Of a stretch of 41,934 bases of DNA, positions 1-41,934 are shown in pieces (positions within the stretch are counted from its first letter, which is position 1; each line of letters opens with the position of its first letter). Under the pieces are notes generated by a model. The model made no database searches. It saw only the letters and a list, made by a program, of their open reading frames with translations, and was not told where the DNA came from. This DNA comes from Myxococcaceae bacterium (GTDB lineage Bacteria; Myxococcota; Myxococcia; Myxococcales; Myxococcaceae). Position numbers and translations under genes: made by a program. The DNA is taken from NCBI GenBank assembly GCA_025459425.1, contig JALOQF010000093.1, positions 1-41,934 on the forward strand, in the 5' to 3' direction.

Positions 1-1
1 G

Positions 2-1048
2 TCGCTCCACGTCCAGGTGTCGACGACCGCGGCCAGCGAAGGCCTCAGCGGCTTCTTCGTGCTGCTCGGGGTGGCGCTGCTGGCGCGCGGGTTCGACACC
101 GGCAGCCGCGAGGTGCTGCTGGGGGCCGGCCTCGTCCTCACGCTCGCGTCGGCGGTCCGCTACGACGTGTGGGTCTGGGTCGCGCTGTCGGCGCTCCTGG
201 TGTGGTGGAAGCAGGGCTTCGTCCGGGCCGTCGCCTTCGGTGCGGTGGCGGCGTCGTTTCCGATCGCGTGGCTCGGCGGCCACCTCGTCGACACCGGTGA
301 TGCCCTGTACCCCCTTCGCGTCATCGACGACTACCACCGTGCGTGGTTCGTTTCGGAAGCGGAGCTCTGGGGGACGGCGTATCGCCTCATCGTGCTGGGG
401 TTCTGGCCCATCACCGCGGTGGCCACGTTCACGCCCGTGGGCGCGGGGCTCGGAGCCTGGGCGATGGTGCGCGCGTGGCGAACCCCTGCGCGCTGGCTCG
501 TGCTGCTGGTGGTGGTGCCGGCGCTCTTCTTGTCGTTGCGCGGCGCGCTCCTCGGTTCGTTCGTGCCGCTCTCACGCTTCACGATGAAGGAACTCTCGGT
601 GTTCTCCCTCTTCGTGGGCGCGGGCTGCGCGGCGCTGGTCGAGCGGCGCACGGTGCTGGCGCCGGTGCTCGTCGCGATGCTGGTGACCTGGTTGCCGCTC
701 GTGGAAGCGGCGGCGCGGACGCCGTGGCGCTGGGCGAACTCGTTTCGGGCCGTGAGCGCCTTGTCGATCAACCCGGATGACCTGCGCGCGGTCGCGGCCT
801 TTCTTCGAGCCGAGGTCCGACCGGATGACGTGATCGCGATCGACGTCGATCCGACGGGCTTCGATGACCTGCAGCTGTCGTTCGAGTCGGGGCTGCCGAA
901 GGGGCAGGTTGCCCGCCGTCGGGCGCCGACGTTCGAGGCCATCGCCGCGCGGGGGCCCCGGTTCGTCGTGCACTTCGAGGGAGGCGTTCTGTCGCCCCGG
1001 GGCGTGGAGGTGTTTCGCGCGGGCCGCCTTCGGGTGTTCCGCCCGTAA
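2..1048 (+). CDS. Polytopic membrane protein, C-terminal part (possible GT39-type glycosyltransferase)
   Basis: The frame is open to the window edge, so the 5' end is missing; a GTG at 17 is in frame but is probably internal. The visible part has several hydrophobic helices (such as GFFVLLGVALLARG near the start, the WLVLLVVVPALFLSL segment and LAPVLVAMLVTWLPLV), followed by a soluble tail of about 90 residues ending FRAGRLRVFRP. A multi-helix membrane domain with a small C-terminal soluble domain is the layout of ArnT/PMT-like (GT39) lipid-linked sugar transferases, but the catalytic N-terminal loop lies outside the window, so this is an inference from shape only. It is convergent with mltG. 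Confidence 0.7.
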   Translation, partial: SLHVQVSTTAASEGLSGFFVLLGVALLARGFDTGSREVLLGAGLVLTLASAVRYDVWVWVALSALLVWWKQGFVRAVAFGAVAASFPIAWLGGHLVDTGDALYPLRVIDDYHRAWFVSEAELWGTAYRLIVLGFWPITAVATFTPVGAGLGAWAMVRAWRTPARWLVLLVVVPALFLSLRGALLGSFVPLSRFTMKELSVFSLFVGAGCAALVERRTVLAPVLVAMLVTWLPLVEAAARTPWRWANSFRAVSALSINPDDLRAVAAFLRAEVRPDDVIAIDVDPTGFDDLQLSFESGLPKGQVARRRAPTFEAIAARGPRFVVHFEGGVLSPRGVEVFRAGRLRVFRP

Positions 1049-1099
1049 GGGGTGCCTCTGGCGCAGCCACAAGCGTGGAGCGCGAACCCGGATGAGCCT

Positions 1100-1112
1100 C
1101 GAGCGAAGCTCG
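1100..1112. terminator. Small hairpin between convergent genes (weak terminator candidate)
   Basis: CGAGC-gaa-GCTCG is a perfect 5-bp stem with a 3-nt loop, lying in the 175-bp gap between the convergent membrane-protein gene and mltG. No T-run follows on either strand, so it is not a classical intrinsic terminator. Its position is the only reason to suggest that role. Confidence 0.25.
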
Positions 1113-1223
1113 TCGGTCGTCGGCCAGAGACCCTTCCACGCGGGCTCTCACCGGAGGCGTCGACGGTTTGCGCGCCCCGGGTCGGTCGCCGCAGCAACGA
1201 GCTCGACGCCCTGCCCGCCGTGA

Positions 1224-2258
1224 CTACTTCTTGCGGAAGTACTCACGCTGCCACTTCTCGACCTGCGCCTCGTGGCAGGCGTAGTCGGGGCAGAAGACGT
1301 GCGTGCCGTCGTTCTTCGAGACGAAGAAGAAGTCGGTGCAATCGAGCGGGTTGAGCGCTGCCTGAATCGCGGCGCCGCCGGGGCTCGCGATGGGGCCCGG
1401 TGGCAGCCCCTTGACCTTGTACGTGTTGTACGGGTGCGGCGTGAGCAGGTCGTCCTTCGTGATGTTCTTCGAGTACGTGCCGGTCCGGAGCATCTTGGCG
1501 TAGATGACCGTTGGATCGGTCTCGAGCTTGCCACCCTGCTTGAGGCGGTTGTGGAACACACACGAGATGCGCGGTCGCTCTTCGACGGCGCCGGTCTCTT
1601 TCTCGACGATGGACGCGAGGGTGACGGTCTGGAGGACGTCGAGCGTCACGCCGCTCTTCCGCGTGGCCTTCTTCACGGTGTCGAGCGTGCTGTCGATCAT
1701 CTTGCGGAGCACCTGCTCTTCCGTGGCTCCCTTCGGGAAGGTGTACGTGTCGGGAAAGAGGAAGCCCTCGATGCGGTCGGCTGGAACGCCGGCGCGCTTG
1801 AGGAACGAGGCGTCGGTGGCGAGTGCCTTGAGCTTGTCGAGCCCGAGCGCGAGGTCTGACTGGGCGACGATGGGCAGAATCTCGTCCCAGCGGAGGCCCT
1901 CGGGCACCGTGAACCGGTAGACCTTGACGTCGCCGCGCACGAGCTTGTCGATGGCCTGGGGCGGGGTCAGCGGGCCCACGAACTCGTACTCACCCGCCTT
2001 GAGCTTCGGGCCCAGCTTCTCGCGGCGCAGCCAGTTGTAGAGCAGGTCTTCGTCGCTCACGACGCCGGCCTTCGCCAGGCGAGTGGCGACGCCGCGCGGG
2101 TTCGTGCCGGGTGGGATCTCGACGACGATCGGCGCGGTGTTCCCGACGGAGGTGGCCGCGAACGTCGTGATGCGCTGCTCGAAGAAGTACCAGGCACCGG
2201 CCGCGCCGACGGCTCCGAGGACGAGAACGACGACCAGCCCGATGACGACCTTCTTCAC
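1224..2258 (-). CDS. mltG: Endolytic murein transglycosylase MltG (YceG-like)
   Basis: MltG cleaves nascent peptidoglycan glycan strands in the inner membrane and is thought to set chain release during elongation. The 344-residue product has one N-terminal membrane anchor (about residues 4-25), a LysM-like segment, and the YceG catalytic domain. The family signature is clear: SIVEKETG around residues 216-223 with the catalytic glutamate, then VFHNRLKQGGKLETDPTVIYA and the PLPPGPI-type loop (KGLPPGPIASPG). The length is normal. The start is GTG, overlapping the ruvX stop as GTGA, so the two genes are translationally coupled; this pairing is common in bacteria. The C-terminus has three cysteines (CTDFFFV, CPDYAC), which is slightly unusual for a periplasmic protein. 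Confidence 0.96.
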   Translation of the reverse strand: MKKVVIGLVVVLVLGAVGAAGAWYFFEQRITTFAATSVGNTAPIVVEIPPGTNPRGVATRLAKAGVVSDEDLLYNWLRREKLGPKLKAGEYEFVGPLTPPQAIDKLVRGDVKVYRFTVPEGLRWDEILPIVAQSDLALGLDKLKALATDASFLKRAGVPADRIEGFLFPDTYTFPKGATEEQVLRKMIDSTLDTVKKATRKSGVTLDVLQTVTLASIVEKETGAVEERPRISCVFHNRLKQGGKLETDPTVIYAKMLRTGTYSKNITKDDLLTPHPYNTYKVKGLPPGPIASPGGAAIQAALNPLDCTDFFFVSKNDGTHVFCPDYACHEAQVEKWQREYFRKK

Positions 2259-2680
2259 GCGGTGGAGCTCCTGGGCTGCGCGTCGAGCCAGCCCTGCAAG
2301 ATGATCGAAGCGGCGACCTGATCGATGACCTGGCGGCGCTTCTGGCGCGAGACATCGGCCTCGAGCAGCGCGCGCTCGGCGGCCACGGTGGTGAGGCGCT
2401 CGTCCTGGTAGATGATGGGCAGGCCCGAGGCGGCGCCGAGCGCGTCACCGAACGTGCGCGTGGCGACGGCGCGCGGCCCCTCGGAGCCGTCCATGTTGAG
2501 GGGCAGCCCGATGACGAACCGGTCGACGCCACGCTCGTTCGCGATCGCGAGCAGCTCGGCGAGGTCCTTCTTGAGGCTCGAGCGGCGGACGACGGTGATG
2601 GGCTGCGCGGTGAACCCGAGCTCGTCGGCCACCGCCACGCCCACCGTCTTCGTCCCGACATCGAGGCCCATCGCGCGCAC
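2255..2680 (-). CDS. ruvX: Putative pre-16S rRNA nuclease / Holliday junction resolvase-like RuvX (YqgF)
   Basis: YqgF/RuvX has an RNase H-like fold and is implicated in 16S rRNA 5'-end maturation. The 141-residue product has the N-terminal acidic motif LDVGTKTVGVAVAD (about residues 5-18), the conserved IGLPLNMDGSEG loop, the YQDERLTTVAAE motif with its catalytic acidic residue, and the C-terminal RRQVIDQVAASIILQGWLD helix, all in the family order. GTG at 2680 is preferred because it gives the usual MRxxGLDxG beginning; an ATG lies three codons later. The 3' end overlaps the mltG start by 4 bp (GTGA), so both sit on one transcript. Confidence 0.95.
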   Translation of the reverse strand: MRAMGLDVGTKTVGVAVADELGFTAQPITVVRRSSLKKDLAELLAIANERGVDRFVIGLPLNMDGSEGPRAVATRTFGDALGAASGLPIIYQDERLTTVAAERALLEADVSRQKRRQVIDQVAASIILQGWLDAQPRSSTA

Positions 2681-3230
2681 GCGAAGCGCACCCTACCGCG
2701 AGCGAAGCGCGCTCCATGGAATTTCGGGCAGCCTGGTGCGGCCGTGCACCCACGCGGCTCCGTGGAGGCGGAGCACCGACAGTCGTCGCCTCGGCGTCTT
2801 CCTGGCGAGGTGGAACTGAAGATCGGCCTTGAGGCCCCACGTCGACCCGCTGCGCGACTTGCTTTCGTCGTGAACCGACGTCGACGGTGAGCTGATGCGC
2901 CCGTCACGAACCGCGTCGTTGCCCCTGGGGGCCGTGACTGTCGGCGATCGGTGACGCACGGGTGGATGATGGGTCGGTCGATGGCACCTGCTCAACCAAC
3001 GCCGTGGGGAGCCGAGAAGAAGCAGGGCACCGGCATGAGGCCTGCGGCGCTCGTGAGCGTACGCCCGCGACGGCCGGAGGAGGACGTCCGGGAGCGGTCG
3101 TCGCGCGAGCCCTGACTGCTTCTCTTGGGAAGGTCGACGATGGGTGGAAGCGCCCTCGGGACCGTCGCACGAGCTGTGGTCCCTGGCGAACCTCCCGTTG
3201 TGGCGACGTTCTGCTCTGGGCGAGGCGCGC
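2681..3230. other. 550-bp stretch without a convincing gene
   Basis: No frame here has a plausible start, codon bias and recognisable protein together. A minus-strand frame ending at 2693 contains a short stretch with coding-like composition (KADLQFHLARKTP, then SVLRLHGAAWVHG), but its upstream part is Arg/Ser/Pro/His-rich non-coding-like sequence and there is no nearby start codon. It could be the 3' remnant of a decayed gene. The promoter of ruvX-mltG should lie at the low-coordinate end. Confidence 0.5.
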
Positions 3231-4412
3231 TCAGCGGAGCGCCGTGGCGAGGAGCCCCGCCTCGGCCGCAATCTCGTTGCCCGCGACCCCGAGTCGCGCG
3301 GCGGTGGCGGCGAACTGCCGGGCCAGCGTCTTCTGGCCGGCCTTGAGGTGGGCGAGCGCGAGGTTGAGCTGAACGGTGGCCGAGGCGCGACCGGACTCGA
3401 CCTCGAGCAGGCCGGTGGCCTCCTTCACGTCGCGTGGTGTGCCTGCTTCGAGCAGCAGGACGGCGAGGTTGTTCCGCGGAGCCCACTCGGTCGGCGCCTG
3501 CTCGACGGCACGCCTGTAGAACGAGATGGCCTTCTCCTTCTGCTTCACGGCCTCGAAGACGATGCCGAGCTGATGAAGCGCCTTCCAGCTCCTGGGGTCG
3601 AGCGCGAGTGCCTTCTCGGCGGCCGCGCGCGCCTCGTCGAGATGGAGGCGCGCGGTTTCGATCACCGCGAGGGAGAGAAGAAACTCGGCGCAGTCCGGCT
3701 GGCGACGAACGGCTTCCCGTGCGTGCTTGAGGGCCGTGGCGAGGTCCTTCCGCTGCATCGCGAGCGCGCCGCGCTTGGACTCGAAGAGCCCCTGGCTGGG
3801 GAACACCTTCGAGCCGGCCTCGAGGACCTCGTCGGCCAGGCTGTGTTCTCCGGCCGTGACGAGCAGATCCGCGAGTTCGGTGACGAAGAACGGGTTGGCG
3901 ACGTTCTGTTCGATGCAGCGCAGGTAGGTGTTGGCCGCGCGTCGGGCGTGGCCAAGCTTCGCGAGGGTCTGGGCCCAGGCGGCGAGCACGGCGACGTTGT
4001 CGGGCGCGAGCTCGGCCGCGCGCTCGAAGGCGATGGCCGCTTCGACGAGACGGGCCTTCTTGAGCATCAGGCGGGCCTGGTTGAACCACGCCGGCATGAG
4101 GCCCGGAGCGAACCGGGTGGCCTGCTCGAAGTGCAGCAGCGCGGCGTCGTGCTGACCTTTCGCCTCGTGCACGAGGCCCAGCAGCATGCGCGCATAGCCA
4201 TGCTTGGGCGCACGAACGATGACCCCGTCGAGAATGGCGCGGGCGTCATCGAGCTTCTCGAGGTGCAACGCGAGCCGACCCATCATGACGTCTGGCTCGA
4301 TCGATGCTGGCTCCAGTTCTTTCGCGTGCTTGATGATGAGCGCTGCACGGTCGAAGTCGCTCTGCAGGAGGTACGTCTCAGCCTGGGTCATCAGCGCAGT
4401 CATGGCATCCAT
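3231..4412 (-). CDS. TPR repeat protein, partner of the upstream Ala/Gly-rich protein
   Basis: About 393 residues, almost entirely tetratricopeptide repeats: TPR-like helix pairs run from near the N-terminus (LLQSDFDRAALIIKHAKELEP) to the C-terminus (VQLNLALAHLKAGQKTLARQ), with the usual W/LGYAF and P spacing. There is no signal peptide or membrane segment, so it is cytoplasmic. The frame extends to a GTG at 4442 that overlaps the previous stop, but AAAGGA 9 nt upstream of ATG 4412 argues for the ATG. The gap to the upstream gene is then 26 bp, which makes this the second gene of a sigma-54-type operon. By context it may be a chaperone or sorting platform for the upstream product. It is longer than a classic secretion chaperone, and TPR proteins have many roles. 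Confidence 0.85.
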   Translation of the reverse strand: MDAMTALMTQAETYLLQSDFDRAALIIKHAKELEPASIEPDVMMGRLALHLEKLDDARAILDGVIVRAPKHGYARMLLGLVHEAKGQHDAALLHFEQATRFAPGLMPAWFNQARLMLKKARLVEAAIAFERAAELAPDNVAVLAAWAQTLAKLGHARRAANTYLRCIEQNVANPFFVTELADLLVTAGEHSLADEVLEAGSKVFPSQGLFESKRGALAMQRKDLATALKHAREAVRRQPDCAEFLLSLAVIETARLHLDEARAAAEKALALDPRSWKALHQLGIVFEAVKQKEKAISFYRRAVEQAPTEWAPRNNLAVLLLEAGTPRDVKEATGLLEVESGRASATVQLNLALAHLKAGQKTLARQFAATAARLGVAGNEIAAEAGLLATALR

Positions 4413-4438
4413 GGTCGTCAGTCCTTTCAGAGCGGAGT

Positions 4439-5908
4439 TCACGTGAGCACCGAGCGGCCTGCGCGGCTGCCGAGCTTCGAGATGTCATTCTTGATGTTCT
4501 TTTCCATCCGGCGGCTGTCGGCTTCCTGAATCGCGTCACGTTCGCGCTGATCCTTCCCCTCGAGAGCCGGGTCGTCTCGTTTCGTGCGAGACGTGGTTTC
4601 CTCCACGTCCTTGCCGTTGCCCCCCAGGAAGTCGTGCGAGGCGTACTTCTCGAGCTTCTTTGCCACGAACGGCGTGGCGGCCTTGACGAAGCTGGCCACG
4701 CCAGCAGCTGCAGCCTGTCCGGCACTGCCAGGAGGCGCATCCATGGCGACCTGCTGGAAGATTCCGGCGACCAAGCCACCCAGGGCGTTGAAGTCGATCG
4801 AGAGGTTGAAGTTCGCGCCGAGTCCCACGGCCGCAGCGATGCCCGCGAAGCCCTTCACGTTGAGCTTCCCGTCCTTGAATGAGAAGTCCCAGCCGTACTC
4901 GACACCGGCTCCGGCGCGGGCGTCGATACCTACGTCCAGCTTGAAGGGGCCCGTCCCGATGGTGGCGCTGGCTCCGGCCCTCGCGCCAGCGAAAGCACGG
5001 GCACCCGCCTTCCCGACGATTTCAGGCGGCGCGAACGTCGCGGTGGCTTCGATGTCAGCGCTGGCGCCCGTTCCTGCCACGGCGTACGCGCCGGCGTTGG
5101 CACCTGCGGTCCACTCGTAGTCGCCAAGCTTCACGATGGGAGCGGACTCCGCACACACCCGCGCATTGGCGCCGGCCTCAGCGCCCGCAGCAGCCGCCGC
5201 CTTCGTTGTCAGTCCCGACTGGTTGACTGTGGCCGAGCCTTCGGCAGTCCCGTACACCGTGGCGTAGGCGTTGGCCTCTCCGCTCACCGACCCCGCGGAC
5301 CCGTGCAGCTCTCCCCGCGCACTCGCTTCGGCGCGCAGCTCGGCGGCTGCTTTGCCTTTGGCCGTGACACCATCCGGACCGACCGTGACGCTGCCATCGG
5401 CACGAGCGCCTGCGCTGAGGCGAGCCTTCAGACTGCCACTTCCTCCGTTCTTCTCGTCACCGAAGCTGCCGCTGAGTTCACGCTCAAGTTCGACCTCTTC
5501 TTTGACCGACCCGCTGAGAAGCTCGAGCTCATTGCCTTTCATCTTCGGCTGAAAGGCGTTCGGTGCAGCGGGGGCACCGGGCGGCTGCCCTTGCGCGCCC
5601 TGGGGCGGGGGTTGCGCCGTGCCAGCGAATTGGGCGACCTTTCCAAAGGCTTGCGCCAGGAGGATGAATGGGCCGACGAAAGGAATGAGGCCTAAAAGAA
5701 GCTTGGGCGCCTCCGAGCCAAGGGCCTGCGGAAGAGAAGGTGCGCCAGGCGCGCTCAGGACTGCCTGAGCGGCGTGGACCATGAGCTGGTGAGACTGAGC
5801 GGAGTCGATGGTTGCGGGGCGCGCACGGTCGGGAACGGCCGAGGGCTCGACGGGCTGAGAGGCGTAGCGGGTAGAGGCGGGAGGCGGACTGCCGATCGTG
5901 TTGCTCAT
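4439..5908 (-). CDS. Ala/Gly-rich repetitive putative exported/translocator-like protein
   Basis: 489 residues, unrecognised family. Residues 1-60 are Ser/Pro/Ala-rich and disordered with no Sec signal. A strongly hydrophobic segment lies at about 70-88 (LLLGLIPFVGPFILLAQAF), then a Pro/Gln linker, an acidic Glu-rich segment (about 126-150), and about 210 residues of alternating small residues (repeated ASA, GAEAGANA, YATVYGTAEG types) that look like a beta-strand-rich array. A second hydrophobic patch (FNALGGLVAGIFQQVA) and a charged helical tail rich in Lys/Arg/Asp follow. ATG 5908 has AAGGAG 5 nt upstream (positions 5914-5919), and a -24/-12 promoter lies just before it. A hydrophobic hairpin plus a TPR partner resembles type III translocators (YopB/SctE-like); a pore-forming or toxin-like protein is the alternative. 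Codon GC is lower than in neighbouring genes. Confidence 0.8.
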   Translation of the reverse strand: MSNTIGSPPPASTRYASQPVEPSAVPDRARPATIDSAQSHQLMVHAAQAVLSAPGAPSLPQALGSEAPKLLLGLIPFVGPFILLAQAFGKVAQFAGTAQPPPQGAQGQPPGAPAAPNAFQPKMKGNELELLSGSVKEEVELERELSGSFGDEKNGGSGSLKARLSAGARADGSVTVGPDGVTAKGKAAAELRAEASARGELHGSAGSVSGEANAYATVYGTAEGSATVNQSGLTTKAAAAAGAEAGANARVCAESAPIVKLGDYEWTAGANAGAYAVAGTGASADIEATATFAPPEIVGKAGARAFAGARAGASATIGTGPFKLDVGIDARAGAGVEYGWDFSFKDGKLNVKGFAGIAAAVGLGANFNLSIDFNALGGLVAGIFQQVAMDAPPGSAGQAAAAGVASFVKAATPFVAKKLEKYASHDFLGGNGKDVEETTSRTKRDDPALEGKDQRERDAIQEADSRRMEKNIKNDISKLGSRAGRSVLT

Positions 5909-5941
5909 TGTGGCTCCTTGGACGAGGGGTAGGGCCGCTAG

Positions 5942-5957
5942 AGCGAGGTCAGTGCCA
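5942..5957 (-). promoter_or_regulatory. Sigma-54 (-24/-12) promoter for the Ala/Gly-rich protein operon
   Basis: On the minus strand the sequence reads TGGCAC-TGACC-TCGCT, matching the TGGCAC-N5-TTGCW consensus with one mismatch and with exact GG-N10-GC spacing. The predicted transcription start is near 5931, leaving a leader of about 23 nt that contains the AAGGAG ribosome-binding site before ATG 5908. Confidence 0.65.
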
Positions 5958-6023
5958 GTTGTTGTTGGCCAATAAGATCAAGCCCTTGGTGCGGCCCTGC
6001 AAGGCTAAGTCTCCGGCTCCAGA

Positions 6024-6040
6024 CGGCCGACAACCGGCCG
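6024..6040. promoter_or_regulatory. Double CGGCCG element, candidate activator (enhancer-binding protein) site
   Basis: Two identical self-palindromic hexamers, CGGCCG, are separated by ACAAC, an 11-bp repeat (one helical turn). Near-symmetric flanks (gac on the left, gtc on the right after a 1-nt offset) extend the dyad. The centre lies about 100 bp upstream of the predicted minus-strand start and about 91 bp upstream of the plus-strand start, the usual distance for an activator of sigma-54 promoters. Confidence 0.5.
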
Positions 6041-6096
6041 CGTCTCTGTTTGCGGACCTTGACTCAGAAACCGTTGAGATCAGTTGCAGCGCCGAT

Positions 6097-6112
6097 TGGC
6101 AGGCGGTCTGCA
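6097..6112 (+). promoter_or_regulatory. Sigma-54 (-24/-12) promoter for the EF-hand-repeat protein
   Basis: TGGCAG-GCGGT-CTGCA matches TGGCAC-N5-TTGCW with two mismatches and exact GG-N10-GC spacing (GG at 6098-6099, GC at 6110-6111). The predicted start is near 6123, giving a leader of about 39 nt with AAGGA at 6150-6154 before ATG 6162. It mirrors the promoter on the other strand. Confidence 0.6.
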
Positions 6113-6161
6113 CGGGGCCCCGTCACCCGGCACTCTCGCCGCTGCCCACAAGGAACTCCCA

Positions 6162-7418
6162 ATGAGCAAGATTCAACCGAACACCACGCCGACTGGAATG
6201 AGCAATGTCACAGGTCAGGGCCCCGATGAGATCAAGGCTCTTCGACCGCTGAAGAGCGTTGGCCTCGACCAGAATGTCCAAGAGCGTCTTCTCATGAGCC
6301 CGCGCCTGAAAGACGAACGCTTCGCTGCGTCGCTGTACTTGAACGTCGCCGCCGAGACCGGTCACGGCGCTTCGAACTCGGCAGCCGCGACCCAGGAGAT
6401 GAACAAGAACCTCAATTCGCTGTTCAGCTCACCGGCGGCCAGCGACGGTGTTCTTTCCTGGAGTGAAGTGGTTGACATGGCGACTCGCCAGGGTGACCCC
6501 GCTGCGAAGTGGCTGATGGATAATCGAGCCTTCTTCAACGAACTGCCGACCAAGGCTGGGAAGCATGGGGCGGTTGGTCTTGATGTCGCGTCTATCCAGA
6601 AGCGGCTCTCCGAGGGAACCGTTACACCACCCGCGACGAAACGAGCCGAAGGCGGTGGGCAGGACGCCGCGCCTGTCAAGGACCCTCGCCAGGAAGCGCT
6701 CGATACGAACGCTCAGATCGAGCGAGAGAACAAGGAACTCGACAAGCAGATCAAGGAGAAGACGGACATCAAGGAGGCCCTCCTGAAGGTGACGACTCAT
6801 GGTCTGGCGGGTGACTCCTATCTTTCGAAGCAGGAGCTGCTGGACCTGCTTCAGTCGACCGACGATGGACAGCGCAAGGCGGCGGAGATCCTCCTCAAGA
6901 ACTGGGACAGGCTTCCCGTTCCAAAGTACCGCGACTGGGGCGGTGGCATGAATGCCAACGAGATGCGCGCGGCTGCGATGACCATCGCTGGCGAGGTCGA
7001 CGCGCTCACCGCTCGAAAGCGTGAACCCGTGCCCGTGCCGGGACCTCAGAGTTCCTCAGCGCCTTCCGTGGGGCAGCCCAACCCGGGTGGCAATGCGGCT
7101 CCCCCGACAGGCCCCGGAGGGTCCTCGCCACCCGTGGCGGACCTCCCGCCGACGCAAGTGCCTCACAAAGAGATCAGCGGAACTGGTCCCGAGCGTCTGG
7201 GTCAGGTTTGTGACAATTTGTCCGCGCAGATCGATGCGCTCATCAAGGAAGCAGAAATGCACCCCGAGAAGGCGCAGTCGATCATGGCAAAGGTCACGAA
7301 GTTGACCAATCAGATGCAGATGCTGAGTAATCTTATGAATCAAATCTTCACAATGCAGTCGAATCTCTCCAAGCTCTTTAGTGAGATGTCGATGACGTCG
7401 ATCCGCAACATGCGCTGA
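6162..7418 (+). CDS. Putative exported protein with two EF-hand-like repeats and helical C-terminus (HrpF/NopX-like?)
   Basis: 418 residues. ATG 6162 is chosen because AAGGA sits 7 nt upstream and the sigma-54 promoter fits; in-frame codons upstream of it look non-coding. The N-terminus is Thr/Ser/Pro/Asn-rich without a Sec signal. Two imperfect repeats are visible, at about 95-125 (DGVLSWSEVVDMATRQGD, then AAKWLMDN) and 218-250 (DSYLSKQELLDLLQSTDDGQ, then KAAEILLKNWDRL), each followed by a second Gly/Asp-containing segment. This pattern of calcium-loop-like segments followed by a helix recalls HrpF/NopX translocators (family knowledge, not a search result). Coiled coils are predicted at about 175-210 and 345-410; the last 45 residues are rich in Met, Gln, Asn and Leu. 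A Pro-rich linker spans about 289-335. GC is visibly lower than in neighbours. A TPR chaperone-like gene follows after 13 bp. Confidence 0.85.
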   Translation: MSKIQPNTTPTGMSNVTGQGPDEIKALRPLKSVGLDQNVQERLLMSPRLKDERFAASLYLNVAAETGHGASNSAAATQEMNKNLNSLFSSPAASDGVLSWSEVVDMATRQGDPAAKWLMDNRAFFNELPTKAGKHGAVGLDVASIQKRLSEGTVTPPATKRAEGGGQDAAPVKDPRQEALDTNAQIERENKELDKQIKEKTDIKEALLKVTTHGLAGDSYLSKQELLDLLQSTDDGQRKAAEILLKNWDRLPVPKYRDWGGGMNANEMRAAAMTIAGEVDALTARKREPVPVPGPQSSSAPSVGQPNPGGNAAPPTGPGGSSPPVADLPPTQVPHKEISGTGPERLGQVCDNLSAQIDALIKEAEMHPEKAQSIMAKVTKLTNQMQMLSNLMNQIFTMQSNLSKLFSEMSMTSIRNMR

Positions 7419-7431
7419 CCCGAGGCCCACC

Positions 7432-7869
7432 ATGCGAATCCAACTCAAGAACCTGATGGGGCTCGACGGCACGCCCACCTTCGCGCAGACCTTCGGCATC
7501 ACCTTCGACAACAGCGTGCAGTGGGCGGAGCAGGGGCTCGAGCTCGCCCGCGACGGCAAGCTCGACGAGGCCCGCGTCATCCTCGAGGGGCTCGTCACCC
7601 TCAACCCGCGCAGCCCCGCCTACTGGCACGCGCTCGGGTGCGTGTACCAGCAGCAGGAGCTCTTCGACGACGCCATTCAGGCGTTCGACCAGGCCACCAC
7701 CCGCGACCGGCAGAACGTCGACGCGTGGCTCCGCCTCGGCACCGTGAAGCTCAAGAAGGGCGACCGGGACGGCCTCGTCGCCCTCAAGCAGGTGCTCGAC
7801 GACACCCGCGCCGGCAGCGCCGAGTACGTCGCCAGGGCCCGCGCCATCCTCGCGTCAGTGAAGCACTGA
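7432..7869 (+). CDS. SycD/LcrH-like TPR protein (putative class II secretion chaperone)
   Basis: 145 residues with three consecutive TPRs at about 30-130: AEQGLELARDGKLDEARVIL, then the PRSPAYWHALGCVYQQQELF region, then a third in VDAWLRLGTVKLKKGDR. The size, the three-TPR core and the sequence flavour (a small-residue-rich first repeat, YWHALG in the second) match the class II chaperones that hold type III translocators in the cytoplasm. No signal peptide. It starts 13 bp after the EF-hand-repeat protein, its likely client, and the mirror operon also ends in a TPR gene. The 3' end overlaps the convergent M48 protease gene by 15 bp. A generic TPR adaptor is the alternative. Confidence 0.82.
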   Translation: MRIQLKNLMGLDGTPTFAQTFGITFDNSVQWAEQGLELARDGKLDEARVILEGLVTLNPRSPAYWHALGCVYQQQELFDDAIQAFDQATTRDRQNVDAWLRLGTVKLKKGDRDGLVALKQVLDDTRAGSAEYVARARAILASVKH

Positions 7870-9045
7870 CTCGAGCGCTTCCAGCCGGTCGGTGATGGGC
7901 GGGTGCGACCAGCTCCGCAGCACCACCCACCTCGGCGGCGACGGATCCATCTTGTTCACGCGCGCGGCCTTCCGGAGCATCGACCGGAAGGCCGCGACGT
8001 CTTTCGTCAGCTCGACCGCGTAGCGATCAGCCGCGTACTCCCGCTCCCGTGACACCGCCGCGCTCACCGGCCCGCTCGCCATCATCGCCAGCGTGAAGAC
8101 CAGGGCGATCACCGGCAGCGTGCGCACGTCGGCCCGGGCCTCGATGCCGAACCAGCGCCTCGATGCCGACCGCCGGAACAACCACTCGATCAACGCAAGA
8201 AACCCCACCAGCACCACCGCCGAGGCCACTCGGCCCCGCCAGCGAGGCTCGTTGACGTGCCCGGCCTCGTGCGCGACCGCCGCCAACACCTCGTCGGTCG
8301 ACAGCTCCTTCACCAGCGAGTCGTTCAGCACGATGGTGCGCGTCGGCCCCGCACCCGCGAAGTACGCCTGCACCCGCACCGTGCGCGTCGACGTCTGGTC
8401 CACCAGCACGTCCTGAAAGTCGATGCCGGCCTGCGCCATCAGCGCGGTGATGCGCTCGCGGAGCGGACCAGCCTCGAGGGGCGTCTGCTCCACGTAGAGG
8501 CGCGCCCGATACGGATCGAGCGCCGACGAGCCCAGCATCAACACCGACGCGCTCACCCCCAACAGCCACCACCAGTGCGCCGTTCGTCGGGCCAGCCCAT
8601 AGAGCCCGAACACCAGCGAGCCGATGGCCAGCGCGAAGAGGACCTTCGCCTTGAGCAGGTCCATCGCGAACACGCCGGGCGTCGTGCGCGACAACCCATG
8701 CGCGTGCTCGTGGAAGTAGCCGAGCCCGATCTCGGTGGGCAGGTCGGTCAGGCTGAACAGCTCGAAGAAGAGCAGGGCGAACAGCAGCGCCCCCGCCCAG
8801 CCCGCGCCGCGCCACAGCACGCCCCCGACGCGTGCGAGCGCTCGAACGCCTGGAACCCCGCCCGACCAGGCTTCGAAGCGTTCGCCGAGCCGGCTCGACA
8901 GGCGCCACAACGGCCGGGTGACGAAGAGCACCATCGCCGTGAGCACGAGCGGCGTGAAGACGAAGTCGACCGCGCTCACGAGGTAGCGCGGCTCGTGGTA
9001 CGCCTTCACCTCGGCGAGCTGTTCGGGCGTGTAGATGGGATCCAC
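7855..9045 (-). CDS. M48 family membrane zinc metalloprotease, Ste24/CAAX-protease-like
   Basis: 396 residues with several membrane segments (about 25-45, 80-100, 135-150, 158-175, 272-290, 310-330). The zinc site HEAGH is at about 259-263, preceded by the family motif AYFAGAGPTRTIVLNDSL and followed by the third ligand in EREYAADRYAVEL (Glu about 336). This order and the N-terminal membrane helices match Ste24-type M48A proteases rather than the shorter HtpX. In bacteria such proteases act in membrane protein quality control; no prenylated substrate is implied. The start is GTG 9045. The 3' end overlaps the TPR gene on the other strand. Confidence 0.92.
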   Translation of the reverse strand: MDPIYTPEQLAEVKAYHEPRYLVSAVDFVFTPLVLTAMVLFVTRPLWRLSSRLGERFEAWSGGVPGVRALARVGGVLWRGAGWAGALLFALLFFELFSLTDLPTEIGLGYFHEHAHGLSRTTPGVFAMDLLKAKVLFALAIGSLVFGLYGLARRTAHWWWLLGVSASVLMLGSSALDPYRARLYVEQTPLEAGPLRERITALMAQAGIDFQDVLVDQTSTRTVRVQAYFAGAGPTRTIVLNDSLVKELSTDEVLAAVAHEAGHVNEPRWRGRVASAVVLVGFLALIEWLFRRSASRRWFGIEARADVRTLPVIALVFTLAMMASGPVSAAVSREREYAADRYAVELTKDVAAFRSMLRKAARVNKMDPSPPRWVVLRSWSHPPITDRLEALESVLH

Positions 9046-9071
9046 GACGGCCCGTCAGCGTAGTGCAGCGC

Positions 9072-10226
9072 TCAGCTGTGAGGCTTCGCCTTCTTTCCCT
9101 TCGGCGCGGGCGGTGGCGGCGGTGGCGGTGGCGGCGGGGCTTCTTCCTCGGCCTTCGCCTCGGCCAGCAGCAGCTGCTTCATGCGCTGCAGGCTCGCGCG
9201 GGTCTCCTCGACGAAGGGGCTCTGGGCGCCGATGCGCTCCGCGGCTTCGAGCGTGCGTTCGTAGACGGTGATGGCCTTCGAGATCAGCACGCGGATCTTC
9301 TTGCGCAGCTCGGCCCGGTAGACGTCCTGCTCGTCCTGGCTCAAGTCGGCCGGCGCAGGCGCGTTCGTCATGTGATCGTACATGTTCTCGTACAGCTGCC
9401 CGATGCGCTGCCCCGCGGCCGTGGCCCAGTAGCCGTTGCCGAGGCGAATCGCGCGCAGGTAGTGCCCCTGCGACGACAGCAGCAGCTCCGACTTGTATTC
9501 GAGGTCGTCGGCCAGCTTCTCGGTCGACTTGTTGGCGTCGAGCACCACCGACTCGTACCGGAGCCGGTAGATCTCTCCGACGAAGAACTGGGCCTGCGCC
9601 GGGAAGTACTCGTCGATGAGCTCCTTGTCGGGGTGCTCCGTGTACATGGCCAGCACCGAGCGCAGCGACTTCTCGGCGGTGTCCATGTCGTTGCTCTCGA
9701 GCTCGCAGATGCCCTGCTGCGTGCGCGCCTCGATGCGCTTGTCGACCGACAGATCGGGACGGTCGGCGATCACCCGCAGCACGTCGATCGCCTCGGCAAA
9801 GCGCTCGAGGTGGTACAGCACCTCGGCCACGCGGAAGGCCGCGTCGAGCGAGTCACCCGTGCCCTTCGCCGGGTCAGCCAGCTCGATGAACTTCGCGTAC
9901 GCCTCGTCCCACGCCTTGAGCTTCTCGAACGAGAGCCCCGCGTTGTAGAGCGCGAGCCGCCGGTGCTTGCTGTTCGGGTGGAAGTCGCAGATGCGCGAGA
10001 AGTAGCGAGCCGCCTGCGCCCAGTCTTCGGCGGCGTAGAAGCTCGTGCCCGCCGCGAAGAGCTCTTCGTCGTTCAGCTTCTCGAGCTCGAGGTCACCCGT
10101 GATGACGACGTCGTCGAACGTCACCTGCTGCACGGCGGGCGTCGCCGTCGTCTGCGGCCGCACGTGCGCGCAGCCAACGGCCAGGACGGCGAACAGCGGG
10201 GCCAGACGTCTCACGAAGGTGTGCAT
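9072..10226 (-). CDS. TPR-containing putative lipoprotein
   Basis: 384 residues. ATG 10226 is preferred over the longer in-frame start because it begins a proper signal sequence (MHTFVRRLAPLFAVLAVGC); the Cys after LAVG is a plausible lipidation site, although -3 is Ala rather than Leu. TPR-like helices follow from about residue 55 (ELFAAGTSFYAAEDWAQAA) to about 330, as in BamD/YbgF-like or motility lipoproteins. The C-terminus is low-complexity: an acidic/Ala stretch, ten consecutive prolines, then a Lys-rich tail. It may be an outer-membrane assembly or gliding-related adaptor; the exact role is unknown. The short gap (26 bp) to the M48 protease suggests co-transcription. Confidence 0.85.
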   Translation of the reverse strand: MHTFVRRLAPLFAVLAVGCAHVRPQTTATPAVQQVTFDDVVITGDLELEKLNDEELFAAGTSFYAAEDWAQAARYFSRICDFHPNSKHRRLALYNAGLSFEKLKAWDEAYAKFIELADPAKGTGDSLDAAFRVAEVLYHLERFAEAIDVLRVIADRPDLSVDKRIEARTQQGICELESNDMDTAEKSLRSVLAMYTEHPDKELIDEYFPAQAQFFVGEIYRLRYESVVLDANKSTEKLADDLEYKSELLLSSQGHYLRAIRLGNGYWATAAGQRIGQLYENMYDHMTNAPAPADLSQDEQDVYRAELRKKIRVLISKAITVYERTLEAAERIGAQSPFVEETRASLQRMKQLLLAEAKAEEEAPPPPPPPPPPAPKGKKAKPHS

Positions 10227-10284
10227 CGCGGTCAGGGACAGCCGGGTCACCACAGGGGTTCCCAACGATAGCCGCCCCACGCCG

Positions 10285-11418
10285 TCAGCGCACCGGGGCC
10301 ACACCTTCCACCGTCGCGTCGCCCCACAGATATCGGCTCGTCTCCCACACGGCCTTCAGGTCGTGGACGTCGAGCTCGAAGCGCGGCACCAGGACGAGCG
10401 GGGTCGGGGCGCAGAGCTCTCGTAACCGCTCGATTCCCTTTGCGTCCTGCGCGGCCAGGCGGTCGTTCTCCTTGAGCGTCTGCTCCAGCTTCGCGTGGAG
10501 CGGGCCCGACAGTCGGGCCACTTCACCCCACAGCGCATCGGGCACGGGTGCGTGCACCCGGTTCACCACCACTGCGGCCACGCGCATCTTGTTCTGCAGC
10601 AGCAGCGTGTGGAAATAGACGGCCTCGTCGAGCCGCTCCGGCATGGGGGCCGTCACCAGCACGAAGGCCGTCGACGGTGACTGGAGCAGGCCCCGCACCT
10701 GGTGCGCGCGTTCGCGGAAGCTCTCCGTCAGGCTCGTGATGTTGAGCATGAAGTCGGCGAGCTGCTGGAGCGTCTCGGTGCCGGTGAAGCGCGAGATCGT
10801 CTTGGCGACGTAGCTGCCACCGAGGTTGAAGAGCTTGAGCCCGAACTTGCCGGCCGCCAGCGCGGGCGTCAAAAGCCACTTCGCCGCGTCGTTGTCGAGG
10901 AAGTCGAGGATGCGGTTGGGCGCGTCGAGGAAGTCGAGCGCGTGCGCCGTCGGTGGCGTGTCGACGACGAGCAGCGGGTAGCGCCCCTGCTCGTGCAGCT
11001 CCCACATCTTCTCCATCGCGATGTATTCCTGCGAGCCGGCCAGCGCGGTCGAGAGCGCCTGGTAGAACCGGTTCGAGAGGATCTTCTCGCGTTTGTCGGG
11101 CGGCGCGCGGCGCTCGACGAGGTCGTCCCACGAGCGCTTCATGTCGAGCATCATCGCGTGCATCGACGCGCGCGGGAGCAGGCCTGCCTTCGCGAACGCC
11201 TCGTCGGGAATCTTCGCCTCTTTGTTGCCGAGTGCTTCGAGCCCCAGCGCGTTCGCCAGCCGACGCGCCGGGTCGATGGTGCACACCATCGAGCCCTGGC
11301 CCTCCATCGCCGCACGCAGGGCGAGGGTCGCCGCCACGGTCGTCTTGCCGACGCCGCCGGAGCCGACGGTGATGAGCACGTCGGCGTCCTGCATCGCTTC
11401 TCGCAGAGGCGTCGTCAC
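10285..11418 (-). CDS. ArsA-family ATPase (second of a coupled pair)
   Basis: 377 residues from GTG 11418, which overlaps the stop of the preceding ArsA gene as GTGA; ATG 11394 is an alternative. The P-loop GSGGVGKTTVAATLA is near the N-terminus, DTPPTAHALDFL is the ArsA/Get3-type switch motif, and VVVNRV comes later. Arsenite- or thiol-binding cysteines of true ArsA are not obvious, and no arsR, arsB or arsC is nearby, so an arsenic role is unlikely. Tandem single-domain ArsA-like ATPases are typical of actinobacteria and myxobacteria, with unknown function; a Get3-like role is possible. The pair is probably a heterodimer. Confidence 0.9.
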   Translation of the reverse strand: MTTPLREAMQDADVLITVGSGGVGKTTVAATLALRAAMEGQGSMVCTIDPARRLANALGLEALGNKEAKIPDEAFAKAGLLPRASMHAMMLDMKRSWDDLVERRAPPDKREKILSNRFYQALSTALAGSQEYIAMEKMWELHEQGRYPLLVVDTPPTAHALDFLDAPNRILDFLDNDAAKWLLTPALAAGKFGLKLFNLGGSYVAKTISRFTGTETLQQLADFMLNITSLTESFRERAHQVRGLLQSPSTAFVLVTAPMPERLDEAVYFHTLLLQNKMRVAAVVVNRVHAPVPDALWGEVARLSGPLHAKLEQTLKENDRLAAQDAKGIERLRELCAPTPLVLVPRFELDVHDLKAVWETSRYLWGDATVEGVAPVR

Positions 11419-12320
11419 GGGCGGACGGCTCCCGTCAGGTGGCTGGCGACCTGCTCGAGCGCGCCGCGGCCGAACTCGTCGGTGAAGATGCGAGGCACGG
11501 GCACCACCGGCAGGCCGAGCGTCGAGAGCGTCTTCTGACAGCTCACCGACAAGGCGGCGCGCACCTCGTGGGCCCGGATGACGTCCTGGAGCGCGGGGCT
11601 CAGGCCCGACGGCTTCTCGGCGTCGTCGAAGCGCCGGGGGATGAAGCCGTTGAGCACCACCGCGGCCGAGGTGACGTGCACCCGCTCGGACAGCTGCCGG
11701 TGGAGCTCGAGCGTCTCGTTCACCGGCAGCTCTTCGGGCAGCGAGACCAGCACGACGGCCGTCATCGCCCGGTCGACGAGGAAGTCGCGCATCCACGCGG
11801 CGTCGGTGGCCATCGCGCCCGGAGGCACCGTGTCGAGGATCACCTGGGGTACCGAGAAGAAGGTGATGGCGTGCCCGGTGGCGGGCGCGTCGATGATGAC
11901 GCGATCGAAGCGGAAGGAGCCGTCGGGGCGCTTTTCCTTGAGGTGGTAGAGGATCTTCCCCAGCAGCACGAGCTCCTGCAGCGAGGGAATGAAGCGCAGG
12001 AAGTACCGCACCACCCGGTTCTCGAAGACGGCGCTGTAGATGCTCTCGAACTTGAGCACCATGAGCGCGTACTCGCGCATCGCCGGCTCGGGCCGCACGT
12101 TGACGGCCCACAGGTTCTCTTCGACCGACGTCACCTCGGCGCCGGCCTCGGGCTTGCCCAGCAGCGGTGCGATGCGCTCGCGGGTGTTCACCTCGCAGAC
12201 CAGCGTGCGCAGCCCCCGGCGCGCGCTGTCGAGCGCCAGCGCCGCGGCCACCGTCGTCTTTCCCACGCCGCCTTTGCCGGTGACGATCAGCAGGCGCTTG
12301 TCCGAGAGGGCTTCGATCAC
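11415..12320 (-). CDS. ArsA-family ATPase (first of a coupled pair)
   Basis: 301 residues, GTG start at 12320 with GAGG just upstream. P-loop TGKGGVGKTTVAAALAL at about 14-30, then TLVCEVNTRERIAPLL, and the switch II-like IIDAPATGHAITFF. It is shorter than its partner and lacks the DTPPTAH form of the motif, so the two are diverged paralogues and probably not redundant. It is translationally coupled to the second ArsA gene and diverges from the small phasin-like gene 96 bp away. Confidence 0.92.
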   Translation of the reverse strand: MIEALSDKRLLIVTGKGGVGKTTVAAALALDSARRGLRTLVCEVNTRERIAPLLGKPEAGAEVTSVEENLWAVNVRPEPAMREYALMVLKFESIYSAVFENRVVRYFLRFIPSLQELVLLGKILYHLKEKRPDGSFRFDRVIIDAPATGHAITFFSVPQVILDTVPPGAMATDAAWMRDFLVDRAMTAVVLVSLPEELPVNETLELHRQLSERVHVTSAAVVLNGFIPRRFDDAEKPSGLSPALQDVIRAHEVRAALSVSCQKTLSTLGLPVVPVPRIFTDEFGRGALEQVASHLTGAVRP

Positions 12321-12416
12321 GACCTCGTCCTGAACAGGCCTCTAGCAACCCGCGGCCATCGGGGCATCAGGCATTCGTTGACTTGTCGCGTGGGTCGGAA
12401 AAGCCTCCGAGGCACC

Positions 12417-12713
12417 ATGCTGAAAGACAACCCCGTGATGAAGAAGCTCGTCGCCACCGGCGAGGAGCGCGTCGGCAAGCTCGTGCAGCAGTTGATGTCG
12501 AACGAGGCCTTCGTGACCGGCGTGCAGACGCTGGTGTCGCGGGCGCTGTCCGCGAAGGGCGCGATGGACAAGTCGATCAAGACCGCGCTCTCGGCGATGA
12601 ACCTGCCCTCGACGGGTGATCTCGACACCCTGCGCGAGAAGATCGACGACCTCGAGCGCATTCTCACCCAGCTCGAGAGCAAGGTGGACGTGCTCGTCGA
12701 CAAGAAGAAGTAG
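12417..12713 (+). CDS. Small phasin-like / coiled-coil protein
   Basis: 98 residues, Lys-rich and helical. The segment ALSAMNLPSTGDLDTL followed by a coiled coil (LREKIDDLERILTQLES) is the pattern of small polyhydroxyalkanoate granule-associated proteins and regulators in which NLP-x-x-x-D precedes a leucine heptad helix. This is pattern recognition, not a search result. The gene ends 4 bp before the ParA ATG, so the two are co-transcribed, and a PhaR-like gene is convergent just beyond, which supports a granule link. A TTGACT at 12378 could be a -35 element but no good -10 follows. Confidence 0.82.
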   Translation: MLKDNPVMKKLVATGEERVGKLVQQLMSNEAFVTGVQTLVSRALSAKGAMDKSIKTALSAMNLPSTGDLDTLREKIDDLERILTQLESKVDVLVDKKK

Positions 12714-12717
12714 GCCC

Positions 12718-13488
12718 ATGGCCGCGCGGCGCATCGCCTTCATCAACGAGAAGGGTGGCACCTGCAAGACGACGCTGGCCGTCAACGTGGCCGCGTACCT
12801 TGCGGGCAAGAAGAAGCGCCGGGTGCTGCTGGTCGATCTGGACACCCAGGGGCACGCCGCGAAGTCCCTGGGCGTCGACCCGCGCGGCGCCCTGCGCAAC
12901 GTGTTTCACCTGCTCACCGAGCCTGGCGTCACGCTCGACGAGGTGACGCTGCCGACGAGCACCGAGCACCTCTTCGTGGTGCCCTCGTGGAAGGACATGG
13001 CCGAGTTCCCCACGGTGGCGGGGAACGATGCGCGTCGCGCCTACCGGCTCCAGGAGGCCCTCGCCCCGGCCCTGGAGCGCTACGACGTCATCGTGTTCGA
13101 CGCGCCGCCCAGCCTCGGGCTCACCACCACCAACATTCTCGTCGCCGCCGAAGAGGTGGTCGTGCCGGTGGCCACCACGTACCTGGCCCTCGATGGCTGC
13201 GCCGAGATGGTCGACACCGTGGCCGAGGTGAAGGCGCGCTTCGGCCACGACGCCCTCCGCATCTCGCTCGTGGTGCCCACGCTGTACCGGAAGACGCAGC
13301 TCGCCGACGAGATCGTCGAGAAGCTCAAGGCCTACTTCCCGAAGCGCACGGCCGAGCCCTTCGCCTTGAGCGTCACCGTCGACGAAGCGCAGAGCCACGG
13401 CAAGACGATCTGGGAGTACGCGCCCTGGAGCCGCGGCGCCACCATGCTGCAGGGCATCGCCGAGGCCGTCGACAGGGCCGGGACGTAG
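12718..13488 (+). CDS. ParA/MinD-family ATPase (orphan) with variant Walker A
   Basis: 256 residues. The deviant Walker A is EKGGTCKTTLAVN: signature Lys at about 12 and catalytic Lys at 17 are present, but the usual Gly before the second Lys is Cys16. Walker B region VLLVDLDTQGHAAKSLG and the VIVFDAPPSLGLTTTN switch are intact. There is no ParB gene or visible parS, so it is probably a cargo-positioning ParA rather than the chromosomal one. ATG 12718 is chosen because it starts the P-loop strand properly; longer in-frame starts overlap the upstream gene. It ends 9 bp from the convergent PhaR-like gene. Chromosomal ParA is an alternative but normally sits beside parB. Confidence 0.93.
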   Translation: MAARRIAFINEKGGTCKTTLAVNVAAYLAGKKKRRVLLVDLDTQGHAAKSLGVDPRGALRNVFHLLTEPGVTLDEVTLPTSTEHLFVVPSWKDMAEFPTVAGNDARRAYRLQEALAPALERYDVIVFDAPPSLGLTTTNILVAAEEVVVPVATTYLALDGCAEMVDTVAEVKARFGHDALRISLVVPTLYRKTQLADEIVEKLKAYFPKRTAEPFALSVTVDEAQSHGKTIWEYAPWSRGATMLQGIAEAVDRAGT

Positions 13489-13497
13489 GGGCGCCCC

Positions 13498-14100
13498 TCA
13501 GCGCTCGCGGCGGCGCGGCTCGTCGGAGCGGCGCGCCTCTTCGATCTCCGAGATGCGCTTCTCCATCTGCTCGATGCGCGAGACCAGGGCGTTCAGGTCG
13601 CGCCCGAGCGCCGGCAGGTTGCCCAGCACGTTCTCGATGGCGTGCTTCACGCGCTCGTCGATCTTCGCCTGCCACGCCTCGACCACCTTCTGCGACTGGG
13701 TCAGCAGGGCGGTCGGCGTCAACGGCTCGGCTTCGGCTTCACGGCCCAGCAGCTTGTCGATGCCGCGGGTCGCCTCTTCGCGGAACGAGGCCACCCGCTG
13801 CGTCACGGTGGCGGTGATCTCGTTGAGCGAGTCCTGTGGGCGGCGGATGATCTCGCGCAGCACCGACAGCGGCATCTGGTTCTTCTTCTTCTCTTCTTCG
13901 AAGACGATCTGCGCGAGCGTGACCGAGGTCAGGTCTTCCTTCGTGCGGTTGTCGACGATCTGCACCTCGACGCCCTGCTTCACCATGTCGGCGATCTCGT
14001 CGAGCGTGACGTACCGACTCTCGACGGTGTCGTAGAGCTTTCGGTTCGTGTAGCGCTTGATGACCTTCGGCTCGCGGGTCGTCTGCTCGGCTTCGCTCAT
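13498..14100 (-). CDS. PHA/PHB accumulation regulator DNA-binding domain protein (PhaR-type)
   Basis: 200 residues. The N-terminal 70 residues carry the PHB accumulation regulator domain: KRYTNRKLYDTVESRYVTL, then DEIADMVKQGVEVQIVDN and TKEDLTSVTLAQIVFEEE. In Ralstonia and Paracoccus PhaR represses phasin genes and binds PHA. The rest is helical: a middle part with the EITATVTQRV helix, then an acidic-basic coiled coil (ALVSRIEQMEKRISEIEEAR) and an Arg-rich tail. ATG 14100 has GGAAG 5 nt upstream. It may respond to polymer or be a general phasin-domain regulator. Confidence 0.93.
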   Translation of the reverse strand: MSEAEQTTREPKVIKRYTNRKLYDTVESRYVTLDEIADMVKQGVEVQIVDNRTKEDLTSVTLAQIVFEEEKKKNQMPLSVLREIIRRPQDSLNEITATVTQRVASFREEATRGIDKLLGREAEAEPLTPTALLTQSQKVVEAWQAKIDERVKHAIENVLGNLPALGRDLNALVSRIEQMEKRISEIEEARRSDEPRRRER

Positions 14101-14181
14101 CGCCTTCCCCGGGTAAGTCTGACGCAGTGCGAAACGCGCCTAGCACCCGGACAAGGAAGGGGGCAAGCACCTTGAATGACG

Positions 14182-14187
14182 TATAGT
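14182..14187 (+). promoter_or_regulatory. -10-like TATAGT upstream of the zinc-ribbon gene
   Basis: TATAGT lies 31 bp upstream of ATG 14219, inside the divergent intergenic gap, and is a good -10 box. No convincing -35 box is found 16-18 bp upstream, so this is a weak promoter call. Confidence 0.3.
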
Positions 14188-14218
14188 TGCGAGCGCCCCG
14201 GTCGAACCGGCCCCCGTC

Positions 14219-15793
14219 ATGATCGTCAAGTGCGAGCAGTGCCAGACGAAGTTCAAGATCCCCGACGACAAGGTCACCGACAAGGGGGTGAAGGTTCGGT
14301 GCACGAAGTGCGGCCACACGTTCCGGGTGACGAAGGAGTCCGCGGCTCCAGCGTCGGGAGCGTTCCCGACTGCCCCTGCCGCGCCACCACCGGCCCCGAA
14401 GACCGTCGCGCTCGACAGCGCTGATCCGTTCAGTCGCTTCGGGCAGCCCAACACGATTCCCAAGGAGGAGCAGACGCGGCCTGGCGTCTTCGCGCTGGGC
14501 GTCGAGGCGTCACGAATGCCCGATCTCGGGAGGCCCGCGCCGGCGCCGCCGTCGAGGCCCGTGCCCGCGCCACCACCGGTCCCCGGCGCCGCGAAGCCGG
14601 CCTCGCCCTTCGACTTCGGCAGCCTCGTTCCTCCAGCACCTGCGGCGGCGCCGGTTCCACCAGCCCCGGCGGCCGCGCCCGCGCCCTTCGACTTTGCGAG
14701 CCTGGTGGCGGCCTCACCACCGGCGGCACCCAGACCGGCCGCTGGACCGGCGCCCTTCGACTTCTCGGCGTTGACGGCGCCGCCGCCCCCAGCGCCGCCT
14801 GTGGCTCCCGTTCCCGCGCCCCGCACGTCGCCACCAGCGAGGCCGGTCGACGCGCCGCCGATGTCCTTCGACTTCTCGGCAGGGCTGGGGCCACCGCCGC
14901 CGCCCGCCTACCCGTCGGCCGCTCCGCCGCCAGCCGACCCTCCGCTCGGACCACCGCCGGGGCTCCTCGGAGAGCTGCCGTCGCCGGCACCCGCTGCAGC
15001 ACCAGCGCTCGGCGAGGACTTCTTCGCGGCGCCCACGCAGCAGGTGACGGGGCCGCTCCCCGTGGTGCCCGAGGGGGCGACGAAGGAAGAGGCCCGCAGC
15101 GCGCTCTTCGACATGTCCGTCGCGGCTCCGCCGATGGCCGAAGCACCGGCGCCCGCGCCGATGCCGGTGTTGCCGCCGCCCGAGCCCGCCGACTTCGGGC
15201 CCTCGCCCGTGCCGATGCGGGTGCCGAAGCCGCCGGATCCCGCCACCGAGCGCGGGCGCCGGGTGCTAGGCATCGTCGTGAACGTGGTGATCGCCGCCCT
15301 GCTGGTGGTGGGCCTCGTGGTGGTGGCCACGGCGACGCTGAACGAAGGAAAGCTCGACGTGCAGAGCATCGGCAGCAGCCTCAAGGCGCTGGTGACGCCC
15401 ACCTCGGAGTTCACCGCCGACGACATCACCAACGGCCTGTACGACACGAAGATGGGGCGGCCGGTCTTCTACGTGCGCGGGGTGGTGACGAACCGCTCGT
15501 CGAGCCCGGCGCGGCTCAAGGTGAAGGCCGAGATCCTCGATGGGCAGACGCTCGTGCGCAGCGCCGAGGTGGTGGCGGGGTTGCCGCCGACGCCCGAGGA
15601 GCTGTTCCGCCTGGCGACGCCCGACGAGGTGAAGGCGCTGCTCGAGCGCGGTACGTCGAAGGCGCCGACGGTCGAGGCCGGAGGCACGGCGCCCTTCCTC
15701 GTGCCCTTCGCCGAGTACCCGCCCGACTTGAAGGCCTTCCGCGTGCGCGTCACCGCGACGCCGGACGGGCAGGCGACCGCGGCGGCGCCGTAG
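14219..15793 (+). CDS. MJ0042 zinc-ribbon, Pro-rich, single-pass membrane protein (DUF3426-like C-terminus)
   Basis: 524 residues. The N-terminus is an MJ0042-type zinc ribbon with CEQC (5-8) and CTKC (28-31). A 300-residue Pro/Ala linker follows, in which the motif FDF recurs at about 131, 157, 180 and 217, each near Ser-Ala/Gly-Leu (for example PFDFGSL, PFDFASL, PFDFSAL). One membrane helix lies at about 349-372, then a C-terminal domain resembling DUF3426 (FYVRGVVTNRSSSPARLKVK, AEILDGQTLV) outside the membrane. The ribbon would face the cytoplasm and the linker would reach it. Similar proteins are common in myxobacteria and associate with motility or regulation, but I cannot assign a specific role. 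Confidence 0.88.
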   Translation: MIVKCEQCQTKFKIPDDKVTDKGVKVRCTKCGHTFRVTKESAAPASGAFPTAPAAPPPAPKTVALDSADPFSRFGQPNTIPKEEQTRPGVFALGVEASRMPDLGRPAPAPPSRPVPAPPPVPGAAKPASPFDFGSLVPPAPAAAPVPPAPAAAPAPFDFASLVAASPPAAPRPAAGPAPFDFSALTAPPPPAPPVAPVPAPRTSPPARPVDAPPMSFDFSAGLGPPPPPAYPSAAPPPADPPLGPPPGLLGELPSPAPAAAPALGEDFFAAPTQQVTGPLPVVPEGATKEEARSALFDMSVAAPPMAEAPAPAPMPVLPPPEPADFGPSPVPMRVPKPPDPATERGRRVLGIVVNVVIAALLVVGLVVVATATLNEGKLDVQSIGSSLKALVTPTSEFTADDITNGLYDTKMGRPVFYVRGVVTNRSSSPARLKVKAEILDGQTLVRSAEVVAGLPPTPEELFRLATPDEVKALLERGTSKAPTVEAGGTAPFLVPFAEYPPDLKAFRVRVTATPDGQATAAAP

Positions 15794-15811
15794 GCTGAAG
15801 TCCTTCTCTCC

Positions 15812-16547
15812 ATGAGCGGCCCGCGCAGCGCCGTCACCATCGTTCGGAAGCTGACGGTGCTCTCGGGTGGCGACGAGGTGCGCCGGAAGGCCGCCGCGCG
15901 GGTGCTGGCCGACCTCCCGCCGACGGAGGCGGTGACGCTGCTCCACGAAGTGCAGGTGCTGACGCGCGCGGGGCACCCGGGGGCGCGGGAGGCGCAGCAG
16001 TCCCTGTCGCGGGCGCTGGAGCTCGAGGCCGACGCGATTCCCCACGTCGACGTGCTGCGGCGCGCGGCCTCGCTGCACGGCGCGGCGACGGTCGAGCTGC
16101 TCTTCTCGGAAGGTGAGCGCGACCGCCGCGGCGCGCGCCGATGCCAAGCTCTTCTCGCAGCCGCTGGGGGTGCTGAAGTCCCGCGCGCGGCTCACCCAGA
16201 ACCCCGACGAGATGGCGCGCTTCGCCGTGGCGTCGAACGCCGCGGTGGTGCGCGAGCTCTTGCGCAACGCGCGCCTCACCGAGGATCTCGTGCTGCGCAT
16301 CGCCGCCCGTCGCCCTGCGCGCCCGGAGCCGCTGGTGGAGATCTGGCGCTCGGACCGCTGGTCGAATCGGCCTTCCATTCGGCGCGCGTTGGCCCTCAAC
16401 CCGTACCTGCCGATCGAGGTCGGAGCGCGCATCGTGCCGCTCCTCACCCGGGCCGATCTGAAGGACCTGGTGGCCGACAGCGGGCTGCACCAGAGCCTCA
16501 AGGAGCAGGCGCGCACGCTGCTGGCGCTGAGCACCCGGCCACCGTGA
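15812..16547 (+). pseudogene. Frameshifted helical-repeat protein
   Basis: The coding signal runs in one frame from ATG 15812 (MSGPRSAVTIVRKLTVLSGG) to about 16110 (ATVELLFSEG), then continues in the +1 frame from about 16113 (SATAAARADAKLFSQ) to the stop at 16547. The first frame after 16115 turns Arg-rich and non-coding, while the second frame has strong codon bias. The two pieces would make one protein of about 245 residues with leucine-rich-variant or HEAT-like helices (VVRELLRNARLTEDLVLRIA). This is a 1-nt insertion, 2-nt deletion, sequencing error or true pseudogene. Two separate genes are possible (GTG 16113 with GGAAG immediately upstream) but the spacing is too short for good initiation. 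It is convergent with tatA, with a 3-bp gap. Confidence 0.6.
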
Positions 16548-16550
16548 GGT

Positions 16551-16775
16551 TCAGGGCTTCTTCACGTCGCCGTCGACGACCTGCGCGTCGGTCTGCCCCC
16601 GCTCGAGCTTCCTGGCCGCCGAGGCGTCGACGAAGTCGTCACCCTTCGACGCCTTCTTGAACGAGTAGACGAACTTGCCCAGGGCGTTGCCGAGCTGGCC
16701 CATGCGCGAGGCGGAGAACACGATCACGAGGATCGCGCCGATCATGAGGATCTCGCCGACACCGAATGGGCCCAT
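16551..16775 (-). CDS. tatA: Sec-independent translocase component TatA-like
   Basis: 74 residues from ATG 16775, the start that gives the canonical N-terminal helix (MGPFGVGEILMIGAILVIVF). It is followed by the amphipathic helix MGQLGNALGKFVYSFKKA and an acidic, charged tail. This layout (N-terminal G-x-x-E-x-L helix, hinge, amphipathic helix, polar tail) is TatA/TatE/Hcf106; the pore-like component exports folded proteins. The tail is short but within family range. A longer in-frame start near 16904 gives only Arg-rich residues. It diverges from the phosphodiesterase gene and is not linked to tatBC here. Confidence 0.93.
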   Translation of the reverse strand: MGPFGVGEILMIGAILVIVFSASRMGQLGNALGKFVYSFKKASKGDDFVDASAARKLERGQTDAQVVDGDVKKP

Positions 16776-16851
16776 GGCGGCTCCACCCTGACGCAAGCGG
16801 CGGCCACGCGCAACTTGACGACCGGCCGGGCACGCCCGCATGTGACGGCCG

Positions 16852-17574
16852 ATGATGCGAATTCTGGGGCACCGCGGGGCGAGCGCCGACTTTCCCGAGA
16901 ACACCCTCGAGGCCTTTCGTGGCGCGCTGGCGCAGGGGGCCGACGGCGTCGAGCTCGACGTGATGCGCTGCGGCTCGGGCGAGCTGGTGGTGTGTCACGA
17001 CGAGTGGCTGACGAGGCTGTCGGGGCTCCGCTGGGAGGTCGCGCGCACGCCCTGGTGGAAGCTGTCGCGCGCCGACGTCGGCAGCCGGCTGGGCTTCCCC
17101 TCGGCGCGCATTCCGCTCCTCGACGAGGTGTTCGCCCAGCTGCCGAAGGACGCGGTCGTCAACGTCGAGCTCAAGTGCGAGACGGTCGACGACGGCGGGC
17201 TGTCGGTCGAGGTGGGGCGCTTTCTCGAGACCGGGGGGCATGCGCCGCGGGCGTTCGTCTCGTCGTTCAACCCGCTCTGTCTGGTGCGGCTGGCGCGGGC
17301 CTTTCCGACGATTCGCCGGGGGCTCCTGATCGATCCCGACAAGGCGTGGCTGCCGCAAGTCGCGTGGCTGCCAGTCGCGGCGAAGACGTCGATTCACCCG
17401 CACGCGAGCGCGGTCACCGAGGCGCGCATGCGGGACTGGCGTGCGCGCGGCTACGAGGTGGCGGTGTGGACGATCGACGACGTGGTGGAAGCGAGGCGGC
17501 TCGAGGCGCTGGGGGTCGACTGGCTCATCACCAACCGGCCGCTGGCGCTGCGGCGGGCGTTGGGGCGCGCGTGA
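16852..17574 (+). CDS. Glycerophosphodiester phosphodiesterase
   Basis: 240 residues. Hydrolyses glycerophosphodiesters to glycerol-3-phosphate and an alcohol. The TIM-barrel N-terminal motif HRGASADFPENTLEAF (His, Arg, Glu of the active site) is at about 7-22, then the metal-binding GADGVELDVMRC and the second catalytic histidine in VVCHDEWLTRLSG. Later conserved parts include ELKCE and the WTIDD region near the C-terminus. There is no signal peptide, so it is cytoplasmic (UgpQ-like rather than periplasmic GlpQ). ATG 16852 is followed at once by a second ATG; either may be used. Confidence 0.95.
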   Translation: MMRILGHRGASADFPENTLEAFRGALAQGADGVELDVMRCGSGELVVCHDEWLTRLSGLRWEVARTPWWKLSRADVGSRLGFPSARIPLLDEVFAQLPKDAVVNVELKCETVDDGGLSVEVGRFLETGGHAPRAFVSSFNPLCLVRLARAFPTIRRGLLIDPDKAWLPQVAWLPVAAKTSIHPHASAVTEARMRDWRARGYEVAVWTIDDVVEARRLEALGVDWLITNRPLALRRALGRA

Positions 17575-17577
17575 GCG

Positions 17578-18462
17578 TCAGAAGTCGAGGCCGAGCGAGC
17601 CGGTGAAGGCGAGCACCCCGGGGATGGTGCGGGTCTCCATGTTCGCGTCGCGGAACGGCGAGAAGAACGCGTACGACACCTCGAGGTTGATGAGGGCGTG
17701 GCCACCGATGAAGCGCAGGCCGCCGTAGAAGCGGCTGTGGGTGTTCTGAACGGCCTGCAGCGACGTGAAGACGAAGTAGTCGCGGAACAGCTCGGTGTCG
17801 GCCTCGGCGAGCGTGCGCGTCGGGCGGAAGTCGACGTTGCCGGTCGAGGCGCCCACGAAGGTGAGGCTCCAGCCGCCGTAGGGCGTCAGCGACACCATGC
17901 CGGCGATGGCGAACTGCTTGCCGATGCCCAGGTCGAGGCCGCCGGCCGTCAGGTCGAAGTCACGGCTGTTGATGAGCTTCGAGATGTAGCCGCGCACGGC
18001 CAGCTCGGGCAGGTACTTGAAGCCCTCGAGCACGGCCCACTTGAGCTCGAGCCCGCCGACGCCCATGCGGCTCTCGGGAATCCACGAGGCGCGCGCGCCG
18101 ACCTCGAACGAGAAGGGGAGCCCCTTGCGCACGTGCACGCCGGGGAGAATGCGTGGCCCGCGAAAGTCACCCACCGTCGGCAGCGAGCCACCCTGCAGAT
18201 CGTAATAGGTGGTGGTGAGCGCGAAGGCGAAGCCCGAGTGGCCCAGGGTGTCGGGCGAGGCGCCATTGGCGGCGGTGATGACGGCGGCGAACTGGCGGGC
18301 GAAGACGCGGAAGTTCCCGTTCGCCCGCGGGTCGGCCATGGAGCCGTCGGGCTGGGGGTTGCCGAGCTTCGAGATCTGGAAATCGTTGGAGAAGCCCTGG
18401 GCAAAGGCGGCGCTCCCCGAGAGGAGCACCGCGAGCGACAGGCCCAGGAATCGCGTCGACAT
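17578..18462 (-). CDS. Secreted outer-membrane-like beta-barrel protein, function unknown
   Basis: 294 residues with a clear Sec signal (MSTRFLGLSLAVLLSGSAAFAQ), cleaved after AFA. The mature part alternates polar and hydrophobic residues in strand-sized blocks (FEVGARASWIPESRMGVGGLELKW, ending in ALINLEVSYAFFS and VLAFTGSLGLDF), with a C-terminal aromatic residue, as in outer-membrane beta-barrels. The DLGIGKQFAIAGMVSLTPYGGW motif suggests OMP_b-brl family proteins. There are no cysteines. It is adjacent to the S41 protease gene on the same strand with a 44-bp gap. Confidence 0.8.
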   Translation of the reverse strand: MSTRFLGLSLAVLLSGSAAFAQGFSNDFQISKLGNPQPDGSMADPRANGNFRVFARQFAAVITAANGASPDTLGHSGFAFALTTTYYDLQGGSLPTVGDFRGPRILPGVHVRKGLPFSFEVGARASWIPESRMGVGGLELKWAVLEGFKYLPELAVRGYISKLINSRDFDLTAGGLDLGIGKQFAIAGMVSLTPYGGWSLTFVGASTGNVDFRPTRTLAEADTELFRDYFVFTSLQAVQNTHSRFYGGLRFIGGHALINLEVSYAFFSPFRDANMETRTIPGVLAFTGSLGLDF

Positions 18463-18506
18463 GCGAAAGGACGCTAGTCGCGTCCTCCCACACCATCAAC
18501 AAACCT

Positions 18507-21500
18507 TCAGGGCTTGGCCTGCTTCGGAGGCTCGTCGCTCAGGTTGGCGGCGACGGCCGGCGCGCGGCGGCGAATGACGACCGTCTTGCGGGTGGCGAAG
18601 TCCTGGGTCTCGCGGGCGATGACGGTGACGAAGTTGTTCCCTTCTTTCAGGGGGAACTCGGTCGTGAACTTCAGCTTGTCGCCATCGTCGGGCGTGCGGC
18701 CCTTGAAGAAGACCTTCTGGTCGTTCACCAGCACGAAGACGTCGAGCAGCGTCGGGTCGGTGACGACGCTCGACAGCGTGAAGTTCGCGCCGTCGACGGC
18801 GGTGCCACCCTGGGCCGGGTCGAGGTTGACGCTGATCAGCGCAGGCGCGCGGAACGGCACTACCTCGAGCTCCTTGTCCTTCGGGAAGACGGGCTTCTGG
18901 CCGCGGGCATCGCGCAGGTCGGCGATCTTCACGAAGGCGGGCCGGTTCTCGGCCAGCTCGACGCGGGCGACGGTCGAGCCGCGGGCGAGCTCGCTCAGCA
19001 CGGCGCCCTTCGGCAGGCGGGCGATGACGGGCGCGCGCGGGTCGGCGCTGGCGTAGACCTCGGCCTTCTCGGCCACCTTCACGACGCCCTTCTTCGGCTC
19101 GAGCGCGACGGGCGCCGAGGCCCCATCGACGGGGATGACGAGCTTGTCGGTGAGGAACTCCTCGAGGGGCTCGTCGAGCACGTTGACGCGCAGCCCGAAC
19201 TCGTCGGGCTTGAGCGCCTTCTTCACCTCGAGCGAGAAGCGCGCCGTCTTCGTCTCACCGGCCTCGAGCTCGCCCACCTTGAAGCGGCCCTTCTCGATGA
19301 AGATGTTGGGCTCGCCGGTGTTGCGGATCATCGCGAAGGTGTCGAGGGCCTTGCCGCCGCCGACGTTGGTGACGTCGAGCAAGAGGGTGACCGACTCGCC
19401 GCGCTGGGCCACGCCGTCCTGGTTGCAGGCCTGGCAGTCGTCGACGAGCTGCCACGAGTAGGCGAAGCGGGGCTTGGGCAGTTCGACGAAGTTGAGCTCA
19501 CCGGCCAGCGCTTCCTGCAGCACGCCCGAGTCGTCCTGGAACTTCACGGTGACGCCGTCGCGGCGCGAGATGAGATCCTTCGGCAGCTTGACGCTCACGG
19601 TCCACGTGCGCTGCTCGCCGGGCTTGAGCGCGCCGAAGAGGAACTCGCGGCGGTCGAGGTAGCCGTTCTCGCTCTCGATCCACGCGCGCAGGCGCTTGAT
19701 GGGCTCGGAGCCCTTGTTCTCGGCGGTCAGCTCGAGCTGCACCGTCTCGCCGGCGACGATCTTCCGGTCGACGTTGGGCTTGAGCGTGCTCTCGACGCTG
19801 GGCTTCTTCGGCGAGGGGCCGGGCGACCAGTCGATGCCGAGCGCGGTGATGGCGTTGGCGATGCGGTCTTCTTCCTTGCGCGAGGTGTCGTTCACGAACT
19901 TCTTGCCGGCCTCGATCATCTTGTCGCGGCGGGTGAAGGGTGCGGTGAGGAGGAAGTCACGCGCGAAGGTGACCTCGAAGTCCTCGCGCACCTCGTCCTG
20001 TGACTCGGCGTCGAGCTGATCGTCGAGGTCTTCTTCGCTCGAGGAGCCCTCGCTGTCGGTCAGCACGTTCTTACCGGCCGGAGCCTTGCCCTTGGGAGGC
20101 GTGGCGGCGGCCTTGGGGTCCTTCTTCTCTTCGGGCGGGGCCTTGGCGACCTTCTCCTTCTCTTCCTTGAGGTACTTGAGCGACAGGACCGGCTTCTCGC
20201 GCACGACGACGTCTTCGCGCTTCTTGGCGGCCTTGTCGTTCGACGGGTTGCCGAAGTGCGACTCGAGATCGGCCTCGCCCATCGACTTGCGGGGCGCGAA
20301 GACGTCGACGCGATCCTTCGAGACGCGGGTGGGCGTGAGCTGAATGTCGGGGGTGATGCCGACCTCTTGAATCGAGATGTCGCCGGGCGTGAGGTACTTG
20401 GCGATGGTGAGCTTGAGCGCGCTCTCGTCGGGGAAGTCGTAGAGCACCTGCACCGAGCCCTTGCCGAACGTCTGACGGCCGATGATGACGGCGCGGTTCA
20501 GGTTCTTGAGCGCACCGGCGACGATCTCAGAGGCCGAGGCGCTGCCGGCGTTCACGAGCACCGCGACGGGGTAGGCGTCGTCGTCGTCGTCAGGGTGGGC
20601 CTTCTTCTCTTCGCGCAGCTTGTCCGAGAGGCCGACGGTGGCGACGATGGTGCCGCTCGAGACGAACACGTCTGACACCTGAATGGCCTGGTCGAGGAGC
20701 CCGCCGGGGTTGCCGCGCAGGTCGAGCACGACGCCCTTGAGGCCCGAGGCCGCGCCGTTCGTCTTCGCCTGGGCTCCGAGCTCCATGAGCGCCGTCTGGA
20801 GGTCCCGCGTGGTGTTGCCCTGGAAGTTCTTGATGCGCACGTAGCCGACGTTCGAGGCGAGCAGCTTCGACTGCACCGACTCGATGGTGATGAGCGCGCG
20901 GGTGAGCGTCATGACCTGGGGCTTGTCCCAGCCCTTGCGGTTGACGGTGATGGTGACGCGCGAGTCGACCGGGCCGCGGAGCTTCCCGACGGCCTCGTTG
21001 AGGTCCATGTTGACGGTCGACTCTTCGCCGATGCGGGTGATCTGGTCGTCCTTCTTGATGCCGGCGCGGAAGGCGGGCGTCTTGGGCAGCACCTTGACGA
21101 CGGTGAGAATGCCCTCGCGCATCTGGATGACGAAGCCCAGGCCGCCGAACTCGCCCTTCGTCGAGAGCTTCATCTCGCGGTACATCTCGGGCCGCAGGAG
21201 GATCGAGTGCGGGTCGAGCGTGTTCAGCATTCCGTTGACGGCCGCGTACTCGATCTCGCGGGTGTCATCGGTGGGGCGCATGTTGCGCGAGATGAAGTCG
21301 AACACGTCCTTCATGGTGAAGGACATGCGCCAGAGCGTGTCGACGTGAGAGATGTCGAACTCGCGCGCCTTGCCGTTGACGTTGAGGCGCACCTTGCCGC
21401 TGTCGGCCGAGCCGTCGACCATCACCTCGGGCACCGACTTCTCGACGGCCTCGAGCGCGGCGACCATCATCTCCTTCGGGCGCACGCGCTTGGGGTCGAC

Positions 21501-21707
21501 GTAGTTGTCCTTCACGTAGAGGATCACCTTCGTCAGCACGCGCAGCGCCGAGAGCTCGTGCGTGGACTTCGACTCGTCGCCGCCACGTCCCGGAGCCGCC
21601 TCGGCTTCCTTCGACATGGTGAGCGAGAGGGGGACGCGGTCGTTTCCAGCGAGCGCCCACGCGATGATGAGCGCGGCGACGACCAGGACCCGGCGGAGCA
21701 TGTGCAT
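18507..21707 (-). CDS. C-terminal processing protease (S41/CtpA family), extra-long
   Basis: 1066 residues against about 450 for typical CtpA. Domains in order: N-terminal signal or membrane helix (about 5-20); S41 N-terminal region (about 50-160); PDZ domain (about 185-255, GLGFVIQMREGILTV); S41 catalytic core with LDLRGNPGG (about 329-337), the Ser loop NAGSASASEI (Ser near 391) and TFGKGSVQ (general-base Lys near 416). The remainder, from about 490, is a Lys/Glu-rich linker, then CARDB-like Ig domains (LELTAENKGSEPIKRLRAW; NQDGVAQRGESVTLLLDV) and an SH3b-like domain (VYASADPRAPVIARLPKG). The C-terminus is basic and Pro-rich. It acts in the periplasm or at the cell surface. The start is ATG 21707; ATG 21701 is an alternative. 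Confidence 0.94.
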   Translation of the reverse strand: MHMLRRVLVVAALIIAWALAGNDRVPLSLTMSKEAEAAPGRGGDESKSTHELSALRVLTKVILYVKDNYVDPKRVRPKEMMVAALEAVEKSVPEVMVDGSADSGKVRLNVNGKAREFDISHVDTLWRMSFTMKDVFDFISRNMRPTDDTREIEYAAVNGMLNTLDPHSILLRPEMYREMKLSTKGEFGGLGFVIQMREGILTVVKVLPKTPAFRAGIKKDDQITRIGEESTVNMDLNEAVGKLRGPVDSRVTITVNRKGWDKPQVMTLTRALITIESVQSKLLASNVGYVRIKNFQGNTTRDLQTALMELGAQAKTNGAASGLKGVVLDLRGNPGGLLDQAIQVSDVFVSSGTIVATVGLSDKLREEKKAHPDDDDDAYPVAVLVNAGSASASEIVAGALKNLNRAVIIGRQTFGKGSVQVLYDFPDESALKLTIAKYLTPGDISIQEVGITPDIQLTPTRVSKDRVDVFAPRKSMGEADLESHFGNPSNDKAAKKREDVVVREKPVLSLKYLKEEKEKVAKAPPEEKKDPKAAATPPKGKAPAGKNVLTDSEGSSSEEDLDDQLDAESQDEVREDFEVTFARDFLLTAPFTRRDKMIEAGKKFVNDTSRKEEDRIANAITALGIDWSPGPSPKKPSVESTLKPNVDRKIVAGETVQLELTAENKGSEPIKRLRAWIESENGYLDRREFLFGALKPGEQRTWTVSVKLPKDLISRRDGVTVKFQDDSGVLQEALAGELNFVELPKPRFAYSWQLVDDCQACNQDGVAQRGESVTLLLDVTNVGGGKALDTFAMIRNTGEPNIFIEKGRFKVGELEAGETKTARFSLEVKKALKPDEFGLRVNVLDEPLEEFLTDKLVIPVDGASAPVALEPKKGVVKVAEKAEVYASADPRAPVIARLPKGAVLSELARGSTVARVELAENRPAFVKIADLRDARGQKPVFPKDKELEVVPFRAPALISVNLDPAQGGTAVDGANFTLSSVVTDPTLLDVFVLVNDQKVFFKGRTPDDGDKLKFTTEFPLKEGNNFVTVIARETQDFATRKTVVIRRRAPAVAANLSDEPPKQAKP

Positions 21708-21857
21708 GATGTGAGTCTCTTCCTCGAAGTGCCTTCGGAAACGTCGGCCTGTCGAATGACCGGTCGAGCCTAACCAGCAGGGTGTGCCCCTTCAAGGAAC
21801 GCCAACACGGGGCGCGTCGGCCACGTTCCGAGTGGCCCACAGCCACGACGGGGAGGT

Positions 21858-22589
21858 TCAGCGCGCCTCGGGCGGCCCGGACACGGCGCCGGCCTGCCGG
21901 AGCGCCCGGTAGAGCAGCGTCCCCGCCACCACGGCGACGGGCATGAGGAAGAAGTTCAGCACCGGCACCCAGAGCATGACGTACAGCGCAGCGCCGAAGC
22001 CGAGGGCCAGCGTCAGCCGGCGCCGGAGCGCGGCGAGCACCTGACCGAAGGGGTAGAGGTGCCGGGCCATCGGGTTCGCGACGCTGCCCGCGCCCGGAAC
22101 GAGGTTGAGCGGCAAGAGCACGAGCAGCCCGAGCACCTGGGTGACGAGCCGCAGCAGCGTGTGCCCCAGCGACTCGGCGGTGCCGCGAATCGTCCGGCCC
22201 AGGTCGAACGGTGGGCTGACGAAGTCGCCGCAGCGCTGCTCGGTGGCCTCGGACAGGGGATCCTGCAGCGGAGCCAGCACGAGGTTCGGGAGCGTCAGCG
22301 CCGACACGAAGGACGCGAGCGAGAAGAAGAGGAAGCCGACGATGGCCGAGGCGACCGTGCGCCAGCTGCCGGTGCCGATGAGGGCGTCGGCCCAGCCGAA
22401 CGCGCGTGGCCAGAAGAAGACGACGATGCCCACCAGCAGGCCGGCGGTGACGAGGCCCGAGAGCAGCGAGAGCCCGAGCAGCTTCGGCGTCGACACCATG
22501 ACGCGCACGGCCCGGAAGGGCAGGGAGAGGCCGCGGAAGAAGTCTCCGAGCGTCGGCGCCGCAGGAAGGGTGGGGACGATGTCGTTCAA
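21858..22589 (-). CDS. EI24-domain integral membrane protein (CysZ-like fold)
   Basis: About 243 residues with four or more membrane helices, including LLGLSLLSGLVTAGLLVGIVV, SAIVGFLFFSLASFVSAL and LGLLVLLPLNLVPGAG. The central motif LAPLQDPLSEATEQRCGDF and the LVPGAGSVANPM region are typical of the EI24 (DUF540/CysZ) family. CysZ itself is a sulfate uptake protein, but this one has no cys genes nearby, so the substrate is unknown. The start is uncertain: TTG 22589 is chosen because it clears the divergent gshA gene; an in-frame ATG at 22637 would overlap the gshA start codon itself. Confidence 0.86.
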   Translation of the reverse strand: MNDIVPTLPAAPTLGDFFRGLSLPFRAVRVMVSTPKLLGLSLLSGLVTAGLLVGIVVFFWPRAFGWADALIGTGSWRTVASAIVGFLFFSLASFVSALTLPNLVLAPLQDPLSEATEQRCGDFVSPPFDLGRTIRGTAESLGHTLLRLVTQVLGLLVLLPLNLVPGAGSVANPMARHLYPFGQVLAALRRRLTLALGFGAALYVMLWVPVLNFFLMPVAVVAGTLLYRALRQAGAVSGPPEAR

Positions 22590-22635
22590 ATGGCGCGACC
22601 CTGAGGAGCCGACGTTATAGAGCCGCCTCCATTGC

Positions 22636-23961
22636 ATGTCGCTCGATGCCCGCCAGAGTGAAGCTCCGCTGACGTCGCCCGAGGCCCTCGAGGCGACCTT
22701 TCGAGCGGCCGAGCAGAAACAGGGCGCGCTGCTCATCGGGCTGGAACACGAGAAGTTCATCTACCCCGTCCAGGGGACCCGTGCGGTGACGTACGACGGC
22801 CCGGCGGGCATCGGTGCGCTGATGCGCCGCTTCGAAGACGTCGACGCCTGGGAGGCGTGGCGTGAAGCTCCGGGCCTCCCGGCGATCGCCCTCACGCGCG
22901 GTGGGTCGGCGACCATCTCGCTCGAGCCGGGCGGCCAGTTCGAGTTCTCGGGCTCGCCTTTCCCGACGGCGCGCGAGGCGCACGCCGAGAACCTGGAGCA
23001 CCTCGCCCGCCTCGCCGAGCACACGCGCGCGCTGGGGCTGCGGGTGGTGACGCACGGCTACCGGCCGTTCGACGTGCTGGGCGAGATGCCGTGGATGCCG
23101 AAGTCCCGCTACGGCGCGATGAAGCAGACCCTCGGCGCGCGGGGCTCGCACGCGCTCCACATGATGTTGATGACGGCCACCGGCCAGGTGTCCCTCGACT
23201 GGAGGGACGAGGCCGACTGCGCGAAGAAGGTGACGGCCGCCGCGCGCATGACGCCGGTGACGGTGGCGCTCTTCGCCAACTCGCCCATCGTCGAGGGCCG
23301 TGAGTCGGGGTTCCAGTCGTTCCGCAGTCGCGTGTGGAACGACGTCGACCCTGCGCGCTGTGGCACGCCGGCGTTCATGGTCGACGGCTCGTTCTCGTAC
23401 CGGCGCTACGTCGAGTGGGCGTGCGAGGCGCCGCTGTTGTTCCTCCGCCGCGACGGGAAGTACCTGACCCCGAAGCTCACCTTCGGAGAGCTCCTGCGCC
23501 AGGGCTACGAAGGCAAGCCCGCGCTGGCGAGCGACTGGGTCGATCACCTGTCGACGCTCTTTCCCGAGGTGCGCATCAAGCGCGTCCTCGAGGTGCGCTC
23601 GGCGGACTGCAACGACGCCGCGATGACGGGCGCGCTCGCGGCCCTGATGCGTGGGCTCCTGTACGATCGACAGGCGCTCGACGGGCTGTACGACGCGCTC
23701 GCGATGACGCCGGCCCAGCACCACGCGTTGCACCTCGCCGCCCAGCGTGACGGGCTCGACGCCGAAGCCGGCGGGTTCTCGGTGAAGGCGATGGCCGCGA
23801 CGGTGCTGAAGCTCGCGGCCGACGGTTTGTCGCGGCTCGACCCTGCCGATCGCCCGCTGCTGGCGCCGCTCGAGGCCGTGCTCGCCGACGGGCGCTCACC
23901 GGCCGGTCGCACCCTGGAGCGCTTCAGGCGGCGTACGTCCGACTCGGCCTTCCTCGGCTGA
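22636..23961 (+). CDS. gshA: Glutamate-cysteine ligase, type GCS2 (plant/alphaproteobacterial)
   Basis: 441 residues. Catalyses ATP-dependent gamma-glutamylcysteine formation, the first step of glutathione synthesis (EC 6.3.2.2). The GCS2 family motifs are clear: GLEHEKFIYP near residue 35, SLEPGGQFEFSGSPF around 95-110, then MPKSRYGAMKQTLG and the LMTATGQVSLDW region with conserved Gln, and FANSPIVEGRESGFQSFRS. The length is right for the family (about 450). No gshB is visible in the window. ATG 22636 has no obvious Shine-Dalgarno; TTATAG about 20 nt upstream may be a -10 box, which would make the message near-leaderless. Confidence 0.95.
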   Translation: MSLDARQSEAPLTSPEALEATFRAAEQKQGALLIGLEHEKFIYPVQGTRAVTYDGPAGIGALMRRFEDVDAWEAWREAPGLPAIALTRGGSATISLEPGGQFEFSGSPFPTAREAHAENLEHLARLAEHTRALGLRVVTHGYRPFDVLGEMPWMPKSRYGAMKQTLGARGSHALHMMLMTATGQVSLDWRDEADCAKKVTAAARMTPVTVALFANSPIVEGRESGFQSFRSRVWNDVDPARCGTPAFMVDGSFSYRRYVEWACEAPLLFLRRDGKYLTPKLTFGELLRQGYEGKPALASDWVDHLSTLFPEVRIKRVLEVRSADCNDAAMTGALAALMRGLLYDRQALDGLYDALAMTPAQHHALHLAAQRDGLDAEAGGFSVKAMAATVLKLAADGLSRLDPADRPLLAPLEAVLADGRSPAGRTLERFRRRTSDSAFLG

Positions 23962-24095
23962 TCGCGGTCGGACTCGCTCGCTGTGCCAGAAGGCTGCAGC
24001 CGCCCGGACCGACCATCGAGCCTCGCATCGCGCGCAGGTGTCCCGGGCTGACGTCCAGGGTGACGAGCATGAGGCTCGGCGCAAACCCTCGATGT

Positions 24096-24115
24096 GCAGG
24101 CCGGCGTGAGCCTGC
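24096..24115. terminator. Hairpin in the convergent gap after gshA
   Basis: GCAGGC-cggcgtga-GCCTGC is a perfect 6-bp stem with an 8-nt loop, between the convergent ends of gshA and the 117-residue gene. There is no T-run, so the strength is uncertain, but its position fits a bidirectional terminator. Confidence 0.3.
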
Positions 24116-24159
24116 GCTGACGTGTGGCGCGATTGGGCGTCGAAGCCCGACCGCCACTG

Positions 24160-24513
24160 TCAGCCCTTGAGCGCAGCCGCGATGCGCTCTGGGTGCCACG
24201 AGTCCGGCCCGTAGCGGCCGAGGATCACCATGTTGGCATCGACCAGGAACGGGCCCTTGTCGCCGGGCTTGAGCGCGTAGCCGGCGGCGGGCTTCTCGAC
24301 GACCAGCTCTCGCACCGAGTCGCCGCGAAGCACCTGCTTCACCGCGAGCTTGACGGTCTGGGCCGCGGCGAGGTTGCCGACGCTGGTCGACCCCGGGGGG
24401 GCGTCCTTGCGGGGCGGCGTGGGGCCCGAAGCGACGACCTCGATCACCTCGGCGTCGACGACCCAGCGCGCCTGGGGCAGCACGTCTGCGAGCGGCTCAG
24501 GAGGCTTGGCCAT
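24160..24513 (-). CDS. Small protein of unknown function, partner of the calpain-like protease
   Basis: 117 residues, no signal peptide or membrane helix. The pattern AEVIEVVASG ... TVKLAVKQVLRGD ... KPAAGYALKPGDKGPFLVD is a small beta-sandwich-like sequence, and I do not recognise a family with certainty. It starts 3 bp after the calpain-like gene, so the two are co-transcribed and almost surely work together. A small gene tightly linked to a protease could encode an inhibitor or immunity protein, but this is inference from context only. The C-terminus ends GPDSWHPERIAAALKG. Confidence 0.8.
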   Translation of the reverse strand: MAKPPEPLADVLPQARWVVDAEVIEVVASGPTPPRKDAPPGSTSVGNLAAAQTVKLAVKQVLRGDSVRELVVEKPAAGYALKPGDKGPFLVDANMVILGRYGPDSWHPERIAAALKG

Positions 24514-24516
24514 GGC

Positions 24517-26265
24517 TCACTCGACCCACATCAGGCTCTGGAACAGCTTCATGAACTCGCTCACCTTCAGCTTGAAGATGCCGTCGTTGGGCCCGTTGTT
24601 GCGCGGCTCGGACTCGGCCCAGGGGTTGCGCAGGACGATCAGCTTCTCGGTGCCCTGCTGCTCGTACCCGAGGATCGAGTACGCGTGGTCGGCGTACACG
24701 CCGGTGTTGGTGTACCGGCTCGACTCGTCGCTGCCGAAGGTGCCTGCGCCGACCGGCTTCTTCGCGTCGAGCGCGCGCTTGATGGTGTCGAACACGCGCG
24801 TCTCGTTCGACCACGACAGCGCCATGTACTCGGCGTTCTGGCCGAGGCACGCCTCGAAGACGTCGTTGACGAGGCCGCCGTTGCCGATGTCGTTGTAGCT
24901 GCCCTTCCACTGCGCGTAGGCCTTCTCGACGAGCGGGTACCAGAGCTCCATCTGGCGGGCGTCGTTCGAGTTCGTGCTGCGGCCGTAGAGCGGCCCGCCG
25001 AAGCTGCGCACGTAGAGGTCGGCGTCGACCTTCACCGGCACGTCCTTGAAGCGGCCCGTCGCCCAGTCACGCTGCTTGAAGGTGACGGTGAAGGTGCCGT
25101 CGCCGTTGTCCTTGATCATGCGGGTGATGGCGTCGGGGTTGATCTTCGCGATCGCCGCCATGGCCGCGGGGAAGTAGCAGTTGCCGATCTGCCCCTGCGC
25201 GACGTCTTCGGCCTTCGGGCCGTCGATGAAGAGCGGCCCGGTGAAGCGCGCCTTGCTGAAGCGGGGCTTGCCGGCGGCGTCGAGCTCGTCCTTGTGGAGC
25301 GCCGGGTCTGGCACGAGGTCCTGCGTGCCGGGCTGGCCTCCGGGCACGGTGACGTTGCCGACGGCCTCGCGGAAGTCGACGTTGTTCTTGCCGTCGGTCG
25401 CGGCGACGGTGAACGAGTCTCCGGCGCGGCCGTTGACGGTGAAGTTCGCGGGGAAGTTGCCCTTGTCGTCGAGGGTGACCGAGAACGACTCGCGGGTGCG
25501 GTTGTTGGTGAGCTGCAGCCGCGCGCCCGGCTCGCTGATCTGCCGGCTCGCGTTGATGTTGGTGACGGCGATCTTCCCGTTGCCGGCGTCGGACAGGCCG
25601 ATGCGGAAGAGGGCCACCGCCGCGTTGCGGGTGTCTCGCGTCTCGAGGCCTTTGGCGTTGATGGTGACCCAGTCGCTGGTGGAGCCGTCGTCGTAGCGCG
25701 CCCGAATGCGCACGACGTCGCCCTCGCGCATGGCCATGTCACCGGTGAGCTTCGCCATGTCGAAGCGCCCGTCTTGACCGGCCTTGCCCACCACCATGGT
25801 GTCGTCGACGCGGTACCGGCCGGTGGGCGCCGTCGACAGGTTGATGGCCTCGATCTGCGCGCCGGCCTTGGTGATGCCCGACAGGCCGTTCTTCTGGTCG
25901 CCGGTGATGGTGAGGCCGTTGGTGGGCGGCGGGGTGACGGTCGTGCTCCGCCCGAGCACCGCGTCGAGGAACTGCTTCGCCGAGGGCTCGAGCGGCACCT
26001 GGCCCGAGTCGACGATGGCCGCGAGGTCGCGCTTCTCGGACGCCGTCATGCCCCGCTGCACGAGGGCCACCTGCTGCTCGCGCGACACGCCCGGCTTCTT
26101 GAGCTCGGCGAGCACCTTGTTCGACGACCAGCCGCTGCGATCGCCGATCTGCGCCAGGAGCTGAAACACCTGCTCCTGCCCGAGCTTGAGGCTGGGGTTC
26201 GAGCGGTGCTGCGCCTCGAAGGTCGAGTAGAGCGACGAAAGACGGCGGTCGGAGATCTGCGGCAT
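24517..26265 (-). CDS. Calpain-like (C2) cysteine protease with Ig-like domains
   Basis: 582 residues. The calpain core is near residues 345-575: QGQIGNCYFPAAMAAI with catalytic Cys about 363, ELWYPLVEKAYAQWKGSY, DHAYSILGY with His about 527, and LRNPWAE with Asn about 547, so all three catalytic residues are present. The N-terminal 105 residues are helical with MTASEKRDLAAIVDSGQVPL; then a Thr/Pro linker and about 200 residues of beta-rich, Ig-like sequence (two or so domains). There is no Sec signal peptide. ATG 26265 has AGGAG 8 nt upstream. The role may be intracellular processing or an injected/predatory effector. Confidence 0.93.
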   Translation of the reverse strand: MPQISDRRLSSLYSTFEAQHRSNPSLKLGQEQVFQLLAQIGDRSGWSSNKVLAELKKPGVSREQQVALVQRGMTASEKRDLAAIVDSGQVPLEPSAKQFLDAVLGRSTTVTPPPTNGLTITGDQKNGLSGITKAGAQIEAINLSTAPTGRYRVDDTMVVGKAGQDGRFDMAKLTGDMAMREGDVVRIRARYDDGSTSDWVTINAKGLETRDTRNAAVALFRIGLSDAGNGKIAVTNINASRQISEPGARLQLTNNRTRESFSVTLDDKGNFPANFTVNGRAGDSFTVAATDGKNNVDFREAVGNVTVPGGQPGTQDLVPDPALHKDELDAAGKPRFSKARFTGPLFIDGPKAEDVAQGQIGNCYFPAAMAAIAKINPDAITRMIKDNGDGTFTVTFKQRDWATGRFKDVPVKVDADLYVRSFGGPLYGRSTNSNDARQMELWYPLVEKAYAQWKGSYNDIGNGGLVNDVFEACLGQNAEYMALSWSNETRVFDTIKRALDAKKPVGAGTFGSDESSRYTNTGVYADHAYSILGYEQQGTEKLIVLRNPWAESEPRNNGPNDGIFKLKVSEFMKLFQSLMWVE

Positions 26266-26385
26266 GTCGAGGGGCTCCTGCGTCGGTCCGGCGAAATGAC
26301 CTTCCTACGACGGGTCGTGGAGGATGTGGAAGACCTTGCCCCACACGGCCCCGCGTCGCCTTCCCATGCGGCTGGATTCTTTCAA

Positions 26386-26410
26386 TCTTCCGGTTCGAAA
26401 AACGGGAAGA
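26386..26410. repeat. Imperfect 9-bp inverted repeat upstream of the cNMP-binding gene
   Basis: TCTTCCGGT (26386-26394) and ACGGGAAGA (26402-26410) form a 9-bp inverted repeat with one mismatch and a 7-bp A-rich centre. It lies about 54 bp upstream of ATG 26464, in the divergent gap with the calpain-like gene, so an operator is as likely as a hairpin. Confidence 0.4.
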
Positions 26411-26463
26411 GCGGTGGCGTTTCCCCGAGGTTCGGGCCGTGGGCTGTGGCAGCTTGCGCGCCC

Positions 26464-26997
26464 ATGAACGTCAAGCGCGACGCCTCCGTGGCGACCTTCC
26501 TCCGCAGCGTGCCGGTGTTTTACGACCTGAAAGGCCCCAGCCTCGACATCCTCTTCGACTTCCTCGAGGAGCAGACGTGGGCGCCGGGCGATCACATCTT
26601 CAACGAGGGTGAGCTCGGCCGGACGATGTACGTGATTCGGGACGGCGAGGTCGAGGTGGCGCGCAAGAGCACGCGCGGCAACCAGGTGCCCATCGTTCGG
26701 CTCGGGCCCGGCGAGACGTTCGGCGAGATGACGCTGGTCGAGCTCCAGCCGCGCAGCGCGACGTGCGTGGTGAAGAAGAAGACCACCACCTATGCGCTGA
26801 CGAACCTCGATCTGTGGAACCTCTACAAGTCGGACAACTACGCCTACATCATCATTCTGCAGAACATCTGCCGCATGCTCTCGCGGCGGTTGCGCAAGGC
26901 CGACAGCCGCATCGTCGAGTTCCTCGACATGCTCGACGAGGCCGGGGTGTCGAAGAAGGCCGCCGGCAAGGCGAAGGCGAAGGGCAAGAAGAAGTGA
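26464..26997 (+). CDS. Cyclic nucleotide-binding domain protein without HTH
   Basis: 177 residues. A cNMP-binding (CAP_ED) fold spans about 15-130: GDHIFNEGELGRTMYVIRDGEVEV, then the phosphate-binding cassette GPGETFGEMTLVELQPRSATCVV, where the usual R in the cassette is replaced by the PRSAT motif and the Glu is kept. There is no DNA-binding HTH after it; instead a helix (RMLSRRLRKADSRIVEFLDML) and a Lys/Ala-rich tail (KAAGKAKAKGKKK). It is a sensor or scaffold protein rather than a CRP-type regulator. The start ATG 26464 is preferred because upstream in-frame sequence is non-coding in character. Confidence 0.9.
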   Translation: MNVKRDASVATFLRSVPVFYDLKGPSLDILFDFLEEQTWAPGDHIFNEGELGRTMYVIRDGEVEVARKSTRGNQVPIVRLGPGETFGEMTLVELQPRSATCVVKKKTTTYALTNLDLWNLYKSDNYAYIIILQNICRMLSRRLRKADSRIVEFLDMLDEAGVSKKAAGKAKAKGKKK

Positions 26998-27021
26998 CGT
27001 CGGCGCGTTAAGTCGCCGCTC

Positions 27022-27654
27022 ATGTTCACCGGTCTCGTGCAGGACGTGGGCACCGTCGAGCGGCTCGTGCCGGGCGGCGTCACCGACGTGTGGGTTCGCG
27101 CTGGGTTCGATCCGTCCGACTACCGCCACGGCGAGTCGATCAGCTGCGACGGCGTGTGCCTGACGGTGGTCGAGTGGAAGGACCGCTCGTTTCGGGTGCA
27201 GGCGGCTCCCGAGACGCTCAGCCGCACCACGCTGGGCCGCTGGGCGCCGGGCACGCGCATCAACCTCGAGAAGGCCTTGCGTGTCGGCGACCGGCTCGGC
27301 GGGCACTGGGTGCAGGGGCACGTCGACGGCGTCGCCGAGGTGCTCGAGGTGCGGCCCGACGGCGGCTCGTGGCGGCTCGCCTGCTCGTTGCCCGAGGCGC
27401 TGGCGCCGTTCTTCGTCGAGAAGGGCTCGGTGTGCATCGACGGCGTCTCGCTGACGCTCACCGAGGTGTCGGCGCAGCGCTTCGGCGTGATGCTGATCCC
27501 CGAGACCTGGGACAAGACGAGCCTGTCGACGAAGTCACCGGGAGCGAAGGTGAACCTCGAGGCCGACATCGTGGGCAAGTTCGTGGCGAAGATGATCGGC
27601 GCGCGCGGCGGGTTGACCGAGGAGCAGCTGCGCCTCGCCGGCTTTACGCGGTGA
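27022..27654 (+). CDS. ribE: Riboflavin synthase, alpha subunit
   Basis: 210 residues. Dismutates two 6,7-dimethyl-8-ribityllumazines to riboflavin (EC 2.5.1.9). The canonical N-terminus MFTGLVQDVGTVERL is present, and the two lumazine-binding repeats are visible: repeat 1 with GESISCDGVCLTVVEW and GGHWVQGHVDGVAEV, repeat 2 with GSVCIDGVSLTLTEV. Length and order match the family. No FMN riboswitch structure is evident upstream. The stop overlaps the downstream methyltransferase start as GTGA, so the two are coupled. The other rib genes are not in this window. Confidence 0.97.
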   Translation: MFTGLVQDVGTVERLVPGGVTDVWVRAGFDPSDYRHGESISCDGVCLTVVEWKDRSFRVQAAPETLSRTTLGRWAPGTRINLEKALRVGDRLGGHWVQGHVDGVAEVLEVRPDGGSWRLACSLPEALAPFFVEKGSVCIDGVSLTLTEVSAQRFGVMLIPETWDKTSLSTKSPGAKVNLEADIVGKFVAKMIGARGGLTEEQLRLAGFTR

Positions 27655-28307
27655 GCCGGGCGCTGGTGCTCGAGGTGACCGAAGTGGCGTCGGTGCCGCT
27701 CGTCCCGGAGCTGCGCCTCCACCTCTTGATGCCATCGAGCCCGCTCTGGCACGCGACGCCCGAGGCGGCCGCCGCGCGTGGGCTCGTCATGCCCTACTGG
27801 GCGGTGGCGTGGCCAGGCGGGCAGGCGCTCGCGCGGTGGGTGCTCGATCACCCGTCGGTCGTCGAGGGGAAGCGGGTGCTCGACGTGGGGAGCGGCGGGG
27901 CCATCGAAGGGCTGGCCGCCGCCAGGGCAGGAGCGACGAGCGTTCTGTGCGCCGATGTCGATCCGGTCGCGGCCGAGGTCGTACGCCTGAACGCCTCGCT
28001 GAACGCGTCTTCGCGGCTGGTGGCGCCGTGGTTGGGTGACCCCCTCGAGCGGGCGCCTTCCGACTTCGACTGCGAGGTGGTGCTCGTGGGCGACGTGACG
28101 TTCGACGAGGCCATCACCGCGCGGCTGGTGCCGTGGCTCCGGGCGCACGCCGACCTCGGTCGCACGGTGCTGGTCGGAGACGCGGGCCGCGTGCCGCTGC
28201 CGGAAGACTTCGTTGCGCGGGGAACGCACGCCGCGCCGTTTGACGGCAACCCCCTGGGCTCGACCGAGTGGATCGTCATGGTGCGCGAGGTGCGCGGCCA
28301 TCGCTGA
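27651..28307 (+). CDS. Class I SAM methyltransferase, ETFB-lysine/PrmA-like
   Basis: 218 residues from GTG 27651, which overlaps the ribE stop (GTGA). The motif PYWAVAWPGGQALARWVLDHP followed by RVLDVGSGGAIEGLAAARAGA is typical of the ETFB lysine methyltransferase / nicotinamide N-methyltransferase-like group. The SAM-binding D-x-G-x-G is VLDVGSGG. The acidic residue after motif I is present (CADVDPVA). Substrates in this group are proteins such as electron transfer flavoprotein beta. The coupling to riboflavin synthase is interesting because ETF is a flavoprotein, but this is an inference. Confidence 0.87.
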   Translation: MSRALVLEVTEVASVPLVPELRLHLLMPSSPLWHATPEAAAARGLVMPYWAVAWPGGQALARWVLDHPSVVEGKRVLDVGSGGAIEGLAAARAGATSVLCADVDPVAAEVVRLNASLNASSRLVAPWLGDPLERAPSDFDCEVVLVGDVTFDEAITARLVPWLRAHADLGRTVLVGDAGRVPLPEDFVARGTHAAPFDGNPLGSTEWIVMVREVRGHR

Positions 28308-28365
28308 AGACGCTCTCGGCTGCGCGCGGTGAAAGGAGCCGCTCCAGACGCGAGGCGATCCACCG

Positions 28366-28405
28366 GTTCACCGCGCAGGTCTGTGTCGTTTCACGAGCGG
28401 TGAAC
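28366..28405. repeat. 9-bp perfect inverted repeat with extra GTGAA copies
   Basis: GTTCACCGC (28366-28374) and GCGGTGAAC (28397-28405) are perfect inverted repeats with a 22-nt loop; a further GCGGTGAA lies at 28326-28333 and TTCAC at 28390-28394. It sits between the convergent methyltransferase and TfoX-N genes, so it may be a bidirectional terminator stem or a binding site. No T-run follows. Confidence 0.45.
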
Positions 28406-28464
28406 GTGGGGCTCGAGGCCCGCTGCGTGATTCGACCCTCGTCACACCGCGAATCGAAGTGGCG

Positions 28465-28881
28465 CTACCGGCGTGGCTTTCTGGGGGCCTTCTTCGCCGC
28501 GGGTTTCTTCGCCGTCGCGAGGCCCTTGCTCACGGCCGGCTTCTTCCTGGTCGCGAGCTTCGGCGGTGCCAGCCGGTGCGCGCGCTTCGCCCACGCCGAG
28601 AACAGCTCCGGGTCGTCGTAGAAGCCGTCGGGCACGACGATCCACTCCTTCATCGTCATCGCCTGGCCCTTGCCCTCGTACACCCACGGGTGGCCGCCGG
28701 CGGCGATGAGCTCTGTGCGCGCGGCCTCGTCGGCGAGCTTCAAGATGACCTCGTCGTCGGTGACGATGGCGGCGAACATGCCGCCGTTCGGCGCGAAGAA
28801 GCCGTGGCCACCGAACATCTTGCGCGGCGTGTGGGGCAACCCGGCGCAGGCATCGGACAAGAGCTCGAACGAGCGCGACAT
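28465..28881 (-). CDS. TfoX N-terminal domain protein with a Lys/Ala-rich tail
   Basis: 138 residues. The TfoX-N domain fills the first about 105 residues: RKMFGGHGFFAPNGGMFAAIV is the family signature, followed by VILKLADEAARTEL. TfoX was named for competence control, but stand-alone N-domains have unknown function. The C-terminal about 35 residues are basic (KKPAAKKAPRKPRR), histone H1-like, suggesting nucleic-acid contact. The start codon ATG (28881-28879) lies 1 nt after the tRNA-Ile 3' end, with no Shine-Dalgarno possible except within the tRNA itself. Confidence 0.9.
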   Translation of the reverse strand: MSRSFELLSDACAGLPHTPRKMFGGHGFFAPNGGMFAAIVTDDEVILKLADEAARTELIAAGGHPWVYEGKGQAMTMKEWIVVPDGFYDDPELFSAWAKRAHRLAPPKLATRKKPAVSKGLATAKKPAAKKAPRKPRR

Positions 28882-28882
28882 G

Positions 28883-28955
28883 TGGGCCCAGCAGGATTCG
28901 AACCTGCAACCAAGCCGTTATGAGCGGCCAGCTCTAACCGTTGAGCTATAGGCCC
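28883..28955 (-). tRNA. tRNA-Ile2 (anticodon CAU, lysidine type)
   Basis: The 73-nt cloverleaf folds cleanly: acceptor GGGCCTA pairs with TGGGCCC (one T-G pair), D arm GCTC/GAGC, anticodon stem GGCCG with loop CTCATAA and stem CGGCT, T arm GCAGG-TTCGAAT-CCTGC, discriminator A. The anticodon CAU would read Met, but the 8-nt D loop and the TTGGTTG variable/T-stem junction match the minor isoleucine tRNA (E. coli ileX type), in which C34 becomes lysidine, rather than elongator Met. CCA is not encoded. It is directly upstream of the TfoX-N gene on the same strand. Confidence 0.93.
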
Positions 28956-28977
28956 TGGTGCTTCAGGGAACGACGAG

Positions 28978-29006
28978 TCGATAGCGCTGCTCGCGCGTCA
29001 AACCAA
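28978..29006 (-). promoter_or_regulatory. Candidate promoter of the tRNA-Ile2 gene
   Basis: On the minus strand TTGGTT (29006-29001) and TATCGA (28983-28978) are separated by 17 bp, giving a sigma-70-like promoter with a predicted start about 15-20 nt before the tRNA. The boxes are only fair matches. Confidence 0.35.
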
Positions 29007-29067
29007 GCGCCCGCGCACTGACGTTGCCTCGTGGGGTTTTCCGACGGCCGCGCTACAACGCCCGGCC

Positions 29068-29694
29068 GTGCCCCGTCGGAGCAGCAAGACCACCCGCGAC
29101 ACGTACCACCACGGCGACCTGCGCAACGCGCTCGTGAAGGCCGCGGTCGAGCTGGTCGAGGGCTCGTCCCCAGAGGAGCTGACGCTACGGGAAGTGTCGC
29201 GGCGGGTCGGCGTCAACCACCGCGCGGCGTACCGGCACTTCGCGGACAAGACGGCGCTCCTCGCAGCGGTGGCCGAAGATGGGTACCGAGATCTCCTCGC
29301 GGCCATGGAAGGTGCGCTCACCACGCTGCCGTCCCGCGCGAAGCCCGCCGAAAGACTCACGGCGTTGGCGGTGGCGTACGTCACCTTCGCGGTCGATCAA
29401 CCCGCGCGGTACCGCATCATGTTCGGCCGGCGGCTCAACGAAGACGGCCGGTTCAACACCCTCGAAGATCTCGTCGCGCGCGCGTACGGCCTGCTCGCGG
29501 GAGAGCTGCGCGCCGGCCAGGTCTCGGGCCACTTCACCGAGCACCCGGTGCGGGAGCTCGTCTTCGGCTTCTGGTCGCTCACCCACGGCTTCGCGAGCCT
29601 CGCGATCGTTCGCCGGCTCAAGGTGAAGCGCGCGCTCCTCGAGTCGTGGAGCCGCGAGGTGTTCGGCCCCTTCATCTCGGGCCTGTCTCGCTGA
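29068..29694 (+). CDS. TetR-family transcriptional regulator
   Basis: 208 residues. N-terminal TetR helix-turn-helix: LVKAAVELVEGSSPEELTLR with LTLREVSRRVGVNHRAAYRHFADKTALLAAV at about 35-65. The ligand-binding part includes the WHG-type motif (FGFWSLTHGFASL) near 170, as in TetR_C_33 members. A GTG start at 29068 gives a basic leader (MPRRSSKTT). No obvious target gene or adjacent palindrome is seen. The divergent neighbour is the tRNA-TfoX unit; downstream is a 3' gap to a convergent gene. Confidence 0.94.
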   Translation: MPRRSSKTTRDTYHHGDLRNALVKAAVELVEGSSPEELTLREVSRRVGVNHRAAYRHFADKTALLAAVAEDGYRDLLAAMEGALTTLPSRAKPAERLTALAVAYVTFAVDQPARYRIMFGRRLNEDGRFNTLEDLVARAYGLLAGELRAGQVSGHFTEHPVRELVFGFWSLTHGFASLAIVRRLKVKRALLESWSREVFGPFISGLSR

Positions 29695-29793
29695 CTGCCA
29701 GCAAGCGGACGTTCGCTCGGGGACTCCGGTCGGCCTCGACGCTCGTCGCCTTCATCGTGGAGGAGTCGCCGTCGGTCGGAACCGGGCTCCAAC

Positions 29794-30015
29794 TCAGCGC
29801 AGGCGCGCGAGCACGGCCTTGATGGTGCTGCTCTGGCCGTCGGGGTCGATGCCTCGCTCGATCGTGCGCTGTCGAACCGTTTCGTCGAACGCCGCCTGCC
29901 GGCCTTCCGTGTCGAGATCGTGCCAGTTCGGGTGGCTCTTCACCGCGCCGTCGGCGCTGCGCTCCCGGTGCGCGGACACCACGCGTTCGACGAGCAGGGC
30001 GTCTTCGGGCGTCAT
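29794..30015 (-). CDS. Small acidic protein of unknown function, coupled to the ECF sigma gene
   Basis: 73 residues from ATG 30015, which overlaps the sigma-factor stop (ATGA). It is soluble: DALLVERVVSAHRERSADGAVKSHPNWHDLDTEGR is a helix-rich start; no membrane helix is present, so it is not a classical membrane anti-sigma. A soluble anti-sigma or co-factor role is possible from position alone. The sequence NWHDLDTEGRQAAFDE is not one I recognise. A longer in-frame start at 30060 gives Arg-rich residues overlapping the sigma gene and is less likely. Confidence 0.72.
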   Translation of the reverse strand: MTPEDALLVERVVSAHRERSADGAVKSHPNWHDLDTEGRQAAFDETVRQRTIERGIDPDGQSSTIKAVLARLR

Positions 30016-30581
30016 GGCGACAGCTCCAGATCGAGATCGACGCCGGCCTTCTTGAGGCACTCGGCGAGGAACTTCCGCGCTCGGGTGACGTTCTGCAGGA
30101 ACGTGTTGAGCGACATGCGCAGCGCGGCCGCGAGCGCGTGATCGTCACCGGTCCCTTCGAGCCGCTTCGCGAGCGCCTGCCCGGGCTGGGGCGGCAGCTT
30201 CTCGCGGCACTTCGCGATGGCCGCGCGGAGCTTCGGGTCGGGCGAAACCGGCTGCACCTCGCCCTGGGCGTCGAGCGCGCGGTGGAGCGCCTCCATCTCG
30301 GTCGGCGTCGGATTCGTCTTGCGCAGCTCGCTCAGGGCCACGTTGCGCGTCGTCGTGACGGCGAAGCGCAGCAGCGCGTTGGGGCGCCCGTCGTGCACGA
30401 AGCGCGGCGCCACCTGCCAGACGCGCAACAGCGCCTCCTGCAGCACGGCCTCGGTGTCACACAGCGTCGCGAAGGGTCGCAGGGTCTGCCGGAGCGACGA
30501 CTCGACCGACGACGCCCACTGCCCGAAGGCAGCCGCGTCGCCGGCCGAGATCCGCGCGAGCTGGTCCTGCTCTGCTTGCAT
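30012..30581 (-). CDS. ECF-type RNA polymerase sigma factor
   Basis: 189 residues from ATG 30581 with GGAG 6 nt upstream. Sigma region 2: DTEAVLQEALLRVWQVAPRF and RFAVTTTRNVALSELRK at about 60-110. Region 4-like HTH: DHALAAALRMSLNTFLQNVTRARKFLAECL near the C-terminus, where the usual RAR helix is recognisable. The linker has an unusual acidic segment (MEALHRALDAQGEVQPVSPD). It follows the VIT/vWA gene by 57 bp and is coupled to the 73-residue gene, so all three form one operon. No cognate membrane anti-sigma is obvious. Confidence 0.85.
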   Translation of the reverse strand: MQAEQDQLARISAGDAAAFGQWASSVESSLRQTLRPFATLCDTEAVLQEALLRVWQVAPRFVHDGRPNALLRFAVTTTRNVALSELRKTNPTPTEMEALHRALDAQGEVQPVSPDPKLRAAIAKCREKLPPQPGQALAKRLEGTGDDHALAAALRMSLNTFLQNVTRARKFLAECLKKAGVDLDLELSP

Positions 30582-30638
30582 CGCGACTCCTCTCGCCGCC
30601 CACCCGTCACGGGCGTGGACGGCGACGTTCTGCACCGG

Positions 30639-33176
30639 TCACTGCTCGATGACCACTTCGACGTTCTGCCCGGCGCTGACGAGCTGCACACGCGCGGGGC
30701 CCTGCACCTCACCGGGCAGCGTGAGCGTCAGCGTCAGCACCAGGCCCTGGCCATAGACGCCGTTCGAGGTGGTGAACGAGAAGTTCACCTGCGCCTTCAC
30801 CGTGGTGCCGTCGGCGAGCTCGACGATGGCGTCCTTCGCGGGCACCCAGTCGATGGTCTCGTCGACGACGATCTCGAGATCGAGCCGGGTGCCGTGCTGG
30901 CGGAGCAGCTTCGCCACCAGGCGCCGAGCACCACCGCCGGGAGACACCGCCTTCTTCAGCTTGTCGACGAGCGCGCCCAGTCTGAACCCGCGGGATTTGC
31001 GGGCCGCCTGGTCCTTCGCGGGCGGTGCGCCTCCAGCGGGCGCCGAGGGAGCCCTGGTGGCGGGCGGCGGCTCCATCACGACCGAGCGCCTCTCCTCGTC
31101 GTCGTCGGCGAAACCATCCGCCGGTGCACTGGTCGGGGCGAGGAACGAGCCCGTGGTCGGCTCGTCGAACGACGCGTCACCTTCGGCCTCGTCGCTCATC
31201 ATCGGCGCGGGGGCTCCGCGGGGAAGGTCCATGGGCTCGGCGACTTCACGCTTCGACGCCTCCTCGGACCGCGTTCGCATCATCGAGGGACGGACGGGCA
31301 TCGCGGCCGCCATCGTCTTCATCGGGGCTGCCGCCATCGCAGGCCGCAGGCCGACCCCCTCGGCCGACAACCCGTACGCGAGCTCGTGCGGCTGGGTGAC
31401 GTTGCGCCGCGGCAGGCGTGGGTCGACGGTGAGCTGCTCGCTGATGGCCACCCACGAGGTGAGGCGTGTGGAGATCTGGAACGACAGGCCCAGCTCCGTC
31501 ACCGCGGGGTCGACCGTCACGCCAGGCTCGACGAGGCGCTGGGTCTCGAGATCCTCCACCAGTTCACGGGCGAACAGCGTCGCCACCGAGCGGCTGCCCT
31601 GGCCGAGGTCGGCCGCCGGCACCCGGAGCGACTCCTCGAAGTCACCCACCGCCGTGCGCGCGCGGATCGTCAGCGTGCCGCCGCTGGCCTTGAGCCGCAT
31701 CGACAGCAGGGCCGGAGCACCGCCGTACACGTCGGGCAGACGCTGAGGCGCCGACAGCTCGAGCGCGTCTCCACCGAGCGTGATGTCGGTGAGCAGCGGC
31801 GCCGAGGTGCGCGCCAGCAGCCGGCGGATCATCACCTCGACGTCTTCTCCCAGGCCCATCACCAGCTCGACGCCCCGGCCGCAGCGCGCCGCCGGCTGGG
31901 TGAGCGAGCGGTTGACGCCCGAGCCCACGCCGATGGTGTGCACGCGCGAGCCCTCGGGCAGGCGCTTCGAGATGGCGGTGAGCACCTCGTGCTCCGAGCC
32001 AATGAGGCCGTCGGTGATGAGTACCACCTGCCGCTGCGCCTCGGCGCGCACGCCCGAGAGCGCCTCGATGATGCCGCTCGCCATCTCGGTGCCGCCCGAC
32101 GCGCGGAGCTTCGCCAGCCACGCCTGCGCGTCCTTGCGGTTGGCCGCCGTCGCCGGGACCGCCTCACGCTTCCACCGCCGAGGAGACGAGGAGAACTCGA
32201 TCAGCTCCAGCGTGTCGCGCTCGGTGAGCGAGTCGACGAGCGCCGAGGTGAAGCGCCGCGCCTGATCGAGCGGCTGGCCCGACATGGACCCCGACGTGTC
32301 GAGAAGGACGATGAGATCGCGCTTCAGCGCGGTGACGTGCGCCTCGGCCGTCGGCGGCACCAGCGTCAGCAGGCCGTACGACGAGGTCGACGCGGGGCCC
32401 TTCGCGGGGCGGCACACGTCGAGCTCGACGCCGACGGCCAGGTTCGCCGCGCGCCACCGCACCACCACGTCTCGGTCCAGGCTCGCGCCCGCGTCGTTCG
32501 CGAACGCCACGTCGGTTCCGTTCAGCCCCCGCACCGTGTGGAGCGCGTGGCTGGGCGACTCGGGCCGCACTCCCTCGGCGAGCCGATCTCGCACCGTGAG
32601 GCCCAGCGTCAGCTTCACGGGGAGCGCCTGATCCGCCACGTCGACGGTCACCTTCGCGTGATCCGCCACGCGCCCGGGCTCGCCGAGGTAACGGGGCGCC
32701 ACCACCGTGGGGAAGCGCCATTCCCAGAAGCCGTCGGGCAGCCACGCGAGCTTCTGATCGATCGTCACCTCGCAGATGACCGACAGGCGCGGCGGCACGT
32801 TGCCGACCTCCTGGGTGAAGAGGCTGGTGCGCTCCTGATCGAGGATCGCGGCCGTACGGCCCGACAGCACCGCGTCTTCGAAGCGCGCGCGCGCCTGCTG
32901 CTTCGTGTCCACCTCGCCGACGATGCGCTGATCGCCGATGGTGAACGAGAAGCCGCTGACGGCGCCGTCGGCCGGCAGTGGGAGCGAGTAGGTGACGCGC
33001 AGCGGCTCGGCGTGCGGGTTGTGGAACGTCTGCGTCAACGTCACGCGCACGAGCCCGGCCTTCGCGTCGGCGGACAACGAGGCGCCGGTGAGCGGCAGGG
33101 TGCGGCCGTCGAGGCTGACGAGGCGGCCTCCAGACGACTCATACGACGGGGTGGCGTGGGGAGCGGCGGCGGGCAT
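30639..33176 (-). CDS. VIT-domain and von Willebrand factor A-domain protein
   Basis: 845 residues. VIT domain at about 20-165 (RVTLTQTFHNPHAEPLRVTY, then QQARARFEDA, typical of inter-alpha-trypsin inhibitor heavy chains), then a vWA domain from about 285 with intact MIDAS DTSGSMSG (293-300). Beyond the vWA are about 150 residues of beta-rich sequence, a Pro/Ala and acidic disordered stretch, and a C-terminal domain with LRQHGTRLDLEIVVDETIDW. There is no signal peptide, so it is probably cytoplasmic, which is unusual for the family. ATG 33176 has AAAGGA 6 nt upstream. It heads the sigma-factor operon. Confidence 0.93.
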   Translation of the reverse strand: MPAAAPHATPSYESSGGRLVSLDGRTLPLTGASLSADAKAGLVRVTLTQTFHNPHAEPLRVTYSLPLPADGAVSGFSFTIGDQRIVGEVDTKQQARARFEDAVLSGRTAAILDQERTSLFTQEVGNVPPRLSVICEVTIDQKLAWLPDGFWEWRFPTVVAPRYLGEPGRVADHAKVTVDVADQALPVKLTLGLTVRDRLAEGVRPESPSHALHTVRGLNGTDVAFANDAGASLDRDVVVRWRAANLAVGVELDVCRPAKGPASTSSYGLLTLVPPTAEAHVTALKRDLIVLLDTSGSMSGQPLDQARRFTSALVDSLTERDTLELIEFSSSPRRWKREAVPATAANRKDAQAWLAKLRASGGTEMASGIIEALSGVRAEAQRQVVLITDGLIGSEHEVLTAISKRLPEGSRVHTIGVGSGVNRSLTQPAARCGRGVELVMGLGEDVEVMIRRLLARTSAPLLTDITLGGDALELSAPQRLPDVYGGAPALLSMRLKASGGTLTIRARTAVGDFEESLRVPAADLGQGSRSVATLFARELVEDLETQRLVEPGVTVDPAVTELGLSFQISTRLTSWVAISEQLTVDPRLPRRNVTQPHELAYGLSAEGVGLRPAMAAAPMKTMAAAMPVRPSMMRTRSEEASKREVAEPMDLPRGAPAPMMSDEAEGDASFDEPTTGSFLAPTSAPADGFADDDEERRSVVMEPPPATRAPSAPAGGAPPAKDQAARKSRGFRLGALVDKLKKAVSPGGGARRLVAKLLRQHGTRLDLEIVVDETIDWVPAKDAIVELADGTTVKAQVNFSFTTSNGVYGQGLVLTLTLTLPGEVQGPARVQLVSAGQNVEVVIEQ

Positions 33177-33263
33177 GGCGTGGTTCCTTTCGTCGAGGGG
33201 TTCAAGACCCTCAACGCGACCAGGCCCGCAGTCTGTGACAGCGATCTTTTTTCTGCGAGGAAA

Positions 33264-33289
33264 CCCGTTGGTTTCGTTCAGGAAACGGG
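33264..33289. terminator. Hairpin between the lipoprotein gene and the VIT/vWA gene
   Basis: CCCGTT (33264-33269) and AACGGG (33284-33289) form a 6-bp stem with a 14-nt loop that contains GGTTTC. It begins 5 bp after the stop codon of the lipoprotein gene. A direct repeat AGGAAAC (33258 and 33280, period 22) overlaps it, so a protein-binding site is an alternative. No T-run follows in the transcript direction. Confidence 0.35.
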
Positions 33290-33293
33290 GCGT

Positions 33294-34487
33294 TCAGCGC
33301 ACCCGGAGCAGCGAGATGCCCGGCGGCCCGACCACCAGCACGCGGGTGCCGTCGAGGCTGACGATGGCTGTTCCGCCGCTGGGGGCTTCGAGGTCACGCC
33401 AGCCGATGCCCTGCTGCTGCTGGAACACGGAGTCGTCGGTGACGACGTAGCGGTCGGTGGAGCCGAGGCCCCAGGCCATCGCGCGCACTTCTCCGGGGGG
33501 GAGCGTGGCGCTCTTCCACTCGGGGCCGGGGCCCTGCACGAGGACTGGTGCGTTCGACGGGGCTTCGCGCTTGCCGAGCACCCACAGGCCGTCGGTGTCG
33601 AAGCGCGCCTGCCGCCACGTCGCGGGAATGGGTGGCGCGAGGGCCTCGAAGCGGGTGCCGTTCCAGGTGAAGAGCGAATCGCCCGCGAAGGCGACCACCT
33701 GGTCGGCGCCTGCAGCGATGCCTGCGAAGGGCCGAGTGGAGAGCTCTGCCAGCACGAGGTCGACGTCCCACGGGCCCGCGCGCCCATCGGCCGTGACGAC
33801 GAACAGCACGCCGTTGAGCCGGGTGACGCCGGTGAAGGCGACCGGGCCGTGGCTGTGCTGCACGCGGCCCAGCGCGGTGGGGCGACCGGAGATCAACGTG
33901 CCGTCGTCACCCGCGAGGTCGAGCACGCCATCAGCGCCGATGTGCAGCGCGCGCAGCGTCGCGGTGACGCCGAGGTCGACGGGCGCTCCCCAGGCGTTGT
34001 TACGGAACGGGAGCAGCAGGCCGCGATCGCCGACGGCCCACACGGTGCCGTCGGGAGCCTTCGCGGCGGCGTGGAGGGTGACGGGCTGGAGCGTCGGCAC
34101 CACGCTCCAGCGCGGCCGCGCGGTGGGATCCGACGGCGTCACCCGGACCGTGAGCGCGCGCGAGACGCCGCTCCAGCTCGCGCCGAGGCGCACCTGGCCC
34201 GCGCAGGCGGGGTCTTCGGAGGGATCGCAGCGGAAGGTGACACTGCCCTCGCCGTTCACGAGGGCCACCTGTTCCCCCTCGACGAAGGACCCGACGCCGG
34301 CGGTGAGCTGCACGACGCCGGTGCCCGAGCTCCCATCAGGCTGCGTGGCGATGACGCGAATGATGGCGCGCTCGAAGCGGCCATCGAAGACGCTGCGGTC
34401 GCTCAACAGGCTCAGCTCGGGCTCGGCGGGCGGGCCGCAGCGAGCCAGACACAACACGGACGCAGCGAGGGCCAGGTGACGACGCAT
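33294..34487 (-). CDS. Putative lipoprotein with beta-propeller-like repeats
   Basis: 397 residues. N-terminal signal MRRHLALAASVLCLARC with Cys17 the likely lipid site, although Arg at -1 is atypical of a lipobox. The first domain (about 25-120) is Ig-like (SFVEGEQVALVNGEGSVTFR). Then come repeated strands of the type GTVWAVGDRGLLLPF, DGVLDLAGDDGTLISG and LNGVLFVVTADGRAGPW, as in WD/YVTN-like propellers. It is probably anchored to the outer membrane with the propeller facing outside. It is upstream of the VIT/vWA gene on the same strand but separated by 117 bp and a hairpin, so co-transcription is uncertain. Confidence 0.78.
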   Translation of the reverse strand: MRRHLALAASVLCLARCGPPAEPELSLLSDRSVFDGRFERAIIRVIATQPDGSSGTGVVQLTAGVGSFVEGEQVALVNGEGSVTFRCDPSEDPACAGQVRLGASWSGVSRALTVRVTPSDPTARPRWSVVPTLQPVTLHAAAKAPDGTVWAVGDRGLLLPFRNNAWGAPVDLGVTATLRALHIGADGVLDLAGDDGTLISGRPTALGRVQHSHGPVAFTGVTRLNGVLFVVTADGRAGPWDVDLVLAELSTRPFAGIAAGADQVVAFAGDSLFTWNGTRFEALAPPIPATWRQARFDTDGLWVLGKREAPSNAPVLVQGPGPEWKSATLPPGEVRAMAWGLGSTDRYVVTDDSVFQQQQGIGWRDLEAPSGGTAIVSLDGTRVLVVGPPGISLLRVR

Positions 34488-34546
34488 GGAAGGAGTCTCC
34501 TCGTCGTCGCCTTCGGCACGCGTCGCCGGTGGGGTTAAGCCCGGGG

Positions 34547-34933
34547 TTACTTCCGCCCCACCTCGATGGTGAAGCGGAAGGGCGGCTGCATGTCCGAGCC
34601 CCAGACGCTGATGGCGTAGCTGTCGCCTTCCTTCGCGCTCTGCGGCACCTCGAAGCGGTAGGTGAAGACCTCTTCGCCGCGCTTGATGCCGGCGCGCAGG
34701 CCGGGGCCGTAGGCGATGCGGCCGAGCCCGTCACCGCCGCGCGCGTCGGCGACCACGTCCATCACGCCGCCCTGGGTGAGCTTGACGTGCTGCCCGTCGA
34801 GCACCTGGCCCGGGTTGGCCGGGTTGCCGTGAATGCGGAGGTACTCGACCGCCGAGCCTTCTTCGGTGTTGGCGAGCCCCGGCGCCGGGCGCTGGATGAA
34901 GAACTGCCTCTTGAAGAGCGGAGCCTGCTTCAT
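34547..34933 (-). CDS. Conserved hypothetical protein
   Basis: 128 residues, soluble, beta-rich. No signal peptide. Segments such as VEYLRIHGNPANPGQVLDGQ and IKRGEEVFTYRFEVPQSAKE, and the C-terminal PPFRFTIEVGRK, look like an Ig- or jelly-roll-type fold. I do not recognise a family. ATG 34933 starts the reading frame; the short gap to the lipoprotein gene (59 bp) allows co-transcription. Upstream (34934-35115) no gene is seen. Confidence 0.72.
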   Translation of the reverse strand: MKQAPLFKRQFFIQRPAPGLANTEEGSAVEYLRIHGNPANPGQVLDGQHVKLTQGGVMDVVADARGGDGLGRIAYGPGLRAGIKRGEEVFTYRFEVPQSAKEGDSYAISVWGSDMQPPFRFTIEVGRK

Positions 34934-35115
34934 GACGTTGCCTCGTTGGTGCGTGAGTGAGAACGACGACTGCGAGGCACATTGTCGGGGCTTCGAATGC
35001 GTTTGTCTCTTGAGTCACGGACGCCCCGGGTGACGTCAGGCCCGTGACGCAAGCGCGCGCCGTCGCGACGCGAACTTGTCTCGTGGGGTGAGGCACGACC
35101 CGCCGCGCGCGGGGG

Positions 35116-36012
35116 TCAGCGCGACCCGTTTGGCGTCGGTTGACCCACCGGTTTCGGGGCGTCGGCGGGCGTGGGCCCGAGGCGTTTCTCGAGGGCCGCG
35201 AGGCGGGCGAGCGTCTGCTCGTAGAGCGCGTCGACCTTCACGTGGAGCTGCGTCACCTCGAGGCCCGCGCGCATGTTCGCGTCGTACTCGGCGTCGGAGC
35301 GGATGCGATCTTTCGCGGCCTGGCGGTTCTGGCTGATGAGCACCATGCACGAGAGGAAGATGGCCTCGAGCGAGACGACCATCGTCAACAGGCCGAAGGG
35401 AAAGGGATCGAACGCGTGCACGCCGGGCACGACGTCGAGGTTCACGGCGATCCACGCGGCGAACCACAGCATGTGCAGCACGAGGAAGCTGATGCGGCCG
35501 GAGAAGTCGGCGGCGGCGTCGGCGATGCGCTGCACCGTGGTGAGCTTCTCTTCGACGGCCTCGTTGGGGCTGTAGGTCGGGCGGCTGCCGATGAGCTTGT
35601 CGGCTTCGCGCAGGCGTTTGCCGATGGTCGACAGCACGTCCATCGCGGAGGTGGGGTGGCGCTTGAAGAGCAGCTCGAGATCGCCGCGGTCCAGGCGCAC
35701 GGCGCGGGTGCCCTCGAGGGCGACGGCCGAGGCGCTGCGCGGGTCGCCGTCGAGGAGCGAGAGCTCTCCGAAGAAGTCGCCGGCCTTCGCGGTCTCGAAG
35801 ACGACGCGCTGGCCGATGGTGTCTTCGACGAAGATCTCCACGGCGCCGGCGACGACGATGAAGATCGATCCGCCGGGGTCTCCGCGCTTGAAGACGACCT
35901 GCCCGGGCTCGAAGGTGACGTCGTCGAGCTGCGCGGCCAGCAGCGTGCGCTCCTCTTCGTCGAGGCGCTCGAAGAGGGGAACGCTGGCGAGCAACGTCGT
36001 GTCGGCGGGCAT
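35116..36012 (-). CDS. cNMP-binding domain fused to DUF1003 membrane protein
   Basis: 298 residues from ATG 36012 (the longer in-frame start only adds a basic leader). N-terminal cNMP-binding domain: FEPGQVVFKRGDPGGSIFIV and GDFFGELSLLDGDPRSASAVA, the phosphate-binding cassette with conserved Glu and Arg. The C-terminal half is DUF1003: RISFLVLHMLWFAAWIAVNLDV, then FPFGLLTMVVSLEAIFLSCMVLISQNRQ with two membrane helices, and a coiled-coil tail (LHVKVDALYEQTLARLAALEKRL). The fusion suggests a membrane sensor. cAMP or cGMP may be the ligand; no output domain is seen. Confidence 0.92.
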   Translation of the reverse strand: MPADTTLLASVPLFERLDEEERTLLAAQLDDVTFEPGQVVFKRGDPGGSIFIVVAGAVEIFVEDTIGQRVVFETAKAGDFFGELSLLDGDPRSASAVALEGTRAVRLDRGDLELLFKRHPTSAMDVLSTIGKRLREADKLIGSRPTYSPNEAVEEKLTTVQRIADAAADFSGRISFLVLHMLWFAAWIAVNLDVVPGVHAFDPFPFGLLTMVVSLEAIFLSCMVLISQNRQAAKDRIRSDAEYDANMRAGLEVTQLHVKVDALYEQTLARLAALEKRLGPTPADAPKPVGQPTPNGSR

Positions 36013-36184
36013 GCGACAGCGGCACCTAGCTGCCCTGACGAGTGAGGGCAACCCATGGCGGCGAGGCGTTTGCAGTCGCCGGGGCGGTGATGCGGTATGG
36101 TGCCTCTCGACGCGCGGTCGTATCGCGGGGTGAGGGGTCGAGGGTGACGGTCAGGGTCGGTGGGGACTTCGCGGAGGACGGTTC

Positions 36185-36520
36185 GTGGACGTGATCGATT
36201 GGCAGGCGCTGAAGGAGAACTGCGCCGGTGACGACGCGCTGGTGAACGAGATCGTCGAGCTCTTCCGCAAGGAGGGCCCGGTCTTGTTGGCTGACGTGAG
36301 GAAGGCCGTGGGCAGCAACGAGGCGTTGGCGATCAAGCGCACCGCGCACCGGCTGAAGGGCGCGCTGGTGAGTTTGGCGGCGCAGCAGGCCACGTCACTG
36401 GCGAGGGATCTCGAGCTGGCCGGCGCGCAGAATGATCTGTCGAAGGTGACGCAGCTCGAGACCGAGCTGGAGCGCGAGATGGCGAAGCTGTTGGGCGTGC
36501 TGCAGAACCGGGCGTCGTAG
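36185..36520 (+). CDS. Histidine phosphotransfer (HPt) domain protein
   Basis: 111 residues, a single HPt domain. The phosphoacceptor motif AHRLKGALVSLAA places His at about 55, followed by the usual helix with GA-x-x-L. The four-helix bundle layout is complete: LVNEIVELFRKEG, the His helix, then LEREMAKLLGVLQ. It relays phosphate between a hybrid kinase and a response regulator that are not in this window. GTG 36185 has GGAGGA about 7 nt upstream. It ends 17 bp from the convergent HEAT-like gene. Confidence 0.94.
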   Translation: MDVIDWQALKENCAGDDALVNEIVELFRKEGPVLLADVRKAVGSNEALAIKRTAHRLKGALVSLAAQQATSLARDLELAGAQNDLSKVTQLETELEREMAKLLGVLQNRAS

Positions 36521-36537
36521 CGGGCGGGTTGCGCCAT

Positions 36538-37128
36538 CTACGGACGATTCAGGCGGCGACGCACCCGTTGTTCGGCCATCTCACGACAGTCTTCGATTGC
36601 GCGCGCCGCTTCGTCCGCGACCGTGCCCACCCAGCCCTCGGCGACTGCGTGGTCGTTCAGCATCCCTTCCAGGTGCTTGCACATCGGTAGGAAGCCGGTG
36701 GATCCGAGCGTGTTGGCGACGCAGTACCTGACCTCGGGCGAAGGGTCCGTCATCGTTCTGAGGAGCACTCGAATCGCGTCCTCGAAATGCGCCTCACCGG
36801 GTTCGAACCTGAGGAAGAGGTAGGACAGCACTTCCGCCGCCTGGCCACGAACGCTGGGGTGTTCGGTGGCGTCATCCAGAATCGTCATGGCGACCGGCCA
36901 GGTTCGCGTGTCGCCATGCCACGCGAGCGCGTAGAGCACAGCCTGCCGATTGGGTGGCCGCTGCTCGTTCGGGAGAACCTCGAGGAGCGACTCCGTTGTC
37001 GACGAGTCGCCACTCAGGAGGCGGGCCGCTCGAATGATCTCTGCCTTGTCTTCACCTACGACGGCCTCGAGCGCTGCGCGGCGCGCGTCTGCATCGAGAG
37101 GTCGCGGTGACGTTCTTGTGCCCTTCAT
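36538..37128 (-). CDS. HEAT-repeat-like protein
   Basis: 196 residues from ATG 37128 with AAGGG about 8 nt upstream. Alternating helices with HEAT/PBS-lyase-type spacing: NRQAVLYALAWHGDTRTWPV, SVRGQAAEVLSYLFLRFEPG and SPEVRYCVANTLGSTGFLPM. There is no signal peptide. The upstream extension in frame (to 37254) is Arg-rich and unlikely to be translated. GC is lower than in the flanking genes, and it is directly downstream of hipA, so it may belong to an accessory block. Such proteins can be immunity or scaffold proteins; no function is assigned. Confidence 0.8.
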   Translation of the reverse strand: MKGTRTSPRPLDADARRAALEAVVGEDKAEIIRAARLLSGDSSTTESLLEVLPNEQRPPNRQAVLYALAWHGDTRTWPVAMTILDDATEHPSVRGQAAEVLSYLFLRFEPGEAHFEDAIRVLLRTMTDPSPEVRYCVANTLGSTGFLPMCKHLEGMLNDHAVAEGWVGTVADEAARAIEDCREMAEQRVRRRLNRP

Positions 37129-37269
37129 GAAGCGGCCCTTCTCCGGTCCCAGGTTGGTCTCACCCTCGTTGCCCCGCTCAGACGCGCGCGCTGCAGGCGA
37201 GATGGTCGCGGTGCGGCGGGGCCACCTGACCGTTCGAGTCCTTTTTTCCCGCAAGGGGGATCTGCTCGC

Positions 37270-38526
37270 TCAACGACGCTTCCTGTCGCCCTTCCCACGC
37301 GGTCTCCGGCCACCAGCGGAGACCCCCAGGGCACGGCAGATGCGAGCCCGAGTCCGGGCGGGCACGCCGGCTTCGTCGGCGAACGTGGCGAACCTGTCGA
37401 CCGCGTCGCGCACTTCGTCGATGACGGCGCCGACGCGCCTCAGGTCGGCCCGGCGAGCCAATTCCTCGAGGTGCTGTCGCCCGGGCCTGGCGCCCTCGCC
37501 AGCCACCAGCATCCAGTGCTCGCCGCCGGGTCCCTCGGAGTAGCTCAAGTCGTACGCAGGGCTGACGCTCCACGCACCGCGCTCGTCCATCAAGAACGAA
37601 AAGTTCTTCGAGTGGTCGTCCCGGTGATGGGCGAAGACGTTGAAGCAGGCGCGACGGAACACCTCGAGCACCGCCGGCTCGGCTTTGACGAGATGTCGGG
37701 TCGCCCGCAGGAGCTCCTCGTAGGTCACCGAGGGTGCGGTGTGGGGCGCGTCGAGAAGGCCGGCCAGCGTGAGCTGGTGCACCTTTCGAGGGCCCGCTCG
37801 GTCGAAGCGACGAATCGCGAAGTACTTCCCGGCCAACAGGCGCGTCTCGGGTACGGCGATGCCCGCGGCCTTCGCCATGAGGAAGTACGCGTGCTCGAGC
37901 GCGCCGGCGTCGGGCCCGTCCTGCTGCGAGCGGAACTTCAGCAGCCACTGCGTGCAGCCGGGAAGCGCGTGCGCGGCCCCGACGTGGAGCGTCCCTTGCG
38001 GGTCGATTTGAACGAGGGCCTTGGGGCGCGCCCCATGAGGCGAGCCACCGATGGCGAAGAGGCGCTCGAAGTCGGTGCGTTTCCCGTCCGCGAGCACCGT
38101 CGCGACCTCGGCCTCGAACGCCTTGAGTTTCAACACCGTCGGCCGCTCGCGCAGCTGCTCCGGCTCGTAGACGAGTGCGCCCATCGCGCGGCTGCCCACC
38201 AGCGAGAGCCGGTCGAGCGGCCCGAGCTGCGCGCCGGAGTACCCCTGTTGACGAGCTCGCCGGTCGATGAGGAGGCGTCCCCAGCCGTCGGGGAGGCTGT
38301 CGTCGAACAAGCCCATCAGCCCGTCGAAGAGGCCTGGGTTGCCACGCACGACACCGGGACGAAGCGGCAGTCTGAAGGGAGAGAGCTCAAGCCCCAATGC
38401 CAGGAAGGACGGGTCGAACTCGAACAGCAGTTCGTGCCGGTGGCGCAGCAGGCGGCCCACCACCAGCCGACTGCCCTCGAGTGGCTCGTAGAAGACGGTG
38501 AGCCGCGTGACGGGGACGAACGTCAT
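37270..38526 (-). CDS. hipA: HipA-type serine/threonine kinase toxin
   Basis: 418 residues. HipA phosphorylates glutamyl-tRNA synthetase in E. coli and causes growth arrest; homologues may hit other targets. The P-loop-like Gly-rich segment GGSPHGARPKALVQ is at about 161-173, the ATP-site Lys in WLLKFRS near 197, the catalytic loop HRDDHSKNFSF at about 301-311 (Asp303 and Asn308), and the metal-binding Asp in SPAYDLSYS near 326. N-terminal HipA domain residues (SLPDGWGRLLIDRR) are present. It overlaps hipB by 4 bp (ATGA). All key residues appear intact, so the toxin should be active. Confidence 0.95.
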   Translation of the reverse strand: MTFVPVTRLTVFYEPLEGSRLVVGRLLRHRHELLFEFDPSFLALGLELSPFRLPLRPGVVRGNPGLFDGLMGLFDDSLPDGWGRLLIDRRARQQGYSGAQLGPLDRLSLVGSRAMGALVYEPEQLRERPTVLKLKAFEAEVATVLADGKRTDFERLFAIGGSPHGARPKALVQIDPQGTLHVGAAHALPGCTQWLLKFRSQQDGPDAGALEHAYFLMAKAAGIAVPETRLLAGKYFAIRRFDRAGPRKVHQLTLAGLLDAPHTAPSVTYEELLRATRHLVKAEPAVLEVFRRACFNVFAHHRDDHSKNFSFLMDERGAWSVSPAYDLSYSEGPGGEHWMLVAGEGARPGRQHLEELARRADLRRVGAVIDEVRDAVDRFATFADEAGVPARTRARICRALGVSAGGRRPRGKGDRKRR

Positions 38527-38834
38527 GACGACTTCTTCCTGGCGCGACGCCGGGTCATCGCCGCGGACTGTGCCTCGGCTTCTGCGAGCGAGTTGAACGG
38601 TGGCGCTTCGAAGAGCGCGCCGAAGGCGTCGGTGACACCCAGCGCGATGGCGATGCGGAGGGCGGTCTCGAGGGTGCCCATGCCGCTCGCCTCGAACCGT
38701 CGCAGGGCCTTGAGCCCGACGCCGGCGTTCGTTGCGAGTTCGGCCTGCTTCACGTTTCGCAGAAGGCGGAGGTGTCTGGCGCGAGCGCCGACCTCATGAA
38801 GGGTGTCGGCGACTCCTGGAAGATAAGAGGCCAT
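38523..38834 (-). CDS. hipB: HipB-type XRE-family antitoxin/regulator
   Basis: 103 residues. An XRE helix-turn-helix covers about 15-70: ARARHLRLLRNVKQAELATN, then AGVGLKALRRFEASGMGTLETALRIAIALG. The C-terminus is short and basic (MTRRRARKKSS), which is longer than the E. coli HipB tail. It is the first gene of the hipBA operon and should bind the palindrome just upstream. There is no strong Shine-Dalgarno before ATG 38834. Confidence 0.93.
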   Translation of the reverse strand: MASYLPGVADTLHEVGARARHLRLLRNVKQAELATNAGVGLKALRRFEASGMGTLETALRIAIALGVTDAFGALFEAPPFNSLAEAEAQSAAMTRRRARKKSS

Positions 38835-38844
38835 ATCGAGGTTC

Positions 38845-38867
38845 TTATCATCCGATTAGGTTGATAA
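38845..38867. promoter_or_regulatory. Palindromic operator between hipBA and the divergent small genes
   Basis: TTATCATCC (38845-38853) and GGTTGATAA (38859-38867) form a 9-bp inverted repeat with one mismatch and a GATTA centre, 11 bp upstream of the hipB start. It resembles the TATCC-N8-GGATA sites of E. coli HipB in having TATC/GATA arms. A TTGATA within it followed 17 bp on by TTTTAA could also be the promoter of the divergent gene, so HipB may control both directions. The region is AT-rich compared with its surroundings. Confidence 0.6.
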
Positions 38868-38903
38868 AGTGCCCAATCAAGACTTTTAACGGTTGGCCAG
38901 ATT

Positions 38904-39068
38904 GTGACGCAATTCAAGGTTCCTTCCGTCGCAGCGCTCGTGCTGAGGCCGGACCTGGAGCCGCTGGAGATCCGCAGCGAGGTGGTCCCGGGCGGGATCG
39001 TGGTCTGGTGCGAGAGCGGTGCGCGCGATTTCCAGGTGTGGCTCGACGGAACGCTCGTCCGCGACTGA
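38904..39068 (+). CDS. Small protein of unknown function (54 residues)
   Basis: GTG 38904 opens a 54-residue frame (MTQFKVPSVAALVLRPDLEP, then GGIVVWCESGARDFQVWLDG) ending in TGA 39068. It has strong GC-rich codon bias in this frame, a clear beta-strand pattern with a WCESG and FQVWLDG pair, and follows an AT-rich promoter-like region. There is no Shine-Dalgarno, so the message may be near-leaderless. It is followed by two other small genes on the same strand; the function is unknown. Confidence 0.6.
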   Translation: MTQFKVPSVAALVLRPDLEPLEIRSEVVPGGIVVWCESGARDFQVWLDGTLVRD

Positions 39069-39199
39069 CGCTGTCTGGTTGTTTGCGTGGAGCGAGGCCG
39101 GACTGCTCAAGTCGGATCGCTGGTGTTCGGGTACAATCGTGTGAAGACGGCGCGGCCTGTTCGATTCGGGCGCTCGGTATTGGTCTTGCGGAGGCCGGC

Positions 39200-39604
39200 G
39201 TGAGCGTGTCGCCCATGTACCTCGAGTTTCACGATGGTCGGATTTCGATGGTCACGGCCAATTCGAGCCGAGTCGTGGTCGGCTTTGACCATCTCTCTGG
39301 CTACTTCCCGACGATGGAGCCCAACACCTACGAGGTGAGGTCCTGCCGGGTGACGATCACCATGGAGCGCGCCGTTCGTTTCGCGGCCAACCTGGGCTTG
39401 CACGATCGCCTCTATGTCAGTGACGGGCGCATCTCGGCTGATGGGGTCGAGGTCGTTCTCGGAGCGAGACTTCAACTCGAGGGAGAGTGCCTGATGCAGT
39501 TGTTCTTGATGGAAGGTGAGGCGATCACCGTCGAGGGCCCGCACATCGACGTTCGAATCGAAGATGTCGGCCCGATCGTGAGTCACTTCCGGGGCGTGCT
39601 GTGA
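39200..39604 (+). CDS. Conserved-looking small protein of unknown function
   Basis: 134 residues. GTG 39200 is chosen because GGAGG lies 5 nt upstream (39190-39194); ATG 39215 is an alternative without that spacing. The sequence is beta-rich with segments such as YLEFHDGRISMVTANSSRVV, then YEVRSCRVTITMERAVRFAA and LDDRLYV-like LHDRLYVSDGRISADG. It ends in a GTGA overlap with the next gene, so the two are coupled. I do not recognise the family; an immunity-type or structural role is possible. GC is below that of the core genes. Confidence 0.7.
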   Translation: MSVSPMYLEFHDGRISMVTANSSRVVVGFDHLSGYFPTMEPNTYEVRSCRVTITMERAVRFAANLGLHDRLYVSDGRISADGVEVVLGARLQLEGECLMQLFLMEGEAITVEGPHIDVRIEDVGPIVSHFRGVL

Positions 39605-39894
39605 ATCGCGACGAAGACGCTCCTTCGGCTGGGGAGAGCGTCGGCATGGCTGCTGTGCTCGACGAAGTTCGCGGTCTCATCTCCGCAGAGCTCGCCGGCG
39701 ACCTGGGTGGTGCAGCTCTGGTGGAGCGCTGCACCGAGGTTGCTGAACGGCTGCAGCGCGCCTACGGCGGGGAAGCTTCGGTCCGTCACGAGGTCTGGCA
39801 TTACCTCCATGACACCGACGTTCGGGTCCGCGACCGGGCCTCTGCGAAGGCTCAACTTGCGAGGGTGTGCGCCCTCGTTGCGGAGGCGACGTGA
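39601..39894 (+). CDS. Small helical protein of unknown function, coupled to the previous gene
   Basis: 97 residues from GTG 39601, overlapping the preceding stop by 4 bp. Helical: VLDEVRGLISAELAGDLGGA, then LVERCTEVAERLQRAYGGEA and VRHEVWHYLHDTDVRVRDRA. There is no membrane helix or signal peptide. It is convergent with the ABC exporter gene 28 bp away. The three small genes at 38904-39894 read like one cluster diverging from hipBA. The function is unknown. Confidence 0.7.
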   Translation: MNRDEDAPSAGESVGMAAVLDEVRGLISAELAGDLGGAALVERCTEVAERLQRAYGGEASVRHEVWHYLHDTDVRVRDRASAKAQLARVCALVAEAT

Positions 39895-39922
39895 GCTCCT
39901 TCGCTGACCTGAGCCGGTGAAC

Positions 39923-41725
39923 TCACGCGGCGAACTGGCGTTCGACCAGGCGGCGGTAGAGTCCCTCTTGCTCCACCAACCCGGCGTGCGTGCCCGACTG
40001 CACCACCTGCCCACCCTCGAGCACCACCACCCGCGCCGCGTCCTTCACCGTCGACAGTCTGTGCGCGATGATCAGCGTCGTCCGCCCATGCATCAGCCGC
40101 TCGAGCGCCTCGCGCACCAGGTGCTCACTCTCGGCATCGAGCGCGCTCGTCGCCTCGTCCAGGATCAAGATGCGCGGGTTCTTCAGCACCGCCCGCGCGA
40201 TGGCCACGCGCTGCTTCTGCCCACCCGACAACTGAATGCCGCGCTCACCCACCAGCGTCTGGTACCCCTCGGGGAACGCCGCGATGAAGGCATGCGCGTT
40301 GGCCGTCTTCGCCGCCGCTTCCACCTCGGCGTCGGTGGCGTCGGGCCGCCCGTAGCGAATGTTCTCGGCGATGCTCGACGAGAAGAGCAGGGGCTCCTGC
40401 GCTACCACGCCGATCTGCTTGCGCAGCCACTCCGGATCGAGCTGCGCGTACGGAACTCCATCGAGCGTCAGCCGCCCCGCCGCCGGGTCGTACAGCCGGT
40501 ACAGCATCGACGCGATGGTCGACTTCCCCGCGCCCGATGGGCCCACCAGCGCGACGATCTCTCCCGGCTTCAACGCGAGAGTGAAGTCCTTCAGCACCTG
40601 CACGTCGGGCCGTGACGGGTACGCGAAGCTCACCTGCTCGAAGCCCACTGCGCCGGCGAGCTGGGGCAGGGTGGTGCCTCCGGTGTGGGGAATGGCCGGC
40701 GTGCGATGGAGCAGCTCGAACACCCGCTCCGCCGCGCCCGACGCGCGCTGCACATCGGTCCACAGCTCGGCCAGGGCCGACATGCCGAAGGCGAGCTGCA
40801 TCGTGTACATGAGGAACTTCAGCAGCGAGCCCGCCGACAGCTCCGCGTGCGCCACCATGCGCGCGCCGTACCAGAAGACGAACGCACCGGCGGCGAACGC
40901 AAAGAACGACGCGAAGCCGAAGAACGTCGACGAGAGCGTGATGCGCCGGAACGCGAGCTGGAGCGAGCCGTCGATGGCCCCGCCGTACCGCGCCACCTCT
41001 TTCTTCTCGGCCGCGAACGAGCGCACCGTGCGAATGCCCGCCAGCGACTCGACCGCGACTTCACTCGCCTTCGCCAGCGCGTCCTGGCTCTCCTTCGCGA
41101 GCTTGCGCACCTTGCGCCCGTAGAACACCGCCCCCAGCGCCACCGGAGGCACCACCGCCAGCATCATCAGCGTCAGCTTCGACGAGGTGAGCAGCAGCAT
41201 CGCCACCGAGCCGATGGCCTGCACGGTGTTGCGCAGCACCATCGAGATGTTCGCCGTCACCGTCGTCTGCAGCAGCGACGCGTCGGACGACAGCCGCGAC
41301 GACAGCTCTCCGGTCTTCTGCCCGTCGAAGAAGCCCGTCTCTTGCCGCATCAGCGACTCGTAGAGCGACACCCGCAGCCGGCTCACGATGCGCTCGCCCG
41401 CGCGGCTGAAGATGAAGAACCGCAGCGCCGAGGCGATCGCCGTCACCAGGAAGATGCCCACGAGGATCAACGCGAGACGATCGACCCGCGCGAGATCGAC
41501 CTGCCCCGTCTTCACGTTGAGCGCCTCGTCCAGCAGCGACCCGGCCGCCGACGGAAACGCGAGGTTGCCGCTCGAGCCGACGATGAGGAACAGCGTCGCC
41601 AGGAACAGCGGCCACCGCTCGGGCCACGCCAGCGAGTACAGCCGCTTCAGCGTCACCTGCGGCTTCACCTTCGGCGTCTTCTTGTCTCGCTCGTCGTTTC
41701 GCACACGCGCTCCCGAGCCCGTCAT
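39923..41725 (-). CDS. ABC exporter, fused permease and ATPase (MsbA/ABCB type)
   Basis: 600 residues, a half-transporter that should dimerise. Six membrane helices span about 40-315 (for example LFLATLFLIVGSS, LALILVGIFLVTAIASAL and FFAFAAGAFVFWYGARM). The NBD has Walker A GPSGAGKST (395-403), signature LSGGQKQR (499-506), Walker B ILILDEATSALD (519-530) and H-loop His about 555. The sequence resembles lipid A exporter MsbA and multidrug exporters; the substrate is unknown. It is convergent with the small-gene cluster. ATG 41725; an N-terminal basic, Lys-rich stretch (DERDKKTPKVKPQVTLKRL) precedes the first helix. Confidence 0.96.
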   Translation of the reverse strand: MTGSGARVRNDERDKKTPKVKPQVTLKRLYSLAWPERWPLFLATLFLIVGSSGNLAFPSAAGSLLDEALNVKTGQVDLARVDRLALILVGIFLVTAIASALRFFIFSRAGERIVSRLRVSLYESLMRQETGFFDGQKTGELSSRLSSDASLLQTTVTANISMVLRNTVQAIGSVAMLLLTSSKLTLMMLAVVPPVALGAVFYGRKVRKLAKESQDALAKASEVAVESLAGIRTVRSFAAEKKEVARYGGAIDGSLQLAFRRITLSSTFFGFASFFAFAAGAFVFWYGARMVAHAELSAGSLLKFLMYTMQLAFGMSALAELWTDVQRASGAAERVFELLHRTPAIPHTGGTTLPQLAGAVGFEQVSFAYPSRPDVQVLKDFTLALKPGEIVALVGPSGAGKSTIASMLYRLYDPAAGRLTLDGVPYAQLDPEWLRKQIGVVAQEPLLFSSSIAENIRYGRPDATDAEVEAAAKTANAHAFIAAFPEGYQTLVGERGIQLSGGQKQRVAIARAVLKNPRILILDEATSALDAESEHLVREALERLMHGRTTLIIAHRLSTVKDAARVVVLEGGQVVQSGTHAGLVEQEGLYRRLVERQFAA

Positions 41726-41800
41726 CTAACCAGCCGGGCCCCGTCGGCACACACCTCTTCACCTTTCTTTACCGCGCGAGCGGACGTGCACGCGGAAGGC

Positions 41801-41828
41801 TTGGTGCGGAGGACCGCTGGGCTACATT
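41801..41828 (+). promoter_or_regulatory. Sigma-70-like promoter of the partial gene at the right edge
   Basis: TTGGTG (41801-41806), 16 bp, TACATT (41823-41828); the predicted start is only a few nt before ATG 41838, so the transcript would be nearly leaderless. Confidence 0.35.
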
Positions 41829-41837
41829 CTTCCCTTC

Positions 41838-41934
41838 ATGCAGACCCAGGAAGACGCCCTGCTCGGTCGTATCGCCGTTCACTACAAGCTCATCAGCCCG
41901 GAGCAGCTCACCACCGCGGCCCAGCGCCAGGCGG
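41838..41934 (+). CDS. Partial gene: N-terminus of a DUF4388/GspE-N-like protein
   Basis: Only 32 codons are visible: MQTQEDALLGRIAVHYKLIS followed by PEQLTTAAQRQA. The pattern LLGRIAVHYKLISPEQL is typical of the small helical domain at the start of type II secretion/type IV pilus ATPases (GspE/PilB-like) and of myxobacterial PilT-type proteins. The gene runs off the window, so the full product cannot be named. Confidence 0.55.
   Translation, partial: MQTQEDALLGRIAVHYKLISPEQLTTAAQRQA

Follow-up and report, generated by a model that had tools for sequence, protein, structure and literature searches.

Do the two divergent gene pairs at positions 3231 to 7869 of the window, a stretch of 41,934 nucleotides of Myxococcaceae DNA, encode exported proteins of a type III-like system whose apparatus lies elsewhere in the genome? 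An earlier note had proposed this, describing a mirror-image locus of two putative exported proteins, each followed by a TPR gene, that could form a translocator or effector module. Myxobacterial non-flagellar type III systems, encoded in "short" and "long" loci, have been described (Abby and Rocha 2012, PMC3459982), and according to passages in that paper and in PMC12075869, PMC10433427 and PMC10849154 these systems are without a needle and a translocon. The type III locus that co-occurs with one of the two gene pairs is taken here as the published short locus.

Layout of the locus and its left half

All four genes are present, and their coordinates confirm two halves that diverge from a 253-base intergenic region (5909..6161), each with a gene for a large protein followed by a TPR gene. 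On the minus strand, the gene for P489, an Ala/Gly-rich protein of 489 residues that may be a type III substrate (4439..5908), overlaps by 4 bases with its partner gene for TPR403, a long TPR protein of 403 residues (3231..4442). On the plus strand lies the gene for P418, a translocator-like protein of 418 residues with a variable N-terminus, a NolX/HrpF-type repeat and a needle-like C-terminal hairpin (6162..7418), and after a gap of 13 bases comes the gene for an LcrH/SycD-like TPR protein of 145 residues (7432..7869). The genes read as TPR genes in both halves do match TPR families in Pfam. The first 100 residues of P418 have AlphaFold pLDDT values of 34–60 by blocks of ten, a low confidence typical of disordered chains, which agrees with the disordered N-terminus described for this protein; the "signal-less" character of the N-termini of the large proteins was judged by eye.

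The mirror image is real as a layout but does not extend to relatedness. Neither blastp (best E 1.2) nor a profile–profile comparison (probability 0.1%) showed P489 and P418 to be significantly similar, and between the TPR proteins of the locus the resemblance is of the TPR type only, 34% over 68 residues. A mirror duplication of the two halves was rejected on this comparison. A phage origin of P418 was also rejected, as tblastn against 50,697 phage records gave nothing at E 1e-5.

P489 has no Pfam or NCBIfam match. The hydrophobic segment that had been ascribed to it is there, a single strongly hydrophobic stretch at residues 70–88 (5645..5701, minus strand; mean Kyte-Doolittle 2.13), which is aligned in 6 of 10 family members and missing from four more distant ones. 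Only two genera, with 9 of the 44 loci, have P489 at this site, and the side on which YqgF flanks it differs between them. P489-domain proteins occur at other sites too, including in genome G022, where no P418 was found, and a gene read as TPR, with a product of 395–467 aa, also neighbours six other P489-type genes. Profile comparison gave no link between P489 and the needle-like family described below; one P489 relative elsewhere in the window genome ends in a needle-like domain; this is the only link of P489 to type III secretion, and it is weak. Judged from sequence, P489 is a member of a separate family, unrelated to P418, and the left half is a separate module, which may be a further type III substrate together with a TPR partner of its own. 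The idea of a paired module acting as a single functional unit was not upheld, P489 being unrelated to P418 and at the site in so few loci.

The repeat of P418 and its TPR partner

The NolX/HrpF-type (EF-hand-like) repeat of P418 was placed by profile–profile comparison and AlphaFold at approximately residues 217–262 (6810..6947, plus strand). HrpF/NopX-like repeats had been attributed to this protein, and the attribution fails for the window's P418 alone, where neither a Pfam scan nor a NolX-repeat profile detects them, but holds for the family and for the genus profile. PF05819 (NolX) matches 16 of 30 P418-family members (Pfam, E limit 0.1; best 1.8e-12) and PF16937 (HrpK1/HrpF translocator) matches 8 of the 30 (best 4.3e-8), and two of ten P418 orthologues scanned singly pass the NolX cut-off of 26.1 bits, with 32.9 and 27.1 bits. 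The genus profile of the window's P418 aligns with the repeat profile of six orthologues at an hhalign score of 37.0, with 60 shuffles reaching at most 18.1. In the AlphaFold model, which has long low-confidence linkers, the repeat region is strand-helix-helix-strand with pLDDT 60–94 by blocks of ten. There is no full-length NolX/HrpF match; the repeat block alone aligns, for example to profile positions 193–253 of 436, and because the match is limited to this block we do not file P418 as a NolX/HrpF member but as a protein sharing the repeat. Over the alignment, family members share just 15–32% identity with the window's P418. Foldseek with the whole P418 model returned no match at E ≤0.001, where a missing family is no proof.

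The best NCBIfam match of the 145-residue TPR protein is TIGR02552 (LcrH_SycD; E 2.8e-12), at 46.5 bits and so below the curated cut-off of 104.8 bits, and the same family is the best match in all seven P418-adjacent TPR proteins scanned (the window's and six others), which bears out its reported SycD/LcrH-class appearance. An LcrH/SycD-like TPR gene lies next to P418 at a single site in 38 of 44 Myxococcaceae loci. The two genes are also paired in M. xanthus AM003 and in all six P418 loci that were read in three other families, so that the putative chaperone gene consistently adjoins the translocator-like gene. Because the right-hand pair is kept at the site in 38/44 loci, it is more than a chance neighbourhood; its distribution indicates an old pair, and the TPR protein is the likely chaperone of P418.

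The needle-like hairpin and the short type III locus

Profile matches and AlphaFold place the needle-like hairpin of P418 at approximately residues 341–418 (7182..7415, plus strand), with helices at 342–366 and 368–417 and pLDDT 75–90 by blocks. This is a helical hairpin of about 80 residues, as in the SctF needle, in a C-terminal domain whose conservation spans ~100 residues. When the P418 C-terminal profile was compared with reading frames from type III regions, the top five matches were all to the short-locus SctF-like protein (E 8.1e-5 to 0.012). Profile–profile comparison scored 38.3 with a set of ten SctF-like proteins and 48.0 with small long-locus proteins, compared with at most 15.9 in 100 column shuffles and 14.6 for the reversed control. 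From a search of 99 genomes with the P418 profile, 85 hits that were not scored as P418 were tabulated. Among the 55 extending to the C-terminal end of the profile, 40 lie at most 25 kb from an SctV/FlhA gene, as against 0 of the 30 internal hits.

In the short locus the SctF-like gene lies directly before the SctI (inner-rod) and SctJ genes, an arrangement seen in four short loci (L066, L071, L072 and L079) and in M. xanthus, and in the long locus it lies a few genes upstream of SctI/SctJ, with three reading frames between it and SctI. Three genomes carry repeated copies of a 72–77-residue SctF-type protein. The P418 gene itself is not beside sctI/sctJ. PF09392 (T3SS_needle_F) matches 4 of 10 SctF-like proteins (E limit 1; best 0.017) and 4 of 10 further needle-tailed proteins (best E 0.0054, 17.3 bits), neither group reaching the curated cut-off of 29.4 bits, and it is not among the 25 families listed for the P418 C-terminus in the Pfam scan. 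Against 177,635 PDB sequences, the top match of the small-protein profile was 7y6c_F (E 0.0032), a chain of 43 residues whose label reads needle-protein co-chaperone; no needle was matched there with the A3 or the A8 profile. A direct link of the P418 C-terminus to solved needles was unconvincing, as its PDB list is mostly coiled coils, with a PrgI-SipD fusion at rank 23 (E 0.0049). The Pfam scan of isolated C-terminal domains was set aside as coiled-coil noise. VIA-align with the hairpin gave 6 type III secretion entries among the 50 rows, weak by itself. From the profile comparisons we conclude that the P418 C-terminal hairpin is homologous to the SctF-like protein that the short and the long type III locus of myxobacteria each encode.

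The P418 pair is present in 61 of 68 genomes with the short locus and in 4 of 31 without it (61/7/4/27 over 99 genomes; Fisher p 8e-14), and those 4 genomes are incomplete assemblies. Homologues in genomes devoid of an export apparatus, which the earlier note had named as telling against its proposal, were looked for, and P418 occurs in 0 of the 17 genomes that are at least ~90% complete and lack the short locus. In the window genome, contig C154 carries an SctI and an SctF-like protein, both of the short locus. These data support the view that P418 goes together with type III apparatus genes at another place in the genome. The proposal of a type III module is supported for the right half, with its repeats, needle-like C-terminus, LcrH-like TPR protein and co-occurrence, and is not established for the left; the observation was real, and P418 with its TPR partner is the finding.

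Proposed role of P418

The reading we favour, at a probability of about 0.6, is that the right half is a substrate/chaperone pair that serves the short-locus system from an unlinked place in the genome, with P418 an exported axial or translocator subunit that docks on a divergent needle. The LcrH-like TPR protein would keep P418 soluble in the cytoplasm, the export apparatus of the short locus would secrete it, its needle-like hairpin would dock on or co-polymerise with the divergent needle, in the manner of hook-associated proteins on flagellin, and the outward-pointing NolX/HrpF-type repeats would touch the target envelope or make holes in it.

P418 could instead be an ordinary type III effector, acting in prey or periplasm, with the needle-like tail a mere tag for export or chaperone recognition. 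Such tails do occur on proteins with very different N-termini, for example a P489-type protein, and the low identity within the P418 family fits an effector; yet NolX/HrpF repeats are a translocator-family feature, the conserved C-terminal domain is too long for a short tag, and an old fixed locus would presumably be atypical of an effector, so we regard this as unlikely. It is less likely again that both halves form one functional module in which P489 would act beside P418 as a second translocator. The two are divergent neighbours in two genera, and the hydrophobic segment of P489 and the needle-like tail of its relative would suit such a role, but P489 is at the site far less often than the P418 pair (9/44 against 38/44), YqgF changes sides, P489 resembles neither P418 nor the needle-like family, and its domain occurs elsewhere, including in G022.

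That P418 is itself the main filament subunit of the short system, as a decorated needle, is improbable: its ~76-residue C-terminal hairpin has profile homology to SctF-like proteins, but the short locus has its own such protein beside SctI and SctJ, and P418 is large, with long low-confidence linkers. We give the least credence to a locus unconnected to type III secretion, in which P418 would be a coiled-coil protein beside a generic TPR scaffold. The C-terminal domain does match many coiled-coil families and the LcrH match falls under its cut-off, but the excess near type III loci of matches that reach the C-terminal end (40/55 against 0/30), the shuffled controls, the NolX/HrpK1 matches and the co-occurrence with the short locus all oppose it.

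P418, the proposed docking subunit, shares an EF-hand-like repeat block and a type III context with the NolX/NopX and HrpF/HrpK1 translocators; unlike them, it has a needle-like hairpin in addition, its gene stands apart from those of the apparatus, and its partner gene encodes an LcrH-like TPR protein. Through the SctF-like proteins of the myxobacteria, its hairpin is homologous to the C-terminal portion of the PF09392 needle model, with the intermediates below curated cut-offs and no match seen for P418 itself; unlike SctF, P418 has ~340 extra N-terminal residues and is encoded outside the apparatus operon. The TPR protein resembles LcrH/SycD class II chaperones in its small size, its place beside a translocator-like gene and its best family match, but scores well below their curated cut-off and is a putative chaperone. 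The flagellar hook-associated proteins FlgK, FlgL and FliD combine a conserved polymerisation domain with a variable domain that faces outward, and have a dedicated chaperone. We draw on them as an analogy for the proposed mechanism only and claim no homology.

As against the needle-less view found in parts of the published accounts, our analysis indicates that each of the two loci encodes divergent needle-like proteins and that a translocator-like protein, encoded at an unlinked site, co-occurs with the presumed short locus. A wider reading, to which we give slightly less than even odds, is that the systems called needle-less do have needles and a translocon: both loci would encode divergent SctF-type proteins, and the P418/TPR pair would be the missing tip or translocator. 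The hairpin would then be a transferable "docking tail" on varied passengers (P418, a P489-type protein), giving a customisable needle for killing bacterial prey. In predatory myxobacteria, a conserved P418/TPR pair far from the type III genes suggests that these machines may possess parts believed missing. Concrete candidate genes for needle and translocator are now named, M. xanthus included, so that how myxobacterial systems reach their prey becomes directly testable, and the result bears on the question of whether the earliest-branching injectisomes lost or kept the needle.

The divergent locus and its conserved half

The mirror-image divergent layout of four genes that the earlier note described was borne out, coordinates included. 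On the minus strand, the left half consists of P489, an Ala/Gly-rich protein (4439-5908), and its long TPR partner TPR403 (3231-4442), which overlaps it by four bases. On the plus strand, the right half consists of P418, a translocator-like protein (6162-7418; a longer reading from 6084 would start with TTG), and, 13 bases past it, a 145-aa TPR protein (7432-7869). The gap between the P489 and P418 starts is 253 bases.

Across the family, the P418/TPR pair sits between MltG and YqgF on one side and an M48 protease on the other, all three named by resemblance. We read 44 loci, 4 matching P418 (L006-L009) and 40 centred on YqgF (L022-L061), and in 38 of these a large gene is directly followed by a TPR gene. 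Three pair-less loci (L028, L040 and L060) have contig ends near YqgF, and the pair was also not found at L026 (genome G123), at L058 from G084, a genome without a FHIPEP protein, or at L059 from G022, whose only SctV is of the long-locus type. Six loci from three other families (f2, f3 and f5) likewise have a P418-like gene with a TPR-gene homologue after it; in four of the six (L103, L104, L106 and L110) there is, by reading, a YqgF or MltG gene close by, and Myxococcus xanthus AM003 carries the pair as well (L127). P489 is at the site in only 9 of the 44 loci, from genera g1 and g14, and the side of YqgF relative to P489 differs between the two. We therefore conclude that the right half is old and that the left half is probably a later arrival.

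P489 has one hydrophobic segment and an Ala/Gly-rich middle, and it has no family match in Pfam or NCBIfam; the P489 profile has hits in 31 of the 99 genomes searched. In six further P489-type loci, the neighbouring gene encodes 395-467 aa and was read as TPR (one of the six was scanned). TPR403 is best matched by general TPR models, as is the only similar protein that was scanned (L095). The window's P489 lacks a needle-like tail. Elsewhere in the same genome (contig C212), a P489-type protein (L096 3381-5381) carries a needle-like domain at its C-terminus (A8 profile E 2.3e-6; PF09392 E 0.0086), and the next gene, of 435 aa, was read as TPR. Because of this ending, the sequence suggests that P489-type proteins may be type III passengers.

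Repeats and needle-like tail of P418

Among 30 P418 family members, Pfam NolX (PF05819) matches 16 (best E 1.8e-12) and the HrpK1/HrpF translocator model PF16937 matches 8 (best E 4.3e-8), and it is the EF-hand-like repeat block that matches. When ten members were scanned singly, five matched NolX at E 0.01 or better, two of them above its cut-off. The window's own P418 has no NolX/HrpF-type match in the Pfam scan; its genus profile, when compared with the repeat block, aligns over residues ~217-262 with a profile-profile score of 37.0 (60 shuffles gave 18.1 at most, the reversed profile 13.2). In the AlphaFold model (mean pLDDT 68.6, with 115 of 418 residues below 50), this stretch is predicted as helices and a pair of short strands (pLDDT 60-94 in ten-residue blocks), and the C-terminus as a long hairpin made up of helices 342-366 and 368-417 (pLDDT 75-90). 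In G034, a stand-alone 318-aa protein (L081 611-1567) has two P418-like repeats (PF16937 E 1.2e-4; PF05819 E 3.9e-4); no needle-like tail was found in it, and short-locus genes lie within ~25 kb.

For the window's 145-aa TPR protein and all six other P418-adjacent TPR proteins scanned, the top NCBIfam hit is LcrH_SycD, in all seven cases below the curated cut-off. In the long locus of G034 (L068 10739-12477), a DUF1521 protein (PF07481, E 2.2e-13) is followed by a TPR protein whose best match is also LcrH_SycD, at 70.2 bits.

We built a tail profile from the C-terminal ~100 residues in 39 P418 sequences and searched it against the reading frames of type III regions. The five best matches, from five genomes (E 8.1e-5 to 0.012), are to a 148-194-aa protein, and the alignment reaches the C-terminal end of both. 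In four of the five loci (L066, L071, L072 and L079), this protein directly precedes inner-rod-like and SctJ-like genes, where the needle gene would be expected; at the fifth, L065, the gene list shows an opposite-strand frame at the corresponding place. In L071 (G034), the rod has a match to PF17001 at E 2e-4, and SctJ has one to TIGR02544 at E 2.7e-39. A related protein in the long locus (L121 8709-9278; M. xanthus L162 9804-10370) has a TPR gene directly downstream and lies three reading frames upstream of SctI.

In profile-profile comparison, the tail matched five short-locus proteins at 81% probability, ten SctF-like proteins (eight from short loci and two from long loci) at 88% (score 38.3) and five small long-locus proteins at 96% (score 48.0), and the SctF-like group matched the small long-locus group at 96.5% (score 55.5). 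Controls for the tail profile scored at most 15.9 in 100 column shuffles, 14.6 when reversed and 11.6 with the rod family. A search of 99 whole genomes gave 65 rows that were set aside as P418 itself and 85 other listed hits. Of these 85, 55 extend to the profile's C-terminus; for 40 of them a SctV/FlhA gene is no more than 25 kb away, 14 are on contigs that have none, and for one the gene is far away. None of the 30 internal coiled-coil-type hits is near such a gene.

Other needle-like proteins were also seen. A 72-77-aa protein occurs in three identical copies in the long locus of G066 (L107 9884-11122), in three exact copies plus two within longer reading frames in that of G080 (L108 4461-8355), and in two identical copies on the strand opposite SctV in that of G034 (L068 10251-12890). 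The window's genome encodes a further SctF-like protein (L165 5955-6485; A8 profile E 1.7e-8) on contig C425, where no other type III gene was seen.

Co-occurrence with the short type III locus

In a tree of 20 SctV/FlhA sequences, the flagellar, long-locus and short-locus clades separate, and FHIPEP hits could therefore be sorted by score; the two non-flagellar clades were labelled by gene content, following the 2012 paper cited below. Across 99 genomes, with partial short-locus SctV hits counted, P418 (E <=1e-3) is present in 61 of the 68 genomes that have short-locus SctV and in 4 of the 31 that do not (Fisher p 8e-14, uncorrected for relatedness). The four exceptions are incomplete assemblies, among them the window's own, in which short-locus SctV was not found and contig C154 carries a short-locus SctI and a short-locus SctF-like protein. 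Without the 17 genomes below 90% completeness, the counts are 58 of 65 versus 0 of 17. Seven genomes have the short locus and no P418 at this threshold (G047, G053, G054, G063, G068, G077 and G081), G047 and G054 giving weaker hits. The genome search found no P418 in the long-locus-only genomes G022 and G086, and P418 is present in G031, G103, G107 and G112, whose only SctV hit is of the short type. Counter-examples are G119 (85% complete), with the pair and neither short-locus SctV nor SctI found, and G123, with short-locus SctI and no pair at the YqgF site. On balance, P418 tracks the short locus.

Within its reading frame, the SctI on C154 (L117 4870-5304) covers no more than positions 1-129 of the 158-position profile; the C-terminal part lies out of frame, owing either to an assembly error or to a real disruption. 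G053, G068 and G077, of the same family as the window's genome, have short-type SctV and neither a YqgF nor a P418 hit.

A candidate needle and a putative translocator for the myxobacterial system

As far as the available text of the sources goes, myxobacterial type III loci come as long and short, and SctF, tip and translocon are absent from them, SctF having been lost (Abby and Rocha 2012, PMC3459982); the T3SS* of M. xanthus is described as without needle and translocon (PMC12075869, PMC10433427, PMC10849154), and the same four sources report no secretin. In a coverage that excludes the T3SS* paper cited there (Thiery et al. 2022), we found no earlier report; on Myxococcus with NolX there was nothing. 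For Myxococc- literature, SctF returned only the 2012 paper, and HrpF one paper that is unrelated by its title and the start of its abstract. In M. xanthus AM003, each of the two type III loci encodes an SctF-like protein (L162 9804-10370; L163 12483-12941), and by gene content we take the L162 locus to be mxan_2434-2464, the locus called needle-less.

The homology, conservation and co-occurrence of P418 are direct observations. Most likely, the TPR protein would hold P418 as its chaperone, and the short-locus apparatus would export it. The P418 tail would then dock on the divergent needle, from which P418 would present its NolX/HrpF-type repeats outward and may act on a membrane.
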